Of a DNA stretch of 64,000 bases, positions 1-64,000 are shown piece by piece. Made by a program: the position numbers and the translations under genes. Positions within the stretch are counted from its first letter, which is position 1; every line of letters starts with the position of its first letter. The notes beneath the pieces were generated by a model, which saw nothing but the letters and a program-made list of their open reading frames with translations, had not been told where the DNA came from and ran no database searches. Location: positions 1-64,000 of the forward strand of contig NZ_CP071454.1 in NCBI RefSeq assembly GCF_017352135.1, given 5' to 3'. Origin of the DNA: Rhizobium lentis (GTDB taxonomy: Bacteria > Pseudomonadota > Alphaproteobacteria > Rhizobiales > Rhizobiaceae).

Positions 1-1
1 C

Positions 2-328
2 CTGACCGGCATGGCGGCGACCTTGGTCGCCTTCATCGTCTTGTCGCCAATGAAGCAGCTGGATATGTGGCTGCGTTCCGAACAGAAGGCCACGCTCGTC
101 ATCCATAGCTCCGAAGCCGATCTGCCTGATTTGTCGCAGGTGCTCGGACCACTCGGTTGCGTTGCCCGGTTCGTTTCTTTTGGGCAGACCAGCGAGGGCC
201 GCCCCGGCGTCACGTTTGAACTGCGATGGATGGCCAAGGACCAAGACGCCTCCGCCCGCGCGATCTTCAGCGCCCTTTCGGAGGCCTATCACGTCGCAGG
301 GTTTTCCATGCAGTCGACGTCGACCTAG
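2..328 (+). CDS. MgtC/SapB-like protein, C-terminal part (5' end outside window)
   Basis: The frame is open from the first bases, so the N-terminus lies outside the window. The visible part begins with the end of a hydrophobic segment (LVAFIVLSPM) and continues into a soluble ACT-like tail of about 85 residues. This matches the layout of MgtC/SapB family membrane proteins, which are linked to magnesium limitation and intracellular survival. The call rests on overall layout only, because the diagnostic N-terminal membrane part is missing. The 3' end overlaps the convergent DUF3008 gene by 4 bp. Confidence 0.45.
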   Translation: MTGMAATLVAFIVLSPMKQLDMWLRSEQKATLVIHSSEADLPDLSQVLGPLGCVARFVSFGQTSEGRPGVTFELRWMAKDQDASARAIFSALSEAYHVAGFSMQSTST

Positions 329-549
329 TCTCCCGCGCGCGCCGTGGGCCGCCCCTCCCGCACATTATTTCGAAACGTGCTGGGGCTCCCCTTGGTCTTG
401 GTCGATGCGAACTCCTCGAGCTGTTTTTCGCTCATCGATTCTTCCATCTGCTTGGAAGCGCCCTTGAGTTCTTTCTTGGGCGTCTCTCCGCGCTTGGCCG
501 AAAGCGCGGCACCTGCCGCCCTCTGCTGAGCTTTGGACTTGGCTGGCAT
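325..549 (-). CDS. DUF3008 family small protein
   Basis: A 74-residue, very basic protein beginning MPAKSKAQQRAAGAAL, followed by a KRGE-x-PKKELKGASKQM block. This is the typical sequence of DUF3008, small proteins of unknown function found in many proteobacteria. The start at 549 was chosen because the family begins at MPAKSKAQQ; the upstream extension of the frame is arginine/proline-rich noise. It is convergent with the MgtC-like gene. No membrane segment or signal peptide is visible. Confidence 0.75.
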   Translation of the reverse strand: MPAKSKAQQRAAGAALSAKRGETPKKELKGASKQMEESMSEKQLEEFASTKTKGSPSTFRNNVREGRPTARAGD

Positions 550-698
550 CTTGATCCTCTTGATCGACCGGAGCGCTTGCCGCCTCAAGGCTTCGTAAGG
601 CTGCAATCCCGGCTCACCTCGTCGCCCGTTTGCAATTGGCGGGCCATCGGGCTGCTTGCGGTGAGGAGGCTGCGGCCCGAGCCGCAGCCTGTCGCTGC

Positions 699-932
699 TC
701 AATTGATGGTTGCCCACTGGCTGCGGACATCCCTGGCGTTCTTCGACAGGTGAACGTGAGCGTCGACATGATCGACCCAGTCGAGCGGGATCAGGTGATG
801 CTTGCCATCCTCGGAGTCGGTCTTGGTCAGCTTGATACGGGTAGGCCCGTCAAGATGGTCGACGGTCCCGACATGGGTGCCGTCGGCGGTCAGGACCTCC
901 ATATGTTCGCGAATCTGATCTGCGGAAATCAT
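699..932 (-). CDS. DUF2171 domain protein
   Basis: A 77-residue protein starting MISADQIREHMEVL and containing the DUF2171 signature: G-x-HVGTVDHLDG, then a charged linker and HLIPLDWVDHVD. This PRC-barrel-like fold is common in rhizobial and sphingomonad small proteins. The AGGAGGAAACG box just upstream of the start is a strong ribosome binding site. Function is unknown; homologues are often linked to general stress, which is inference here. The small neighbour DUF3008 is on the same strand. Confidence 0.8.
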   Translation of the reverse strand: MISADQIREHMEVLTADGTHVGTVDHLDGPTRIKLTKTDSEDGKHHLIPLDWVDHVDAHVHLSKNARDVRSQWATIN

Positions 933-1029
933 CGTTTCCTCCTTTGCATCACTGGCAGTTACCAGGCCGCAACGACGGGGAGCGGAGTTGGTTCCAAGGC
1001 GTCTTGCTGCGCGCGGCCGATGTCGTCCT

Positions 1030-1200
1030 CTTCAGTGCTTCGTAGCTTGGAATTCGTGCGGGGCATGTCGCGGACAGATGTATTGATTGCGCGGAAGAAA
1101 GCACGTTTCGAGGCGATCTCTGCCGGGATTCAGCCCGAGGGGCGCGATAATCCGTTCGGGTTCAGGGCCGACCGTCTTTGCCAGATTCTGGTTACCCCTA
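1030..1200 (+). pseudogene. Possible remnant of a low-molecular-weight arsenate reductase
   Basis: At about 1099-1160 one frame reads RFEAISAGIQPEGRDNP. This resembles the segment after the phosphate loop in LMW-PTP-type ArsC; the intact copy at 9361 in this window reads RFKAFSAGSQPKGEVNP. The expected CX5R loop upstream is not recoverable in the same frame, and the downstream half of the enzyme is missing. I read it as a short decayed fragment. The match is 11 of 17 residues, so chance or a different phosphatase remains possible. Confidence 0.3.
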
Positions 1201-1379
1201 CCCCTCGAATAACGGATCCAAACGGCACCATATTGTCGGTCTACAAGCTGGAATCGGATCTCCGGCAGGCGATGACCATACCGAATGCGCTAATCTTTCA
1301 CGGTGACAAGACAAGTTGTCATGCTTGTATCCGCATCGACCACGGCAGCGCTTGAGCGCAATCTCGACATCTGTCGAAA

Positions 1380-1873
1380 ACAGCGCCCGCAATGTCGATC
1401 TCCGTCGGAGCAAGTGAAATCTATCAAGGAGGCAGGCTTCATTCCCACTCGCGCGGCCTTGCCTCGCAGGCAGCCGAGGCGCTCTTGCGGCGCAACCGGC
1501 CAGGACTTCTGCGATATCAGGAAATGGGACCGGAACTGCTCCTGGCAGGCGCGGCGGGATTTCCTCGTATTAGTCCCAGACCGTGCTTTCCGCCTTCGCG
1601 AACGATCCGAGGCATCGCGTCTTGCGCGAGACGCTTTTGCGTTATGTTCAGAAGGGGAAGTCCGTCACGCGGCGCGCCAATTCTTTAGGCATCCACCCGA
1701 ACACCCTGTACCAGCGCCTTCAGCGCATCGAAGCCGTCAACGGTCGCAATATGGCTGACGCGAGCGACTTCACGCTCCTCAGCCTCGCATGCCAGACTTA
1801 CGCGGATACCAGGATGACAGCGCATCCCCTGAAGAAAATAGACGCCAGGCCCGGCGAAATACCCCTGGCATGA
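1380..1873 (+). pseudogene. Decayed PucR-type transcriptional regulator (C-terminal half)
   Basis: Two adjacent frames together resemble the end of a PucR/CdaR-family regulator. The frame from 1392 gives a GGDEF-like region (SISVGASEIYQGG, then PGLLRYQEMGPELLLAGA). The frame from 1583 gives the C-terminal HTH_30 domain (LLRYVQKGKSVTRRANSLG, then IHPNTLYQRLQRIEAV). The switch of frame near 1570-1583 and the lack of an N-terminal half show it is broken. The HTH part itself is well preserved, so decay may be recent. Confidence 0.55.
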
Positions 1874-2145
1874 ACGGCATTCGGCCAGACTGCGCCAAGA
1901 TTTCGGCTACCAAGGCTCGACCCCCTATGAAGCCATCCCATCGATGCTCTGGCGGCGACCCCGAGGGTTCATCGCCGCCCCGGTTTGCTGTGGCTCGAGC
2001 CAGGGCGATCATTCAATCCTGTTGATGTTATCCATAAGCTCTATTCGTTTGAATGATGAATTCCCGAGGCCCATATTAACATCATGGACATGGACGAACC
2101 TCCCATCGACCGCCATGTCCCTGGACCCAAGAAAGGAACCGGAAA
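1874..2145. other. Intergenic stretch, nothing recognised
   Basis: About 270 bases between the PucR remnant and the DUF1127 gene. No gene, clear hairpin or recognised operator was seen. The last 20 bases hold the ribosome binding site AAGGAACCGGAAA for the DUF1127 gene, and its promoter is presumably here, but no convincing -35/-10 pair was found. Confidence 0.5.
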
Positions 2146-2346
2146 ATGACCACGCTCACCTATCGGGGTAGTGGCAAGACCCTTACCTCAGGCGCAGGCC
2201 GCTTCCATCTCGCAGACTATGCCCACAAGCTCGTGCTCGCCTGGACACGCTGGCGCACCGCCCGCGAAATCGAAGCCATGCCCTTCGATATCCGCAAGGA
2301 CATTGGCTGGCCGAGCACGGACGACAGTAAACACCGGACTATGTAA
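2146..2346 (+). CDS. DUF1127 small protein
   Basis: A 66-residue protein whose C-terminal half (AREIEAMPFDIRKDIGWP) is the arginine-rich DUF1127 signature (R-E-I-x-x-M-x-x-x-x-x-K-D-I-G). In Alphaproteobacteria such proteins have been linked to RNA turnover, phosphate/carbon metabolism and stress fitness. AAGGAACCGGAAAATG gives a good ribosome binding site. The gene is followed directly by a strong intrinsic terminator, so it is probably a single-gene transcript. Confidence 0.8.
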   Translation: MTTLTYRGSGKTLTSGAGRFHLADYAHKLVLAWTRWRTAREIEAMPFDIRKDIGWPSTDDSKHRTM

Positions 2347-2373
2347 TGAATGCGACATTCTTCTTAAGATGAG

Positions 2374-2406
2374 GGCGGCGCCTGCCTCACGCAGCGCCGC
2401 CTTTTT
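2374..2406 (+). terminator. Rho-independent terminator after the DUF1127 gene
   Basis: GC-rich inverted repeat with arms GGCGGCGCCTGC and GCAGCGCCGCC (one bulged C), a short CTCAC loop and a TTTTT tail at 2402-2406. It lies 28 nt after the DUF1127 stop codon. Confidence 0.85.
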
Positions 2407-2628
2407 CGTCTCCTGGCCGTCCGATTTTAAGCCGCCTTCGATCCCGAACTTCCGTCGTTTTTAGGCCTGTCCTCCACCCTGCCCCCGCTTTGACGACGGT
2501 TCGACCAGTCAAATCGCGGTCAATGTCGCATATTTGCTCTTCACGGCCGCATTTTTCCATGCGAGTGTCGCTTTCAGGACATCCGCGCGACGCATTCCGC
2601 GCGACCAATATGTCATCGTCCCTCGAGC

Positions 2629-3660
2629 ATGGAATTCGCTATGAACAGGATGCAGATCAAGAAGCGTTCGCTGGTCTTCTTTATGGTACCGCAATTCACC
2701 ATGCTGCCCTTCTCGGCGGCCGTGGACACCTTGCGAATCGCCAACCGCATGCTCGGCTATCAGGCCTATAGCTGGCGGCTCGCCTCCGTCGACGGAGAAA
2801 AGGTCTATTCTTCCTGCGGCATCGGCATCGAGGCGAATTCATCGCTCGCCGAGGAACGTCGCCATCTCGGCGGTGAAAACCGGCCGGGCATGGTGCTCGT
2901 CTGTTCCGGCATCGATATCGAGGAATTCAACAACAAGTCGGTCAATGCCTGGCTGCGTGAATGTTATAACCGCGGCGTCGCCGTCGGCAGCCTCTGTACG
3001 GGCGCGCATGTGCTTGCCCAGGCCGGTCTCCTGAACGGCAAGCGCTGCGCCATCCATTGGGAGAACCTGCCGGGCTTTTCCGAAGCCTTCCCGCAGGCGG
3101 AGGTCTATGCCGACCTTTATGAGGTCGACGGCAATCTCTATACCTGCGCCGGCGGCACTGCCTCGCTCGACATGATGCTGAACCTCATCGGCGAGGACTT
3201 CGGCGAAAGCCTCGTCAACCGCATCTGCGAGCAGCATCTCACCGACCGCGTGCGCAACCCACACGACCGCCAGCGCCTGCCGCTGCGCGCCCGCCTCGGC
3301 GTCCAGAACGCCAAGGTGCTGTCGATCATCGAGCTGATGGAAGGCAATCTTGCCGAGCCGCTGTCGCTGATCGAGATCGCCGACGGCGCCGGCCTCTCCC
3401 GCCGCCAGATCGAGCGGCTGTTCCGCCAGGAGATGGGCCGTTCGCCGGCGCGCTACTATCTGGAAATCCGCCTCGATCGCGCCCGTCACCTGCTGGTGCA
3501 GTCCTCGATGCCCGTCGTCGAGGTCGCCGTCGCCTGCGGCTTCGTCTCGGCCTCGCATTTTTCCAAGTGTTATCGCGAACTCTACCACCGCTCGCCGCAG
3601 CAGGAACGCGCCGAGCGCAAGATGACCATGGCGACTGCAAGGCAGGCGGTTGCGGCTTGA
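2629..3660 (+). CDS. GlxA-family AraC-type transcriptional regulator
   Basis: A 343-residue regulator with an N-terminal DJ-1/PfpI-like (class I amidotransferase-like) domain, about residues 10-190 and including VGSLCTGAHVLAQAGLLNG. It is followed by a C-terminal AraC/XylS DNA-binding domain with two HTH motifs (LSLIEIADGAGLSRRQIERL and the VVEVAVACGFVSASHFSKCY block). Family members such as GbdR, CdhR and ArgR control catabolism of quaternary amines and amino acids; the ligand cannot be read here. The ATG at 2641 is an alternative start. No target gene sits beside it, and the next gene is convergent. Confidence 0.85.
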   Translation: MEFAMNRMQIKKRSLVFFMVPQFTMLPFSAAVDTLRIANRMLGYQAYSWRLASVDGEKVYSSCGIGIEANSSLAEERRHLGGENRPGMVLVCSGIDIEEFNNKSVNAWLRECYNRGVAVGSLCTGAHVLAQAGLLNGKRCAIHWENLPGFSEAFPQAEVYADLYEVDGNLYTCAGGTASLDMMLNLIGEDFGESLVNRICEQHLTDRVRNPHDRQRLPLRARLGVQNAKVLSIIELMEGNLAEPLSLIEIADGAGLSRRQIERLFRQEMGRSPARYYLEIRLDRARHLLVQSSMPVVEVAVACGFVSASHFSKCYRELYHRSPQQERAERKMTMATARQAVAA

Positions 3661-3676
3661 GGCGCAGCTACCTAAT

Positions 3677-3706
3677 CGTCATGCTCGACTTCTGCCGAGC
3701 ATGACG
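3677..3706. repeat. Perfect inverted repeat between convergent genes
   Basis: Arms CGTCATGCTCG and CGAGCATGACG (11 bp, perfect) around the 8-base loop ACTTCTGC. It lies between the 3' ends of the GlxA-type gene and the diguanylate cyclase. It has no T-run, so it is a weak bidirectional terminator or mRNA 3'-end stabiliser rather than a classical terminator. Confidence 0.6.
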
Positions 3707-3749
3707 GTAGTCGCCGGGTGATGACGCCGCATAAAACGGAAGCAGCGCC

Positions 3750-5081
3750 TTACTGCGCCGCCTCCTCCGTCATCCTGGCGTCGGAATAGACCTGGTTGCG
3801 GCCGCGGTGTTTGGCCATGTAAAGGAACTGGTCGGCGGCGTTCAAATAATTCTCGAAGGTCTCGTAACCGCCGATCTCGGCGATGCCGATCGAAATGGTG
3901 ACGCCGAGATCCTCGTCATCGGCAGTGACCTTCAGCCGTGAAATATCCGACCGGATCTCGTCGCAGAGCTTGGTCGCCGACACCGAATCCATCTGCGGGA
4001 AGAGGATGGCGAATTCCTCGCCGCCAAGACGCGATAAAAGATTGTCGCTGCCTTCGAAGATCGTGAACAGCCTGTTTGCGACAGCCTTCAGCACCTTGTC
4101 GCCGATCTCGTGGCCATAGGTGTCGTTCAGCCTCTTGAAGTGGTCGATGTCGAGGATGGCGACCGAACTCGGCACCTTCAGCCGCAGGCACTCGTTCACC
4201 AGCTTCGGGCCGTTGTCGTAGAAATAACGGCGGTTATAGAGGCCGGTCAGGTAGTCGCACGCCGCCGCCGCTCTCAACTGGCGCATCTGCGCCAGCGTCT
4301 CGGCATTGTTGGCGATGCGGCATTGCAACTCCTCGGCGACGAATGGCCGGTAAAGGAAATCGCTGGCGCCGGCTTTGAGGAAACTGGCCGAAAGCATGCG
4401 GTCGTTGGAGGAAGAGACGCCAATGACGCGCAGCCGGTCCGAACCGAAGCGGTGGCGAATGCGCCTGGTCAGCTCGTAGCCGCTCATATCGGGCATATGG
4501 TGATCGGTGACGACAAGCTCGATATCACTGTAGGCTTCGAGTGCGGCAAGCGCCTCCAGCCCGGAACTCGCTTCTACGACAAGATATTGCTGCGCCTTCA
4601 GGAGATCGACGAGCACTTGGCGGGCCGAGACGACATCGTCGACCACGAGCACCCGCGTTTTCCGGTTGGAGATCGCGCGGCGGACGGTGGCGACCAGGTT
4701 GTCGAGCGCGAACTCATTGTCCTTCAACACATAATCGATGACATTGCGCTCCATGATCCTGTTGCGCGTGTTGAGATCGAAGGTCGCGGTGAAGACGATT
4801 GCAGGAATGTCATGCTCGATCGTGCAGTCGAGCGCCTCGCCATAGGGCGAATCCGGCAGGTTGAGATCGACGACGGCCATGGTGTAGCCGTGACCGTCTT
4901 CGGCCAGTTCCCGGCGAAGCGCTTTCAGCGACGAGCATGATTTGACGGCAAGGCCGAGTTCCGTCTGGAACCGGTGGCAGAGCACGGCGGAAAACATCCG
5001 GGAATCTTCAACCAGAAGTATTTTGAGCCCGCCGGAGCGCAGCCCGATCCCATCCCGCTGAAAATCCGCTTGAAAAGCCAC
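3750..5081 (-). CDS. PleD-like response regulator: REC-REC-GGDEF diguanylate cyclase
   Basis: 443 residues. Receiver 1 (about 19-137) has Asp72 in VVDLNLPD and Lys120. Receiver 2 (about 143-260) has Asp193 in VTDHHMPD, but Arg245 replaces the usual lysine (FLYRPF). The GGDEF domain starts near 275 and carries an intact GGEEF at 353-357, so c-di-GMP synthesis is expected. The inhibitory RxxD site is absent: the equivalent stretch reads FEGSDNLLSRL. The start is GTG at 5081 behind GGGGGAATA. It lies 186 bp downstream of a paralogous double-receiver gene on the same strand, suggesting a shared pathway. The overall layout is that of PleD, which governs cell-pole development and motility-to-sessile switches in Caulobacter. 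Confidence 0.9.
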   Translation of the reverse strand: MAFQADFQRDGIGLRSGGLKILLVEDSRMFSAVLCHRFQTELGLAVKSCSSLKALRRELAEDGHGYTMAVVDLNLPDSPYGEALDCTIEHDIPAIVFTATFDLNTRNRIMERNVIDYVLKDNEFALDNLVATVRRAISNRKTRVLVVDDVVSARQVLVDLLKAQQYLVVEASSGLEALAALEAYSDIELVVTDHHMPDMSGYELTRRIRHRFGSDRLRVIGVSSSNDRMLSASFLKAGASDFLYRPFVAEELQCRIANNAETLAQMRQLRAAAACDYLTGLYNRRYFYDNGPKLVNECLRLKVPSSVAILDIDHFKRLNDTYGHEIGDKVLKAVANRLFTIFEGSDNLLSRLGGEEFAILFPQMDSVSATKLCDEIRSDISRLKVTADDEDLGVTISIGIAEIGGYETFENYLNAADQFLYMAKHRGRNQVYSDARMTEEAAQ

Positions 5082-5267
5082 GGCCGCTATTCCCCCATAC
5101 GTCCGACGGGCCCGACTCGGCCCTTTCCCCGGGGCGGACGATAGCCGAGAGGCTTATGCGCGTGAAGGGGACAAATGACGGCGCAATTACCTCTAATTGC
5201 AAAAATCCGACGCCTGTTCCCGACCGTCATCTCCGGGCGCCTAGGAATACCGATGCTGGAAGAGCCG

Positions 5268-6098
5268 TCAGGCAACCGCCCGCTCCTTGCGCATCGATTG
5301 AATTTGCAGAAGCGTGTCGAGGTTCTGGTTGACGCGGCAGTAGAACTCCTCGTCGATGAAGGGGCGCAGCATGAAATCATTGCCGCCGGCTTTCAGGAAA
5401 CGCGCCGAAAGCAGCCGATTCGAGGAGGAAGACACGCCGATGATTCGCAGCTCGTGCGAGCCGATATTGGAGCGGATGCGCCGGGTCAGCTCGAAGCCGT
5501 CGATGTCGGGCATGTTGTAATCGGTAATCATCAGGCCGATATCGCGGTTGGCCTTCAGGATCTCCAGCGCCTTGCCGCCGTTCTCTGCGGTGCTGACACG
5601 GAAATTATAGCGTTTCAGCCGGCTCGACAGCAGGGCGCGCGCCGTCGCGCTGTCGTCGACAATCAGCACATGGTGGCGATGATTGGTCAGGAACCGGCAG
5701 ATCGATTCCGCCAGAAGATCGACGGCAAAGATATTGTCCTTGAGGATATAGTCGACGATGTCCTTGGCCATCAGCTTGTCGCGCATGCCGTCATGGAAGG
5801 TGCCGGTGAAAACGATAGTGGGAATGGAAAGATCGACCAGATATTCGAGCGCTTCGCCGTTTTCGGCGCCCGGCAGGTTGATATTGGAAATCGCCAGCGT
5901 GATCGGATCGGAAGATTTGTCGTAGGAAAATTGCAGGTCCTCGAAGTTGCGGCAAATCTCGACATCAATGTCGAACAACTCCTTGAGGCGTTTGCTGATC
6001 ATCGAGGTGAATACGTTTGAATCTTCCGCGACAATAATACGCGCGCCGGCAAACATCTCTCCGGAATATTGCATCCCCGAAATACCTAAAAACGCCAT
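5268..6098 (-). CDS. Double-receiver response regulator, REC1 lacks the phospho-aspartate
   Basis: 276 residues, collinear with the first 270 residues of the REC-REC-GGDEF neighbour downstream but lacking the GGDEF domain. Receiver 2 keeps Asp193 (ITDYNMPD) and has Arg245 (MLRPF), as in the neighbour. In receiver 1 the residue equivalent to Asp72 is Asn72 (ISNINLPG), so phosphorylation there is unlikely, while Lys120 is kept. It has no output domain. It may act by protein contact, perhaps on the cyclase, which is inference from pairing and paralogy. AAAGGTTTACC precedes the ATG at 6098; ATG at 6074 is an alternative. Confidence 0.85.
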   Translation of the reverse strand: MAFLGISGMQYSGEMFAGARIIVAEDSNVFTSMISKRLKELFDIDVEICRNFEDLQFSYDKSSDPITLAISNINLPGAENGEALEYLVDLSIPTIVFTGTFHDGMRDKLMAKDIVDYILKDNIFAVDLLAESICRFLTNHRHHVLIVDDSATARALLSSRLKRYNFRVSTAENGGKALEILKANRDIGLMITDYNMPDIDGFELTRRIRSNIGSHELRIIGVSSSSNRLLSARFLKAGGNDFMLRPFIDEEFYCRVNQNLDTLLQIQSMRKERAVA

Positions 6099-6347
6099 GG
6101 TAAACCTTTAATGTAGATCCGTCCGCGGGTCGAACTGATACATCAATTGATTTGACTAATTATTAATCAGCAGCATCGATGCGAAATGAAGAGGCGTCCC
6201 GATGGGATCGCTTCCGCTTTCTTGCAGATATGATTAAGAAATCAGGCCCAAAGCGCCGCATTCTCAGGCTTTAGCCGACAATCGTTGGCAGAGCTCCTCG
6301 CCACGATTATAAATGCGCCGTCGCCCGCCCAGCAGCTGAGATCCGCC

Positions 6348-7331
6348 ATGGCCCGATCTGATAGCGTGATCGAATGGCTTCTTGATTCCGACCCGGCGAT
6401 CCGCTGGCAGGTGATGCGCGACCTCATCGACGCTCCGGAACCGGAATGGATGGCTGAGCGGGCCAAAGTGGAGACCGAAGGCTGGGGCGCCAAGCTCCTC
6501 TCCTTTCAGGACGAAGACGGCCAGTGGGCGGGCGGAGCATTTTTGCCCGCCGGTTTCGATCCTCATGAATGGCGCGAGCAGGGCCAGCCTTGGACGGCCA
6601 CCACATTTTCGCTGTCGCAGCTGCGAGAGTTCGGGCTCGACCCATCCTCGGAGCGCGCCAGGCGCACCGTCGCATCGATCGGCGTCAGCGCTCGCTGGGA
6701 AGAAGGCGGCCAGCCCTACTGGGAGGGTGAAGTCGAGGAGTGCATCAACGGCCGGACCGTCGCAGACGGCGCCTATTTCGGCATCGACGTCTCCTCCATC
6801 GTAGAGAGGCTCGCCGGCGAGCGCCTCGATGACGGCGGCTGGAACTGCGAACGAGCCCGCGGTTCCGTTCGCTCTTCCTTCGCCAGCACCATCAACGTGC
6901 TGGAAGGCCTGCTGGAATTCGAAAAATCAACCGGCGGCACACCCCGGTCCCGCGAGGCGCGCAGTACGGGTGAGGAATTCCTGCTCCAACGCAACCTCTT
7001 TCGCCGCCTCAGCACCGGCGAACCGGCAGACGAACGCTTCCTCCACTTCCTCCACCCCAACCGCTGGCGCTATGACATCTTGCGTGCGCTCGATTATTTC
7101 CGCGCAAGCGCCCTGCTGACTGGCACCGATCCCGATCCGCGCCTCGGCGAAGCGATCGGACATCTCCGCTCCAGGCGCCTGGAAGACGGCCGATGGCCGG
7201 TCGACTGGATCCTGCCTGGGCGCGTCTGGTTCCATATCGACGAGGGGCAAGGCCGGCCTTCACGCTGGATCACCCTCCGGGCGATGCGGGTGCTCAGATG
7301 GTGGGATGCGCGGCCTTCAATCGGCGTCTGA
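6348..7331 (+). CDS. Squalene-cyclase-like (prenyltransferase/squalene oxidase repeat) protein
   Basis: About 327 residues built of alpha/alpha-barrel repeats: IRWQVMRDL, LLSFQDEDGQWAGGAF, RLDDGGWNCER and LEDGRWPVDW resemble the QW-type motifs of terpene cyclase/prenyltransferase barrels. The DxDD cyclisation motif of true squalene-hopene cyclases is not visible and the protein is half their length, so catalytic terpene chemistry is doubtful. The start at ATG 6348 was chosen over TTG 6285 because homology-like sequence begins at VIEWLLDSDPAIRWQ. Its 3' end overlaps the end of the broken TetR gene by 15 bp. Confidence 0.7.
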   Translation: MARSDSVIEWLLDSDPAIRWQVMRDLIDAPEPEWMAERAKVETEGWGAKLLSFQDEDGQWAGGAFLPAGFDPHEWREQGQPWTATTFSLSQLREFGLDPSSERARRTVASIGVSARWEEGGQPYWEGEVEECINGRTVADGAYFGIDVSSIVERLAGERLDDGGWNCERARGSVRSSFASTINVLEGLLEFEKSTGGTPRSREARSTGEEFLLQRNLFRRLSTGEPADERFLHFLHPNRWRYDILRALDYFRASALLTGTDPDPRLGEAIGHLRSRRLEDGRWPVDWILPGRVWFHIDEGQGRPSRWITLRAMRVLRWWDARPSIGV

Positions 7332-7926
7332 CGACAGGCCTAGCGCGTGCAGGAAATGCGTCTCGATCTTGTGCAGCAATTCGGCGCGGGCGGATGGCGT
7401 CTCGCCGATGCCGGGCTGATTGACCACCCCATGCAGGGCGTTGAACAAAAACACTGCGGTAAAGCCGGGATCGTCGGCCGACCAGGCATGTTCGGCTGCC
7501 CCGGCGGCGATGAGCTCGCTCAGATGCGCGATCAGGACGTTACGAGAAAGCCCGTCCCGTGTTGCCGGAGGCGCCGCCACGAAGGCGAGATGGTGCAAGC
7601 CGGCCGCATCGAGATAGCCGGTAGCGCAAGCGATCGACCACGCCGCCAGCTTGCCGCGCAAATCTTCCTGCCTCTGTGCCTCTACCGCCGCGACGATACC
7701 CTCCAGCACGCCCTTCACGAAGCGGTCGCGCAGCGCTTCCAGAACATCGGCCTTCGAGGAGAAATGCAGGTAGAAGGTGCCCTTGGCGACCCCCGCCCCT
7801 GATCTCCTCGATGGTGGTCTGCTCCACGCCCTTTGCCAGAAACAAACGCTCGGCCGCCGTCATCAGCTCGTCGCGCCGCTCCTCGGGAGGTTTGGTTCTC
7901 GGTTTTGAAACGGAATCAGCCGGCAT
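7317..7926 (-). pseudogene. TetR-family regulator with internal frameshift
   Basis: The N-terminal frame (from ATG 7926) gives the start of a TetR DNA-binding domain: RRDELMTAAERLFLAKG then VEQTTIEEI. Near 7790-7805 the frame is lost. The continuation GAGVAKGTFYLHFSSK, then a ligand-binding domain ending at 7317, lies in another frame. The break fits a 2-base deletion in the ATC-x-GGGGCGGGG stretch, or a sequencing error. The start overlaps the upstream DinB stop by 11 bp, so the two genes were translationally coupled. Confidence 0.8.
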
Positions 7927-8320
7927 CGGCGGGATTGGTCCTTTCATTGACGGCGCGCGGGATCGGTCCTGTGCAGGTGCCTGTAAACACGTCGCGCATC
8001 GCGGTGCTTTCGATTTCAGGCAGCAGGCGGCCGACCTCCCCGCGATGATAACCGGCATGCGTCGCCACATGCGCAAGGATCTCCTCGCGCGACATGCGCC
8101 CGCGCCCGCCATCGGTGAAGGTGAAGGCGATGACTTCCTCCATCTCCTCCGGCTTTATACGCGAGGTGTAGTCGATGTACCAACAGTCCGTTTCTCGGAT
8201 ACTGGACGCCAATTGGGCCAAGGGAGGCGCTTTGCTGCTCCAGCTCGCCGTAAAGTCATGAACCTCCCGCTGGAGATTGGCGGCGAAGATTCGATCGACG
8301 AGATGGGCGTGATTGAGCAC
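7916..8320 (-). CDS. DinB/YfiT-like metalloprotein, N-terminally truncated
   Basis: A 134-residue protein starting at GTG 8320. It carries the second half of the DinB four-helix metal-binding fold: LNHAHLVDRIF holds the first metal-binding histidine, and HVATHAGYHRGEVG holds the later histidines. Normal DinB proteins of this type have about 40 further N-terminal residues before the LNH motif; here a stop codon in the same frame excludes them. It is likely damaged, like the adjoining TetR gene. The family includes thiol-dependent S-transferases and stress proteins. A palindromic TetR-type operator sits about 66 bp upstream. Confidence 0.65.
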   Translation of the reverse strand: MLNHAHLVDRIFAANLQREVHDFTASWSSKAPPLAQLASSIRETDCWYIDYTSRIKPEEMEEVIAFTFTDGGRGRMSREEILAHVATHAGYHRGEVGRLLPEIESTAMRDVFTGTCTGPIPRAVNERTNPADAG

Positions 8321-8385
8321 GCGAAGGCCCAGGAAAATGCGTCGCGTCGAGCCCCTTCACCCAAAGACGGCAACTCGAACCTTAG

Positions 8386-8406
8386 TGACTGACCGTCGGT
8401 CAATCA
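8386..8406. promoter_or_regulatory. TetR-type palindromic operator upstream of dinB-tetR
   Basis: A 21-bp palindrome: left half TGACTGACCG, central T, right half CGGTCAATCA. The inner 13 bp (TGACCGTCGGTCA) are perfectly symmetric and 9 of 10 half-site pairs match. This is the TGACCGnCGGTCA type of site bound by many TetR regulators. It lies upstream of the DinB/TetR pair, fitting autoregulation by the now frameshifted TetR. Confidence 0.7.
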
Positions 8407-8440
8407 ATCGACTACATCCCAGTGAGCCGCGGGAACCCTC

Positions 8441-8965
8441 TTAGGCGCAGCAACCGCTCTTTGCCGCCGCAGGCCCGCAGCAAGCCGCAGCCTTCTTGTT
8501 TTCTTCAGCCAGCCAGCGATCGCGCGGCTTGCAGCTTGCTGTTCTCGGCGATAGCTCGACATGCACCGCACCGGCCCGCAGAACTGGCGCCGCGGCACAA
8601 TAGAGCTGCATCGGCCGTACGCCGTCGCTGACTTCGAAGGTCAATTTGGCCGAATCGTCGAGTTGAACATGCTCCGTCACCTTGCGGATGATGGCGTAAA
8701 ACTTGCCGGCCGGCATATGCGTGCTATCGCCCTCCTCGATATCCCAAAGCTGGATGAAGATCTCCGTCCATGCCTCGGGATTGGCTCCGCAATCGAGGGC
8801 TGAGAATTGGCCCGCCTTGACCTCGGTGATATGATAGCCCGGCTTCACCGGCTTGCCGTCATAGTAGAAAACCAGGGGAGAATCCTTGGCGCCGGCAAGC
8901 ACGCTGAGGAGCGGACCGAGATTGCTGTCGTTCTCCTGAATTTTGCTGTTGTCGATAACGTTCAT
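8441..8965 (-). CDS. DUF6428 family protein, divergent from the ars operon
   Basis: 174 residues. The start at 8965 (MNVIDNSKIQEND) was chosen because family sequence begins there: a GPLLSVLAGAKDSPLVFYYD block, then PGYHITEVKAG and CGANPEAWTEIFIQLWD. The C-terminus is cysteine-rich (AAACCGPAAAKSGCC), compatible with thiophilic metalloid binding. This family is commonly found beside arsR-type regulators; its function is unknown. It diverges from arsR with only 42 bp between the starts, so one ArsR-bound operator could control both directions. Confidence 0.75.
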   Translation of the reverse strand: MNVIDNSKIQENDSNLGPLLSVLAGAKDSPLVFYYDGKPVKPGYHITEVKAGQFSALDCGANPEAWTEIFIQLWDIEEGDSTHMPAGKFYAIIRKVTEHVQLDDSAKLTFEVSDGVRPMQLYCAAAPVLRAGAVHVELSPRTASCKPRDRWLAEENKKAAACCGPAAAKSGCCA

Positions 8966-8972
8966 ATCCGCT

Positions 8973-9005
8973 AATCCTCGCTTCAATGCTTCAAGGATTA
9001 TTGAA
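8973..9005. promoter_or_regulatory. Putative ArsR operator between divergent genes
   Basis: Two nested inverted repeats fill the 42-bp gap: AATCCT (8973-8978) with AGGATT (8994-8999), and TTCAAT (8982-8987) with ATTGAA (9000-9005). The A/T-rich imperfect dyad is the usual form of ArsR/SmtB sites, and binding here would block both promoters. Confidence 0.5.
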
Positions 9006-9007
9006 AT

Positions 9008-9364
9008 ATGGATCAACGTCAAGCCCTCGCCGCGTTCAGCGCGCTCTCGCAGGAAACGCGTCTGCACATCATTCGCATGCTCGTCGTATCGGGTCCGGAT
9101 GGAATGGCGGCCGGCGCCATCGCTGAAAAGGCGGAGGTCTCGCCATCGAACGTCTCCTTTCATCTGAAGGAGTTGGAGCGAGCCGGCCTGATCGCCCAGC
9201 AGCGTGAATCCCGCTCGATCATCTACAGCGCCAATTACGAGGCGCTTGGCGGCCTCGTTCGTTTCCTGATGGAAGATTGCTGCTCCGGGCACCCCGAGAT
9301 CTGCGCACCTGCCGCCAAGGTCGCGGCGTGCTGCGCCCCTAACATGGAGGAAGAACTGCAATGA
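9008..9364 (+). CDS. arsR: ArsR-family arsenite-responsive repressor
   Basis: 118 residues with a winged-helix ArsR domain: LSQETRLHIIRMLVVSGPDG, then VSPSNVSFHLKELERAGLI (recognition helix). The classical ELCVCDL metal site in the DNA-binding helix is absent. Instead there is a C-terminal cluster, Cys91-Cys92 and Cys99 (EDCCSGHPEIC), plus Cys-Cys near the end. A similar three-cysteine As(III) site is known from the Acidithiobacillus-type ArsR, so de-repression by arsenite is expected through the C-terminus. The stop overlaps the arsC start by 4 bp. Confidence 0.9.
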   Translation: MDQRQALAAFSALSQETRLHIIRMLVVSGPDGMAAGAIAEKAEVSPSNVSFHLKELERAGLIAQQRESRSIIYSANYEALGGLVRFLMEDCCSGHPEICAPAAKVAACCAPNMEEELQ

Positions 9365-9891
9365 CCATAGATCGCGTTTACAACGTGCTTTTTCTCTGCA
9401 CTGCCAATTCTTCCCGCTCGATCCTGGCGGAATCGATCCTGGAAACCGAGGGCAAGGGCCGGTTCAAGGCTTTCTCCGCCGGCAGCCAGCCGAAGGGTGA
9501 GGTCAATCCCCTCGCGCTGAAGGAACTGCAGGCGTTGGGTTATCCCGCGACCGGCTTCCGCTCGAAGAGCTGGGACGAGTTCGCCGAACCCGACGCACCC
9601 GAGATGGATTTCATCTTCACCGTCTGCGACACCGCCCACGGCGAAGCCTGCCCGGTGTGGATCGGCCATCCGATGACCGCCCATTGGGGCGTCGAGGATC
9701 CGGCCGCCGTCGAAGGCAGCGAAGTCGAGAAGGGCCGCGCCTTCGCACAGACCGCCCGCCTCCTCAAGAACCGCATCATGGCCTTTCTCAGCCTGCCCTT
9801 GTCGTCGATCGACAAGCTGGCGCTGGAACAGCACCTCCGCCAGATCGGTGCGATGGAAGGCACGACCGCAAAACCGGCAGGGGCTGGCTGA
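9361..9891 (+). CDS. arsC: Arsenate reductase, LMW-phosphatase (thioredoxin-linked) type
   Basis: 176 residues. The phosphate-loop motif C13-TANSS-R19 (CX5R) at the N-terminus is that of LMW-PTP-like ArsC, and Cys89 and Cys97 (TVCDTAHGEACPVW) could serve as relay cysteines. It reduces As(V) to As(III) in the cytoplasm. The SKSWDEFAEPDAPEMDF block is typical of the rhizobial subgroup. The C-terminus is about 35 residues longer than in S. aureus ArsC. It overlaps arsR by 4 bp and aqpS by 1 bp, so translation is coupled. Confidence 0.92.
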   Translation: MTIDRVYNVLFLCTANSSRSILAESILETEGKGRFKAFSAGSQPKGEVNPLALKELQALGYPATGFRSKSWDEFAEPDAPEMDFIFTVCDTAHGEACPVWIGHPMTAHWGVEDPAAVEGSEVEKGRAFAQTARLLKNRIMAFLSLPLSSIDKLALEQHLRQIGAMEGTTAKPAGAG

Positions 9892-10586
9892 TGGCATCGT
9901 TCAATCTGCCGCGCCGTTTGGTTGCCGAGGCCCTCGGCACCGCCATGCTGGTCGCCACCGTCGTCGGCTCCGGGATCATGGCGGCATCGCTGACGGGGGA
10001 TACGGCACTTGCCCTGCTCGGCAATACACTGGCGACCGGCGCCATGCTGGTGGTGCTGATCACCATTCTCGGACCGATCTCCGGCGCCCATTTCAATCCG
10101 GTCGTCTCACTGGTCTTTGCAATGTCGCGCACGCTGGCAAAACGTGATCTTGCCGGATATGTCGCCGCGCAGATCTTCGGGGGCATTGCCGGGACAGTCA
10201 TCGCCCATCTGATGTTCGCCCTGCCGATCGTCGAATTGTCGAGCAAGGTGCGCACCGGCGGCGCACAATGGTTTTCTGAAGGTGTAGCGACCTTCGGCCT
10301 GCTGGCCAGCATCCTCGCCGGCATCAGGTTCGAGCAGAAGGCTGTGCCGTGGCTGGTCGGGCTCTATATCACCGCCGCCTACTGGTTCACCGCCTCGACC
10401 TCCTTCGCCAACCCGGCCGTCGCCTTGGCCCGGTCGCTGACAAACACCTTCTCCGGCATTCGCCCGATCGATCTTCCCGGATTCTGGATCGCCGAAGTAG
10501 CGGGCGCCGTCGCAGCTCTTCTCCTCTTCACCTGGCTGTTGCAGCCGGGCGCTTCATCAACGCTATCGTCAGAGGCAAAACTATGA
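9891..10586 (+). CDS. aqpS: Aquaglyceroporin AqpS-like arsenite channel
   Basis: 231 residues, six membrane segments and two half-helix loops. The first loop reads GAHFNPVVSL (NPV instead of the canonical NPA) and the second FANPAVAL (NPA). It resembles AqpS of Sinorhizobium meliloti, which lets arsenite made by ArsC flow out down its gradient in place of a pump. The position between two arsenate reductase genes supports this. The start at ATG 9891 sits in a TGATG junction with arsC, and the stop overlaps the next gene by 4 bp. Confidence 0.9.
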   Translation: MASFNLPRRLVAEALGTAMLVATVVGSGIMAASLTGDTALALLGNTLATGAMLVVLITILGPISGAHFNPVVSLVFAMSRTLAKRDLAGYVAAQIFGGIAGTVIAHLMFALPIVELSSKVRTGGAQWFSEGVATFGLLASILAGIRFEQKAVPWLVGLYITAAYWFTASTSFANPAVALARSLTNTFSGIRPIDLPGFWIAEVAGAVAALLLFTWLLQPGASSTLSSEAKL

Positions 10587-11005
10587 ACGTCACCATCTAC
10601 CACAACCCGGCCTGCGGCACCTCGCGCAATACGCTGGCGATGATCCGCAATGCCGGCATCGAACCCGCTATCATCGACTATCTCGCAACCCCGCCGTCGC
10701 GCGCGGAGCTGATCAAGATGATCGCCGATGCCGGCCTCACCGTGCGCGACGCTATTCGCCAGAAGGATACGCCCTATGCCGAACTCGGCCTCGACAATCC
10801 GGAACTCAGCGACAACCAGCTTCTCGACGCCATGCTCGCCCACCCGATCCTGATCAACCGGCCATTCGTCGTGACCCCGCTCGGCACACGCCTGTCGCGG
10901 CCGTCGGAACTCGTTCTGGAAATCCTGCCGGAAACGCACAAGGGCGCCTTCACCAAGGAAGACGGCGAGAAGGTGCTCGATGCCGAGGGCAAGCGTATTG
11001 TCTGA
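10583..11005 (+). CDS. arsC: Arsenate reductase, glutaredoxin-linked type
   Basis: 140 residues of the ArsC/Spx thioredoxin-fold family: [14 protein letters not shown] carries the active Cys11, and [18 protein letters not shown] supplies the conserved arginines. These enzymes use glutathione/glutaredoxin, unlike the LMW-phosphatase ArsC encoded two genes upstream, so the operon holds both mechanistic classes. ATGA overlap with aqpS at the start; the 3' end overlaps the likely arsH start by 26 bp. Confidence 0.92.
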
Positions 11006-11705
11006 TCTGCCCGCAGCATCACCCGCGCATCTGCGTCAGCCGGATCCGGACGCACTGAGGCCGGCATTATCGACCCATAAGCCGCGCATCCTGATCCTTT
11101 ACGGCTCCTTGCGAGCGGTGTCCTACAGCCGCCTGCTCGCGCAGGAAGCGGCGCGACTGCTCGAATATTTCGGCTGTGAAGTGCGAACCTTCAATCCGGA
11201 AGGTCTGCCGCTGCCAGACGCGGAACCGGCGAGCCATCCAAAGGTACAGGAACTGCGTGAGTTGTCAGCTTGGTCGGAGGGCCAGGTGTGGGTCAGCCCT
11301 GAACGGCATGGCGCGATGAGCGGCATCCTGAAAGCGCAGATCGACTGGATTCCGCTGTCGGTCGGCTCGATCAGGCCCACACAGGGCAAGACGTTGGCAG
11401 TGATGCAGGTTTCCGGCGGTTCCCAGTCTTTCAATGCTGTGAGCCAACTCCGCATCCTTGGCCGCTGGATGCGGATGATCACAATTCCCAATCAGTCCTC
11501 CGTTGCCAAGGCGTTTCAGGAATTCGACGCGAATGGCCGGATGAAACCCTCGTCCTATTACGACCGCGTCGTCGACGTCTGCGAGGAACTGGTGAAGTTC
11601 ACGCTGCTGACCCGCGATGCTTCAAACTATCTGACGGACCGCTACAGCGAGCGGAAAGAGGAAGCCGAAAAGCTGGAGCAGCGCGTGAGCCTCAAATCCC
11701 TATGA
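10980..11705 (+). CDS. arsH: ArsH, NADPH-dependent FMN oxidoreductase for organoarsenicals
   Basis: 241 residues, flavodoxin-like fold. [20 protein letters not shown] is the FMN-phosphate binding loop, and [20 protein letters not shown] is the conserved ArsH block. ArsH oxidises trivalent methyl or aromatic arsenicals to less toxic pentavalent forms. The ATG at 10980 lies inside the preceding gene; TTG at 10998 (then [10 protein letters not shown]) is an equally good start because rhizobial ArsH proteins align from that region. It overlaps the MFS gene by 4 bp. Confidence 0.92.
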
Positions 11706-12934
11706 CTGCGAGCGGCACCGAGAAACCGCCGATCTCCGCCATCGCCGCACTTGGCCTCACCCAAATCATCGGCTATGGCAGCCTCTATTACAGCTTCAGC
11801 ATCCTCGCCCCCGGCATGGCGCACGATCTCCACTGGTCGTCGGAGTGGATCTTCGCCGCGCTGTCGGCCGCCCTTCTGATCGGTGGCCTCGCCGCACCTC
11901 TCATGGGCACATGGATCGATCGCCTCGGCGCAGGCAGGATCATGACGGCAGGCTCGGCGATTGCCGCCGCAGCACTTACTGCCTGCGCCTTCGCGCCGGG
12001 AAGGATCGCTTTCGTCGCGGCATTGATTGGCATCGAGGTCGCGTCGAACCTGGTGCAATACGGCGCCGCCTTCGCACTGCTCGTCCAGATCAGGCCGCGC
12101 ATCGCCCAGCGCAGCATTACTTACCTGACCCTGATCGCCGGCTTCGCCTCGACAATCTTTTGGCCGATCACCACGGTGCTGCACGCCCATCTTCCATGGC
12201 AGGGCGTCTACCTGATTTTCGCCGTGCTTCATCTTGCGGTCTGCCTTCCCATCCACGCCTGGCTCTCCCGTGGTGTCAGCGAAACCAGGAGACGGAGTGG
12301 AGGAGAAGCGGCAAAAAGTATCGAGCCTAGCCTTCCCCCATCGATGCGAATGCCGGCCTTCATTCTGATGGTAACTGGCTTTGCCCTGCAAAGCTTCGTC
12401 AACGCAGCACTTCTGGTGCATATGCTGCCTGTCATGACCGCGCTCGGGCTTGGCGGTATAGCGGTCGTGGTCGGCACCCTCTTCGGCCCATCGCAGGTGC
12501 TGAGCCGCTTCATCAACATGATCTTTGGCGGCGGCCTGTCGCAATTGATGCTGGCGATCGTCTCCGCCGTGCTGTTGCCGGCCGCCCTTGTCATCCTGAT
12601 CACGACCGCGCCTTCCGCTACCGGCGCGCTGGTCTTCGCCGTCGTATTTGGCCTCGGTTCCGGCCTCAACAGCATCGTGCAGGGCACGCTACCCCTGGCG
12701 CTGTTCGGAAGCGAAGGTTACGGGCGGCTACAGGGACAGGTGATGTCGGCCCGCCTGGTTGTCTCCTCGACGGCGCCGTTCGCGCTCGCCTTCCTGATAA
12801 GCAATATCGGCATAGTCTGGTCGCTGTCGGTCACGGCGATGTTCGGCGCAGCCGCCGTTGCGGCATTCCTCGCCATCACAAGGTTGACGCGCACATCGAT
12901 CCCGCCGGAAACGGTTCTGAGCGGAGAGGCGTAG
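11702..12934 (+). CDS. MFS transporter of the ars operon (ArsK-like candidate)
   Basis: 410 residues with 12 predicted membrane segments. The MFS loop signature between helices 2 and 3 reads [12 protein letters not shown], and [20 protein letters not shown] is typical of the arsenic-associated MFS group. Its start overlaps the arsH stop (ATGA), making it the last gene of the arsenic unit. MFS proteins at this position include ArsK, described as an arsenite/antimonite/organoarsenical exporter; the match is by context and general pattern. No ArsB or ACR3 pump is encoded in the operon, so this and AqpS are the exit routes. Confidence 0.8.
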
Positions 12935-12945
12935 GACCGGTGGCC

Positions 12946-13212
12946 CTACTTGACGACGGCCGAACCCTTGACGATGTCGATCGTCTCGCCGCCGTCGAGC
13001 CCGATGCGGTCGCCGTCGGGCGTCGTCATGAAGCAGCCGGAGGGGCAGAGGCTTTCGGAAGCGCCGGCATCGACCACGACCTCGACACGCTGGCCGCCCT
13101 CAGCGATGACGAGCACAACGGCGGCGGGATCGGTGTTGGTAATGGATGCCGCATTGACCGCAGGCGCGGCAAGCAGCGGGACAAGCAGAACGGCGGCAAA
13201 TCTTGCCATCAT
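12946..13212 (-). CDS. Small secreted hypothetical protein
   Basis: 88 residues with an N-terminal signal peptide (MARFAAVLLVPLLAAPAVNA, probable cleavage after NAA). The mature part is about 65 residues of beta-rich sequence with two cysteines (ESLCPSGCF) that could form a disulfide in the periplasm. It is not recognised beyond being a typical rhizobial periplasmic small protein. It is convergent with the ars MFS gene, with 11 bp between the stops. Confidence 0.65.
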   Translation of the reverse strand: MMARFAAVLLVPLLAAPAVNAASITNTDPAAVVLVIAEGGQRVEVVVDAGASESLCPSGCFMTTPDGDRIGLDGGETIDIVKGSAVVK

Positions 13213-13324
13213 GTGCGGCGGCGCGGGCGCGCCCTCCCCTCGAACGATCGGTGCTGCCCTCGGCAGCGATCCCGATGGAAGGGATCATGCACATAGACCT
13301 GTGAATGATGGCTGAATGACCCGT

Positions 13325-15847
13325 TCAGCTCTCCGCAGCCCGCCCTCGCAGCTGCCGTACCGGCCGCTCCTCGTCCTCCACCGGCTTGTCCCGGGCCTTT
13401 TCCTGGCCGTCCGTCTGGTCCCTGGCCGCATCGGCGAGCGCGGGACGAGGGTCCCTATGGATGGTAAGATCGGTCTGTGGCAGGGGAATCTCGATCCCCT
13501 CGGCCTTGAATCGCTTGAGGATCTCGATCCTCAGATTGTTGCGCACCGCCATGCCGTCGCCCATGTCGGCGAGGAAGAAGCGCAGCTCGAAATCAAGCGA
13601 ATAAGGGCCGAAGCGCAGGAACTCCACATGCGGCTCCGGATTGCGCATGACGAGCGGGATCTTGGCCGTTAACTCCAGCAGGATATCCATCACCTGCTGC
13701 GGATCGGCGTTGTAGGCGACGGAAACCGGGATTTCCGAGCGGCCGATCTTGTTGCGATGCGTCCAGTTGCCGACGAGGCCGTTGATCAGTTCCGAGTTCG
13801 GCACGATGATCGACTGCTTGCGGAAGGTCTCGATCTCGGTGGCGCGCACCGAGATGCGCTTGACGATGCCTTCGGCCGTGCCTGAGACGACATGGTCGCC
13901 GACCTTGAACGGCCGCTCGACGAGCAGGATCAGACCCGACACGAAGTTCGAGACGATGTTCTGCAGGCCGAAACCGATACCGACCGAAAGTGCAGAGGCA
14001 ACGAGCGCGAAGCTCGACAGATCGATGCCGGCTGCCGAAACGCCGATGATCGCCGCAATGCCGACGCCGAGATAGCCGATACCCGTCTTGACCGAGTTGC
14101 GCACGCCGAGATCGACGTGGCTTCGCGCCATGACATTGCCGTCGAGCCAGCGCTGCAGCCAGCGCGTCAGCAGATAGACGCCGGCAAAGAGCAGGATTCC
14201 GGTGCAGATGCCGAGCAGCGAGATGCTGATGCCGCCGAGCTTGACCTCGGTGAACAGACGGAAGGCGATGAGCTGCAGGTCCTGTACATGGAAGCCCCAG
14301 AGCAGCAGGATCAGCGGGATGCCGACGAGCAGCGCCACGGCATAGATGGCAAGGCCGACGAGCAGGCCGAACTGGTCGATCGCTACGGGGCCGAGGTTGA
14401 AACGCCGCGTCAGGAAGCGCGCGAAGAAGGTGTCGCCGAAGCTCTCCTGCCTCGATATCGCCTTGCCGGAAAGCAGGCCGACATACATGGTGGCAACAAC
14501 CGCACCGGTGATGATCAGCTGCGTGGCGACGAAGCGCGCCAGCCCGACATAGCCCGCAAGCGCAGTGACAATCAGGCCGGCGCCGACGACGCGCAGGATG
14601 ATCGCCATGCCGCGGGGCCAGTGCCGGCCCGGCGCATCCGGATCGCCGCTTCTTGCCAGCATCGGCTTTCCGAAGGAGACTGCGATCAGGATGACGCCGA
14701 TGATCAGCGCTGCGATCAGGCTTCTGACCACGGTCAGCACCAGCGGCGAGCCCATCGCCTCGCCGATGCTGCTGAAGAGATAATCGAGCCCGTTGACGAC
14801 GGCCATCGCCGACAGGCAATAGCCGATCGAGCGCGCGCCGAGGTTGGAAAGCTTGACGAGCCGCCAGCGCGGTTCGTTCGGCGCGAAGATGGCATTGACG
14901 AAGCGGCCAACGAAATAGACGAGCCCGATCGTCCCGAACAGCGCGCCGATGACGGGCGCTATATCCGGCCGCAGCACGTTGAAACTGTTGAGGAAGAAGA
15001 AGGATGTGACGAGCAGCACCGAGAGCGCCAGCGTGCGGATCAGCGTCGACCAGAAGGCGATCGACAACCGGCCGATATAGGACGGGTTCTCGACCGCCTC
15101 GTCCCGGCGCAGATACGCGCCGAACAGCCGGTAACTGCCGGAAAGCAGGACCAGCGCCGAGGCGAGCGACAGGAAGATCGCGGCAAACAGCGGAAACCGC
15201 TTGAATTTCCAGACGAAGCTGGCCCAGCTCGACAGGGCCTGTGCAAATTCGCCGGTTTCCCGCACGAAGGCGCTGGCGGCATCATCGAGGACGGAGACCG
15301 AGATCTCGGTGCGCTTGAAAAGCGTATCGGCAAAGAGCTGCCGCCGCATCTCGATGATCTCGTTGAGAAGCTTCGTCACCGCGATCGACAGGTTTTCGGC
15401 GTCGCCGGTCACCGCGTTGATCTGCGCGCGCTCGGCGGCGAGCGCGTTGCGTTCGTCGGTGACGATCTTCGCCTCGGGCGGCTGTCCATCCTTCGGCGGC
15501 TCGCCGATCTCGGCCAGCCGATTCTTGATCTGGTCGAAACGCGGCCTCAGATTGACCGATATCGTGATGACGGCGCGGCTGAGCTCGTCGGCCTTGGCCG
15601 CAAGCCCGACCAGCGCATCATCGTTATCGGCATTTTGCTTGACGCTGTCCTGAAGCGCGCCCAGCTGAACCTTCGCCTTTTCGATTTCCTTCGCCGCCTG
15701 ATCGGACGGCGTATCGGTAAGCGGCGCCTCCGCCGTCGCCTGCGTCTGCGGCTCCTGCGCCACGGCTGCGGCACCCTCGAAATGCGCGCCGGCAAGCGCC
15801 AGCGTCATCAGAAGAATTGTGCGAAGCAGGATCGTTCTCAGCCGCAA
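13325..15847 (-). CDS. MscS-type mechanosensitive channel with DUF3772 periplasmic domain
   Basis: 840 residues: a signal peptide, a large helical periplasmic domain (about 40-190, DUF3772-type with coiled-coil stretches), many membrane segments, then the MscS pore and beta domain. The pore helix region SVGIGFGLQNIVSNFVSGLI is the conserved MscS motif, followed by ERPFKVGDHV. It probably opens under membrane tension during hypo-osmotic shock. TTG at 15847 behind CGGAGGCGCTT is the best start. The length is in the range of MscK/YbdG-like large channels. It is followed by no cotranscribed gene. Confidence 0.9.
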   Translation of the reverse strand: MRLRTILLRTILLMTLALAGAHFEGAAAVAQEPQTQATAEAPLTDTPSDQAAKEIEKAKVQLGALQDSVKQNADNDDALVGLAAKADELSRAVITISVNLRPRFDQIKNRLAEIGEPPKDGQPPEAKIVTDERNALAAERAQINAVTGDAENLSIAVTKLLNEIIEMRRQLFADTLFKRTEISVSVLDDAASAFVRETGEFAQALSSWASFVWKFKRFPLFAAIFLSLASALVLLSGSYRLFGAYLRRDEAVENPSYIGRLSIAFWSTLIRTLALSVLLVTSFFFLNSFNVLRPDIAPVIGALFGTIGLVYFVGRFVNAIFAPNEPRWRLVKLSNLGARSIGYCLSAMAVVNGLDYLFSSIGEAMGSPLVLTVVRSLIAALIIGVILIAVSFGKPMLARSGDPDAPGRHWPRGMAIILRVVGAGLIVTALAGYVGLARFVATQLIITGAVVATMYVGLLSGKAISRQESFGDTFFARFLTRRFNLGPVAIDQFGLLVGLAIYAVALLVGIPLILLLWGFHVQDLQLIAFRLFTEVKLGGISISLLGICTGILLFAGVYLLTRWLQRWLDGNVMARSHVDLGVRNSVKTGIGYLGVGIAAIIGVSAAGIDLSSFALVASALSVGIGFGLQNIVSNFVSGLILLVERPFKVGDHVVSGTAEGIVKRISVRATEIETFRKQSIIVPNSELINGLVGNWTHRNKIGRSEIPVSVAYNADPQQVMDILLELTAKIPLVMRNPEPHVEFLRFGPYSLDFELRFFLADMGDGMAVRNNLRIEILKRFKAEGIEIPLPQTDLTIHRDPRPALADAARDQTDGQEKARDKPVEDEERPVRQLRGRAAES

Positions 15848-15973
15848 AAGCGCCTCCGGAAAGGTTGTCGTCGGGATAGAATGCCAGCTTGTCTTAGCAA
15901 AGAAAGGCGACAGAAAGGCGGAAAATACCTAAAGCGCCTCGCAGCGAGCTTGAAGAACATGCATGGCAAGCAC

Positions 15974-16525
15974 TCAGAAACCGGCGTTGGGCCGGGAAAG
16001 ATAGTCACGCTCTTCCGCCGTCGACGCCCGCCCGACGATGGCATTACGGTGCGGAAATCGGCCATAGGCGGCGATCACATCACGGTGACGAATGGCATAA
16101 TCTAGGTATTCCGCGTCGCCGAGCGCGGTAAACAGTTCCACCGAACGCTCCTGCTCGCCGAGGTCTTCGGCATGTTCGAACGGCAAGTAGAAGAAGGTGC
16201 GACAGGCGATCTCCACCGCCTGATCGCTGCCGGCAGCAAGCGCCAGTTTGGCCTCCCGAAGCGCCAGCCCGTCGGTCGCAAAGGCAAGCGGCGTGCCGCG
16301 ATAAATGTTGCGGGGGAATTGGTCGAGCACGATGACGGCAGCAAGCCGGCATAACGGATCGGCCCGCCATTCGTCACCGACGCCCGCGGCAAGTGCGAGG
16401 TGGGTGTCGCGGAAAACGTCGCGGATCTCGATATCGAGCTCCGGCGTCGGACGGAACCACAACTCTCGGCCGCATCGGACGAACCAGAAATCGTAGACCT
16501 CACGAGGCGTGCGGATCGCGGTCAT
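15974..16525 (-). CDS. DUF924 family protein
   Basis: 183 residues with the full DUF924 signature: VYDFWF at the start, ELWFRPTPELD, VIVLDQFPRNIYRG, RTFFYLPFEHAED and the final GRFPHRNAIVGR. This is a TPR-like helical fold of unknown function, very common in bacteria and plants. GAGGAGAAAAGC precedes the ATG. The gene is upstream of the MscS-type gene on the same strand with 126 bp between, so a shared transcript is possible but not shown. Confidence 0.88.
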   Translation of the reverse strand: MTAIRTPREVYDFWFVRCGRELWFRPTPELDIEIRDVFRDTHLALAAGVGDEWRADPLCRLAAVIVLDQFPRNIYRGTPLAFATDGLALREAKLALAAGSDQAVEIACRTFFYLPFEHAEDLGEQERSVELFTALGDAEYLDYAIRHRDVIAAYGRFPHRNAIVGRASTAEERDYLSRPNAGF

Positions 16526-16600
16526 GCTTTTCTCCTCCCCTAGCGTTAGATTGTTGATGTTATTGCGGTAAGTGATTGTAAAACGAAAACCGTAGTTGCA

Positions 16601-16718
16601 GCCCCCCTCATCCGCCTACCGGCACCTTCTCCCCGCTGGGGAGAAGAGACTCGCAGCGGCGCCTCACGCCCCTTCTCCCCGCCTGGGAGAAGGTGGCCCG
16701 TAGGGTCGGATAGGGGGC
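16601..16718. repeat. Rhizobial palindromic mosaic element (RIME-like)
   Basis: The ends mirror each other: GCCCCCCTCATCCGCC at the left and GGTCGGATAGGGGGC at the right. Two inner CTTCTCCCC/GGGGAGAAG-type hairpins lie at about 16626-16646 and 16673-16692. This is the structure of rhizobial intergenic mosaic elements, which occur in many copies in Rhizobiaceae. A related half-element lies inside uvrB at 57741-57790 in this window. Confidence 0.75.
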
Positions 16719-16751
16719 CACAGGCACAGTTCCCAATACCAGCGACAATTC

Positions 16752-17816
16752 CTATTTCCCGTCCTGCAACGAGAACATCAGCCTCGCCCTCGTCCCGTCA
16801 TGCCCGGGATCATATGCAAAATCCGATTTCAGGCTGGCGGCCATCGCCGTCAGGATGCGTGTGCCGAGCCCCGTACCTTGGGCCGGGCTCTCCGGGTCGA
16901 AGCCGGCGCCGTCATCCTCGACAATGACATGCAACGCCTCTTCCGTTCGGTAGACGAGGACGCGGATCTCGCCCGAGACGCTGTCGGGATAGGCATATTT
17001 GAAAGCATTGGTGACCAGTTCGCTGACGATCAACCCGAGCGTGATCACCTTGTCGGTCGCGAGATTGATCGGCGCAGCGCTCAGTACGATACGGTGCGGC
17101 CGCTTGTCGTCGCGCATCGAAGCTTCAAGCTCGGTCAGCAGGCTATTCAGATATTCGTCGACCTGCACCGAGCCCACCTGCCGGTTGGTATAGAGGCGGC
17201 GATGAACACTGGCGATGGCGTTGATGCGCATCTGCGTTTCGTGCAGCGCGTCGATCGCCACCTGGTCCTTGGTCATCGAGGATTGCATGCGGATCAGCGC
17301 GCCGACGAGGCCGAGGCTGTTGGCAATACGGTGATTGACCTCGGCCAGCAGCATTTCCGCAAGATCGCGCTGTTGCCGGATCACCTCCTGCGCCTGTGCC
17401 GTTTCGCGACGAAAACGCGCCCGCTCCAACGCCTGTTCGAGAGCGGCGGCGAGCAGGTCGAAATAATCGGCCGAAATCCCCTTCAGCATGTAATCGTCAG
17501 CGCCCGCCTTCAGCGCCGCGACCGCGATGCCGGTGTCGTCCGATCCCGTGGCATAGATGACCGGTGGATGGTCCGGCATATCAGTGATGCAGGGCAGGAT
17601 ATCCAGTCCGACCTCGCCGCTCAGCAGATGATCGAGCACCACGGCGTCGATGCCGCCTTCGCCGAGTCGTGCAAGGCCGGCGGCGCCATTCCTGGCCCAC
17701 TCGACCGAAAAGCCGCGCCGCGCAAGGTTTTTCTGCATCAGGAGGGCAAGTCCCTCGTCGTCGTCGATATAGAGGATGTGGATCAGCCCATCCGCATCGC
17801 CGCTAGAATTGCACAT
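16752..17816 (-). CDS. Response regulator/HisKA_2 sensor kinase hybrid
   Basis: 354 residues: an N-terminal receiver (Asp62 in AVVLDHLLSG, Lys at YMLKG), a coiled-coil linker, then a HisKA_2 dimerisation domain with phospho-accepting His162 (AEVNHRIANSLGLV) and an HATPase domain (ELVTNAFKYAYP, then DDGAGFDPES). This receiver-first arrangement is common in alphaproteobacterial general-stress or light/osmotic signalling networks. The start at 17816 was chosen because CGGGAGACGGA precedes that ATG; the longer frame upstream lacks family sequence. It follows the DHA2 exporter on the same strand across 242 bp. Confidence 0.85.
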   Translation of the reverse strand: MCNSSGDADGLIHILYIDDDEGLALLMQKNLARRGFSVEWARNGAAGLARLGEGGIDAVVLDHLLSGEVGLDILPCITDMPDHPPVIYATGSDDTGIAVAALKAGADDYMLKGISADYFDLLAAALEQALERARFRRETAQAQEVIRQQRDLAEMLLAEVNHRIANSLGLVGALIRMQSSMTKDQVAIDALHETQMRINAIASVHRRLYTNRQVGSVQVDEYLNSLLTELEASMRDDKRPHRIVLSAAPINLATDKVITLGLIVSELVTNAFKYAYPDSVSGEIRVLVYRTEEALHVIVEDDGAGFDPESPAQGTGLGTRILTAMAASLKSDFAYDPGHDGTRARLMFSLQDGK

Positions 17817-18058
17817 TCCGTCTCCCGGCGTTCTCTCTAAGCAACGACTGCTCGCAAGCATCCGAGTCGTCAGCATGGCAATGTCGTATTGCATTGACCG
17901 CGCGAGGTAAACAGCGACGGTCCTTGCTCTTTGTCGCAGGCGGCGGAAGCGGCATGCCGGGAAGCCGGCATGTTCGGAAGCCGTCGAATCGTTGGAAACG
18001 AAAATGCGGAAATGACTGCAATCACCGCGAAGTCATCCGATTGGTTTTGCGGGCTACG

Positions 18059-19504
18059 CTAATTTTGCTGGAATTTCCGGTGGCCGGAAACTTCGGCGCC
18101 CGCCTCCTTCGGTAACTGGAGGAAGCGCAGCGACGAGACGATCCCCATCGCGCCGACCACGACGAAGGCCCACCGGAAATCGGCGAGAGCGAGATTGTCG
18201 GCGCCTCGGAGAGCCGAGGAAATGTTGAGCACCGCGGCAGCGACGGCTACGCCGAGCAGCATCGATACCTGCTGCAGCATGCTCGACAGCGTCGAGGCCG
18301 AGCTTCGCTGCGCCGGCCCGATATCGGCGAAGGCGAGCGTATTGAGCGCCGTGAATTCCATCGACCGCGACAGGCCAGCGAGAAAAAGCAGCGCATGCAT
18401 GAAAAAAGGCGGCGTGTCGGGCGTCAGGAAACCACAGGCGACGATCGAAAGCGCCGCGATCAGCCCGTTGATCCCGAGCACGGTGCGGAAGCCGAAGTAG
18501 CGCAAGAGCGGCGTCGTCACCGCCTTCATGCTGAAATTGCCGAGGAAATAAACGAGGAGATAGGTGCCGGCGGCAATCGAGCTCAGTCCGAAGCCGAGCT
18601 GGAACAGAAGCGGCAGCAGGAAAGGCGTCGCGTTGATCGCCGTCCGGCAGGCGGTGCCTGCCGAGAGCGTCGACATGGAGAAGGTCTGGACGCGGAAGGC
18701 CGAGAGATCGAGCAGCGGATTGTCAGTGGCGAGGAAGTGCCGCGTCGCCATGATCGACAGCACGATGCCGGCCGCCAGCATGGATAGGACGGGCCAGAGC
18801 CCGCCTTCCCATTTGACCGAAAGCTCAAGCGCGGCAAGCAGGAAGGTCAGCCCCGCCGCGCTCAGGATGAAGCCGAAGAAATCCAGCCGACCCGGATCGG
18901 TCTCGCGCTGTTCGGGCACGAAGCGCAGCACCAGCCCCATGCCGATGATGCCGATCGGAATATTGATCAGGAAGTTCCAATGCCAGCTGGCATAGGTGGT
19001 GATGAAGCCGCCGAGCAGCGGTCCGACCACCGGCGCCGTCAGCGCGGGCCAGGTGATCAGTGCAATCGCCTGGACAAGTTCGGACTTGCGGGCGTTCTTC
19101 AGCACGATGATGCCCCCGACCGGCGTCATCAGCGCGCTGCCCGCCCCCTGCAGTGCACGCCACAGCACGAATTCCGTCAGGCTGCCGGAGAGGCCGCAGA
19201 AGAGCGAGGCTCCGGTGAAGACGCCGATCGACACCAGGAAGACGCGGCGCGCGCCGAACCTGTCGCCGAGCCATCCGGAGAGCGGAATGAAAGCCGCCAT
19301 CGTCAGCATGTAAACGGTGATGCCGATGCTCATCGACACCGGCTGCACGTTAAAGCTTGCCGCCATTTGCGGCAGCGAGGTCGCGACGATCGTGCCGTCG
19401 AGGATCTGCATGAAGAAGGAAACGGCAACGACCAGTGCCACAATCTTCGCCTGGCGGCCGTTTGCCGCCTCTTGTCCCTGCTCGCTCGTCTCTGCCGTGG
19501 TCAT
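18059..19504 (-). CDS. DHA2-family (EmrB/QacA) multidrug efflux MFS transporter
   Basis: 481 residues with 14 predicted membrane segments. Motifs: FFMQILDGTIVATSLPQMA in helix 1, the GWLGDRFGARRVF loop, and motif C-like APVVGPLLGGFI. It exports hydrophobic drugs by proton antiport. It stands without an EmrA membrane-fusion partner, so export is probably to the periplasm only. The start at ATG 19504 (MTTAETSEQGQEA) fits the family; the longer frame upstream is arginine-rich noise. A terminator-like hairpin lies about 180 nt before the start, in the leader. Confidence 0.88.
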   Translation of the reverse strand: MTTAETSEQGQEAANGRQAKIVALVVAVSFFMQILDGTIVATSLPQMAASFNVQPVSMSIGITVYMLTMAAFIPLSGWLGDRFGARRVFLVSIGVFTGASLFCGLSGSLTEFVLWRALQGAGSALMTPVGGIIVLKNARKSELVQAIALITWPALTAPVVGPLLGGFITTYASWHWNFLINIPIGIIGMGLVLRFVPEQRETDPGRLDFFGFILSAAGLTFLLAALELSVKWEGGLWPVLSMLAAGIVLSIMATRHFLATDNPLLDLSAFRVQTFSMSTLSAGTACRTAINATPFLLPLLFQLGFGLSSIAAGTYLLVYFLGNFSMKAVTTPLLRYFGFRTVLGINGLIAALSIVACGFLTPDTPPFFMHALLFLAGLSRSMEFTALNTLAFADIGPAQRSSASTLSSMLQQVSMLLGVAVAAAVLNISSALRGADNLALADFRWAFVVVGAMGIVSSLRFLQLPKEAGAEVSGHRKFQQN

Positions 19505-19680
19505 GGATCTGCCAATGAAAATTCCGGATGACGCGGCAGGGAAGCGGGAGGAAGCCGATCGGAGATCTGCCGCGAGGCGAGCGCGGTTGAACCACGCACT
19601 GGCTGAATACGCTCGTTGCGTCAGGCCGGAAAGGCTAAATCTCGCACTACGCCGGAATATTCCCGAGGCCGGCATGGACA

Positions 19681-19711
19681 AAAGAAAAAGGCCCCACCGG
19701 AGGCGAGGCCA
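19681..19711 (-). terminator. Intrinsic terminator in the leader of the DHA2 exporter
   Basis: Read on the minus strand: arms GGCCTCGCC and GGTGGGGCC (with G-U pairs) around TCC, then CTTTTTCTTTT. It precedes the exporter start by about 180 nt. Just upstream in the same transcript is a second hairpin, CCGCTCC/GGAGCGG (19719-19741), and a third that reuses the same GGCCTCGCC sequence (about 19776-19787). So it may be an attenuator or the end of a short RNA. Confidence 0.5.
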
Positions 19712-19894
19712 AGTTTGAACCGCTCCCGGGAAAACAGGAGCGGCGTCGAGGTCCATAACTTGCGATCCATCCGCCGGCGAGGCCGGATTTCGTCGTATCA
19801 GTACGCCTGCACGGGAAATTTTCACGAGGCGCCCGGAGATTGGTCGAAACAGGGCCGGCAGCACCTGTGCGCCGCAGCACTAATATTCCTTGCA

Positions 19895-19936
19895 ATGTTT
19901 ATAAAATGAGCTATCACTAAACATATTGCTAAACAT
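19895..19936. promoter_or_regulatory. TAAACAT operator-like boxes before the ketose-transport operon
   Basis: ATGTTTA at 19895-19901 is the inverted partner of TAAACAT at 19918-19924, and a further direct copy TAAACAT lies at 19930-19936. The cluster is 90-130 bp upstream of the binding-protein start in an A/T-rich stretch of the 520-bp gap. It looks like a site for the operon's regulator or its promoter region; the protein that binds it is unknown. Confidence 0.4.
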
Positions 19937-20024
19937 GATGATTGAGGAGTTCATGTGAGCATTCTCTGAAACGGTTGAACATGCGACGCCGGTGGGGAGC
20001 CGGTCTTGGTTCTGGGAGGAACTT

Positions 20025-21350
20025 ATGCAGAAAACATCGAAAGCCCTTTTGGGGCTGGCCACGGCGTTCGTCATGTCGTCGGCATTGCCCAATCTCGCCA
20101 AAGCCGATGAACTTACGCTGTGCTGGGCCGCATGGGACCCCGCCAATGCACTTGTTGAGCTCTCGAAAGACTTCACCGCCAAGACAGGCACGCAGATGAA
20201 GTTCGAGTTCGTTCCCTGGACGAGCTACGCCGATCGCTTCCTTAACGAGCTGAATTCGCATGGCAAGCTCTGCGACCTCATCATCGGCGACAGCCAGTGG
20301 ATCGGTGGCTCGGCCGAGAACGGCCACTACGTCAAGCTGAACGACTTCTTCGACAAGGAAGGCATCAAGATGGATGACTTCGTGCCGGCGACGGTCGTCG
20401 GCTACTCGGAGTGGCCGAAGAACACGCCGAACTATTGGGCGCTGCCCGCCATGGGCGACGTCGTCGGCTGGACCTACCGCAAGGACTGGTTCGAAAAACC
20501 GGAACTCCAGAAGGAATTCAAGGCGAAATACGGCCACGATCTCGCAGCCCCGAAGACCTATGACGAGTTGAAGCACATCGCCGAGTTCTTCCAGAAGCGT
20601 GAGATCGACGGCAAGACCGTCTATGGCGCCTCGATCTATACCGAACGCGGCTCCGAAGGCATCACCATGGGCGTGACCAACGTCCTTTACGACTGGGGCT
20701 TCCAGTACGACAACCCCAAGAAGCCTTACGAGATGGAAGGCTTCGTCAACTCGGACGACGCGGTCAAGGGCCTCGAATTCTACAAGTCGCTCTATGACTG
20801 CTGCACGCCGCCCGGCAGCTCCAACGTCTACATGGTCGAATCCGCCGACGCCTTTAAATCCGGCCAGGTCGCCATGCAGATGAACTTCGCCTTCACCTGG
20901 CCCGGCCTCTACAAGGACGAGAAGGTCGGCGGCGACAGGATCGGCTTCTTCCCCAATCCGGCGGAGAAGGCGCATTTCGCCCAGCTCGGCGGTCAGGGCA
21001 TCTCGGTGGTCTCCTATTCCGACAAGCGTGAAGCCGCACTGAGTTATATCAAGTGGTTCGCACAGCCCGAGGTGCAGGCCAAGTGGTGGGAACTCGGCGG
21101 CTTCTCCTGCCTGAATTCGGTCGTCAACGCGCCTGATTTCGCCAAGAGCCAGCCCTATGCCCAGGCCTTCCTGGACTCGATGGCGATCGTCAAGGACTTC
21201 TGGGCCGAGCCAAGTTACGCCTCGCTGCTGCAGGCCATGCAGAAGCGCGTCCATAACTATGTTGTCGCCGGCAACGGCACCGCCAAGGAAGCGCTCGACG
21301 GCCTGGTGAAAGACTGGAGCGACATCTTCAAGGACGACGGCAAAATCTAG
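20025..21350 (+). CDS. ABC transporter substrate-binding protein (family 1, sugar/polyol type)
   Basis: 441 residues. Signal peptide MQKTSKALLGLATAFVMSSA with cleavage near AKA-DE, then a periplasmic binding protein fold (LTLCWAAWDPANALVELSKD, YWALPAMGDVVGWTYRKDWF). The start at 20025 follows a strong GGGAGGA box; the frame upstream is not family-like. It is the first gene of the importer/kinase unit. The organisation of the following genes matches the rhizobial glycerol importer, so a small polyol or ketose is the likely ligand (inference). Confidence 0.9.
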   Translation: MQKTSKALLGLATAFVMSSALPNLAKADELTLCWAAWDPANALVELSKDFTAKTGTQMKFEFVPWTSYADRFLNELNSHGKLCDLIIGDSQWIGGSAENGHYVKLNDFFDKEGIKMDDFVPATVVGYSEWPKNTPNYWALPAMGDVVGWTYRKDWFEKPELQKEFKAKYGHDLAAPKTYDELKHIAEFFQKREIDGKTVYGASIYTERGSEGITMGVTNVLYDWGFQYDNPKKPYEMEGFVNSDDAVKGLEFYKSLYDCCTPPGSSNVYMVESADAFKSGQVAMQMNFAFTWPGLYKDEKVGGDRIGFFPNPAEKAHFAQLGGQGISVVSYSDKREAALSYIKWFAQPEVQAKWWELGGFSCLNSVVNAPDFAKSQPYAQAFLDSMAIVKDFWAEPSYASLLQAMQKRVHNYVVAGNGTAKEALDGLVKDWSDIFKDDGKI

Positions 21351-21484
21351 TGCCGAACGGGACTGGCGGCATCCCTCTGCGCGCCATTCTCGCGAGGATG
21401 GCGGCCCGGATCGGCAGACGAGCCGGGCCGCAGGATCTTTCATATTCTAAAAGACCCGATACCCCGAAACGACCAGGTGAAAAC

Positions 21485-22453
21485 TTGACCATTTCCCATT
21501 CCTCCATCGTCGAGAAAGCCGCCGACGCGACAGCAAGGGCAACGCCGGCATCGTTCGCCCGGCAAGTCCGCGGCCTTTCCGACAGGGCGATCGCCTGGCT
21601 GTTCATCGCGCCTGCCATCACCCTGCTCCTGGCGATCAACATCTTCCCGCTCATCTGGGCGGTCTACCTCTCCTTCACCAATTACCGTGCCAACCGGCCG
21701 AATGCGCCGATCCAGAATGTCGGCCTTGGAAATTACGAGCGCGTTCTCAACGATCCCGATATTTGGCAGGCGATGCAGACCACCGCCCATTTCGTCTTCT
21801 GGACGATCCTGCTGCAGACGGTGATCGGTTTTGCGCTGGCCTACCTGATCGACCGCAAGTTTCGCGGCCATGCCTTCTGGACGACGATCATCCTGATCCC
21901 GATGATGCTGTCGCCCGCCGTGGTCGGCAACTTCTGGCGCTTTCTCTACGAACCTCAGATCGGCCTCTTCGCCTATGCCGTCTCGCTCGTGTCGGGCATT
22001 CCGACATCCGATGTCCAGATGCTCGGCAATGTCTCTCTGGCGCCCTGGGCGATCGTTATCGTCGATACCTGGATGTGGACGCCCTATGTGATGCTGATCT
22101 GCCTCGCCGGCCTGCGCTCGATCCCCGACTATATCTACGAGGCGGCCGAGGTCGACCGTGCATCGCCCTGGCGCCAGTTCTGGTCGATCACCGTGCCGAT
22201 GGCCCTGCCCTTCATCATGCTCGCGGTGCTTTTCCGCGGGATCGAGAATTTCAAGATGTTCGACATGGTGACGCTGCTGACCGGCGGCGGACCGGGCTCG
22301 GTCACCGAGGTCGCCTCGATCACGCTGAAGCGCGCCGCCTTCGAAAGCTGGGCGACCGGCCGGGCCTCGGCCTTCGCCATCGTCCTCTTCGTCGCGGTGT
22401 TCGGCCTCGCCAACATCTACGTCAGGGCATTGAACAAGGTGAAGCAAAGATGA
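21485..22453 (+). CDS. ABC sugar permease, subunit 1
   Basis: 322 residues, six predicted membrane segments and the EAA loop YEAAEVDRASPWRQFWSITV that docks the ATPase. The start is TTG 21485 placed after AGGTGAAAAC; the frame to the left has no ATG with a ribosome site. It follows the binding protein after 134 bp and overlaps the next permease by 4 bp. It should pair with the second permease to form the inner-membrane channel. Confidence 0.9.
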   Translation: MTISHSSIVEKAADATARATPASFARQVRGLSDRAIAWLFIAPAITLLLAINIFPLIWAVYLSFTNYRANRPNAPIQNVGLGNYERVLNDPDIWQAMQTTAHFVFWTILLQTVIGFALAYLIDRKFRGHAFWTTIILIPMMLSPAVVGNFWRFLYEPQIGLFAYAVSLVSGIPTSDVQMLGNVSLAPWAIVIVDTWMWTPYVMLICLAGLRSIPDYIYEAAEVDRASPWRQFWSITVPMALPFIMLAVLFRGIENFKMFDMVTLLTGGGPGSVTEVASITLKRAAFESWATGRASAFAIVLFVAVFGLANIYVRALNKVKQR

Positions 22454-23400
22454 GCGCCAACTCCGCCCATTCGGTCGTCGAGCCGAGCCTCAACAGCAAG
22501 CGCATCGCCGGCGCGATCGTCGTCCTCTATGCGCTGATCACCCTCATCCCGCTCGTCTGGATCTTCCTGACCAGCATCAAATCGCCGCCGGATTCGATCA
22601 GCTACCCCCCGAAGATCGTCTTCACGCCGTCGCTCGAAGGCTACTGCAATCTCTTCACCACACGCACGCGGCAGACACCTGATTATATCGCCTCGCTGCC
22701 GGCGCCGGTCGGCACCTGCGATGAGGTGACCCGCAAACGCAACATGGTGATCGCAGGCCCGTCGAACTTCGTGCCGCGCTTCGTCAACTCGCTTGTCATC
22801 GCCTTCGGCTCCACGTTCCTGGCGGTCTTCCTTGGCACGCTCGCCGCCTACGGCTTCTCCCGCTTCAGGGTGCCCCTCGCAGACGACCTGCTGTTCTTCA
22901 TCCTGTCGACGCGCATGATGCCGCCGATCGCCGTCGCCATTCCGATCTACCTGATGTATCGCGAGCTCGGCCTGTCGGACACGGCGCTCGGCATGATCCT
23001 GCTTTATACCGCCGTCAACGTCTCTCTCGCCGTCTGGCTGCTCAAGGGCTTCATCGACGAGATCCCGCGCGAATACGAGGAAGCGGCGATGATCGACGGC
23101 TATACGAGGTTGCAAGCCTTCCGCAAGGTAGTGCTGCCGCAGGCGACCACCGGCATTGCCGCGACCGCGATCTTCTGCCTGATCTTCGCCTGGAACGAAT
23201 ATGCCTTCGCCGCCCTTCTGACCTCGGGCGAGGCCCAGACCGCGCCGCCCTTCATCCCGACGATCATCGGCGAAGGCGGGCAGGACTGGCCGGCAGTCGC
23301 CGCCGGCACGACGATCTTCCTGATCCCGATCCTCGTCTTCACCATTCTCCTGCGCAAGCAGCTGCTGCGCGGCATCACCTTCGGAGCCGTCCGCAAATGA
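22450..23400 (+). CDS. ABC sugar permease, subunit 2
   Basis: 316 residues, MalG-type permease with six predicted membrane segments and the EAA loop EYEEAAMIDGYTRLQAFRKV. An insert of about 50 residues after the first helix (YCNLFTTRTRQTPDYIASL and following) sits on the periplasmic side. ATGA overlaps at both ends tie it to permease 1 and the small membrane protein downstream. Confidence 0.9.
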   Translation: MSANSAHSVVEPSLNSKRIAGAIVVLYALITLIPLVWIFLTSIKSPPDSISYPPKIVFTPSLEGYCNLFTTRTRQTPDYIASLPAPVGTCDEVTRKRNMVIAGPSNFVPRFVNSLVIAFGSTFLAVFLGTLAAYGFSRFRVPLADDLLFFILSTRMMPPIAVAIPIYLMYRELGLSDTALGMILLYTAVNVSLAVWLLKGFIDEIPREYEEAAMIDGYTRLQAFRKVVLPQATTGIAATAIFCLIFAWNEYAFAALLTSGEAQTAPPFIPTIIGEGGQDWPAVAAGTTIFLIPILVFTILLRKQLLRGITFGAVRK

Positions 23401-23615
23401 GCCACCTGATCGAGACACGCACTCGCACCACTGCCCGCCCGAAACGGCCATTCTTGCTGCGCCGCGGTCCGATGGAGAATATCGCCACCGTGCTGATCGG
23501 ACTCGGCTTCCTGATGCTGTTCCAGCCCTTCCTGCTGGTGCTCTACACCTACTCGCTGGTGACCCTGCTGATCGGCACCGTCATGTTCATCATTGTCTCG
23601 AAATTCCCGGAGTGA
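23397..23615 (+). CDS. Small two-helix membrane protein of the ABC operon (GlpU-like)
   Basis: 72 residues: a basic N-terminus (TRTTARPKRPFLLRRGP) and two adjacent hydrophobic segments (IATVLIGLGFLMLFQPFLLV and YSLVTLLIGTVMFIIV). In the rhizobial glycerol importer a small integral membrane protein, GlpU, lies between permease and other transport genes; this gene occupies the same kind of position. Its role may be assembly or stability of the transporter (inference). It is too small to be a shadow, since its frame is tightly coupled by overlap (4 bp) and spacing (3 bp). Confidence 0.75.
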   Translation: MSHLIETRTRTTARPKRPFLLRRGPMENIATVLIGLGFLMLFQPFLLVLYTYSLVTLLIGTVMFIIVSKFPE

Positions 23616-23618
23616 ATC

Positions 23619-24716
23619 ATGGCGGACATCCGGATCGAAAATCTCCGCAAGGAATTCGGCAGCTTCGTCGCCGTTGAGGATTCGAGCTTCACCGTTCATG
23701 ACGGCGAGTTCCTGGCGCTGCTCGGGCCTTCCGGCTGCGGCAAGACGACGACTCTTCGCATGATCGCCGGCCTCGAGTTGCCCTCGAGCGGCAAGATCCA
23801 TCTCGACGGCGAGGACGTCACCTTCAACCGCGCCAGCGCCCGCGACATCGCCTTCGTCTTCCAGCTCTTTGCGCTCTACCCGCATATGAATGTTCGCAAA
23901 AACATCGGCTTCCCGCTGCTGTCGCAGGGCATGCCGAAGGCCGAGATCCGTCGGCGCGTCGAGGAGACCGCCCGTCTGCTGCAGATCGATCATATTCTCA
24001 ACCGCTCGGTCTCTGGCCTTGCCGGCGGCGACCGGCAGCGCGTGGCGCTTGGCCGCGCCATCGTCCGCCGCCCGAAATGCTTCCTGATGGACGAGCCGCT
24101 CGGCACGCTCGACGCCGAGTTCCGCGAGATCATGGTCCATGAGCTCCGCGAACTGCACAACCGCATCCATGCCACCACCGTCTACGTCACCCACGACCAG
24201 CACGAGGCGATGGCCATGGCCGACAAGATCGCCGTGATGAACCACGGCGTCATCGAGCAGTTCGGCACGCCGCAGGAGATCTACGCCAAGCCGGCGACCA
24301 TGTATGTCGCCGACTTCATCGGCTCGCCGCCGATGAACTTCATGCGCTTCACCTCCGGCCTGAAGAGCGGCGACAGATCCATCCTGCTCGACGGTGTCAA
24401 TGTTGCCGTTCCCGAGATCCATCAGGACATGGCCGAGAGCGAACTGGCGCTCGGCGTCAGGCCGGAGCATATCCGCTTCAGCGACGCCTCGCCCCTTCGC
24501 GGCGCCGTCTATGGTAGCGAATATCTCGGCACCAACCAGGTTGTCGCAGTGGAAACTCCGGGCGGCCTGATCAAGGCCCGCGTTCCCGCCAACCGCAGCT
24601 TCCGGATCGGCGAGACCGTCGGCCTCGAATTCAACCCGGCGAACCTCGCGCTCTTCGACTGCGTCTCGGGCCGCGCGGTGCCATCCCAGCTCTATCAGGA
24701 GATCCGGCATGGCTGA
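23619..24716 (+). CDS. ABC transporter ATP-binding protein, subunit 1
   Basis: 365 residues: Walker A GPSGCGKTT (from about residue 37), Q-loop FVFQLFALYPHM, signature LAGGDRQRVALGRA, Walker B CFLMDEPLGTLDAE, H-loop VYVTHDQHEAM, then a C-terminal TOBE/MalK-like regulatory domain. The signature LAGGD departs from the usual LSGGQ. Together with the next gene it would form a heterodimeric ATPase, as GlpS and GlpT do in the rhizobial glycerol importer. It overlaps the next gene by 8 bp. Confidence 0.92.
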   Translation: MADIRIENLRKEFGSFVAVEDSSFTVHDGEFLALLGPSGCGKTTTLRMIAGLELPSSGKIHLDGEDVTFNRASARDIAFVFQLFALYPHMNVRKNIGFPLLSQGMPKAEIRRRVEETARLLQIDHILNRSVSGLAGGDRQRVALGRAIVRRPKCFLMDEPLGTLDAEFREIMVHELRELHNRIHATTVYVTHDQHEAMAMADKIAVMNHGVIEQFGTPQEIYAKPATMYVADFIGSPPMNFMRFTSGLKSGDRSILLDGVNVAVPEIHQDMAESELALGVRPEHIRFSDASPLRGAVYGSEYLGTNQVVAVETPGGLIKARVPANRSFRIGETVGLEFNPANLALFDCVSGRAVPSQLYQEIRHG

Positions 24717-25716
24717 TGTCGTCCTCAGAAATCTCAGCAAGCGCTTCGGCGACACCCAGGCTCTTGATGAGCTCGATCTTTTTATCCGCGACGGCGAATT
24801 CGTCGTGCTGCTCGGTCCCACAGGCGCCGGCAAGACCACGACGCTCAGGCTGATCGCCGGCCTCGAAAGACCCGACAGCGGCCGCATCGAGATCGGCGGC
24901 CGCAATGTTGCGGCCGAAGCGCCGGCCGGGCGCGACGTCGCCTTCGTCTTCCAGCAATATTCGCTCTATCCGCACATGACTGTTTACGAAAACCTCGCCT
25001 TCCCGCTGAAGGCGCCGGTGCGCAAGCTGAGTGCGGAGGAGATCGACCGGCGCGTGCGCGAGGTCGCGCGCATGGTCCGGATCGACCACAAGCTGGAAAA
25101 CCGGTCGACCAGGCTCTCCGGCGGCGAGATGCAGCGCGTCGCGATCGGCCGGGCGCTGGTGCGCCGGCCGGCGATCTATCTCATGGATGAACCGCTCTCC
25201 TCGCTCGACGCCAAGCTGCGCGCCGAACTGCGCCTGGAGCTGAAGCGCATCCAGAAGGAGCTCGGCTCGACGCTGCTCTACGTCACCCACGACCAGGTGG
25301 AAGCCATGACCATGGCCGACCGCATCGGCATCGTCGCCGAGGGCCGGCTGATGCAGGTGGGAACGCCGCGCGAGATCTACGGCAATCCCGCTAACCTGCA
25401 TGTCGCCGCCCGCCTCGGCCAGCCGCATATCAACCTTCTGCCGGCGGACCTGCTGCCCGGCGGCCGTCCGCCCTCCGGCACCAAAACCGTCGGCGCGCGC
25501 ACCGAACATCTCGATATCGTCGTTGGCAAGGATGCCAATGCCGAGGTCGACTGGATCGAGCATCTCGGCGACCAGAACCACCTGCACATCAGGGCTGGCA
25601 ATCACAAACTCGTCACACTCGCGGATCCATATCTGGCGATCGCGCCGGGCGACCGGATCAGCCTGACGCTGCGCGATCCGCTTTATTTCGATGCGGCTGG
25701 ACAGCGCCTATCGTGA
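24709..25716 (+). CDS. ABC transporter ATP-binding protein, subunit 2
   Basis: 335 residues: Walker A GPTGAGKTT, Q-loop FVFQQYSLYPHM, signature LSGGEMQRVAIGRA, Walker B IYLMDEPLSSLDAK, H-loop LYVTHDQVEAM, and a short TOBE domain ending at 335. It keeps a more canonical signature than its partner, so the two ATP sites of the heterodimer may differ in activity. It is followed after 51 bp by the fused kinase. Confidence 0.92.
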   Translation: MADVVLRNLSKRFGDTQALDELDLFIRDGEFVVLLGPTGAGKTTTLRLIAGLERPDSGRIEIGGRNVAAEAPAGRDVAFVFQQYSLYPHMTVYENLAFPLKAPVRKLSAEEIDRRVREVARMVRIDHKLENRSTRLSGGEMQRVAIGRALVRRPAIYLMDEPLSSLDAKLRAELRLELKRIQKELGSTLLYVTHDQVEAMTMADRIGIVAEGRLMQVGTPREIYGNPANLHVAARLGQPHINLLPADLLPGGRPPSGTKTVGARTEHLDIVVGKDANAEVDWIEHLGDQNHLHIRAGNHKLVTLADPYLAIAPGDRISLTLRDPLYFDAAGQRLS

Positions 25717-25767
25717 CCGGCAAACAAAATGATGATGGCATAAAAACAAACGGACGGGTCTCAATCG

Positions 25768-27408
25768 ATGAAACACTTCTTCAACCGCAGGGAAACCATC
25801 GTCACCGAAGCTCTGGACGGCCTGCTTCTGACGACGAGCAGCGGCCGTCTCGCCCGTCTCGACAGCTTTCCCGACATCAAGGTGATCCTGCGCGCGGACT
25901 GGGACAAGTCCGAGGTGGCGATCATCTCGGGCGGCGGCGCCGGCCATGAACCGTCCCATGCCGGGTTCGTTGGTAAGGGCATGCTGACGGCCGCCGTCTC
26001 CGGCGAAATCTTCGCCTCGCCGAGCGTCGATGCGGTGCTGACGGCGATCCGCGCCGTGACCGGCCCGAAGGGCGCCCTGCTGATCGTCAAGAACTATACC
26101 GGCGACCGCCTGAATTTCGGTCTCGCCGCCGAAAAGGCGCGCGCCGAGGGTTTCGACGTCGAAATGGTCATCGTCGCCGATGACATCGCCATCCCCGGCA
26201 TCAACCAGCCGCGCGGCGTCGCCGGCACGCTGTTCGTCCACAAGATCGCGGGCTATTGCGCCGAAAGGGGGGAGGACCTGAAGACGGTCGCGGCCCATGC
26301 CGCGGCCGCTGCCGGCGATATCGTCTCGCTCGGCATGTCGCTCTCCACCTGCAGCGTGCCTGGACAGGCGCATGAGGATCGCCTCGGCGCTGATGAAGGC
26401 GAACTCGGCCTCGGCATCCATGGCGAACCCGGCGCCGAGCGCATCGCGCTGCAGCCGGTCGCCGATATCGTCGCCACCATGGCGGCGCGCCTCACTTCAG
26501 CCTTGGGCGAAGGAGCAAACCACGCCCTCCTCATCAACAATCTCGGCGCCGTACCGCCGCTCGAAATGACGGTCATCGCCAAAACGGTGCTGTCATCGCC
26601 GCTTGGCCGCCACATCAGGCTGATCGTCGGCCCGGCGCCGATGATGACCGCTCTCAACATGAACGGCTTCTCGCTGTCGCTGATCCGGCTGGATGCCACG
26701 CGCGAAGCGGCGCTGACGGCAGCCGTCGAGCCGCATGCTTGGATGCCGGCCGTCGAACGCCATGAGATCAGGGTTATCGCCGCGCCGAGGACGGCGAGCC
26801 CCTTGAACGGCGCAGCTACTTCAAGCGAGAACAGCCGCAACCGGCGCCTGATCACGGCACTCTGCGAGCACCTGATCTCACAGGAAAACGAGCTCAACCG
26901 GCTGGACGGCCGCGTCGGCGATGGCGATACCGGCTCGACGGTGGCCGCAGGCGCCCGCAGCGTGCTTGCGCGCCTCGACACGTTGCCTCTCGATAAGCCG
27001 GCGGCAACGCTTGCCTCGCTCGGCGATATCCTCGGCACCAGCATGGGCGGATCGAGCGGCGTGCTGCTGTCGATCTTCTTCACCGCGGCGGCTAAGGCGA
27101 TGGCCGATAAAGCCGATATATCAGCGGCTCTTCTTGCCGGGCTCGACAGGATGACGTTCTATGGAGGAGCAGGAGTCGGCGACCGGACGATGGTCGATGC
27201 GCTGTCGCCTGCCCTGCAGGCGCTCGCGTCAGGGGATATCGCTGCCGCAGCAAGGGCAGCGGCATCAGGTGCTGAGTCGACGAAGATGATGACGAAGGCG
27301 AGAGCCGGACGCGCCTCCTATGTCGGCGAAAGAGATCTGGCGGGTGTCGCCGATCCCGGCGCGGTTGCGGTTGCCGGCGCGTTCGGCGTGGCGGCAAGCC
27401 TCGCCTGA
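25768..27408 (+). CDS. Fused DhaK-DhaL dihydroxyacetone (ketose) kinase, ATP-dependent type
   Basis: 546 residues. The DhaK domain (1 to about 330) contains SGGGAGHEPSHAGFVGKG and His218 (GLGIHGEPG), which binds the ketone covalently. The DhaL domain (about 350-546) has GRVGDGDTGST, the Mg-ATP aspartates, and GTSMGGSSG. The fusion is the Citrobacter/eukaryote type that uses ATP. Relatives with the same layout phosphorylate L- or D-erythrulose, so the substrate could be a tetrulose. It is the first kinase of two in this operon. Confidence 0.92.
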   Translation: MKHFFNRRETIVTEALDGLLLTTSSGRLARLDSFPDIKVILRADWDKSEVAIISGGGAGHEPSHAGFVGKGMLTAAVSGEIFASPSVDAVLTAIRAVTGPKGALLIVKNYTGDRLNFGLAAEKARAEGFDVEMVIVADDIAIPGINQPRGVAGTLFVHKIAGYCAERGEDLKTVAAHAAAAAGDIVSLGMSLSTCSVPGQAHEDRLGADEGELGLGIHGEPGAERIALQPVADIVATMAARLTSALGEGANHALLINNLGAVPPLEMTVIAKTVLSSPLGRHIRLIVGPAPMMTALNMNGFSLSLIRLDATREAALTAAVEPHAWMPAVERHEIRVIAAPRTASPLNGAATSSENSRNRRLITALCEHLISQENELNRLDGRVGDGDTGSTVAAGARSVLARLDTLPLDKPAATLASLGDILGTSMGGSSGVLLSIFFTAAAKAMADKADISAALLAGLDRMTFYGGAGVGDRTMVDALSPALQALASGDIAAAARAAASGAESTKMMTKARAGRASYVGERDLAGVADPGAVAVAGAFGVAASLA

Positions 27409-27459
27409 CCGGGTAAAGTTCGAGAGCCCGCGTGAGAAAGGGCGACAGGGAGGAAGGCA

Positions 27460-28074
27460 GTGCAGGCGGAACCGGTGCTTGTGGCGGGATTGATCGAGGT
27501 GTGCCGCGCGACGATCGCGGAAAACGCCGATCACCTCTGCGCACTCGATCGCGCGATCGGCGATGGCGATCACGGAACCAATATGCGGCGCGGCTGCGAG
27601 GCGGTGAGCGCCGAGGGCGAAAGCCTGTCCAGCCTGCCCTTCCCCGACGCCGTGGAAAAGATCGGCCTGACGCTGGTGATGAATGTCGGCGGGGCGGCCG
27701 GTCCGCTCTACGGCACGCTGCTGATCGAGATCGGCCGCGAGCTTCGCAAAAACGAGGAGAAGGTCGATTTTTCCTTGGTGCTGAAGCAGGCGATTGACGC
27801 CGTAGCAAGGCGCGGGCGGTCGCACGCCGGCGACAAGACGCTGCTCGACGTGCTCTATCCCGTCCATGCCGCGGTGGCCAAGCGGTCACCGCTCGGTGAC
27901 GTCGCCCGCAAGGCCGAACGCTCTGCCAACAGGACCGCCGCGATGAAGGCGATGCGCGGACGAGCCGCCTATCTCGGCGACCGCTCGATCGGCCATGTCG
28001 ATCCCGGCGCGTCGAGCTGCGCGCTCTTGACCACGGCGATCTGCCGCTACCTCGGGGAGCGTCACCCCCAATGA
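27460..28074 (+). CDS. dhaL: DhaL, nucleotide-binding subunit of PTS-dependent dihydroxyacetone kinase
   Basis: 204 residues. LDRAIGDGDHGTNMRRG carries the aspartates that coordinate Mg-ADP, followed by MNVGGAAGPLYGTLL and GRAAYLGDRSIGHVDPGA. In PTS-type kinases ADP is a tightly bound cofactor re-phosphorylated by DhaM. The start is GTG 27460 behind GGGAGGAA. It overlaps dhaM by 4 bp. Confidence 0.92.
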   Translation: MQAEPVLVAGLIEVCRATIAENADHLCALDRAIGDGDHGTNMRRGCEAVSAEGESLSSLPFPDAVEKIGLTLVMNVGGAAGPLYGTLLIEIGRELRKNEEKVDFSLVLKQAIDAVARRGRSHAGDKTLLDVLYPVHAAVAKRSPLGDVARKAERSANRTAAMKAMRGRAAYLGDRSIGHVDPGASSCALLTTAICRYLGERHPQ

Positions 28075-28487
28075 ATGAAAGGACCGGCATGAATGGAAAG
28101 ACCGCAAACGTGGGCATTGTGATCGTCTCCCACTCGCCATTGGTGGCAAGGGGCATCGCCGACATGGTGCGGCAGATGGTCGGTGACTGCGTGCCGCTCG
28201 CCTGGTCTGGCGGCAATGTCCATGGCGAGCTCGGCACCGATGCCGGCGGCATCCTGAAGGCGATCGAGGCCGCTTGGTCCGATGCCGGCGTCGCCGTCTT
28301 CGTCGATCTCGGCGGCGCCGAGACCAACAGTGAGATGGCGATCGAAATGCTGGGCCTTCCCCGGTCGGCCCGCGTCTCCATCTGCAACGCCCCGCTCGTC
28401 GAAGGCGCCGTCATCGCCGCCGCCGAAGCCTCAGGGGGCGCGTCGCTCGCCAAGGTCGTCGCCACAGCCGAGGAACTGTCACCCTGA
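28071..28487 (+). CDS. dhaM: DhaM, EIIA-type phosphotransferase subunit (single domain)
   Basis: 138 residues of the PTS EIIA-mannose fold: GIVIVSHSPLVARGI with active His21, then VFVDLGGAETNSEMAIEML. It passes phosphate from HPr to DhaL. In E. coli DhaM is a fusion of EIIA, HPr and an EI-like part; here only EIIA is present, and HPr and EI follow as separate genes. The ATG at 28071 overlaps dhaL; ATG 28089 behind AAAGGACCGGC is an equally good start. Confidence 0.9.
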   Translation: MNERTGMNGKTANVGIVIVSHSPLVARGIADMVRQMVGDCVPLAWSGGNVHGELGTDAGGILKAIEAAWSDAGVAVFVDLGGAETNSEMAIEMLGLPRSARVSICNAPLVEGAVIAAAEASGGASLAKVVATAEELSP

Positions 28488-28831
28488 TGACGAGTGGATT
28501 GCGTATTGAGAAACGGGAGCCTGATCCATTGCACCTGAATTGCCAGACGGAGGTGGAAGTCAAACACGGCGTCGGGCTGCATGCGCGCCCCTCCGTCACC
28601 TTCACGCGGCTTGCCAAGTCTTTTCCTTGCTCGATCGAGGTCGCCGTCAACGGCAGCGATGTCTGGCTGAACGGCAAGAGCATCATCAAGATCATGGGCG
28701 CGCGAATCCGCAAAGGATCGATCCTCAGAATACGGGCAGACGGCATTCTCGCCGAAGAGGCGATCCGCGCGCTCAAGGAACTCATCGAGCGCAATTTCGA
28801 TGAGGAAAAGAAACATGGCAGAACCGCTTAG
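28487..28831 (+). CDS. HPr-family phosphocarrier of the ketose kinase system
   Basis: 114 residues, HPr fold with phosphorylatable His32 in KHGVGLHARPSVTFTRLA and the segment SIIKIMGARIRKGS in the position of the regulatory serine region (LNGKS-IIKIMG). It has a 20-residue N-terminal extension over standard HPr; TTG 28529 is a possible shorter start. It shares one base with dhaM and overlaps the EI start by 17 bp, so the phosphorelay EI to HPr to DhaM to DhaL would be made together. Confidence 0.88.
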   Translation: MTSGLRIEKREPDPLHLNCQTEVEVKHGVGLHARPSVTFTRLAKSFPCSIEVAVNGSDVWLNGKSIIKIMGARIRKGSILRIRADGILAEEAIRALKELIERNFDEEKKHGRTA

Positions 28832-30377
28832 GCTGAAAGCAAAGAGCGCATCCCCCGGCATCGCATCCGGCCCGGCCTTTCTCGCGGAGGAGCCGAAGGC
28901 TGCTTCGGCGCCCGGAACCGCCGGCGGCTACGGAGCGCTCGAGAAAGCTATCGATATCTCGATCGGCGAACTCGAGCGCCTCGCCGAGGGCGCGGATGCC
29001 GAAAGCCGCGATATCATCGATTTCCAGATCGAGGTGCTCCGCGATCCCAGCATCGCCGAAGCAACAGGCGCGCGCATGCAAGCCGACGAAAATGTCGTCT
29101 TCGCCTGGGTCGCCACGCTCGACGCCTATATCGACGAACTCGAAGCGGCCGACGAGGAACAGATGCGGGCGCGCGCCATCGACATTCTCGACATCAAGAA
29201 CCGCGTGCTCGGCGCGCTCGCCGGCACCCCAGTCGCCGATTTCCCGCCCGGCTCGATCTTCGTCGGCAAGGACATGGAGCCGAGCCGCTTCCTCGCTCAT
29301 GACTGGTCGAAGGGCGGCGGTATCGCGTTGTTTGCGGGTAGCACCGCCGGCCACGTCGCTTTGCTCGCCCGGGCGAAATCTGTGCCGATGGTGGTCGGCA
29401 CAGGTCGTTTTTCGGCCACGGACGGCGATCCTGTCGGCGTCGATGGTGACGCCGGCGCCGTCATCCTCAAGGCGGGCGGCATGCTGATCCCGCTCGCGCC
29501 GGCCGGTGACATCAAGGCTGAAAGCGACGAGCTGCGCACGGCGGACGGCGTACCGATCCTTATCTCCATCAACATCAACGATCCCGCCGAGATCGATGCG
29601 CTCGATCCGGCAACCGCGGGCGTCGGCCTGATGCGGTCAGAATTTTCAGTCACCTCGATCGCCGACGCCGCCAATGAGGAACGGCAGCTGGCGATCTATC
29701 GCCGCGTGCTGGAGCAGGCCGGCGAACGGCCGGTGATCATAAGAATGCTGGATATCGGCGGCGACAAGCCGCTTGCCGGCCTCGAAGACCTGCCGGCTCT
29801 CGAGCCGGGCCTGCGCGGCATCCGGCTGCTGCTTGCCCGGCCGGAAATCGCCCGCGTCCAGGCCCGCGCCCTGCTGCGCGCCGCCGTCTTCGGCAAGCTC
29901 TCGGTGATGCTGCCGATGGTGACCTTTCCCGACGAGATCGACAGGATGCGCGAACTGTTCCGCGAGGAAGCCGAAAAGCTCGGCCGCCGTTCCCTGCTGC
30001 ACCGCATGCCGCCGCTCGGCATGATGGTGGAAGTGCCGTCGGCCGCATTGATGCTCGAAACTTTCGCATCGGCAGCCTTCTTCTCCTTCGGAACTAACGA
30101 CCTCACGCAATATCTCGCCGCCTCCGCCCGTGATGGCAACGAGGCCGATGCCGGCAAGGCAGCACCCGCGGTGCTCCGGCTGATTGAACAGGCAGTAAAG
30201 CTTGCCGGTGACAAGCCCGTCAGTATCTGCGGCGACATGGCCGGCGATCCCCGCTACCTCCCAGGTCTGCTTGCCGCCGGCCTGCGGCATTTTTCCGTGG
30301 CGCCGGCCCGCCGTCCCGCGATAAGATCGGCGATAACAGGCCTCAACGCCGATGGCACAAGGGCAGCCGGAGAGTAG
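28815..30377 (+). CDS. PTS enzyme I (PEP-protein phosphotransferase) of the ketose kinase system
   Basis: 520 residues, shorter than the usual 570 and without the GAF domain of PtsP. Active His180 lies in AGSTAGHVALLARA, a variant of the normal GGxTSHxAI. The PEP-binding barrel is normal: GLMRSEF, RMLDIGGDKPL, FFSFGTNDLTQYLA and the catalytic Cys in SICGDMAGDP. The start at 28815 follows GAGGAAAAG. It probably serves only this operon, since rhizobia otherwise mostly carry the nitrogen-type PTS. Confidence 0.9.
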   Translation: MAEPLRLKAKSASPGIASGPAFLAEEPKAASAPGTAGGYGALEKAIDISIGELERLAEGADAESRDIIDFQIEVLRDPSIAEATGARMQADENVVFAWVATLDAYIDELEAADEEQMRARAIDILDIKNRVLGALAGTPVADFPPGSIFVGKDMEPSRFLAHDWSKGGGIALFAGSTAGHVALLARAKSVPMVVGTGRFSATDGDPVGVDGDAGAVILKAGGMLIPLAPAGDIKAESDELRTADGVPILISININDPAEIDALDPATAGVGLMRSEFSVTSIADAANEERQLAIYRRVLEQAGERPVIIRMLDIGGDKPLAGLEDLPALEPGLRGIRLLLARPEIARVQARALLRAAVFGKLSVMLPMVTFPDEIDRMRELFREEAEKLGRRSLLHRMPPLGMMVEVPSAALMLETFASAAFFSFGTNDLTQYLAASARDGNEADAGKAAPAVLRLIEQAVKLAGDKPVSICGDMAGDPRYLPGLLAAGLRHFSVAPARRPAIRSAITGLNADGTRAAGE

Positions 30378-30378
30378 G

Positions 30379-30792
30379 ATGGCGCGCGAAGACACCGAAG
30401 ACGCCATAATCGCCTACAAGTCCATTCTGGCGCAGATCATCGACAATAGGCCATCCGGCACGCGCCAGCGCCTGGCGACTGCGCTCGGCAAGCACCGCAG
30501 CTTCGTCACCCAGATCACCAGCCCGACCTATGCGACGCCGCTGCCGGCGCGCCATCTGGCGACGATCGTGCGCGTCTGCCATTTCAGCGCCACTGAGGAA
30601 GAACGATTTCTAGAAGCCTACCAGGCCGCCCATCCCGGCAAGCTGCCGGATCTCGGCCATTCCGAGAAATTGCGGCACTTGTCGCTGATGGTGCCCGACT
30701 TCGGCGACGACAGGAAAAACCGCCTCCTGGAAGAGGCGATCTCCGATCTGGTGCAGAAGATCGTCGCGATATCAGGGGCGAGCGAGCAGTGA
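30379..30792 (+). CDS. Helix-turn-helix protein, possible operon regulator
   Basis: 137 residues. The central part (TRQRLATALGKHRSFVTQIT, then PLPARHLATIVRVCHFSATE) has the spacing of an XRE-like helix-turn-helix, followed by EEERFLEAYQAAHPG and a helical tail. It is located between the EI and DhaK genes, 1 bp after the EI stop, with GGAGAGTAGG as ribosome site. A regulator role is inferred from the HTH and position. It is not the usual DhaR or DhaS activator. Confidence 0.6.
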   Translation: MAREDTEDAIIAYKSILAQIIDNRPSGTRQRLATALGKHRSFVTQITSPTYATPLPARHLATIVRVCHFSATEEERFLEAYQAAHPGKLPDLGHSEKLRHLSLMVPDFGDDRKNRLLEEAISDLVQKIVAISGASEQ

Positions 30793-30843
30793 AGAGTGAG
30801 CGGACTGACGTTGCGTAATGTTTCTGGCCTTGGGAGGGGCTTG

Positions 30844-31836
30844 ATGAAGAAGTTCATGAATACCGCGGAAACCATGGTCGCCGAAAGCGTCGAAGGCTTC
30901 GTGCGCGCCCATGAGGCTTTCGTGGTGTTCGGGTCCGAGCGCAAATGCGTCCGCCGCCGCCATCTCACATCAGGCAAGGTGGCGCTGATATCAGGCGGGG
31001 GCGCCGGCCACGAGCCGATGCATATCGGCTTCGTCGGTCAGGGCATGCTGGATGCCGCCTGCGTCGGCCATATCTTCACCTCGCCGACGCCCGCCCAGAT
31101 CATGACCGCAATCGAAGAGGCCGATACCGGCGCCGGCTGCCTGCTCGTGGTCAAGAATTACGACGGCGACCTGATGAATTTCGAAATGGCGATCGAGATG
31201 GCCGGTGACCGCCACAGCCTCGACATGATCGTCGTCAGCGACGATATCGAGACGTCGAAATCAGGCGACGGCCGCGGCCGTCGCGGCGTCGCGGGAACGC
31301 TGATCGTCGAAAAGATCCTGGGTGCCGCCGCCGAACGCGGCATGCCGCTCGCCGAATTGAAACAGCTTGGCGAGGGGCTGAACACCCGCATCCGCTCGAT
31401 GGGGGTCGCGTTGAACGGCGTGACGGTACCGCAGACCGAGCGCACGACGTTTTCGCTCGGACCCGACGAGATGGAAATGGGCGTCGGCATTCATGGCGAG
31501 CCAGGCCATGCCAGGCAGCCCTTCGCCGCCGCCGAGGCTATTATCGGCCATCTCTGCGAGACCATCATCGCCGACATCGCACTGACGCCGGGCGGCGGGG
31601 CGCTGCTCTTCGTCAACGGCCTCGGCGGCACGCCGCCCGCAGAACTCTATCTCGCCTATGCCAGCGCCCGCCGTTTCATCGAGGAGAAAGCCATCCCGAT
31701 CGAGCGCTCGCTTGTCGGAACCTACGTCACTTCGCTCGACATGCAGGGACTGTCCGTCACCCTCGCCTTACTGACCGACGAGGAGATCGCGCTCTGGGAC
31801 GCGCCGGTGGCGACGGCGGCTTTGCGCTGGCCGTGA
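30844..31836 (+). CDS. dhaK: DhaK, dihydroxyacetone-binding subunit
   Basis: 330 residues, stand-alone DhaK: ISGGGAGHEPMHIGFVGQG and the substrate-binding His217 in GVGIHGEPGHAR. This is the partner needed for the separate DhaL/DhaM proteins. TEST-like differences from the fused copy (for example CVRRRHLTSGKVAL near residue 35-47) suggest a different substrate preference. Start at ATG 30844 behind GGGAGGGGCTTG. Last gene of the 13-gene unit; the next genes are on the opposite strand. Confidence 0.92.
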   Translation: MKKFMNTAETMVAESVEGFVRAHEAFVVFGSERKCVRRRHLTSGKVALISGGGAGHEPMHIGFVGQGMLDAACVGHIFTSPTPAQIMTAIEEADTGAGCLLVVKNYDGDLMNFEMAIEMAGDRHSLDMIVVSDDIETSKSGDGRGRRGVAGTLIVEKILGAAAERGMPLAELKQLGEGLNTRIRSMGVALNGVTVPQTERTTFSLGPDEMEMGVGIHGEPGHARQPFAAAEAIIGHLCETIIADIALTPGGGALLFVNGLGGTPPAELYLAYASARRFIEEKAIPIERSLVGTYVTSLDMQGLSVTLALLTDEEIALWDAPVATAALRWP

Positions 31837-31849
31837 CAGCCTTCCCACA

Positions 31850-32578
31850 TCAAATGTAGAGCGGCGCCATCTTCCGCCAGGCGCCGGCGCGGTGGGCGCG
31901 GCCGTCCCAGACATGCAGCTGGTGGCGAATGTTCTTTTCACCGAGCAGCCGGCTGAGATAGCGGTTGTTGTCGAGGAAGGGATCGGCATCGCCGATGGTC
32001 AGCACGATGTCGATCTCACGCAGCCTGTCGAGCCGCCAGTCGGTGCCGAGCCCCGGCAGGAAATGCGTCGGCGTGTGGAAATAGACGCTGTCGTCGTAAT
32101 AGCCGTCGAACAGGTCACCGAAGGATTCCACCTTCATCGTCAGATCGTAGCGGCCGGAAAAGGCGACGAGCTTGCGGAAGAGATGCGGATGGCGGAAGAC
32201 GAGGCTCGTGGCCTGAAAGGCGCCGAGACTGCATCCATGCGCGATGGTGCAGTCATGCGGGTTCTTCGCCGCCATCAGCGGCAGCACCTCGTGGAGAATA
32301 TAATCCTCCAGCGCCGCATGCCGGCGAATGCGCTCGGACGGATGATGGTGGAAGCCGTAGAGGCTGTCGGCAGCGAGGCCCTCGATGCAATAAAGCTGGA
32401 TGTGGCCGGCCGAGAGCTTGTCGCTCAGGCTCGCCACCAGGCCGAGCTGTTCATATTCAAAGAAACGCCCTTCCCGCGTCGGAAAGACCAGAACCTTGGC
32501 GCCGGCGTGGCCGAACACCAGCATCTCCATCTCCCGATGCAGCCGCTGACTGTACCAGCGCAGATATTCGCGATTCAT
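31850..32578 (-). CDS. Putative esterase (alpha/beta hydrolase, esterase D-like)
   Basis: 242 residues. The nucleophile elbow reads HGCSLGAFQA, and GDADPFLDN plus a late histidine (VWDGRAHRAGAW) complete a plausible Ser-Asp-His triad. No signal peptide, so it is cytoplasmic. It overlaps the upstream acetyl-xylan-esterase-like gene by 4 bp (ATGA), so they form a two-gene unit and may de-esterify the same class of substrate. Confidence 0.82.
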   Translation of the reverse strand: MNREYLRWYSQRLHREMEMLVFGHAGAKVLVFPTREGRFFEYEQLGLVASLSDKLSAGHIQLYCIEGLAADSLYGFHHHPSERIRRHAALEDYILHEVLPLMAAKNPHDCTIAHGCSLGAFQATSLVFRHPHLFRKLVAFSGRYDLTMKVESFGDLFDGYYDDSVYFHTPTHFLPGLGTDWRLDRLREIDIVLTIGDADPFLDNNRYLSRLLGEKNIRHQLHVWDGRAHRAGAWRKMAPLYI

Positions 32579-33534
32579 GGCACCCTGAAGAACTGTCCGA
32601 TCTTGTCGCGGAGAACCGCCTCTTCCTCAGCACTTCCAGTGTAATCGAAATGACCGGCGTCCAGGATGAAGATTTCATTATATTTCCGTATCGCATTTGC
32701 GACAGCGAATTGGCAGGGCGGCGCGACCGAAGGGTCGAAAAGCGCCACGGCCGTCAGCATCGGCACATCGATCCGCCTCGCCGCGGTCGCAGCATCGTAG
32801 AAGCGCAGCGTCTCTAGCACGTTGCCGTGGTCGGCCTGATATTCCTGAACCGATTGCGCGCTGCCGACACTCGGCAGCTTCAGCCGCAGCGGCTGGTGGC
32901 CGAAGCTCGGGAGCGCCAGATGACCGCGATCGATGCGCTCGTCATAGGCGATCGCCATCGCCCCGACTCCGCCGCCGAAGCTGATGCCGCTATAGCCGAT
33001 ATTGCCGGAGAGCCAGGGATAGAGCGTGACAAGCGTCGAGACGGCAAGCCAGATATCCTCGACGCAGCCGCCGATAATATAGGCGTCGCGCTTGTCGATA
33101 TCGTGCAGCACATGCCAGGACGGGTTCTCGGAGATCGGCGGATGCCGGCTCAGCGACAGTCCGCGACAGCAGGGAAAGATCACCGCCGTTTCCTCGACCG
33201 GCAGATTGAGGTCAGGCTGATCCCGCCCGCCATAGCCATGCCCGACGACGAGACCTCGCTTCACCAGCCCCTGGCGCGGCAGCAGCAGCCAGCCGCCTAT
33301 CTTGAACGCATCGGTCGAGACATAGACGAGATCGCGCACGTGCCAGTCGGGATGGCTGAGCTTGCTCACAGAAAGCATCGGCTGCGGATCGACATCAAGC
33401 GCCTTCAGATACCGCGCCTCCCAGAAAGCATCGAAGCCCGCAGGTTCCTCCGGCGGTTCGATCGCCAGAAGCTCTTCGAGCCGCATGCCGTAGGTTGGGT
33501 CGAAGGCGAAAGGATGTGTCTTGGGAATGCTCAT
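32575..33534 (-). CDS. Acetylxylan esterase / cephalosporin-C deacetylase family protein
   Basis: 319 residues, AXE1 family: LVVGHGYGGRDQPDLN, the nucleophile elbow IGYSGISFGGGVG, a late Asp (VALFDPSVAPP) and His (DAGHFDYTG). Enzymes of this family remove acetyl groups from sugars, xylo-oligosaccharides and antibiotics. No export signal is seen, so the substrate would be imported. It is first of the two-gene unit with the esterase downstream. Confidence 0.85.
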   Translation of the reverse strand: MSIPKTHPFAFDPTYGMRLEELLAIEPPEEPAGFDAFWEARYLKALDVDPQPMLSVSKLSHPDWHVRDLVYVSTDAFKIGGWLLLPRQGLVKRGLVVGHGYGGRDQPDLNLPVEETAVIFPCCRGLSLSRHPPISENPSWHVLHDIDKRDAYIIGGCVEDIWLAVSTLVTLYPWLSGNIGYSGISFGGGVGAMAIAYDERIDRGHLALPSFGHQPLRLKLPSVGSAQSVQEYQADHGNVLETLRFYDAATAARRIDVPMLTAVALFDPSVAPPCQFAVANAIRKYNEIFILDAGHFDYTGSAEEEAVLRDKIGQFFRVP

Positions 33535-33600
33535 CCGGGCTTTGTCGCGTGAAAGCCCGGGCTGTGCAAGCTTGCCGCTCCCCTTCCCCAGAGCAGCCTA

Positions 33601-34380
33601 TTAGGCTGCGGCCCCCGCCGCCTCCAGGATCAGCCGGCTGATCTCGTCCGGATGAGAGATCAGCGAGAGGTGGCTGGCCTTCACTTCGATGGTATTTGCC
33701 CCCATGCGCTTGGCCATGAAACGTTCGAGATCGGGGTCGATCGTCCGATCCTCGGTCGAAACCGCATACCAGCTCGGCTTGGAACGCCAGGCGGCCTGCG
33801 TGGTCTTGCCTGATAGCAGCGCCTTCTGGAACGGCTGCTGCACGGCGTAGAGCACCTTTGCCTTGGCTTCCGGCAGATCGCCGGCGAAATCTCTGAGGAA
33901 GGCGGCCTCGCTCAGGCGCCCCTCGTCGCCGTCGAAGACGATGCCGGCCGAAGCCGGCGGCGTCGGATAGGTCTTGGCGAGCGCGGTATAATCCTCGCCA
34001 GCATCAGGTGCCCGCGCCGCGACATAAACGAGAGCCGAGACATTCTCATGTACGCCTGTCTCGGTGACGAGCATGCCGGAGAAGGAATGCCCGACCAGCA
34101 CGGTCGGCCCATCCTGCCGATCAAGCACCCGCTTAACCGCAGCGGCTGCCTCGGGCAGCGTCGTCAGCGGATTTTGCACTGCCGTCGCGTTGAGACCGGC
34201 CGCCTGCAGTCGCGCAATCACCTCGGTCCAGCAGGAGCCATCGGCAAACAGCCCGTGCGCCAGCACGACATTGCGCGCCTTCACGGGAGCTGATGTCGCG
34301 GCCATGCCGCGGCTGGAAAGAAGAGTGGCGGCAGCGCTGGCAACGAGGGCAGCCGAAAAAGCCCGTCTGTTCATCATCAT
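33601..34380 (-). CDS. Exported alpha/beta hydrolase with Tat-like signal
   Basis: 259 residues. The N-terminus MMMNRRAFSAALVASAAATL has a twin arginine and ends in a plausible GMAATSA cleavage region. The mature part has the lid-less alpha/beta hydrolase core: VVLAHGLFADGSCW, nucleophile VLVGHSFSGML, and a late His (KASHLSLISHPDE). This is the EstC/SABP2-like group. The start at 34380 follows AAGGAACCAGATC. Function on small esters in the periplasm is likely but the substrate is unknown. Confidence 0.82.
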   Translation of the reverse strand: MMMNRRAFSAALVASAAATLLSSRGMAATSAPVKARNVVLAHGLFADGSCWTEVIARLQAAGLNATAVQNPLTTLPEAAAAVKRVLDRQDGPTVLVGHSFSGMLVTETGVHENVSALVYVAARAPDAGEDYTALAKTYPTPPASAGIVFDGDEGRLSEAAFLRDFAGDLPEAKAKVLYAVQQPFQKALLSGKTTQAAWRSKPSWYAVSTEDRTIDPDLERFMAKRMGANTIEVKASHLSLISHPDEISRLILEAAGAAA

Positions 34381-34715
34381 GATCTGGTTCCTTGCAAACA
34401 TGGGTCCAAGACCGGGAATCCGGAGTCGGTGAAAAATAGGTGGATCGATAACATTGCTGGGAACGCCTCCAGCCCAGGCGCAAGGTATCGGCCTCCGCTC
34501 GGCTTCGAAGCACCCTTCCCGTATTCCCACTTCGTATTTGTTACGGCCCGCGTATACAGAACGACGTCGACGGGGGACTTGTGTATTCTTGTTTCAGAAA
34601 ATGTCAATTATTGAATACGTAACAGCTTCGTGATAGCAGTTACGCATACACACAGCTCATGCCCACCATCAGAATTTGCATACATGGCGGAACGCCGCGT
34701 CAGCCCAGGAGAGCA
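34381..34715. other. Divergent promoter region, hydrolase and GntR regulator
   Basis: 335 bases between the divergent exported hydrolase and the GntR gene, noticeably A/T-rich in the middle (about 34570-34660). It holds one inverted repeat (listed separately) and the ribosome sites of both genes. No other gene or RNA was seen. Confidence 0.5.
34615..34647. promoter_or_regulatory. Possible GntR operator
   Basis: Imperfect inverted repeat ATACGTAAC (34615-34623) and GTTACGCAT (34639-34647), 8 of 9 pairs. It is centred about 85 bp before the GntR start. GntR/FCD regulators often bind T-G-T-x-x-A-C-A-type dyads, which this is not, so the assignment is tentative. Confidence 0.3.
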
Positions 34716-35399
34716 ATGATGAATGGCTTCGACGGTGAAGACGGCGACGACCGCAGCCTCATCTCCGACCGCATCCGCAATGCGCTGACCGACGAGATCG
34801 CTGCCGGCACGCTGGCGGCGGGTGCGGCCCTTGACGAACAGCAGCTCGCCGATCGTTTCGGGGCCTCCCGCACGCCGGTCCGGGAAGCCTTGCGACAGCT
34901 CGCAGCCGGCGGCCTCGTCGAGCTTCGCGCCCGCCGCGGCGGCATCGTCGCCAGTATGACGGCTGAGCGCATCATGGACATGTTCGAGACTGTAGCCGAG
35001 ATCGAAGCCGTCTGCGTCAGGCTTGCCACCTACCGCATGACGCCGCTAGAGCGCAGCCGCCTGATCGAACTGCACGATCTCTCCCGGCCGATCGTCGAGG
35101 CCGGTGACTTCAACGCCTATGACAGCTTCAACCGCCAGTTCCACGAAACCATATATCACGCCACCCATAACGGTTTCCTGGCCGAGCAGGCGATCGCGAT
35201 CCGCAACCGCCTGAACGCCTTCCGCCGCACGCAGCTGCGCCAGGGCGAGCGGCTGAGCCGCTCGCGCGAGGAGCATGAAGCCATCATGCAGGCGATCGCC
35301 GAAGGCGACGGCGAGATGGCCTCGCGCCGCATGCGCGCCCATATGCTCAACGCCGCGACCTCGCTCAGCCGTTTTATCGAGGCCGGCAAGCCGTTATGA
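34716..35399 (+). CDS. GntR/FadR-type transcriptional regulator with FCD domain
   Basis: 227 residues. Winged-helix DNA-binding domain at about 15-80 (ADRFGASRTPVREALRQLAA, then GGLVELRARRGGIVA) and an all-helical FCD ligand domain (DSFNRQFHETIYHATHN and the late HMLNAATSLSRF) with potential metal-binding Asp/His residues. The start at ATG 34716 follows AGGAGAG. It diverges from the exported hydrolase, a natural target candidate. The ligand is probably a carboxylate, as typical for the FCD group. Confidence 0.88.
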   Translation: MMNGFDGEDGDDRSLISDRIRNALTDEIAAGTLAAGAALDEQQLADRFGASRTPVREALRQLAAGGLVELRARRGGIVASMTAERIMDMFETVAEIEAVCVRLATYRMTPLERSRLIELHDLSRPIVEAGDFNAYDSFNRQFHETIYHATHNGFLAEQAIAIRNRLNAFRRTQLRQGERLSRSREEHEAIMQAIAEGDGEMASRRMRAHMLNAATSLSRFIEAGKPL

Positions 35400-35410
35400 G
35401 TCGCAAGCTC

Positions 35411-35806
35411 TTACGGCGCGGGGCAGCGGTATTTATGGGCGATCAAGGTCGTCATCAGCTCGTCACCGCTGGCCTCGCGTATGCCGGGATTCTCTTCCAG
35501 GAATGTGCACAGCGTATTGCCGATCGTTTCCGCCGTCGTTCCAACCGGGACACATAGGTTTATACCGACGGAATTGGCAAAATAGGCCGAGCTCACCATC
35601 TCTTTCGGCGCGGGAACGACTTCGGTGAAAATACGACGGGCGAGATAGTCGTCCCGGTTCCACTTGTCCAACCAACCGGCAACATATCCGACGACCAGCC
35701 GCCGGGATCCGCTGCAATCAGAATAAAGCAGGTCACCGCTTGAAAAACCGGCGGGAATCTTTGCTGAAATCGTTGCCAACAACGTTGCGATAAGAATGCC
35801 CGACAT
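35411..35806 (-). CDS. Rap1a/Tai-family (immunity-like) exported protein
   Basis: 131 residues with a signal peptide (MSGILIATLLATISAKIPAG). The core GDLLYSDCSG, GYVAGWLDKW, INLCVPVGTTAETIGNTLC and MTTLIAHKYRCP has the Cys and helix pattern of the Rap1a/Tai family. Those proteins neutralise type VI amidase effectors, although many relatives are orphans. No T6SS or amidase gene is in this window. Start at 35806 behind CGGGAGAAACT. No operon partner: neighbours are convergent or divergent. Confidence 0.6.
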   Translation of the reverse strand: MSGILIATLLATISAKIPAGFSSGDLLYSDCSGSRRLVVGYVAGWLDKWNRDDYLARRIFTEVVPAPKEMVSSAYFANSVGINLCVPVGTTAETIGNTLCTFLEENPGIREASGDELMTTLIAHKYRCPAP

Positions 35807-35987
35807 AGTTTCTCCCGAAGCTCGCAATAGCGCGGAGCTTTGATCGGAAAGATGTCGGAAATTAGCTTTAAAAGTGTCATCTTTTCTGCCGCAGTCGAAA
35901 GTTGCAACTACCGATCGCCAGCACTCTTGCGATGCTGTCTGGCGCAGTCGATTGCACCGTCTTCACGCAGAAACCGGCACTTGAAGC

Positions 35988-36008
35988 TTGCGATTTAATC
36001 GGATGCGA
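35988..36008. promoter_or_regulatory. OhrR-type operator upstream of ohrR
   Basis: TTGCGATTTAATCGGATGCGA, shared with two sites upstream of ohr (38931-38955 and 38991-39011). The core is CGATTTAATCGGAT. It lies 42 bp before the ohrR start, fitting autorepression. Confidence 0.6.
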
Positions 36009-36049
36009 TATATAGATGTCGGCATTGAACAAGCCGGACGGATAGAGCC

Positions 36050-36550
36050 ATGCCCGCCTCTAAAAACGCAAAAGCAGCCGACATGCCCGCCTCCCCGCAG
36101 GCCGGTGAGGGCGGCAAGAAGCTTTCGAACTTCCTGTGCTTCGCCGTCTATTCCGCCAATCTCGCCTTCGGCCGCGCCTACAAGCCGATTCTGGACGAGC
36201 TTGGCCTGACATACACGCAATATATCGCGCTGGTCGCCCTCTCCGAGGAGGACGGCCAGACGGTCAGCATGCTGGGGGAAAAGCTATTCCTCGAATCCAA
36301 CACGCTGACGCCGATCCTCAAGAAGCTGGAATCGGCCGGCTATCTCACGCGCCATCGCGATCCCGCCGATGAACGGCAGGTCCGCGTGAGCCTGACGCCG
36401 GCTGGTCGCGATCTCCTCCTCGACGTAGACCCTGGCGGCACGCTGATTGCGGCCAGCGGCCTCGGCGATGATTTTCCCGTCGTACGACAATCGGTGACAA
36501 GGCTGCGCGATAACCTGTTGCGAGCGCAGGCCGAACCGGAAAAACCTTGA
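36050..36550 (+). CDS. ohrR: OhrR-like MarR-family organic peroxide sensor
   Basis: 166 residues. MarR winged-helix fold with the OhrR reactive cysteine, Cys30, in LSNFLCFAVYSANLAFGRAY, then LGLTYTQYIALVAL and the recognition helix SNTLTPILKKLESAGYL. Oxidation of this cysteine by organic hydroperoxides releases DNA. Ohr, its usual target, is encoded 2.3 kb away on the other strand and carries the same operator motif. Eleven or more extra residues at the N-terminus suggest ATG 36083 as an alternative start. Confidence 0.88.
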   Translation: MPASKNAKAADMPASPQAGEGGKKLSNFLCFAVYSANLAFGRAYKPILDELGLTYTQYIALVALSEEDGQTVSMLGEKLFLESNTLTPILKKLESAGYLTRHRDPADERQVRVSLTPAGRDLLLDVDPGGTLIAASGLGDDFPVVRQSVTRLRDNLLRAQAEPEKP

Positions 36551-36643
36551 TAGCGGCAGTTGTCACGAGTTGGTGAGATCAGTGCTGCGCAGTGCGGGGT
36601 TCGGTCGTCGCGGCGCATTTTTCTTCCGCAGCAAGGAGACCAC

Positions 36644-37039
36644 ATGCCCGAGATTGCGATGGGTGCCTTGAGCCGCAACGGGATGCTCCTTCTCGCAAGG
36701 CGAAATTCAGAGCGCCGGATCTATCCGGATCGCTGGAGTCTCCCCGGCGGCCACATCGAGGATGGCGAAGACGCCGAGACGGCGATGTGCCGGGAATTGT
36801 TGGAGGAAATCAGCGTCATGCCCGAGCGCTGGCAACTTGCGGCAAAGTTCGTCTCCCAAGCTCCGCCCGAGGCATCCGCCACCTTCCACGTCTATCACGT
36901 CGATCAATGGCAGGGACTGCCGCAGCTCGTCGGCGATGAACATACCGAACTCAGATGGTTCACTGCCGCCGAGGTTGAACAGGAAACCGAGCTGGCGCCG
37001 TCCCAGCTCGGTGAAATACTTGCTAGGCTCGCAATGTGA
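36644..37039 (+). CDS. Nudix hydrolase
   Basis: 131 residues. The Nudix box is GGHIEDGE-x7-RELLEEIS, with the last glycine of the consensus replaced by serine, and metal-binding glutamates (REllEE) intact. It hydrolyses nucleoside diphosphates linked to another group; the exact substrate cannot be read. The start at 36644 is set by AAGGAGACCAC. It is downstream of ohrR on the same strand after a 93-bp gap. Confidence 0.88.
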   Translation: MPEIAMGALSRNGMLLLARRNSERRIYPDRWSLPGGHIEDGEDAETAMCRELLEEISVMPERWQLAAKFVSQAPPEASATFHVYHVDQWQGLPQLVGDEHTELRWFTAAEVEQETELAPSQLGEILARLAM

Positions 37040-37330
37040 GGAAGCGGCGAAGACTAAGAAGCGCGGCGCGCTTCCTGATTGACTGCCGCAGCGGCCGAAA
37101 TGCGGTCCTCAGCTCGGCAGTGAAAACCATCGGCTGCTCCCAGGCTGCGAAGTGCCCTTCTCCAGCCTGTAGTGAATGAGCTTCGGATAGGCCTTCTCCG
37201 CGCAGTTCTTCGGCGCCTGGTAGATCTCGTCGGGAAAAGCACTGACGGCAATCGGGATCTTGATGCCCCCGGGGTCGAAGAAACCTCCAGTCGGATGATA
37301 TGCGTCTTCCCAATAAAGGTGCGCCAGGCT
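37023..37330 (-). pseudogene. C-terminal remnant of an epoxide-hydrolase-type protein, frameshifted
   Basis: One frame reads SLAHLYWEDAYHPTGGFFDP, IPIAVSAFPDEIYQAPK and YPKLIHYRLEKG; the next frame continues GHFAAWEQP, then a VFTAELRTAFRPLR ending. These join into the end of an epoxide hydrolase (PFxxFPxE-type and the catalytic GGHFAAxE histidine). The frame is lost near 37150-37160, and the N-terminal two thirds are absent. The DUF3095 gene begins its 3' end right where the fragment starts. Confidence 0.7.
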
Positions 37331-38399
37331 ATGCCTCTGCTGCCTTGACTGCTCTTTCAGGCTGGCGCGATGACACTGCGGACAACGCACCCTCCTCCAT
37401 CATCTCGGCCGCTTTCGCGTAACCGCCGCCCATTCCGTCCAGGAAATGCAGGTGCGAATCCGGCCGGCCCGATGGCACGAGGCAGGTCATCAGCGCATGC
37501 GACTGGCGGTGCAGGCCGAAATCGATCTCGCCGCGCGCTCTTGCCGCGATGAGAATAGCTTCGACGCTGTCGATCTGTTCCGGCGTGCAGTCCAGCGTCA
37601 GGCGCAGACCGTCGTCGAATTTGCGGAAATCCGAGTTGCGGGCGACGTCGGACCAGGTGGTGGCACTAACCTGCCGTGCGCCATCCCTCGGCACCGCGCT
37701 CTCTGCCGAAATCGGATAGGACCGGCGCGGCGCGGTATCGAAAACAGCAAGCACGCGTTTTGCGAGCGCCGCAAAAACCTCCGGGCTGGTATCATCGCGG
37801 GGCTCGACCAGAAGCGAGAGAATTTCGCCCTGTCGGCTCGGGAACGGCGCCCAATCGCAGCTGAGGCCTGTGAGGTCCGGCCTCGTTGCGTAGCGCCCCG
37901 GCTTGACCAGATAGCGGCCGTTCTTGATCTGCTGCTCCGCCCATTTGAGGCCGCCGCCTGCAAACATCGCATAAGTCGCAGTCTCGGAGGCGGCATAGCG
38001 CGCGATCTTCACGTCGCGACCGGCGGCACGGATTTCACGCACGGTCAGCAGACCGACACGAAGGTCGAGGTTGAGATCAGTCGCGGCGAAGCTCGCGACC
38101 TGTCGCAATGCCGATGTCGCGGCCATGAGCCCGTGCGGCGGCAGAGCGAAGGCCGCTCCGTCTCCGCGAAACACGAAGGGGAAATCGAAGGAGCCCCAGG
38201 CATTGCCGAGGGCCGCGATAATCGAGGCGCCGGCATAATTAACGTCCTCATAGCGCCCTGCCCCGATCGCCGCGGTCGAGCTTGCGACGTCTGTGATACC
38301 GATTAGCCAATCATCAGGCAGCGGCTCGTAGACATCGGGGTCTAGCAGAAGCGAAAACTCGTCATGAGCCCGGTGCTGCTCTGCATGGCTGTCGGTCAT
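37329..38399 (-). CDS. DUF3095 family protein (adenylate-cyclase-like fold)
   Basis: 356 residues. It contains LIGITDVASSTAAIGAGRYEDV, FPFVFRGDGAAFALPPH and VRVGLLTVREIRAAG-type blocks, matching DUF3095, a family distantly related to class III cyclases and often called hypothetical or adenylate cyclase. Asp in ITDVASST and Asp in RGDGAAF sit where cyclases bind metals, so activity is possible but unproven. Start at 38399 behind CGGAGAATATGCG. The C-terminal 25 residues are poor in family-like sequence. It follows ohr on the same strand after 106 bp. Confidence 0.78.
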   Translation of the reverse strand: MTDSHAEQHRAHDEFSLLLDPDVYEPLPDDWLIGITDVASSTAAIGAGRYEDVNYAGASIIAALGNAWGSFDFPFVFRGDGAAFALPPHGLMAATSALRQVASFAATDLNLDLRVGLLTVREIRAAGRDVKIARYAASETATYAMFAGGGLKWAEQQIKNGRYLVKPGRYATRPDLTGLSCDWAPFPSRQGEILSLLVEPRDDTSPEVFAALAKRVLAVFDTAPRRSYPISAESAVPRDGARQVSATTWSDVARNSDFRKFDDGLRLTLDCTPEQIDSVEAILIAARARGEIDFGLHRQSHALMTCLVPSGRPDSHLHFLDGMGGGYAKAAEMMEEGALSAVSSRQPERAVKAAEA

Positions 38400-38505
38400 C
38401 GCATATTCTCCGGATCGGTCGATAGAGGCTGGTTCAGGAACGGGTCTGCCCCAAATCGGCAGACCCCGCTTCGAAGACGACGGCGAAAGGCGCCGGCCCT
38501 TCCGG

Positions 38506-38901
38506 TCAGACAAGCCGGGTTTCGACGTCGATATTGCCGTGCGTCGCTTTGGAATAAGGGCAGATGCCGTGAGCCGCCTCGATCAGTTCCTCAGCAACGT
38601 CTCGTTCGATTCCAGAGAGGCTGACATTGAGGCGCGCGCGCAGGAAGAACGAGCCGTTGTCGGCGTTGAGGGTAATCTCGGCGTCGACCTCGGGACCGGC
38701 TGGCAGCGCGATCTTCCGTTGCGCGGCGGCAAGTTCGATGGCGCCGATATAGCAAGCCGACCAGGCGGCGCCGAACAGGTTCTCGGCCGCCGGATGCGGC
38801 TGCGGCAGCTTGATGTCGAGCGTGCCGTCGCTGCTGCGCGCATAGCCGTCGCGGCCGCCGGCGATGTGGGTCTTCCCAGTGAAAAGAAGCTTCTCGGTCA
38901 T
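38506..38901 (-). CDS. ohr: Ohr, organic hydroperoxide reductase
   Basis: 131 residues. The two reactive cysteines are in place: Cys50 (FGAAWSACYIGAIE) and Cys114 (HGICPYSKATHGN). Ohr reduces organic hydroperoxides using lipoyl groups. Upstream (38931-39011) are two OhrR-type operators, so repression by the neighbouring ohrR product is expected. It precedes the DUF3095 gene on the same strand. Confidence 0.95.
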   Translation of the reverse strand: MTEKLLFTGKTHIAGGRDGYARSSDGTLDIKLPQPHPAAENLFGAAWSACYIGAIELAAAQRKIALPAGPEVDAEITLNADNGSFFLRARLNVSLSGIERDVAEELIEAAHGICPYSKATHGNIDVETRLV

Positions 38902-38930
38902 GATAGTGTCCTCTAGGTCGGTGATTTAGA

Positions 38931-38955
38931 TCGCATCCGCTTAAATCGGATACGA
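38931..38955. promoter_or_regulatory. OhrR-type operator, proximal to ohr
   Basis: Dyad: TCGCATCCG (38931-38939), spacer CTTAAAT, CGGATACGA (38947-38955). Half-sites match at 8 of 9 positions. It lies 30 bp upstream of the ohr start. Confidence 0.65.
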
Positions 38956-38990
38956 GGTTAATACGCCTCGCCAAACCCTATGTCAACACC

Positions 38991-39011
38991 ATTCGATTTA
39001 ATCGGATACGA
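38991..39011. promoter_or_regulatory. OhrR-type operator, distal to ohr
   Basis: ATTCGATTTAATCGGATACGA at 38991-39011, sharing CGATTTAATCGGAT with the site before ohrR. It is 90-110 bp upstream of the ohr start; two sites may allow cooperative repression. Confidence 0.6.
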
Positions 39012-39134
39012 GTTATTTCCAGCCCGCCGCGGGACTTGGCCAGGTTGGCTGCCTGTTTGCCCGCTTACATGAGCGCTTACCTTTTGCTCAATGCAGGTCG
39101 CCGCAGGCCGGTGTGATGCAGTTCGCGGGCGCTC

Positions 39135-39755
39135 TCAAGACCGTGGCCGGCCGTCGTCGAACAGAGTGGCAAGCCACTGGTAATATCGCGGCTGCTTCTC
39201 CCGCAACTGACTGCGCGAATAAGGCGGCCGATCGATATCGCCATAAAGGTACACGCTCGCAGTGACGGCGAAGAATTCGCGGTGGTTGCTCATCATGTAG
39301 GAATCGCCCGGCCAGAGCCCCCGGCCGCTGCTGAAGAATTGCCTGATGTCGCGATTGCCGAATCCACCGGGCAGCATCCGGTCGTTATAGGCATGCAGAA
39401 GCTCGTGTAGGATGATCGGCTTGTCGGGATCGAGGCTTCTAACGCGCAGGTCGATGCCGGTCTTGCTGCTGTAATGGCCGGGACCGAAACCGGCGGCGGC
39501 GGGGTTGGCCCAAATCGGAATGGTCCGCATGAAGGTGAGGACCTCGGGCTTCAGATGGACGTGTTCGACAATGTCCAGCTGCCTTTTGACGGCTGCGACC
39601 ATTTCCTTGTCTGGTTCGGCGCCCCGGGCATTGGTGAGATCGACCTGCCATCCGTGATAGCCGAAAACGAGCGGATCGGCAGTTACCGGTCCCGCTCCCA
39701 CGAGCGTAATGGCGATAACGGCGAAAAGCGCAAGGATCTTCGAAATCGTCCGCAC
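39135..39755 (-). CDS. Exported zinc-metallopeptidase-like protein
   Basis: 206 residues. Signal peptide MRTISKILALFAVIAITLVG with cleavage near VTA-DP. A gluzincin-like HExxH motif, His117-Glu118-x-x-His121 (IILHELLHAYNDRM), is followed about 40 residues later by the possible third ligand in NHREFFAVTASVYL. This resembles the ATLF/anthrax-lethal-factor-like or M34-type core. The substrate is unknown. Start is GTG 39755 after AGGAGGGGCCG. The stop is separate from its neighbours, so it is likely monocistronic. Confidence 0.68.
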   Translation of the reverse strand: MRTISKILALFAVIAITLVGAGPVTADPLVFGYHGWQVDLTNARGAEPDKEMVAAVKRQLDIVEHVHLKPEVLTFMRTIPIWANPAAAGFGPGHYSSKTGIDLRVRSLDPDKPIILHELLHAYNDRMLPGGFGNRDIRQFFSSGRGLWPGDSYMMSNHREFFAVTASVYLYGDIDRPPYSRSQLREKQPRYYQWLATLFDDGRPRS

Positions 39756-39869
39756 CGGCCCCTCCTGGGCGTATCACGCGCCGACTGTCGCACAGGCGAT
39801 CACAAGGCACAATCACGCCTCGCAGCGCTGGTGTCGCTGACGCAGTCCCGGAAAAAGCCCAAGCGCTGC

Positions 39870-40217
39870 TCAGACCTTCTCTTTCTTTCTGATCTTTTCT
39901 TTCGGCTCAGCCGGCACATCGGGTGTCGGGGCGAGCAGCTTGCGCAGCGATGCGATCTTGTCCTTCACCAGCGGCCGGAAACGCGTCGCACGATAGGGCA
40001 TGTCGGCTGCGCCGTAACCTTCCGGACCGTCATCATTGCCGCGGTGGATCTCCGCGAGCTTGACGCCGATGAAGGTGCCGTCGACATAATGGGTATATTC
40101 GCCCACCCAGCGGATCGTATAGATCTCGCCCTTGCGGATGAGCTGGTCGATGCTGACATGCTTGAAGGTATCGTTGATGCAGACCACCTTCTGGCCGACA
40201 TGGAATTCATAGCTCAT
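39870..40217 (-). CDS. Conserved hypothetical protein
   Basis: 115 residues: an N-terminal beta-rich part (FHVGQKVVCINDTFKHVS, KGEIYTIRWVGEYTH) that looks like a small SH3-like barrel, and a basic C-terminus (EPKEKIRKKEKV). The GQKVVCI and GEIYTIRW motifs occur in phage-derived and rhizobial hypotheticals. No function is assigned. GGAAAG is a weak ribosome site. Confidence 0.6.
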   Translation of the reverse strand: MSYEFHVGQKVVCINDTFKHVSIDQLIRKGEIYTIRWVGEYTHYVDGTFIGVKLAEIHRGNDDGPEGYGAADMPYRATRFRPLVKDKIASLRKLLAPTPDVPAEPKEKIRKKEKV

Positions 40218-40332
40218 GGATCAGACTTTCCAATAGCGCTCCGCCTCGCCGGTCCATAGCGCGTCCGGCGGCCGGGATGAACCCTTTTCTTGAAACAGGG
40301 CCCAATTGCCTCGGCCGCAGCCGCGCCCTCGC

Positions 40333-41649
40333 CTAGTCGCAATATGCCTTGCCGCTCTTGCGGGAACGCAGATCGAAGTGGAAGTGGTTCCAGTGTTCCG
40401 GGTTGCTGCCCGGCCCGAGCACGGTATTGAAATAGCGGCAGCTGTCGGTACGCACCGCCTTCAGGAGCCGGCCTTCGCGCAGTGAGAACAGACCCTTTTT
40501 GCGCACGTCGATCGCGTGGCCGTTCTTCAGCACGAACTTGCCGACGTCGATTGCATTGCCGCGGGCATGTTCCGACATCGGATTATACCGCTGCCGGCTG
40601 TTATTCATGCGCCGGCAGGAATAGCCGCCGAGCGGCTGGATCGTCTTGATGCCGCTCCAGTAGCGAAAACGGGCGGACGGCGCCAGCTCGTTCTTCACCC
40701 ATTTGGCGAAGGCAAGCGTCACCTGGCAGTTCAGCGTCACGGCCGGCTTCACCCCGATATTACCGGAAAGCCCCTTCAGAGATACTGGATAGGGAACCTG
40801 GCAGGCGGGCCCTTGTGAGATTGGCGGCTTCTCGTCGAAGAGCACGCCCATGCGCTTCAGCTCGCGCCGGCAGGCAAGCTCGGAGGCCGGCATGACGCTC
40901 GGGTCGACCGGCGCAACGGGCTGGCTCATCATCGGGTTGTTGGGGCGAAGCATCGCGACTTCCTCGGCCTCGTCCTCTTCGGGAACCCGGGTCGGCTCCA
41001 AGACCGGACTGCCATCGCTCCAGGCGGGGGTCCGGCTCATCTCGGCCTGTGCTGCCGGCTGCGGCATTGATCGCGGCGCCGGCTGGCGCATCGGCTGATT
41101 GATCTGAGAAGGATTATCGGTGCCGATGCCGTCGACGACCGGTTCGCTGGCGTTGCCCTCGGCGATCTGCTGCTGTTGCTCCTGCGCCAGGCCGACAACC
41201 GGCTCGGCCCCGAGCTCGTCATCCATGTTGACGCCGCCGGATGGGATCGCAAGGTTCTGCGTGCCGCCCCAGTTCTCCGTCTGCTGGCCTGCCGCCATCG
41301 CCTCGTCGCTGTCGATCATCGGCAGCTTATTTCCGCGTGCCGCCGGCGCGGACCGCGTGGCATTGCCGGTGCCGGCAAGGTTCGGCGTATCGAGATAATC
41401 GACGGAGCCTTGCGAATTGCCGACAGGCGCACTGGAAACGGGATAGGAGGCCTGGCTCTCCACCGGCGCCATGCGCACCGCAGGAGCCATACGCGCGGCA
41501 GGCGCCCGCGCAGGCAAGATGGAACTGACCCTTGTGCCGTTGTCGACATTGGCCGGCGGCGTGAGCCCGTCGCTGATCGAACAGGTCGTCAGCGCCACCG
41601 AAAGCAGCACGGGCAAAAGAGATCGCCGAGGAAAGGAAACAAACGCCAT
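40333..41649 (-). CDS. Extensin-like C-terminal domain protein
   Basis: 438 residues. A lipoprotein-like signal (LLPVLLSVALTTCSISDG, cysteine after TT) is followed by a long Pro/Gln/Met-rich linker. The conserved C-terminal extensin-like (VanY-like, about 200 residues) domain includes the ACRRELKRMGVLF start, PVSLKGLSGNIGVKPAVTLNC and EHARGNAIDVGKF, with the HARGNAIDVG and HWNHFHFDLR histidines in place to bind zinc. This is probably a peptidoglycan D,D-peptidase-like protein. Start M at 41649 was chosen for the signal; TTG 41703 is upstream. Confidence 0.82.
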   Translation of the reverse strand: MAFVSFPRRSLLPVLLSVALTTCSISDGLTPPANVDNGTRVSSILPARAPAARMAPAVRMAPVESQASYPVSSAPVGNSQGSVDYLDTPNLAGTGNATRSAPAARGNKLPMIDSDEAMAAGQQTENWGGTQNLAIPSGGVNMDDELGAEPVVGLAQEQQQQIAEGNASEPVVDGIGTDNPSQINQPMRQPAPRSMPQPAAQAEMSRTPAWSDGSPVLEPTRVPEEDEAEEVAMLRPNNPMMSQPVAPVDPSVMPASELACRRELKRMGVLFDEKPPISQGPACQVPYPVSLKGLSGNIGVKPAVTLNCQVTLAFAKWVKNELAPSARFRYWSGIKTIQPLGGYSCRRMNNSRQRYNPMSEHARGNAIDVGKFVLKNGHAIDVRKKGLFSLREGRLLKAVRTDSCRYFNTVLGPGSNPEHWNHFHFDLRSRKSGKAYCD

Positions 41650-41763
41650 ACTCTTATCGCTTCCGCAGGCCGGCAGTGCAGTGACCGAAAAAACTCGGTC
41701 CAATTTTAATTAAAAACGGTGAACGAAAACTTACCCGCACAATCTGGAGGCGACGGAAATGAA

Positions 41764-41788
41764 AAAGGCCGGTCGCCCGGCCTTTGAT
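41764..41788 (-). terminator. Rho-independent terminator of the chemoreceptor gene
   Basis: On the minus strand: arms AAAGGCCGG and CCGGCCTTT around a GCGA loop, followed by TTCATTTCC. It lies 13-37 nt beyond the mcp stop. The plus-strand reading also ends in CCTTTGATC, so it could partly serve the extensin gene's side too. Confidence 0.75.
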
Positions 41789-41800
41789 CTGTCGTTCAAC

Positions 41801-43621
41801 TCACGCTGCCCGTGTGTATCGGGCCTCGGCCTGCCGCCCTGCCTCGCGCAGGCGGAAATTCGCGAGCAGCGTCTTCAACTGCGTGCTTTCGTCGGCAAGC
41901 GTGCGGCTTGCCGCCGTCGTCTCCTCGACCATCGCCGCGTTCTGCTGCGTCATCTGATCCATATGGTTGACGGAGCTGTTGATCTCGTTCAGCCCCGTCG
42001 CCTGCTCGCGCGCCGCCGTCGCGATCGAGGCGACGTGATCGTTGACCTGGTTGACCAGCGCCTCGATCTCCAGCAGCGCGTCGCCCGTCGAGCGCACCAG
42101 CGCAACCCCGCCCTCGACTTCCGAGGCCGAACTGCTGATCAGCGCCTTGATCTCCTTGGCCGCATTGGCGGAACGCTGCGCGAGTTCGCGCACTTCCTGG
42201 GCGACGACGGCAAAGCCGCGGCCCGCCTCGCCTGCCCGCGCCGCCTCGACGCCGGCGTTGAGCGCCAGAAGGTTCGTCTGGAAGGCGATCTCGTCGATAA
42301 CGGAGATGATCTGGTTGATGCGGCTCGAGGATTCCTCGATCCGGCCCATCGCCTTCACGGCGTTGCGGACGATGTCGCCGGAGCGCCCGGCGCTCGCCTT
42401 GGTCTCGGCCACCATCTCGCGCGCCTCGTTGGCCCGCTCGGATGCCGTTTTGACCGTCGCGGTGATCTCGTCGAGCGCTGCCGCCGTTTCTTCGAGGGCG
42501 GCCGCCTGCTGTTCCGTGCGCTTTGACAGGTTGCCCGTCGCTTCGCTGATGTCGGACGCGCTGTCGTTGACGACACGGCTCGATTCGGCGATCGCATGGA
42601 TGACGCCGTTCAGCGCATCGACCGCGGCGTTGAAGTCGCTCCGAAGCTTGGCGTAGTCCTCGCCGATATCGCCGATCGAAACCGTCAGATCGCCGCCGGC
42701 GAGCTTCTCCAGGCCGACGCCGAGCGCCTGCATCGCGTGGGTCTGCCGTTCGGAAGCCGAGCGCAGGCTTGCCTCGTTGCCGCGGCGCTCTTCCTCGATC
42801 TGCCGCTGCCTCTCGGCTTCACGCCCGCGCAGAGCGCTGCGCTCGTCGACGGAATCGCGCAGCACCATCAGCACCTTGGCCATCTGGCCGACCTCGTCGC
42901 GATACTCGCTGCCGGAGATCTCCACCGATGCTTCTTCGGCGGCAATTCCATTCATCGCCGTTTTCAGCCGGGCGATCGGCGACGTCACGCTGCGCACGAT
43001 GGCAAAGGCGATCGCGATCGTGGCGAGGGCGCCGATCAGGCAGGCCACAGCGGCCCACATCACATTCTGGCGATAGAGGGCCGCAAGGTCGTCACCATAA
43101 ACGCCGGTGCCGACGATCCAGCCCCAGGGTTCGAAACCGGCGACATACGAATATTTCAGCACCGGCTCTTCAGCGCCCGGCTTCGGCCAGTAATAATCGA
43201 CGAAGCCCTTGCCGTCCTTTTTCACCTTGTTGACGAACTCGACGAAGAGGAACTTGCCGTTCGGATCCTTTATCTGGGAGATGTCGGTTCCATTCAGCGC
43301 CGGCTTGATCGGATGCATCACCATCTTGGGATGCATGTCATTGATCCAGAAATAACCGTCAGCGCCGTAGCGCATCGCGCCGATCACGTCCTTGGCGGTC
43401 GCCTGCGCCTGGTCGCGGGTCATCGTGCCCGCCTGCTCCATCTTGTAATATTTGTCGAAAATGCCGAGCGCCGTCAAATCCAGCTGCGCCAGCCCCGCCT
43501 TCCGTTCCTCCTCCAGCTCGGAGTAGGAATAATTTAGAAAGAAGACCATCGTCGCCGCGAGCACGGCAAGGGTGAAGGCGACGAGACAGTAAAGACGAGT
43601 GGAAATCTTGACGTTGCGCAT
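41801..43621 (-). CDS. Methyl-accepting chemotaxis protein with single Cache domain
   Basis: 606 residues from ATG 43621: one N-terminal membrane segment, a periplasmic sCache_2 domain (DGYFWINDMHPKMVMHP, AGFEPWGWIVGTGVY), a second membrane segment (AAVACLIGALATIAIAFAIV), HAMP, and a signalling domain with the hairpin tip FQTNLLALNAGVEAARAGEA-type motif. The sCache type often senses carboxylates. There is no C-terminal NWETF pentapeptide for CheR tethering (ends RYTRAA). A terminator follows the stop. Confidence 0.93.
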   Translation of the reverse strand: MRNVKISTRLYCLVAFTLAVLAATMVFFLNYSYSELEEERKAGLAQLDLTALGIFDKYYKMEQAGTMTRDQAQATAKDVIGAMRYGADGYFWINDMHPKMVMHPIKPALNGTDISQIKDPNGKFLFVEFVNKVKKDGKGFVDYYWPKPGAEEPVLKYSYVAGFEPWGWIVGTGVYGDDLAALYRQNVMWAAVACLIGALATIAIAFAIVRSVTSPIARLKTAMNGIAAEEASVEISGSEYRDEVGQMAKVLMVLRDSVDERSALRGREAERQRQIEEERRGNEASLRSASERQTHAMQALGVGLEKLAGGDLTVSIGDIGEDYAKLRSDFNAAVDALNGVIHAIAESSRVVNDSASDISEATGNLSKRTEQQAAALEETAAALDEITATVKTASERANEAREMVAETKASAGRSGDIVRNAVKAMGRIEESSSRINQIISVIDEIAFQTNLLALNAGVEAARAGEAGRGFAVVAQEVRELAQRSANAAKEIKALISSSASEVEGGVALVRSTGDALLEIEALVNQVNDHVASIATAAREQATGLNEINSSVNHMDQMTQQNAAMVEETTAASRTLADESTQLKTLLANFRLREAGRQAEARYTRAA

Positions 43622-43935
43622 GAGGTTCCCAGCGATTCTGTATGTGAGATTAATCCCATACTGAACCATCGGAATTACTGGAGCGTAAAGCTTAATTAGG
43701 CATCACTTAAATAACGTGAGGAGAGGTCTTGGTTGTAAAGTTCAACCAGTTGAAGCGGCATGGAATTTGGATCGAACCGGATACTGCGTTTTTTTTTCGA
43801 CCGCCGCTTACTCCAAGCGTCCCAAACAAAGTGCCGTGCCTATCCTTGTCGTCTTTTACAGCCCCCAGCCTTTGCACTAGGCTGCTTCCCGGTGAATCGC
43901 CGACCCTGTGACCCACACCAGATGGAGAACCCTTG
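43622..43935. other. Intergenic promoter region, chemoreceptor and thioesterase
   Basis: 314 bases between divergent genes. It has a GGTTG/CAACC hairpin at 43731-43747 and a run of eight T at about 43790. No gene was recognised. The mcp promoter (leftward) and the thioesterase promoter (rightward) must lie here. Confidence 0.5.
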
Positions 43936-44322
43936 ATGACCGAAGCCGCCAAGCCCAGAGGCGAACTGACGCTGCGTACACTCGCCATGCCGGGCGATGC
44001 CAATCCGGCCGGCGATATCTTCGGCGGCTGGGTCATGGCGCAGATGGACCTTGCATCCGGCATCCGCGCCGCCGAGCGCGCCAAGGGCCGCGTCGTCACC
44101 GCCGCCGTCAAGGAAATGGCCTTCGAACTGCCGGTCAAGATCGGCGACACGCTGTCGGTCTATACCGATGTCGAGCGCGTCGGGCGCACCTCGATCACGC
44201 TGATCGTCGAAGCCTGGGCGCACCGTTCGCGCTACGCCAAGATGGAAAAGGTCACCGCCGGCACCTTCATCATGGTGGCGCTCGACGAAGAGGGAAAGCC
44301 GAAGCAAGTCCCCGAAGAGTGA
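43936..44322 (+). CDS. Acyl-CoA thioesterase, YciA-like hotdog
   Basis: 128 residues, single hotdog domain: LAMPGDANPAGDIFGGWVMA with Asn-Pro-x-Gly-Asp-x-Phe-Gly-Gly is the catalytic block of YciA/BACH thioesterases. It releases free acids from acyl-CoAs in the cytoplasm. The start at ATG 43936 follows GGAGA; TTG 43933 is one codon earlier. It is 18 bp upstream of the membrane protein gene, so probably cotranscribed. Confidence 0.9.
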   Translation: MTEAAKPRGELTLRTLAMPGDANPAGDIFGGWVMAQMDLASGIRAAERAKGRVVTAAVKEMAFELPVKIGDTLSVYTDVERVGRTSITLIVEAWAHRSRYAKMEKVTAGTFIMVALDEEGKPKQVPEE

Positions 44323-44340
44323 CAGACCAGGGGCGACAAC

Positions 44341-44928
44341 ATGGAAACGGTCAGCTCGCCGGAGGTCTTCCTTCATATCAAGGTGGTGATGGGTATGGTC
44401 ATCAGCCTTTCACTGGCGAGGGTACTCACCGGCCTTGCCGGCATCGTGCAGCATCCCGGCAAGGCGAGGGTCTACCCCGTCCATCTCGGCTGGGCGCTGT
44501 CTCTATTCCTGTTCATCATCCATATCTGGTGGTGGGAATATCGCCTGCAGGCCGTGCCCATCATCGGCTTTGGCATCTATCTCTTCCTCGTCTGCTTCTG
44601 CAGCCTGTTCTTCCTGCTCTGCGCCCTGCTCTTCCCGGCGAGCCTCGACGAATATGGCGGCTACGAGGAATATTTTATTTCAAGGCGCAAATGGTTCTTC
44701 GGCGTCCTCGGCCTGATCTACGCCGTCGATATCCTCGACACGGCGATCAAAGGCCATGACCGCATCCTCTCGCTCGGCTGGGAATATCCCGCCCGCAATA
44801 TTATCTACATTATCCTCTGCACCATCGCCGCCTGGACGCCCAACCGTCGCTTCCACACGGCCTTCATCATCGCCAACCTGGTCTATCAGGTCAGTTTCAT
44901 CTTCCGGCTTTACGATGTGTTGGGGTAA
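44341..44928 (+). CDS. Integral membrane protein, function unknown
   Basis: 195 residues with five to six hydrophobic segments: an N-terminal VVMGMVISLSLARVLTGLA, then LFLFIIHIWWWEY, FGIYLFLVCFCSLFFLLCA, FFGVLGLIYAVDILD, a NIIYIILCTIAAW helix and a final TAFIIANLVYQVSFIF. No recognisable catalytic motif. It is linked to the thioesterase by position only. Confidence 0.7.
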   Translation: METVSSPEVFLHIKVVMGMVISLSLARVLTGLAGIVQHPGKARVYPVHLGWALSLFLFIIHIWWWEYRLQAVPIIGFGIYLFLVCFCSLFFLLCALLFPASLDEYGGYEEYFISRRKWFFGVLGLIYAVDILDTAIKGHDRILSLGWEYPARNIIYIILCTIAAWTPNRRFHTAFIIANLVYQVSFIFRLYDVLG

Positions 44929-44934
44929 GGAGCG

Positions 44935-45113
44935 GTCGGGCGAAGCCCGAACAATCGATCCAGTGAATCGATTGCAGCGACGAACGCCCTGAGCCCAAGC
45001 GAAGGGCCGGGCAGCGGCTTGCTCCCTCTTCGTCCAGCGGGGAGGAGCTGCCCGCAGGGCAGATGAAGGGGAGAGCGGCAAAGCCGCGAATGCGCTGAGC
45101 GTAAGCGAAGGGG
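44935..45113. repeat. Rhizobial intergenic mosaic of hairpins
   Basis: A chain of small palindromes: TCGGGC-GAA-GCCCGA, AATCGAT-x6-ATCGATT, GCCCT/AGGGC, a half of the CCCCTCATC/CTTCTCC type element (the reverse reads CTGCCCTGCGGGCAGCTCC), and GCGGC-AAA-GCCGC. Two copies of a GAGC-x4-GCGAAGG motif flank it. This is typical repeated intergenic DNA of rhizobia, with no coding sequence. Confidence 0.65.
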
Positions 45114-45154
45114 AACAATGGTCACGCGTGCGGCGGAAGGGAACACTTCCGCCC

Positions 45155-46327
45155 TCACACCTTCAAAAATTGCGACCCCTTGTCGAACCCCAGCCCTGGA
45201 AAGATCTTCCCCGTCAGATCATCCATACCGACGTCGAACTGCCGGTAAAGCATCGCCGCCGCCACCTCCCGCACATCCGCCGTCGGCATCAGGTCCCGGT
45301 CGTCAAGCAGCTGGCCGTCACTGACGCCCGGCCAGCGGCCGAGGACGCGGCCGCCATTGATGGCGCCGCCTGACAGTACCGCGCAGCCGCCGGTGCCGTG
45401 GTCAGTGCCGCCGGAGCCGTTCTGGCGGACGGTGCGGCCGAATTCGGTCATGGCAAGCACCACAGTCTTTGCCCAGATCTCAGGGCCGAGCGTCGTCTTC
45501 AGCGTGTTGATCGCCTGCGCGAGATCCTGTACCGGCCGCTTGAACTGGCCGGCCTGGCCGATATGCGTATCCCACCCGGTGATCGAGAAACTGGCGATAC
45601 GGTAATCGCCCTTCAGCATATTAGCTGCAAGCGCTGCGACATCGGCGGTCTTTTCGCCACGCTGGCCATCCGGCTCGATCATCATCGAGGCGGTGTCGGC
45701 GCGCGTCGCCTCGGCAAGTGCTTCGGCGAAAGGCGGATCGCCGGCATAGAGCCGCGCCAGGAACTGCATCTCGTCGCGTGCCGGCGGCAGATTGGAATCC
45801 GACGCCCAGACGTCGACATTGTTCGGTCCCGAGAGGATCAGCTCCGTCGAGGTGTTGATGTCGATCGCCTTGCGGGCATCCGAGCGTGGAATGACGGCGA
45901 GCGCCCGGTTCAGCCAGCCGGTCCTTTCCTCCGCGACATGTTCGCCTCCGGATTCCAGCATGTCCTGGCCGTCGAAATGGCTGCGCTGGTCGCGATAGGG
46001 CGTCGACACCGCCTGGACGAAGGCGAGTTCTCGGCTCTTCCAAAGCGGCATCAGTTCAGCGGCGGCGGGATTGAGGCCGAAGTGCCCGTCGAGATCGAGA
46101 AGCCCCTTATCGGGCGTCAGCGCCAGCGTCGGCCGGAGGGCCGCAAAACCGGAATCGCCATAAGGCTGCACCAGATCGAGCCCGTCCATCGCGCCGCGCA
46201 GTACGATGGTGACGAAACGGTTATCGCCCGGCATCGCGGCGAAGGTGAGCGGCGTGAAGACGGGAGCGGCGGCCAGACAGCAGGCAGAGGTCAGAAAGCC
46301 GCGGCGGGAAAGCAAGATCCGGTTCAT
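45155..46327 (-). CDS. DUF1501 family Tat-exported protein
   Basis: 390 residues. Tat signal: RILLSRRGFLTSACCLAAA. It contains IVLRGAMDGLDLVQPYGD, GWDTHIGQAGQFK and MTEFGRTVRQNGSGGTDHG, the DUF1501 pattern. This is a sulfatase/alkaline-phosphatase-like fold. The pair with DUF1800 (gene upstream on the same strand, 10 bp away) is widespread and conserved, but no role is established. GGAGG precedes the start. Confidence 0.9.
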   Translation of the reverse strand: MNRILLSRRGFLTSACCLAAAPVFTPLTFAAMPGDNRFVTIVLRGAMDGLDLVQPYGDSGFAALRPTLALTPDKGLLDLDGHFGLNPAAAELMPLWKSRELAFVQAVSTPYRDQRSHFDGQDMLESGGEHVAEERTGWLNRALAVIPRSDARKAIDINTSTELILSGPNNVDVWASDSNLPPARDEMQFLARLYAGDPPFAEALAEATRADTASMMIEPDGQRGEKTADVAALAANMLKGDYRIASFSITGWDTHIGQAGQFKRPVQDLAQAINTLKTTLGPEIWAKTVVLAMTEFGRTVRQNGSGGTDHGTGGCAVLSGGAINGGRVLGRWPGVSDGQLLDDRDLMPTADVREVAAAMLYRQFDVGMDDLTGKIFPGLGFDKGSQFLKV

Positions 46328-46337
46328 TGCGAGCCTC

Positions 46338-47849
46338 CTATCGGCGGTTGAATTCCGGCGACGCCAGCACCAGCGTCAGGCCGCTGACCTTGTTCGGCGC
46401 CTGCGACACCACACGAATCGTCTCGTCGCGCGCCGCATCGGCAAGTGTCGATTTCAGGAACTCGCGGGGGTCCTCGTCGCGGCCGAACTGCGTCACGGCC
46501 CGCCTTACCCAGGCCAGGCGCTCGGCAAGCTGGCTGCCGGTGATCCACGCGGAAAAGCCTTCCTCGAAGCCGGCCGGACTCGGCGGCAGCCAGGTCGGCT
46601 GGCCCATGCGCCTCAGCGCCCCCTGCCCGAGCGCCCGCGCTGTCCGGAAGGCCTTGAGCCGTTTGTCCCTTGCCTCGCCGGCGGGATCCGTCGTCACCGG
46701 CGCTCCTGCCATGCCAGGCGTATTCGCCGCCATGTCGCCCTCTTCCGTGCCCTGCTGATTGGCAGCCAGGAAGCTGCCGACGACGCCGTTGACCGGCCCC
46801 GCATTCAGCGCCCGCAGACCGGCGACGACAAAATCGAAAGGTTGGCGCGCCTTGGCGCCATCGTTTTGCCAGGCGGCGGGGTGGTCGAGCATGGCGGTGT
46901 AGACGGCGGTGAGATCGCCATCCGTCCTTTTCCAGGCGGCCGCCATATCGAAGACCATCCCCTCGTTGGGCTGGTCGGAGACGAAATGCACCGCAAGCTT
47001 GCGGCTGATATGCGCCGCCGTCTTCGGATGGACGGCGAGGTCGTCGAGCATGTCGAGGTAATCCTCGCGTGAGCGCCTGCGCCCGCCATAGCTCACGCCG
47101 AGAACCTGGTGCTCGCCCGGCTCTGATATATTCGGCCGGAAAGCAATATCCATCTCCTTGCGGTCGATGGTCAGACCCGTCAGCACCATGGCCGCGGCTG
47201 TAACATCCGCCTGGGTATAGCCGCTGCCGGCGCCGAGCGTGTGCAGCTCCAGGAGTTCACGGCCGAGATTTTCGTTGAGCCCCTTATTGCGCTTGATGCC
47301 GCCGGCCGATTCCGGCCCGAGCGAATCCGCCTGGTCGAGGTAAATCAGCATGGCTGGATGCGCGGTGGCGCTGCGCAGAAGATCGCCGAACCTGCCCGAA
47401 ATGAACGGCCGGATCGCCTCGGCCTCGTAGAGCGGCACGATGAGGCGCATCGGCAGGCTCTTATTGGCGCTGGTGGAGAAATGGTCGGTCCAGAAGGTCG
47501 AAAGCCGCTCGTAAAAGCCATACGGCGACAGCACCGCCTGCATCAGCCGCAGGTTCACATCGTGCTGGAACTGCTGCTGCGCCTGGCGCTGCACCGCCTT
47601 GCGCATCTCGCGCCGCGTCGCATCGTCCGTTACCGTCGTGGCATCTTGCCGGATCTGCTTCAACTGCGCCTGCAGGCTGAGGATCGCGCGGTGGCGCATA
47701 TCGGGGCCGCCGAGCGGAAAATCCGGCGTTGCCGCCGCCCCTTTGGACAGCTGTCCGATCAGCTCATCCTTGCTTTGGGGCGCGGCCTCGCCCGGCCGGA
47801 AACCATAACCGAACCGGATCGCCGCCATTGTCGGGAAAGAAAGGCTCAT
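46338..47849 (-). CDS. DUF1800 family protein
   Basis: 503 residues, starting MSLSFPTMAAIRFGYGFRPG, with the DUF1800 core: YERLSTFWTDHFSTSANKS, NLGRELLELHTLGAGSGYTQ, VTAAAMVLTGLTID and HPKTAAHISRKLAVHFVSDQ. An exceptionally strong Shine-Dalgarno sequence, AAGGAGGTGATC, sits 4 bp before the ATG, a near-perfect complement of the 16S rRNA 3' end. It is the first gene of the DUF1800-DUF1501 pair; the partner is exported by Tat. Function unknown. Confidence 0.9.
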   Translation of the reverse strand: MSLSFPTMAAIRFGYGFRPGEAAPQSKDELIGQLSKGAAATPDFPLGGPDMRHRAILSLQAQLKQIRQDATTVTDDATRREMRKAVQRQAQQQFQHDVNLRLMQAVLSPYGFYERLSTFWTDHFSTSANKSLPMRLIVPLYEAEAIRPFISGRFGDLLRSATAHPAMLIYLDQADSLGPESAGGIKRNKGLNENLGRELLELHTLGAGSGYTQADVTAAAMVLTGLTIDRKEMDIAFRPNISEPGEHQVLGVSYGGRRRSREDYLDMLDDLAVHPKTAAHISRKLAVHFVSDQPNEGMVFDMAAAWKRTDGDLTAVYTAMLDHPAAWQNDGAKARQPFDFVVAGLRALNAGPVNGVVGSFLAANQQGTEEGDMAANTPGMAGAPVTTDPAGEARDKRLKAFRTARALGQGALRRMGQPTWLPPSPAGFEEGFSAWITGSQLAERLAWVRRAVTQFGRDEDPREFLKSTLADAARDETIRVVSQAPNKVSGLTLVLASPEFNRR

Positions 47850-48136
47850 GGCCGATCACCTCCTTATCACTTGCTGGTGACAGGCTGACAGCCGATTGCG
47901 ACGGGAATCTGCAGGAAATGCGGCGATATCACGACATGGACGATTTGTAATTTGCTGAAAAGACTACTGTTTAGCCTGCAAAACGAAATGCTCTGATCCA
48001 ACTTACGATCGCATCTTCGCCTGCGAGGTGTTGAGCGCCTGAAGAGCATCCCTGATCAGGCGCGCTGCCCGAAGGGCACTCGAAGGACACGCCGCACCGG
48101 TGCTCCTCGCGTTTCACGCCCACAGGCGCAACCGCC

Positions 48137-48937
48137 TCAAACCACCCTGCCCCGGCACGCCCACGCTACCGACGCAAACGACCGCGGCCCGTCCGGCTCG
48201 CCGGCCTCATAGGCCGCCCGAACGGCGGCATCGACCGCGGTGCGCTTCGTGGTCTCCAGCCCCGCCACATACTTGCCGAGCGGCCCCTCGCCGGCTGCGA
48301 TCGGCTGCCAGTAGTCGTCGAAGGAACGGTAATCCATCCGGATCAGGAGCGACGTCTCTTCGACGTCGGCAAGGCCCTGATCAATGAAGGTCTGCTTCAT
48401 TTCCCCCGGCCGCATCATCGGCTGGAAGCAATATTTGCGGCGCAACGGCAGCGCGTCCTCGTCGAGCATGACGACCGTGTCCCACATCATCCGCATGCCC
48501 GACATGCCGCCGTAATGATCCCAGACGGCGGCGGCGACCACGCCACCGGAGCGGACGACGCGGGCCATCTCGGCCACCGCTTTGCCCGCCTCCGGCACGA
48601 AATGCAGCACCAGCAGCGCCATCGCCCTGTCGAAGCAATCGTCCTCGAAGGGCAGTGCGCAGGCATCGGCCTGCTGGATCGTGATCCGGGGATCGCTATT
48701 GGCCCGCTTCGCCGCCTCGACGAAGACAGGCGAAAAATCGATGGCGGCGATCTCCCGCAAGCCCGGCCTCTGCGCCAGCGTGAACGTCAGGCTGCCGGTG
48801 CCGCAACCGACATCGATCACGCGATCTCCCTCCGCCAGCCCGGCAAAGTCGATCAGCATCGGCGCCAGCGTCCGGCTCCATCTGCCCATCAACCGCTCAT
48901 AACCATCCGCACTTTCGACATGGAAACTCGACGGCAT
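48137..48937 (-). CDS. Class I SAM-dependent methyltransferase
   Basis: 266 residues. SAM-binding motif I reads VIDVGCGTGSLTFTLA, then AIDFSPVFVEAAK (motif II) and QADACALPFEDDCFDRAM. This is the UbiE/COQ5-like methyltransferase group with a long C-terminal part (VAAAVWDHYGGMSGMR and following). The small-molecule substrate is unknown. Ribosome site GGAGGGGAGG. No operon partners. Confidence 0.87.
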   Translation of the reverse strand: MPSSFHVESADGYERLMGRWSRTLAPMLIDFAGLAEGDRVIDVGCGTGSLTFTLAQRPGLREIAAIDFSPVFVEAAKRANSDPRITIQQADACALPFEDDCFDRAMALLVLHFVPEAGKAVAEMARVVRSGGVVAAAVWDHYGGMSGMRMMWDTVVMLDEDALPLRRKYCFQPMMRPGEMKQTFIDQGLADVEETSLLIRMDYRSFDDYWQPIAAGEGPLGKYVAGLETTKRTAVDAAVRAAYEAGEPDGPRSFASVAWACRGRVV

Positions 48938-49087
48938 GGAAGCCTCCCCTCCAAGAACGATGATCTATCATTATGAACCCGCGGTCAGGCGTCGCAAGCG
49001 GATAGTCGTCCTGGATCGGAAGATGCTTTCTCCGTGAACCTCGGTTTCGCGCCGAGGATCAACCACATGTACGGTCGCGATTGCGCC

Positions 49088-49969
49088 TCACCCGGTCGCC
49101 CGGTCGAGAACGCTCCAATCGAATCCGCGCGCCCAATCGCGGTAGCGGTGCCAGCCGACCTCGGGGAAATCCCGGCGCAGGGCGACGATGTCGGCGTCGT
49201 AGCCGGTGCGGTCGAACCACTCGAACATCAGCGCCGCATCCTCGCTCTGCTGCCGCATCGCGGCGATCGGCAGTTCACGGTAGTTAACCGGACGGGCGAG
49301 CATATCGGACAGGATCTTCGCCTGCTCCTCGCCCGACAGTTCGTCGCCGGCAATATCGAAACGCTTGCCGAACACCTGATCACGCCGCTCGGCCAGTGCG
49401 GCGACGAAATCGCCGATATCGGCAAGGCAGATCTGCTGCAGGAGGCGTCCGGACGGCAGCGCCGCGGCATAGATGCCCTGGCGCAGCCCGTCGACAGCCC
49501 ACGGCGCGACCGTGTTTTCCATGAAGGCGACCGGCGCACTGATCGTGTAGGGAGTGCCGAGGCCGGCGATATGCTGCTCGACGAGATACTTGCTTTCGAA
49601 ATGCGGAATGCCCGTCTTCTTGTCGGCATCGGCGACGGAGGAATAGATCAGGTGGCCGACGCCGGCAGCCTTCGCCGCATCAGCGGCGGTAATACCCTGG
49701 CGGGTTTCCGCTTCCGTCCCGGCCTCATAGCTGTTGCCCATCAGGAACATGGTATCGACGCCGGTCGCAGCCTTCGTCACCGATGCTGCATCATCGAGAT
49801 CGCCGGCGACGACCTCCACTCCGGCCGCAGCCAGCCGTTTCGCCGCCTCGCTGTCCGGCCTGCGGCTGATCGCCCTGACGCGATGTCCCCGCGCCGCCAG
49901 TGCGCGTACGACCGCGCCGCCCTGCTGGCCGGTCGCGCCTGTGACCAAAACTCTTCTTCCATTGCTCAT
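49088..49969 (-). CDS. NmrA/HSCARG-type NAD(P)-binding oxidoreductase-like protein
   Basis: 293 residues of the atypical short-chain dehydrogenase/NmrA family. Nucleotide motif VLVTGATGQQGGAVVRALAA, then AISRRPDSEAAKRL. It lacks the YxxxK catalytic pair of true dehydrogenases, and members such as NmrA, HSCARG and QorB-like act as redox sensors or quinone reductases. Start at 49969 is fixed by AAGGAGCAGAGAC. It is divergent from a LysR gene whose product probably controls it. Confidence 0.87.
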   Translation of the reverse strand: MSNGRRVLVTGATGQQGGAVVRALAARGHRVRAISRRPDSEAAKRLAAAGVEVVAGDLDDAASVTKAATGVDTMFLMGNSYEAGTEAETRQGITAADAAKAAGVGHLIYSSVADADKKTGIPHFESKYLVEQHIAGLGTPYTISAPVAFMENTVAPWAVDGLRQGIYAAALPSGRLLQQICLADIGDFVAALAERRDQVFGKRFDIAGDELSGEEQAKILSDMLARPVNYRELPIAAMRQQSEDAALMFEWFDRTGYDADIVALRRDFPEVGWHRYRDWARGFDWSVLDRATG

Positions 49970-50069
49970 GTCTCTGCTCCTTGCGGTTGGTGATGAGGCA
50001 GAGGTAGGGCCTGTCACATTAAACCATAATGGCCTATGATTGAGAAACATCGTGCCACTGGTGTATACA

Positions 50070-50993
50070 ATGCTCGACCTCAACGATATCGTTGTCTTCG
50101 CCCGCGTCGTCGAGGCCGGCAGCTTCACCGCCGCCGCGCGCCTGCTCGCCATGCCCAAGACGACCGTCAGCCGCCGCATCGCCGCGCTCGAGCGAGAAGT
50201 GGGCGTGCGGCTGCTGCAGCGCACCACCCGCAGCCTCAGGCTGACGGATGCGGGACGCCTCTATTACGAGGAGAGCAGCCAGGCGCTCCAGGCCCTCGAA
50301 CAGGCCAACCTCCGCCTTGCGGAGGTGCGGGCCGAGCCCGCCGGGACGATCCGCATTTCCGCGCCCGTCGGCTTCGGCGGTCATTTCCTTTCCGCCGCCA
50401 TCTCCGATTTCCTGGCAATCTACCCCAAGACGAAGGTGGAATTGCGCCTGACCGACGACAGGCTCAATCTCATCGAGAACGGCATAGACCTCGCCTTCCG
50501 CACCGGCATTCTGGAGGATTCGACGCTGATCGCCCGCAAGCTCGGCTCGACCTACAGGATTCTCTGCGCCAGCCCCGACTATCTCGCCCGCTTCGGCGTG
50601 CCGGATCGTCCGGCGGACCTCGCCCGTCACGCCTGCGTCATCGCCGGTCCGTCGGCGGCTGGTGCGCACTGGGTGCTGGAGAGCGCCGGCATCAAGGAAA
50701 CGGTCACGGTGTCCGGGCGTTTCGCCGCCAACGAAATTCAGGCGGTCATGACTGCCGCGATCGCCGGCTTCGGCATCGCACAGTTGCCGCAAAGAATGGC
50801 TGCGGCCTGCATCGCGGACGGCCGGCTGCGGCGCGTCCTCGACGGCTACACCACCCCGCCCGGCGGTCTGCATGTGGTCTATCCCAGCAACCAGCACGTG
50901 TCGCCGCTGGTCAAGGCATTCATCCAATTGGCGATCGATCACCTGAACGTCGGAAAAGGCGCAATCGAGGCACCGGCGATCACACCCCGATGA
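50070..50993 (+). CDS. LysR-family regulator, divergent from the nmrA-like gene
   Basis: 307 residues. N-terminal HTH (IVVFARVVEAGSFTAAARLL, then MPKTTVSRRIAALEREVGVR) and the periplasmic-binding-like effector domain ending in IEAPAITPR. Start at ATG 50070 (MLDLNDIVVF) fits the family; TTG 50040 would add ten residues. The head-to-head arrangement with the NmrA-like gene (100 bp apart) is the usual LysR-target layout. Confidence 0.88.
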   Translation: MLDLNDIVVFARVVEAGSFTAAARLLAMPKTTVSRRIAALEREVGVRLLQRTTRSLRLTDAGRLYYEESSQALQALEQANLRLAEVRAEPAGTIRISAPVGFGGHFLSAAISDFLAIYPKTKVELRLTDDRLNLIENGIDLAFRTGILEDSTLIARKLGSTYRILCASPDYLARFGVPDRPADLARHACVIAGPSAAGAHWVLESAGIKETVTVSGRFAANEIQAVMTAAIAGFGIAQLPQRMAAACIADGRLRRVLDGYTTPPGGLHVVYPSNQHVSPLVKAFIQLAIDHLNVGKGAIEAPAITPR

Positions 50994-51048
50994 GACCGCG
51001 GGCCCAGCGAGATAAAGAGGAAGGCCCAGCCGTCGCTAGGCGCCCCTT

Positions 51049-51309
51049 TCACCGCCAAAGGAAATCTGGCCCCGTGCTTTGCGACGTCAATTTGAGCGTC
51101 CCGTCTGGCTGAACGACATAGGTCTCGAAGACGCGATAGCCGAATGCGCCGAGAAAGGTGTGGTTGACCACCGTTCCCGGGCGATAGGGCGAATGAATGC
51201 TCTTGCCGCCATAGGTGAGACTGCCCTGAAGCGGCCGCGGTTCGCCTGAAGTGCTGGCACAGGCCGTGAGGCCGAAGAAAACGGCAATGAGCGCGTGTTT
51301 ACAACGCAA
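51049..51309 (-). CDS. Small putative lipoprotein
   Basis: 86 residues from TTG 51309 after GAGGGGAAG. Signal HALIAVFFGLTAC with a lipobox (LTAC), then a short mature chain, SLTYGGKSIHSPYRPGTVV and a C-terminal QPDGTLKLTSQ. The start at TTG 51309 is inferred from the signal peptide; a TTG 51 bp earlier is also open. No known family. Confidence 0.5.
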   Translation of the reverse strand: MRCKHALIAVFFGLTACASTSGEPRPLQGSLTYGGKSIHSPYRPGTVVNHTFLGAFGYRVFETYVVQPDGTLKLTSQSTGPDFLWR

Positions 51310-51653
51310 CTTCCCCTCGAATGTTTCCAATCCAAAAGATATGCGTGCAACATTTAGCAACTGAGTACTTGCACATTCATCGCGCTACCGTTCGATGCTG
51401 CCGCTATCGACTTATCCTGCGAGCCCGCATCAAACACAGCGAAGACGCCAAAGTTCCAGCCGCGCCGGTCCGGGTGCGATAGCGGACACGCTCTTCTTTA
51501 TGCACTTTCAGGGATACGGGGTTGAACGCCGGAGGAGCCATCCGGCCAGATCACAAGGGTGTGCCGCGCGAAATGGCGCAGCGACTTTGCGAAACCGATA
51601 TAAAAACGATAACTTAAAGCACGACAAGCGAATCCGGACGATCGCGAAGCGTT
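51310..51653. other. Intergenic stretch, nothing recognised
   Basis: 344 bases between the lipoprotein and the DUF4087 gene. No ORF with homology-like composition, no recognised hairpin or operator. The sequence is less GC-rich around 51560-51660. Confidence 0.4.
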
Positions 51654-52019
51654 TTAGTCCTTATCGAGGAACCGGCTGATGGCGGGATCGCTCCGGCATC
51701 GGGAAAGCGGCAATTGCCGCACGGAATGAATACGGGTGATCCCCTCCTCGCCGTCCGTGTCGACGTCCATGCAGGCGCAGGCATAGCCATGGTAGGCATA
51801 GGTGTAGACAAATTCACCGGCCGTCAGGTCCGGGATTTTGTCCATTCCCTCGGCCGCCTTATAGCCGCTGCCATTGTCCATGATGGTCCAGCCGCCGCCG
51901 GAATCCATAAGCAACCATTTGGCCATCGAGGGATTGTCCAGCCAGCCGCAGCGGCGTTCGGCATGCGCCGCGGCGGGCGCGAGAAGCATCATCAAAACAA
52001 GTGCATGCAATCTGGTCAT
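51654..52019 (-). CDS. DUF4087 family exported protein
   Basis: 121 residues. Signal MTRLHALVLMMLLAPAAAHA, mature part starting ERRCGWLDNPSMAKWLLMDS, with a GYACACMDVDTDGEEGI and LPLSRCRSDPAI pattern of four or more cysteines, as in DUF4087. Periplasmic, function unknown. The start at 52019 is favoured by GGAGGGG; ATG 52022 is immediately before. Confidence 0.78.
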   Translation of the reverse strand: MTRLHALVLMMLLAPAAAHAERRCGWLDNPSMAKWLLMDSGGGWTIMDNGSGYKAAEGMDKIPDLTAGEFVYTYAYHGYACACMDVDTDGEEGITRIHSVRQLPLSRCRSDPAISRFLDKD

Positions 52020-52146
52020 CATCCCCTCCGCGTCCCCCCGGCCACTATGCATGGTCTGTGGCCGGCTAGGCAACTGGGGTAATTTCAGATCCCTGATCTC
52101 TTTCCATCACCGCGCCAACTCTCAAGCCACCCACCCTCTGCGTAGC

Positions 52147-52935
52147 TCACGGTTTTGCTTTGGCGCTTTCCTCCCGGAACGCCGCCTCGCCGGCATCGGA
52201 GACTTCGACCCACTTCTTGTCGGGCTCGGCGTCAGCGGTGTAGCTGTCATGCCAGTTCCACCATTTGTAGGTCGGGGTCTGCGGGTAGCCCTCGGGCGAA
52301 TCCTCCCAGACCTCCTGGCGGCCGAGCGGCGTGATGTCGAGATAGTTCCAGGTGCCACCCATCTGCTCGTCGCCGCGATTGTTGACGAAATAGGTGCGGA
52401 AGATGCGCTCGCCGTCGCGGTAGAAGACATTGGTGCCGTGCCACTCGCCGACCCCAAAGTCCCAGTCGAAATCGTCGGTGACCGTCACCCAGGGTATCGT
52501 CCAGCCCATCCGCGCCTTCAGCCCGGCGATGTCGGCCTGCGGCGCGCGCGAGGCAAAGACCAGGGTCGTGTCGCGGGCGTTCAGATGGGCGACATGGGCG
52601 ACCTGGTCTGCTACCATCGAGCAGCCGCGGCAGGCATGTTCGGGCCAGCCGAAGACGCCGGGCTCGTAAAAGGCGCGATAGACGATGAGCTGGTGCCGGC
52701 CCTCGAAAAGGTCGAGCAGGCTCACCCTGCCCTGCGGTGCTTCGAAAGCATAATTCTTTTCGACGGCCATCCAGGGCATGCGCCGCCGCTCGGCGGCCAG
52801 CGCGTCGCGGGCACGCGTATGCGCCTTTTCCTTCACCAGAAGCTGCCTGTGAGCAGCCTCCCAGGCCTCCTTCGACACGACGGGCGGCCTCTGCATGGCC
52901 TGTCCGCCCTTTCCATTCTCGGCTGTTGCAGTCAT
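52147..52935 (-). CDS. DUF899 family thioredoxin-fold protein
   Basis: 262 residues, DUF899: RQLLVKEKAHTRARDALAAE, MPWMAVEKNYAFEAPQGRVS, HACRGCSMVADQ and a VTVTDDFDWDFGVGEWHGTN stretch. It has a thioredoxin-like fold with CxxC (CRGC) replacing the usual active site and probably a redox or halogen-related role. Start M at 52935 is behind GAGGAGATCG. No operon partners. Confidence 0.85.
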   Translation of the reverse strand: MTATAENGKGGQAMQRPPVVSKEAWEAAHRQLLVKEKAHTRARDALAAERRRMPWMAVEKNYAFEAPQGRVSLLDLFEGRHQLIVYRAFYEPGVFGWPEHACRGCSMVADQVAHVAHLNARDTTLVFASRAPQADIAGLKARMGWTIPWVTVTDDFDWDFGVGEWHGTNVFYRDGERIFRTYFVNNRGDEQMGGTWNYLDITPLGRQEVWEDSPEGYPQTPTYKWWNWHDSYTADAEPDKKWVEVSDAGEAAFREESAKAKP

Positions 52936-53156
52936 CGCTTCGATCTCCTCGTTGGGGCGAATTCCCGCACCTCCTGTCCTAAGGCGGGTTCATCACGCAT
53001 TGGTCGGACATAGTTTCGCATCGGGCCTCGAAAAGTGGGAGTAACAAGTGTGACCGGAATTCGCGCGGCCAGCGCAACCCCGACCAACACAACAGTTGCC
53101 AAAACCTGCAGACTGACGGAAGCTTCACCCTGGCCATTGGCGACGGATTGCGCGAC

Positions 53157-53924
53157 ATGACGACAGCCTCATCAAGCGAGACGGCAAGACACGGCAGCGC
53201 CAGCATCTGCCGCGGCTGCTGGGATCAGATGCATATGCCGATTCCGATCGGCGGACCGCTCGCGCTTCCCTTCCGCGCCTTCGGCATCACCCGCAGCAAG
53301 ATGAACCCCGACATCTGCACGATCTGCGAGCGCTCCTTTCAATATGTGAAGAAGCAGCGTCAGATCACCGTGGACGCCACCATTCTGTTTGCCGATATCA
53401 GAGGCTTTACCGATCTTTCCGAGCGCATCGAGGCGGTGCGCTTGAGCGAAATCGTCAGCCTGTTCCAGGATCGCTGCGCCCAGGCCATCTGGGCGCATGA
53501 CGGCATCGTCAACAAGCAGATGGGCGACGGCCTGATGGCGATCTTCAATTTCCCGATCCTCCGCAAGGATCATGCCGCCGCGGCGATCATGGCCGCGGAG
53601 GAAATCCAGCGCAACTGCGCCGCGGCGCTAAGCAGCCTGGCGCTCGACGCCCTGCCCGGCCGCACCTTGGGCATCGGTGTCGGCATCCATTCCGGCGAGG
53701 TTCAGATCGGCGAATTCTCCAGCTTCCGCAGCGACTTCACCGCCATCGGCGGCGTCGTCAACCAGGCCGCACGGCTTGAATCCCAGGCGGCAGCCGGCGA
53801 GATTCTGATTTCGGCCGAAACGGCCGCCAAGGCTCCTGACCTCGCGGTGGGCGCAGAAACCCGTATGCTGGCGCTGAAGGGCATCGAGCAGCCGGTGCAG
53901 GCAAGCGTGCTTGTCAAATTGTGA
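53157..53924 (+). CDS. Class III adenylate/guanylate cyclase with Cys-rich N-terminus
   Basis: 255 residues. Cyclase domain about 70-255: TILFADIRGFTDLSERIE contains the metal-binding Asp, KQMGDGLMAIFNFP the second Asp, and SDFTAIGGVVNQAARLESQA the substrate block. N-terminal 60 residues hold CRGCW and CTICERS, CxxC pairs separated by about 35 residues, possibly a zinc ribbon or redox switch. Start at ATG 53157; the 3-codon-longer frame has no ribosome site. It is convergent with the DUF982 gene. Product is probably cAMP. Confidence 0.85.
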   Translation: MTTASSSETARHGSASICRGCWDQMHMPIPIGGPLALPFRAFGITRSKMNPDICTICERSFQYVKKQRQITVDATILFADIRGFTDLSERIEAVRLSEIVSLFQDRCAQAIWAHDGIVNKQMGDGLMAIFNFPILRKDHAAAAIMAAEEIQRNCAAALSSLALDALPGRTLGIGVGIHSGEVQIGEFSSFRSDFTAIGGVVNQAARLESQAAAGEILISAETAAKAPDLAVGAETRMLALKGIEQPVQASVLVKL

Positions 53925-53943
53925 GCTACCACCACCAGAGGAT

Positions 53944-54219
53944 TTAAAGCAGAGCTTTCGTCCCGTCTTCATCGTCGATCGGAATGCCGGCCTCCAGCGC
54001 GGCCAGGATGAAAGCCTGCCGCACCGTCTCGGCCGGCATGCGCCCGGCAAGCCAGGCGCGGCAGAAATCGATGGCTCTCTGCTGATGGACGCCGCCATTG
54101 ACCGGCCAGTCCGAAACCAGCGCATAAAGCGCATCCTGCGGTGAGCGGAGAACCAGCCGTTCGCCGGTATCAAGATCGATCGAAATCGGTTTCTTCCAGA
54201 AGGCGGAATGGTCGCTAAT
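53944..54219 (-). CDS. DUF982 protein with ATT at the start position
   Basis: 91 codons, DUF982: SDHSAFWKKPISIDLDTGER, SPQDALYALVSDWP, QRAIDFCRAWLAG and TVRQAFILAALEAGIP. The whole family pattern is present, but the reading frame back to the preceding stop (TAG) contains no ATG, GTG or TTG. At the expected start the codon is ATT (54217-54219), directly before SDHS. AGGTG lies 10 bp upstream. Either ATT initiates (rare but known), or ATG mutated to ATT and the gene is silent. DUF982 proteins are multi-copy in rhizobia. Confidence 0.7.
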   Translation of the reverse strand: MSDHSAFWKKPISIDLDTGERLVLRSPQDALYALVSDWPVNGGVHQQRAIDFCRAWLAGRMPAETVRQAFILAALEAGIPIDDEDGTKALL

Positions 54220-54380
54220 GGCAGTCGCACCTGAAGCTGACGTGACAGGAAACTAACTGTCGAAGAGGCGATTCCGTTCCAGTGAGGGGCCGGAGGTTGG
54301 TCACTGGACCCGCGCCTAAGAGAGCCTCACCGTGTGGTGCTTCCGCCAAGGACCGCGAAGGGCGAGACGGATGTGCTGCG

Positions 54381-54722
54381 TCAGCCGGGCAGCTTGCAGC
54401 CCTTGCTCATGCCAGCCGACTGCATGGCTGAAACCTTGCCTTTGGACGCGGCAATTTCCCCTTCTTTGTCTCCTCCAGCGACACTGCCGATGGGGACGCC
54501 GACGAGAAAGACACCGAAAGCGTCGCCGTTCGCAGCGCTGATCTGCTGCTTGGAAAGGTCGTCGAGCTTGGCCTTCTCTTTCTTGAGTTCCGCGGCGAGC
54601 GCCTCGCAACTCAGGTTGGTGTAAGCTGCCATCGGAATATCGACCTGGACGATGGCGTCAGGACGTTTGGCGCAGCCGGCAAGTGCCGCAGTCGCCGCGA
54701 GTGCTATGATAATCTTGTTCAT
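54381..54722 (-). CDS. Small lipoprotein, hypothetical
   Basis: 113 residues, MNKIIIALAATAALAGCAKR with lipobox LAGC (Cys17). The mature part has SCEALAAELKKEKAKLDDLS (helical), then a glycine-rich GVFLVGVPIGSVAGGDKEGE segment which may insert in membranes, and a final cysteine. This is similar to small rhizobial outer-membrane lipoproteins; role unknown. Confidence 0.72.
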   Translation of the reverse strand: MNKIIIALAATAALAGCAKRPDAIVQVDIPMAAYTNLSCEALAAELKKEKAKLDDLSKQQISAANGDAFGVFLVGVPIGSVAGGDKEGEIAASKGKVSAMQSAGMSKGCKLPG

Positions 54723-54845
54723 GAATGGTCCCCAATTCCCGCAGCAGCTGTAACATCGCCGCGCGCATTGCGGGAGGCGGCCAAGCCTTCAACCACAGAC
54801 TTTTATTTGCCTGGGAATGGGAACATGGGGCGCTGCTTCAAACTC

Positions 54846-55010
54846 CCTCATCCCTTCCTCGGGCTTGACCCGAGGGACGTCACAGGGATCCAGCGCGCCC
54901 AAGTCCTTGGGCGCGTGAGACGCTCTCCGTGCTGGATCACGGCGCAGACGCGCCGTGGCTGGATTCCTGTGACATCCCTCGGGCGCAGCCCTGAGGGCAC
55001 AGGAATGAGG
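54846..55010. repeat. Large intergenic inverted repeat with inner hairpins
   Basis: Outer arms of about 48 nt: the left includes GGACGTCACAGGGATCCAGC and the right GCTGGATTCCTGTGACATCC, with CCTCGGG/CCCGAGG parts between. Inner hairpins: GCGCCCAAG/CTTGGGCGC (54894-54915) and CACGGCGC-AGAC-GCGCCGTG (54938-54957). The whole would fold into a cruciform/cloverleaf. It is a repeated rhizobial element rather than a gene. Confidence 0.7.
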
Positions 55011-55168
55011 GAAGAGGGGTGGTGCCTCGAAGGCCTCGAAGGACGGGGTGCGCCGGCCTCACGGCGATAGGTCCGGGAGATTGTTGACCCAATCCGAACG
55101 ATTCATTCGTTTCCCTTTTGTACTCTTGCCCTCTTCCATTTCGCGCTGACTCTCTCCATATTCGCGCC

Positions 55169-58100
55169 ATGGCCAGATCTCCGAAAAAATCTTCGCCCTC
55201 GAATGGTTTCGAGGAAGCCCCGCAATCGTCCTTTGAAGGCGCCCCACTCTCCGGCTCCGTCGCCGATTGGGTGAAGCAGCTCGAGGCCGATGCCGAAGCG
55301 TCGGGGGTGGAGAGCCAGCGCGAGATCGCTTCCAAGGCTGGCAAGCACCGCAAGAAGGTGGAAAACGAGGCGCGCAAGCACAACGAAGCGGTCAGCGTCA
55401 ACAAGAAGGCGACGGTCAGCAAGACTGCACGCGGCGTCTCGATCGGCGGTTCCTCCGACCCGAAGACGCGCGCCGCCGCCGGCCTCAATCCGGTGGCCGG
55501 CCTCGACATTTCGCTCGAGGATGCCGGCAGCATCTCGCCCGGCGGCGTCACTGCCACGGTCGAGGCGCTTTCCAAGCTGATCGAGAGCGGCAACCCGCTG
55601 CACAAGAACGGCAAGATCTGGACGCCGCACCGCCCTGCCCGCCCGGATAAATCGGAAGGCGGCATCACCATTCGCATGGCCTCCGAATACAAGCCGGCCG
55701 GCGACCAGCCGACGGCCATTCGCGATCTCGTCGAGGGCCTGCAGAGCGGCGAGCGCAGCCAGGTGCTGCTCGGCGTCACCGGCTCCGGCAAGACCTTCAC
55801 CATGGCCAAGGTGATCGAGGAGACGCAGCGCCCGGCTGTCATCCTCGCGCCGAACAAGACGCTGGCCGCCCAGCTCTATTCCGAGTTCAAGAACTTCTTC
55901 CCCGACAATGCGGTGGAATATTTCGTTTCCTACTACGATTACTACCAGCCGGAAGCCTATGTGCCGCGCTCCGACACCTATATCGAGAAGGAAAGCTCCA
56001 TCAACGAGCAGATCGACCGCATGCGCCACTCGGCGACGCGCTCGCTGCTCGAACGCGACGATTGCATCATCGTCGCCTCAGTCTCCTGCATCTATGGTAT
56101 CGGCTCGGTCGAGACCTATACGGCGATGACCTTCCAGATGAATGTCGGCGACCGGCTGGACCAGCGCCAGCTGCTGGCCGATCTCGTCGCCCAGCAATAT
56201 AAGCGCCGCGATATGGATTTCACCCGCGGCTCCTTCCGCGTGCGCGGCGATACGATCGAGATCTTCCCCGCCCACCTGGAGGATGCCGCCTGGCGCATCT
56301 CGATGTTCGGCGACGAGATCGACGCCATCACCGAGTTCGACCCGCTGACCGGCCAGAAGACCGGCGATCTGAAATCGGTGAAGATCTACGCCAATTCGCA
56401 CTATGTCACCCCGCGCCCGACGCTGAACGGCGCCATCAAGGCGATCAAGGAAGAGCTCAGGCTGCGCCTCGCCGAACTGGAGAAGGCCGGCCGCCTGCTG
56501 GAGGCCCAGCGCCTGGAGCAGCGCACCCGCTACGATATCGAGATGCTGGAAGCCACCGGCTCCTGCCAGGGCATCGAGAACTATTCGCGCTACCTCACCG
56601 GCCGCGATCCCGGCGATCCGCCGCCGACGCTGTTCGAATATATTCCCGACAACGCCATCGTCTTCATCGACGAGAGCCATGTCACCGTGCCGCAGATCGG
56701 CGGCATGTATCGCGGCGACTTCCGCCGCAAGGCGACGCTGGCCGAATACGGCTTCCGCCTGCCCTCCTGCATGGACAACCGGCCGCTGCGCTTCGAGGAA
56801 TGGGACGCCATGCGTCCCGACACCATTGCCGTTTCGGCCACGCCGGGCAGCTGGGAGCTGGAGCAATCGGGCGGCGTCTTCGCCGAACAGGTGATCCGCC
56901 CGACCGGCCTGATCGACCCACCGGTCGAGGTCCGATCCGCCCGCACCCAGGTCGACGACGTGCTCGGCGAAATCCGCGAAACCGCCGCCAAGGGCTACCG
57001 CACGCTCTGCACCGTGTTGACCAAGCGCATGGCCGAAGACCTCACAGAATATCTGCATGAGCAAGGCGTGCGCGTGCGCTACATGCACTCGGATATCGAC
57101 ACGCTGGAGCGCATCGAGATCATCCGCGATCTCCGCCTCGGAGCTTTCGACGTGCTCGTCGGCATCAACCTGCTGCGCGAGGGCCTCGACATTCCGGAAT
57201 GCGGCTTCGTCGCCATTCTCGATGCCGACAAGGAAGGCTTCCTGCGCTCCGAAACCTCGCTGATCCAGACGATTGGCCGCGCAGCACGCAACGTCGACGG
57301 CAAGGTCATCCTCTATGCCGACCAGATCACCGGCTCCATGCAGCGCGCCATGGACGAGACCGCGCGCCGCCGCGAAAAGCAGATGGCCTATAACCTCGAA
57401 CACGGCATCACGCCGGAATCGGTGAAGGCCAAGATCTCCGACATCCTCGACAGTGTCTACGAACGCGACCACGTCCGCGCCGACATCTCGGGCGTCTCGG
57501 GCAAAGGCTTCGCCGACGGCGGCAACCTCGTCGGCAACAACCTCCAGGCCCATCTCAACGCCCTCGAAAAGAGCATGCGCGACGCCGCCGCCGACCTCGA
57601 CTTCGAAAAAGCCGCCCGCCTCCGCGACGAAATCAAACGCCTCAAGGCCGTGGAACTCGCCGCCATGGACGATCCGATGGCGCGCGAGGAAGCTCGCAAC
57701 CAGGAAGGTGGCAAGAGAACTGGAAAAGCCAACCGCGAGTCCCTTCTCCCCACGGGGGAGAAGGTGCCCGTCAGGGCGGATGAGGGGGCCACACCCTCCT
57801 ACTTCTCCAAACCCACCCTCGACGACATGGGCCCAGGCACCGACACCACCACCCCCCTGTTCCGCAAACCCGATCTCGACGAAATGGGCCGCCACGTCGC
57901 CACCCCCGCCGACAGCAAAAGCCTCTTCCGTCGCAACACGCTCGACGAAATGACCGTCAGCCGCACGGAAAAACCGGTGACCGGCCATGTGCCGGAGAAG
58001 CCGGAGTCCGCCAAGGACACGAAGCGCTTCTCACCCTTGCTTGAAGGCCAGCCGGAACGCGACGACGGCGTGAGGCCGGTGGTGCGCGGCCGCGTTGGCG

Positions 58101-58177
58101 CCGGGAGCTATGAGGAGCCGGGCGAGCAGAAGCGCAAGGGGCGGACGAAGGGGAAGACTGGGCGGCCGGGGCGGTGA
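55169..58177 (+). CDS. uvrB: UvrB, excinuclease ABC subunit B
   Basis: 1002 residues from ATG 55169. After a 165-residue N-terminal extension comes the helicase core: Walker A GVTGSGKT (about residue 202), the beta-hairpin [30 protein letters not shown], and [13 protein letters not shown]. The UVR domain that contacts UvrC is at about 800 ([16 protein letters not shown]). It verifies DNA damage in nucleotide excision repair. Normal UvrB has about 670 residues; this one has an N-terminal and a C-terminal extension of about 160 each. The C-terminal one contains a palindromic repeat at codons 858-874. No SOS box was seen upstream. Confidence 0.97.
57741..57790. repeat. RIME-like palindrome inside the uvrB frame
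   Basis: CCCTTCTCCCCACGGGGGAG then AAGGTGCCCGTCAGGGCGGA then TGAGGGGGCC. It reproduces one half of the intergenic element at 16601-16718. It is in frame with uvrB and is read as [16 protein letters not shown], in the disordered C-terminal extension beyond the UVR domain. Rickettsial palindromic elements insert in coding frames in a similar way. Confidence 0.75.
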
Positions 58178-58206
58178 CTCGCTACAAGGCGGTCGTCGAG
58201 TGGCCG

Positions 58207-59706
58207 TTATAGGCTATAATGTCTTCTCAGAGCTTTATCGAAAGATTTCGCGATTACGAATTTCGCGTGACGACGGTATCTTTGTGTCTGCAATGAAAAG
58301 ATTGGCTTATACCCAATAAAAGCCTTACTCGCTCGGTTCACATACTTAGAAAACGTCCAAGTTTCATATCCGATATCTTGATTGAACGTCACGTCTCGCA
58401 ACAGTTTTGTTTCAATTTTCCTTCGATTGTAGTTAGCAATCAGCCATCCTTTGCCTTTGGCGCGATATCGCTTAACGAATCGCCACGCATCGCCATAGGC
58501 TCGCATTTTGAGCTTTCTCCAGGCATTGGACAGCGTAGAGTTCTTGATCTTCACCGTTTGGCCATCGAATTCAAAACCAAGATATTCGAGGCCATTCCTG
58601 GAGGCCTTCCCGTATAGATGTGCAAACGAAAGGCCAGTTTGTGCGGAAGAGAATTCACAAACGGCGACTTTCTTATCCTGGATCCGTAATTGCTTTCCGT
58701 AATTCTTTATCGCAGATTGGAGACGTTCCTTTGCAGCCATAGGGTCCGGCGCGCCACCTGTGGGAAGGATGATAACAATGTCGTCAGAATAGCGTCTATA
58801 AAGTCCTCCAAGAGCTTTGCTCCAGGAGTTCATTTCCTCGTCAAACTCGATCAAGTAAAAGTTTGCAATTAGATCAGACAACGGCGTACCCTGCGGAATC
58901 CCGAAATCAAATCCATTCTTTTGAATTAGGCTGGCTTGGCCTGCCCCTTTGCCGGAAACAATACTCCTAAATTCTGTGGGTTCGCAGATCTGTTTAAAGC
59001 CGCTTGTTCGAAGGACATCTATCTTACGCTTTCGCTTTTCAGTCCGGTTTGCTCCATCGCCCTTTTTATACATCTGCAGACGATTGAATAAGAGATCGAT
59101 GTCCACGACTGAGTACTTGGTAACGGCACGGAAAACAGCCAAATGGTCAGGGGGCAAGTCTCTTCCGATGAGCATCTCCCAAACAGCTTTGATGCGAGAG
59201 TGCTCCAGACTTTCGAAGTAGGATTTTATGTCGACGACTGTGACGTAACAGCCGTCGCATTGCTTAATAAAGGAAAATATGTCGCGAGCTATTTCTATAT
59301 TACATTTATTTCCGCCACCGGCCTTCGGCAATCTGCGATAGGCCACTGGAACATCTTCGATGCCTCGTTTTCTCAGCTGTCTCTCATATAAAGGTGAAAG
59401 CTTTGCGCGATAGCGGGCGAATATCGCGGCATCTCTCCTCGAAGCAAATCTTATTGGCCTACTCTTCCTGGTTCGGGCGCCGTCCCTTCTGAATTTCGCC
59501 CACTCCTCGTGGAACAACAACAAAGGCAGGAAGGGGTTCTTCGCGACTTCTGTTGGACTGTTTGCTATGCGCGCAAGCTGATGGGGTGAAACATTCCGGT
59601 CGAAATGTATATATGTTTTTATGTCCTTATCACGTGGAACCCAGTGTTCTTCTGATTGCCCGGCGTCATATTCGGTGTGAGAGGAGGCAAAAACACCATC
59701 AGGCAT
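58207..59706 (-). CDS. Antiphage-type reverse transcriptase (DRT2-like candidate)
   Basis: 499 residues. RT motifs: catalytic Asp159 in VTVVDIKSYFESLEHS, IPQGTPLSDLIANFYLIEFD, YRRYSDDIVII with Asp308-Asp309, and GLEYLGFEFDGQTVKIKNS. It lacks the maturase/HNH of group II introns and the palm of retrons in typical order, and no intron boundary or retron msr is visible. The KSRPIRFASRRDAAIFARY block and SDLIANFYL resemble unknown-group RTs such as DRT2, which produce a repeat-encoding cDNA from an upstream RNA. Its base composition is AT-richer than neighbours, suggesting recent transfer. Convergent with uvrB, 30 bp apart. Confidence 0.8.
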   Translation of the reverse strand: MPDGVFASSHTEYDAGQSEEHWVPRDKDIKTYIHFDRNVSPHQLARIANSPTEVAKNPFLPLLLFHEEWAKFRRDGARTRKSRPIRFASRRDAAIFARYRAKLSPLYERQLRKRGIEDVPVAYRRLPKAGGGNKCNIEIARDIFSFIKQCDGCYVTVVDIKSYFESLEHSRIKAVWEMLIGRDLPPDHLAVFRAVTKYSVVDIDLLFNRLQMYKKGDGANRTEKRKRKIDVLRTSGFKQICEPTEFRSIVSGKGAGQASLIQKNGFDFGIPQGTPLSDLIANFYLIEFDEEMNSWSKALGGLYRRYSDDIVIILPTGGAPDPMAAKERLQSAIKNYGKQLRIQDKKVAVCEFSSAQTGLSFAHLYGKASRNGLEYLGFEFDGQTVKIKNSTLSNAWRKLKMRAYGDAWRFVKRYRAKGKGWLIANYNRRKIETKLLRDVTFNQDIGYETWTFSKYVNRASKAFIGYKPIFSLQTQRYRRHAKFVIAKSFDKALRRHYSL

Positions 59707-60000
59707 GGTTTAGTTTTTGCCTCCGCCAGTATATCATGGCACAAATGCCACTAACGTCCTTAAATTAACGAAACATGCTATTCTGTCACTGCGGAGATAT
59801 TGTCGACTATTGTCGGCATCATCACCAGGAAGATTGGAAAGCGAACAACCATCGGAGTAATGTTGATGATCGCAGCGCTATTAACCGCCTTTCCGATTGA
59901 CAGTATAAACACTTGACTCACGCGTTACCGTGATCCGGGACACCGATCATGGTTAGACCATTGCCGGGCTTACCGTCTGGGAACCCCCATGCAGAAAATA
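59707..60000 (-). ncRNA. Candidate structured noncoding RNA/leader upstream of the reverse transcriptase
   Basis: About 290 nt with no convincing protein. Read on the minus strand it contains a stem CCG-x3-ATGGT-CTA-ACCAT-x3-CGG (59943-59967), TCACG-GTAACG-CGTGA (59918-59933), and TGGCA-TTTG-TGCCA just before the gene (59737-59750). A TTGAAA-N17-GATATT promoter-like pair lies at about 60003-60031. Single-RT defence systems of the DRT2 type use an RNA of about this length and position. No homology search has been made, so the boundaries are guesses. Confidence 0.35.
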
Positions 60001-60245
60001 TCAGACTTGACTTGCTGACTTTCAAGCCTGCGTTGAAGAAATCTACAGTTTTTTAGCATTTTTTACGAAACTTACTCTTCGCCAACTGCAACTGCGCTGA
60101 TTCCAAGTAATTAGAGATTGTTCATAATGGTGCATTTCAGGACTGAAGCAGCTTTTCGGGTCAGTCTCTACCGGTAGATCAAGCAGACATCCCCGGAGCC
60201 AGGAAAACTGAAGACCTTCCTCTCGCCACCGCATGCCTCCTTCCC
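60001..60245. other. Upstream intergenic DNA before the RT leader
   Basis: 245 bases between the presumed RNA promoter and the next gene. A/T-rich, with a run of TTTTTT at 60048-60053. No gene seen. It could contain the end of the conserved gene's terminator and the upstream part of the RT promoter. Confidence 0.35.
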
Positions 60246-60944
60246 TCACCTATACACAATCCTCGCCTCCCTCTTCACCAGCGCAAAATAAATCCGCTCC
60301 ACCCGACAGGCCGCACTCCTCGCGCTCGCCTCGTACCCCGCCGCCGGCCATCCGAGCCGCGGGCTGCCATCGGCCGATATCAGCCAGTACCAGCGCTCGT
60401 TGAAGCCGGTGAATTCGATCTTGAAGATCCGCCCCATGCAGGTTTCGCCGTCGAAGCCGATGAAATCGTCGCCCGGCTTTTCCTTCCAGGCGTGGCGCCA
60501 TTTGCCCCTGGGCCTCTCGCCGCTGGCGATCATCTCCCAGCTCTTCCAGCCGTTATAATCCGATCGCGCCGTCAGCGAGCCGTCATAGGGTTTCCGGTCG
60601 AACTCCATGCAGCCTTCGAGAAAGACGGCGACGGACTCGCAGACATCACGCCACGCCTTATCGTCGCGCCATGTCAGCCTGTAGGCGAGTTCATCGGATA
60701 CGTTGCGCAGCGCCTCGGCGATGGCGAAGGCGACGCCTGCCTTGCTCGCCGGCCGACCCTTTGCCTTGATGTCGAGATGGGTACAGAGGAAATCCGCTGC
60801 ATCACGCGCGATGGCATGGATAACATGCGGTTGCCGGCGCTTGCCGATCGCATAGCCGCCGAAATCCCGGATCCGGCGCTGCGATTGCTTGCGAAAGCTG
60901 GTGTTGAGGAACGACCGTAACAGCGTCCCGGCATCGTCTTGCAT
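60246..60944 (-). CDS. Conserved rhizobial hypothetical protein
   Basis: 232 residues, no recognised domain. N-terminal half is basic and helical (SFLNTSFRKQSQRRIRDFGG, HAIARDAADFLCTHLDIKA). The C-terminal half is rich in Trp/Asp (WHAWKEKPGDDFIGFDGETC, NERWYWLISADGSPRLGWP). The start at 60944 has the strong site GAGGAGAGGACACGC. The gene seems native (GC-rich) and may mark the boundary of the inserted RT segment. Confidence 0.65.
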   Translation of the reverse strand: MQDDAGTLLRSFLNTSFRKQSQRRIRDFGGYAIGKRRQPHVIHAIARDAADFLCTHLDIKAKGRPASKAGVAFAIAEALRNVSDELAYRLTWRDDKAWRDVCESVAVFLEGCMEFDRKPYDGSLTARSDYNGWKSWEMIASGERPRGKWRHAWKEKPGDDFIGFDGETCMGRIFKIEFTGFNERWYWLISADGSPRLGWPAAGYEASARSAACRVERIYFALVKREARIVYR

Positions 60945-61063
60945 GCGTGTCCTCTCCTCGTGAGGATGTTTGCCGCATGGTTTCGTGAATGGCTCCCGCC
61001 CGAGCCGGCGATATCAGCGCAATTCCGGACGCAGGACCGCCACGCGCTTTTGCCGGAACTGTT

Positions 61064-61783
61064 CTAGATCAGCGTCGGCTCCGGATCGTCCTCGACCTCG
61101 TCGAGAATCTCCGGCCCGTCATTCCGCGGCGAGCCGACGCCCCGGCCGATCTTCCACATCGTCATCAGCTCGGCCGGAAAGGGCTTCATCAGATCGCCGG
61201 GGTCTGGCTCCGGCGACAGCCACCTTTCATAATCCTCGCGATGCAGGATGACGGGCATGCGGTCGTGAATCGCAGCCATCATCTCGTTCGGCTCGCAGGT
61301 GAGGATGGCGAAGTTGCGGATCGACACGCCGTTCTCATCCTTCCAGGTCTCCCAGATGCCGGCGAGCGCGAAGGGAGCGCCGTCCTTCATCGCGATCGCA
61401 TAAGGCTGCTTGTTCTTGCCGGTCCCGAGAATATCCTTCCATTCGAAGAAGCCGTTGATCGGCACCAGGCAGCGGCGCGAACGATAGGCCGCCCGGAACA
61501 TGCCGTTGGAAGCGACGGTCTCACAGCGGACATTGACCAGCGGCCGCCCGCCGGGCTTCGCCCAGGAGGTTATCAGCCCCCAGCGGGCGGCGGCGAAGAT
61601 GGGACCTGATGTATCCGGCTCGCGCACGATGTCGCTGACGATGATCGGATAATCCTGCGACGGCGCGCCGTTCCACCGGGGAAAGCGATTTCCAAGTCCA
61701 TCGATATCCCCGCCCTTCACGGCCAAGGGGAAATTGCCGATCAGTTCCTCAAGAGAAGTCCTGACGAATATACGTCCGCACAT
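61064..61783 (-). CDS. SRAP protein (YedK/HMCES), abasic-site shield
   Basis: 239 residues. The catalytic Cys2 (MCGRIFVR) forms a thiazolidine crosslink with abasic DNA; Asn84 (LVNVRCE), Glu114 (GFFEWK) and His181 (MPVILH) complete the site. The protein covers abasic sites in single-stranded DNA. It is preceded by a LexA box (61813-61827), so SOS control is probable. Start at 61783 is behind GGAGAGCACTGC, and Cys2 must follow the start methionine. Confidence 0.95.
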   Translation of the reverse strand: MCGRIFVRTSLEELIGNFPLAVKGGDIDGLGNRFPRWNGAPSQDYPIIVSDIVREPDTSGPIFAAARWGLITSWAKPGGRPLVNVRCETVASNGMFRAAYRSRRCLVPINGFFEWKDILGTGKNKQPYAIAMKDGAPFALAGIWETWKDENGVSIRNFAILTCEPNEMMAAIHDRMPVILHREDYERWLSPEPDPGDLMKPFPAELMTMWKIGRGVGSPRNDGPEILDEVEDDPEPTLI

Positions 61784-62225
61784 GCAGTGCTCTCCACCGG
61801 TCGAAATTGTATGTTCCCATTATGTTCTTGGTCGCAATGGTGTCAACCAAACCTCAGTTGTGTGCGAGAATGCCCGCCGACCATTCAAGCTCGTATGAGC
61901 CCGGCGCGCCGGAACAAGCCGAAGCGCACCACCAACCTGCGATAGTTACGCGGATGGCCGCCCGACGCGGCACTATGGAAAGAGTTGGCTAAAAACACAA
62001 TCTTTGCGAGAGTATCCAGCTCAAAAATGAAAGGCAATACTATTTAGAAAACCAAAATATTGCTTTGAGTTCTCAAAATAAAATTCTCTCCGCCAGTATG
62101 TCATCCTTAGTTTTTCATTAAAAATGCAATGAAAAGACACAATTTTGCATTGAAAACTTAATCGGCGCTTGGCATAGATCCCCGAGGATTGTCATCCGCT
62201 GAGCAATAAAACAGCTCTTTCGGGG
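61784..62225. other. Intergenic region between SRAP and RTX genes
   Basis: 442 bases. Near 61813 it holds the LexA box. From about 61990 to 62160 it is very A/T-rich with runs of A and T, as expected for the promoter of the RTX gene or a silenced acquired gene. No further gene was found. Confidence 0.5.
61813..61827. promoter_or_regulatory. LexA (SOS) box of the SRAP gene
   Basis: GTTC-CCATTAT-GTTC, an exact match to the alphaproteobacterial LexA site GTTC-N7-GTTC. It lies 30 bp upstream of the SRAP start codon. No other GTTC-N7-GTTC was noticed before uvrB. Confidence 0.85.
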
Positions 62226-64000
62226 ATGTCTCATATTGCCGAGTACAACGCATCTTTTGGGAATATTCTGGACACGAACGGCGCCACAATTACCAAGACC
62301 GGCGCTGAGTTCGAAGCGTATGATATTATCCGCTACTCGAATGCCACGCCTCTCGCCGCTGTCGCCCTCACCGTCTCCGATTCCAGCGTGGCAGACCTCG
62401 CCGACGAGCTGGGTTCGGTTTCCGCAAGCGTACGGGGCTCGAGCGGCGACAACACGATCACGACCGGTGCGGGCAACGACTTGCTCAATGGTGAAGCGGG
62501 CAATGACACGCTGAATGGCGGCGACGGCAATGACGAGATTTACGGGGGCGTCGGCAACGACGTCATCAAAGGTGGCGCGGGTAACGACACGATTAGCGAT
62601 GGAGATTATTTTTCCAATGTCGCTGAGATCTTCAATATCGATGCGGGCGATGGCAACGACAAAGTGATTTTGTCCAACGGCCCTTTCGCCAAAGTGTCGG
62701 GAACGATCGACGGCGGCGCCGGCACGGACACGCTGCAAGCCAGCGATCTGAGAGGCCTGACGATTAAGAATGTCGAGATCCTGCAATCGGTGACTTCCGG
62801 TGTGACGGCATCGACCGCACAGCTCGAATCCTTTAACAAGATCATCGGTTCAGCCTCCGACTCTTCCGTCCAGCTGCTCTTGACGGATAGCGCCCATGTC
62901 GATCTCTCCGACGAGTTGACAGGCACGCTAAATTACATCTTCGGCAATGCTTCCGGTATCGACGTCACGACCGGAAGCGCTCGCGACCTTCTTACCGGAA
63001 CTGCTGGCAACGACATCTTAGACGCCGGCGACGGCAACGACTATATCAATGGCAATGGCGGAAATGACCGGCTAATCGGCGGCAAGGGCGATGATACAAT
63101 CGTCGATGGTCAAGTTTCCAGCTCTGCGCCGGAAGTGTTCGACATCAATGCGGGCGATGGAAACGATGTAGTAATTCTGCAGACACCTTCTCAGGGACTT
63201 TCCGGGACAATTGATGGCGGTGCCGGAATAGATACACTGCGAGTCGCCAGACTAGCAGACCTGACGATCAAGAATTTCGAAAATCTTGAAACGAATGAAT
63301 ACGGTTTTACCGGTTCAACTGCACAGTTAGAGAGCTTTGACAAGATCTCGGGAATGAAGGATGCCTTTGGCTCCTCTTTGGCCGTCTTGAGAGTGACGGA
63401 CAATTCCCACATCGATCTTTCCGACGAGCTTGGGAGCAGTCGGGCTAGCATCATTGGCACGGTCTCCGCCCTCGACGTCAAGACCGGCAATGGTGACGAC
63501 ATATTTACGGGAACCGCCGGTAACGACATTTTCGACGGCAGCGGCGGCAACGACACGATCAACGGCAATGCCGGGAATGACAAATTAACCGGCGGCGAAG
63601 GCAACGACCAGATCTTCGGCGGCGTCGGAAATGACATCATCAAAGGTGGCGCGGGCGACGACAAGATCACCGATGGCGACAATATGTCCACCGCCCCTGA
63701 AGCCTTCGATATCGATGCCGGCGACGGCAATGACGCCATCAACCTGCAGACACATTCTTCCGCGATTTCCGGCGTGATCGACGGCGGCGCCGGCACCGAC
63801 ACGCTGCAAGTCATCAAGCCCACATTGGGCCCGGGTATGGAATTCATCGGGCTTGCCGGTCTGACAATCAAGAATGTCGAAATTCTTGAAACGGCGGGAG
63901 CCGAGGTCCTCGCTTCGGCTGCGCAGTTCGAAAGCTTCGACAAGATCGTCAAATACGACAAGCCGGGCTACGAGAACGACGTCCTTGCACTGACGTTGAT
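62226..64000 (+). CDS. RTX calcium-binding repeat protein (3' end outside window)
   Basis: At least 591 codons, open to the end of the window. Start ATG 62226 (MSHIAEYNASFGNILDTNG). Repeats of the nonapeptide GGxGNDxLx appear in three clusters at about 62467, 63003 and 63520, each followed by EIFNIDAGDGNDKVIL/TIDGGAGTDTLQASD and LTIKNVEIL/AQLESFDKI/HVDLSDEL segments. So the protein is made of about 175-residue modules. Such proteins bind Ca2+ in beta-rolls and leave by type I secretion; no transporter is in view. No classical signal peptide. Function may be adhesion, as for rhizobial secreted RTX proteins. Confidence 0.88.
   Translation, partial: MSHIAEYNASFGNILDTNGATITKTGAEFEAYDIIRYSNATPLAAVALTVSDSSVADLADELGSVSASVRGSSGDNTITTGAGNDLLNGEAGNDTLNGGDGNDEIYGGVGNDVIKGGAGNDTISDGDYFSNVAEIFNIDAGDGNDKVILSNGPFAKVSGTIDGGAGTDTLQASDLRGLTIKNVEILQSVTSGVTASTAQLESFNKIIGSASDSSVQLLLTDSAHVDLSDELTGTLNYIFGNASGIDVTTGSARDLLTGTAGNDILDAGDGNDYINGNGGNDRLIGGKGDDTIVDGQVSSSAPEVFDINAGDGNDVVILQTPSQGLSGTIDGGAGIDTLRVARLADLTIKNFENLETNEYGFTGSTAQLESFDKISGMKDAFGSSLAVLRVTDNSHIDLSDELGSSRASIIGTVSALDVKTGNGDDIFTGTAGNDIFDGSGGNDTINGNAGNDKLTGGEGNDQIFGGVGNDIIKGGAGDDKITDGDNMSTAPEAFDIDAGDGNDAINLQTHSSAISGVIDGGAGTDTLQVIKPTLGPGMEFIGLAGLTIKNVEILETAGAEVLASAAQFESFDKIVKYDKPGYENDVLALTL

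Follow-up and report, generated by a model that had tools for sequence, protein, structure and literature searches.

A probable DRT2 antiphage system of an alphaproteobacterial lineage in Rhizobium lentis, with a predicted gene absent as such from the genome

The locus and its genomic site

The window analysed here comprises the first 64,000 nucleotides of Rhizobium lentis contig NZ_CP071454.1. On its minus strand, a single gene (58207..59706) with an ATG start encodes a reverse transcriptase (RT) of 499 amino acids, and a structured noncoding RNA lies directly upstream. The original prediction was of a solitary RT with a YSDD active site and catalytic residues D159 and D308-D309. The open reading frame agrees with it: residues 306-309 are YSDD, and D159, D308 and D309 are invariant in alignments of 6 and of 17 sequences. 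The region is also AT-richer than its flanks, as had been noticed, with a GC content of 0.46-0.49 over 58250-60249 against 0.61-0.65 over 57000-58249 and 60250-61499.

To the left lies a gene that appears to be uvrB, as it was called in the original prediction and as we read its protein. The right side has two genes, one encoding an SRAP protein and one that Pfam does not recognise; neither matches PADLOC. We compared the interval from uvrB to the next shared gene with eight relatives. It measures about 2.1 kb in the window as against about 102 nt in genome G007 and about 67 nt in G005. In genomes G009 and G012 the place is taken by different sequence, about 1.1 and 1.3 kb long, with an ORF that looks acetyltransferase-like by eye. 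In G023 uvrB is joined to the middle of the next gene, and in three of the eight no shared downstream gene occurs within the piece compared. Different cargo or a nearly empty interval in relatives points to the system being single-module cargo at a small variable site beside uvrB. Among the repeat pairs listed, none was found at the ends of the system. In relatives (loci L121 and L122), the cargo in the interval from uvrB to 60246 includes an acetyltransferase-like ORF of 128 aa.

The reverse transcriptase

Several lines of comparison place the RT in one family, in agreement with the DRT2-like character first proposed for it. The PADLOC family Drt2 (PDLC03757) matches it with 404 bits (E 2.6e-121), while the second-best family among the best 25 of 76 rows is Drt3a with 68.5 bits, and Drt9 scores 36.6 bits. 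Pfam RVT_1 gives 29.1 bits, just short of its cut-off of 29.6. The NCBIfam Drt2 equivalog NF041746 gives 314.8 bits and its cut-off of 390 is not reached; that cut-off is a naming rule and not a defining feature of a DRT2 system. The closest solved protein by sequence is KpDRT2 (PDB 9c0i, E 1.1e-44). An AlphaFold2 model built from 17 sequences (pLDDT 86.5, pTM 0.84) again finds 9c0i first in Foldseek (E 5.8e-32), the next protein being DRT9 (PDB 9vma, E 3.0e-11), with which the RT fold is common. The window RT thus shares family and fold with KpDRT2 (9c0i and related entries), but it is only 26% identical to it in the structural alignment and about 75 aa longer. Taken together, sequence and modelled fold identify it as an RT of the DRT2/UG2 type.

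Could it instead belong to a retron or a group II intron? The motifs common to all RTs are what such a reading has in its favour. Among the best 25 of 76 PADLOC rows, the retron families RT_II-A and RT_Ec107-like reach 49.5 and 36.9 bits, far below the score of Drt2. The group II maturase model reaches 53.0 bits where 300 are required, and a retron or intron RT is ruled out by sequence and fold alike. An Rfam scan of 56000-62500 at E up to 1 matched no family, which bears out the initial impression that intron and retron parts are missing. We regard this reading as so improbable as to be negligible, and the DRT2 assignment is kept in what follows. A tRNA gene search over the same interval found none.

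In a tree of 93 rows, the window RT falls within a nine-row clade with support of 100/100, and thus with DRT2 and away from retrons and group II introns. Other members come from Brucella tritici, Agrobacterium leguminum, Rhizobium oryziradicis, Aquamicrobium and Aureimonas; one row (L132) is the window again, and the RTs of L011 and L023 are identical. The clade is nested in a mostly alphaproteobacterial clade of 71 rows (100/99), separate from the Kp-type RTs. Left out of this tree were four rows no longer than 300 aa and, by manual choice, loci L001, L002, L012-L015, L061, L090 and L100. Loci L003, L005, L006, L007, L008, L016 and L019 form a second DRT2 clade of the same class, deeply separate (100/100, branch 1.58). 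One of its members comes from the window's own genus (G040), and the units of L003 and L005, in the sense used below, are open and 129 nt long.

The upstream RNA and its promoter

The structured RNA covers about 310 nt (59683..59990, minus strand, approximate ends) and overlaps the start of the RT gene. It is conserved and covarying in six related loci, so that RNA and RT are kept together there, and the fold of the leader beats 100 of 100 shuffles (z -2.78). When 600 nt upstream of the RT were aligned in eight sequences, blocks strongly conserved in the close relatives were seen to flank a variable middle. The structure contains six helices with 38 pairs, and 96.0% of cells are paired in six sequences. 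Changes on both sides occur in 13 pairs. Shuffled sequences give 4.4 (sd 1.6) such pairs, and sliding the partner gives 0-3; these controls lean in favour of the structure in that it was partly derived from the same sequences and the shuffles ignore relatedness. A measure of further pair types is weaker (22 against 19.4, reached by 25 of 500 shuffles).

At its 3' end the RNA forms a terminal hairpin of 12 bp (59683..59724, minus strand). Its arms are 59724-59713 and 59694-59683, with the RT start codon (ATG, 59706-59704) in the loop between them. Both sides have changed at six of the 12 pairs, though the 3' arm encodes RT residues 5-8. The 5' arm includes GGAGG, a candidate Shine-Dalgarno sequence 13 nt ahead of the ATG, which is a long spacing. 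The leader had been described as ending before the gene; this part did not hold, as the hairpin enters RT codons 5-8, and what stands is a hairpin-bearing, structured RNA. A further stem, possibly closing the template region discussed below (59782..59904, minus strand), would pair ACTGTC (59904-59899) with GACAGA (59787-59782) and overlaps both halves of the promoter described there. In this helix, the third of the six, 91.7% of cells are paired and no pair shows changes on both sides.

A model of the 3' domain was searched at E up to 0.1 against 63 sources, namely the window and 62 loci, leaving out the training loci L020-L022, L024 and L035. It gave 21 matches. Nineteen, including three partial ones, fall at the RT starts of other loci; one is the window's own match, and one lies on the complementary strand of its hairpin. 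Among 80 relative genomes the model matched at the window locus only, and away from an RT there was no match in either the 63 sources or the 80 genomes.

The RNA is probably transcribed from a promoter at 59997..60025 (minus strand), with TTGAAA (60025-60020) and GATATT (60002-59997) separated by 17 nt. The promoter-like pair noticed at the outset is thus present but weak alone: it scores 9/12, and shuffles of the region yield 0.7 (sd 0.9) such sites, so that by itself it does not rise above chance. A CTTGAA box was seen by eye at the matching place in the alignment of the window and its five closest relatives.

The template unit in the window

KpDRT2 makes rolling-circle cDNA from an upstream noncoding RNA. 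Its units of about 120 nt form, where they join, a promoter and an endless open reading frame, neo, and phage infection leads to a toxic Neo protein. In the window we predict a template unit at 59770..59910 (plus strand, the sense of the cDNA). It is 141 nt or 47 codons long and stop-free when repeated:

ETCYSVTAEILSTIVGIITRKIGKRTTIGVMLMIAALLTAFPIDSIN

Near its start lies TATTCT (59779..59784, plus strand), immediately preceded by TGC, which would serve as the -10 half of a promoter. Near its end lies TTGACA (59897..59902, plus strand), the -35 half. With this arrangement the two stand 17 nt apart only when copies join head to tail; a dimer of units accordingly contains TTGACA-17-TATTCT (10/12) spanning the junction. 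The length of the unit was set by this spacer, 17 nt being the usual sigma-70 distance. A promoter scan of the plus strand over 59600-60250 and of the window leader found none outside joined copies. Within the unit, GGAG (59854-59857) is followed after 8 nt by an in-frame ATG (59866-59868), together a putative start signal (59854..59868, plus strand), and joined units read as a stop-free repeat of 47 aa. As far as letters alone can tell, promoter and endless frame arise only in a head-to-tail concatemer. The unit is longer than that of KpDRT2, and the repeat peptide looks unrelated.

Template units across DRT2 loci

With a spacer of 17 nt, units could be delimited in the close relatives. The RTs of L035 (Brucella tritici), L024 (Agrobacterium leguminum), L020 (Rhizobium oryziradicis) and L021 (Aquamicrobium sp.) are 55-59% identical to that of the window and share RNA blocks with it. 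Their units measure 141, 132, 132 and 144 nt, that of L011 138 nt and that of L022 152 nt. The L022 unit is neither a multiple of three nor open; the others, like the window unit, are both, and all are open in one common frame. The peptide of the window unit differs from those of the first four.

The search was extended to 93 upstream regions, after dropping L002, L012, L014 and L015 (which are the places of L004 and L001), L061 and L067 (less than 300 nt). Both strict anchors occur in 71 of the 93, leaving 22 without a strict pair. The units are multiples of three in 64 of these 71 (P ~2e-23 against one third, a value that treats the loci as independent although they are not). Some of the regions are near-identical pairs, and in a non-redundant set 52 have anchors, 45 are multiples of three (P ~3e-15) and 44 are open. 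With the ends placed initially (9+8 nt), 55 of the 64 units are open in the coding frame, compared with one and none in the other frames and with 16.7 (sd 3.3, maximum 27) in 300 shuffles. When the ends are set by the flanking direct repeat, the number is 62. By comparison, the remaining frames of the same strand are open in one unit and in none, those of the complementary strand in 19, 16 and 10, and 500 shuffles that retain the promoter ends average 19.0 (sd 3.7) with a maximum of 31. The figure of 55 is independent; the gain to 62 is not, because the ends were moved once the earlier figure had been obtained. The two closed units, L010 and L060, have weak anchors, and their RTs are identical in the tree. 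Open units span 99 to 150 nt. In blocks of 526 bases taken elsewhere in the loci, there were 21 anchor pairs, of which 10 gave multiples of three and 4 were open, a small sample.

The rule also works on named E. coli and Photobacterium systems. Among loci that NCBI names drt2, two from E. coli (117 nt each) and one from Photobacterium (111 nt) have open units at spacer 17, one of the E. coli loci with one -35 mismatch; one from Nitratidesulfovibrio fits at spacer 16 only, with 144 nt. All 8 Kp-type units are open when their ends follow the terminal repeat (6+11 nt, ACA). A Neo that ends at a stop, which had seemed to occur in the Pseudomonas loci L086, L093, L094 and L097, was discarded as an artefact of the 9+8 nt ends.

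With relaxed anchors, eight of 21 loci lacking the strict pair fit (multiple of three, open), the doubtful L019 among them; L095, as kin of L091, was left aside here. L011 and L023, which have the same RT, were missed by the relaxed picker and have an open unit of 138 nt with anchors derived from the alignment. Of the seven units of the 71 that are not multiples of three, those of L038, L055, L057 and L070 become open once the spacer is 16, and L022, L066 and L084 stay closed at all spacers from 15 to 19. The units of L022, L066, L070 and L084 may truly be out of frame, because GT stands, by eye, at the expected places with spacer 17. In L022 (Aureimonas sp. AU12), translation from the start signal crosses one junction and ends after 48 aa, and its 152-nt unit could represent either decay or a finite Neo.

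A start signal was defined as a Shine-Dalgarno-like word 4-11 nt ahead of ATG, GTG or TTG. Of the 55 units that were open under the first ends, 48 have it in the coding frame, compared with 7 and 3 for the two alternative frames; for ATG alone the numbers are 41, 1 and 0. The signal had played no part in the choice of units. In L035, TTG serves as the start codon after the Shine-Dalgarno sequence. The coding frame has a mean hydropathy of 0.64. The two alternative frames of that strand give -0.20 and -0.87, and those of the complementary strand -0.47, -0.61 and 0.36, so a hydrophobic unit protein is suggested, though no more than that. There is no third-position excess: in seven pairs, substitutions number 63, 67 and 75 at codon positions 1, 2 and 3, and the idea of selection on the residues was dropped. 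The unit is thus kept open, with no visible selection on the residues that it would encode.

A unit without third-position excess would also be expected if the locus were another unknown-group system, DRT9-like or unclassified, whose cDNA acts untranslated and whose open frame is incidental. DRT9 consists of an RT and a noncoding RNA, and its product is a homopolymer cDNA; its place as second structural match speaks for such a reading. The Drt2 and Drt9 scores (404 against 36.6 bits) and the E values of the fold comparison (5.8e-32 against 3.0e-11) speak against it, as do a length class, open frame and start signal that recur across many loci. The window template, unlike that of DRT9, is a unit of coding length. 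We therefore consider a system of the DRT9 kind improbable and continue with DRT2.

The distribution of the system is sporadic. A match at E up to 1e-20 was found in three of 120 relative genomes, and 10 of 397 genomes of the order reach 1e-40 or better with the Drt2 model, the window's own being included in both counts. IMG/VR contains one viral contig with a relative (L099). A scan of viral_contigs and a phage search for Pseudomonas-type loci returned one near-identical RT and otherwise distant ones. Rarity of this kind would suit a decayed or inactive remnant of DRT2. However, the RT is intact with its catalytic residues, paired changes preserve the helices of the RNA, and the unit is open and within the length class. 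A remnant is hence very unlikely, and an intact DRT2 system is what we assume below.

The terminal repeat

In the RNA, the template has the dinucleotide GT as its 5' end (59909..59910, minus strand), and a second GT lies just beyond its 3' end (59768..59769, minus strand). The same arrangement, one dinucleotide at the 5' end of the unit and just past its 3' end, is found in 53 of 56 alphaproteobacterial-type loci. In 46 of the 53 it is GT at both ends, and in 7 (L009, L082, L072, L075, L076, L078 and L079, one clade in the tree) it is CT at both. The change to CT may have been a single event, to judge from that clade; the ends changed together all the same. In the 8 Kp-type loci the 5' end carries ACA, and the 3' end carries ACA in 4 and GCA in 4. 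In KpDRT2, ACA is the template-jump motif.

Interpretation

The locus combines a Drt2-family RT, a single RT gene, a structured RNA directly upstream, an unpunctuated unit that is a multiple of three, a promoter formed only at junctions, and an end repeat whose letters are GT and not ACA. We are confident in assigning it to the DRT2 antiphage systems, as a member from an alphaproteobacterial lineage. It departs from the Kp type in details, namely its RT clade, the GT repeat and the hairpin at the start codon. Production of cDNA, toxicity and phage defence at this locus are ascribed to it by analogy with KpDRT2.

The most likely course of events is the following. The promoter at about 60025-59997 would drive a transcript that contains the structured RNA and then the RT. 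The RT would copy the RNA from 59910 to 59770 and then return from the 5' to the 3' boundary by means of the GT repeat; repeated copying, to go by this anatomy and by KpDRT2, would give a head-to-tail concatemer. Each junction of such a concatemer brings TTGACA and TATTCT to a distance of 17 nt and so creates a promoter that the chromosome lacks. In KpDRT2 the cDNA becomes double-stranded on infection. After such a second-strand step, an mRNA could be made whose every unit contains the Shine-Dalgarno sequence and the ATG visible in the unit, and no stop. The resulting hydrophobic protein, repeating every 47 aa, would arrest the infected cell and halt the phage. It may be that alphaproteobacterial DRT2s in general are a mechanistic variant. 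In this view a GT repeat, or CT in one subclade, guides the jump in place of ACA, and one and the same transcript serves either as template or as messenger, the two uses being coupled via the last hairpin with its start codon and possible Shine-Dalgarno sequence; we see this as about evenly balanced between right and wrong.

If the above is correct, what looked like a solitary RT belongs to a system whose predicted gene is absent as such from the genome, and the prediction reaches the ends of the unit, its promoter, its start codon and the 47-aa repeat. The comparative rule behind it (anchors, length modulo 3, frame, start signal and terminal repeat) predicts a neo unit in 62 of 93 DRT2 upstream regions. 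The terminal dinucleotide that changes at both ends together offers a direct test of the passage of the RT between the ends of its template.

Other features of the window

Three further observations were made in passing. The 3' part of the uvrB ORF contains, at 57741-57794, a short dispersed repeat with many copies, 88-96% identical, in the genome and its relatives; we take it to be a RIME-type rhizobial mosaic element that is read through in frame. Positions 62226-64000 (plus strand) contain the first part of a long ORF that is still open where the window ends; it has RTX calcium-binding repeats, which Pfam HemolysinCabind matches in six stretches. The plus strand also encodes, at 53148-53924, a class III nucleotide cyclase (PADLOC PycC, E 9e-25).
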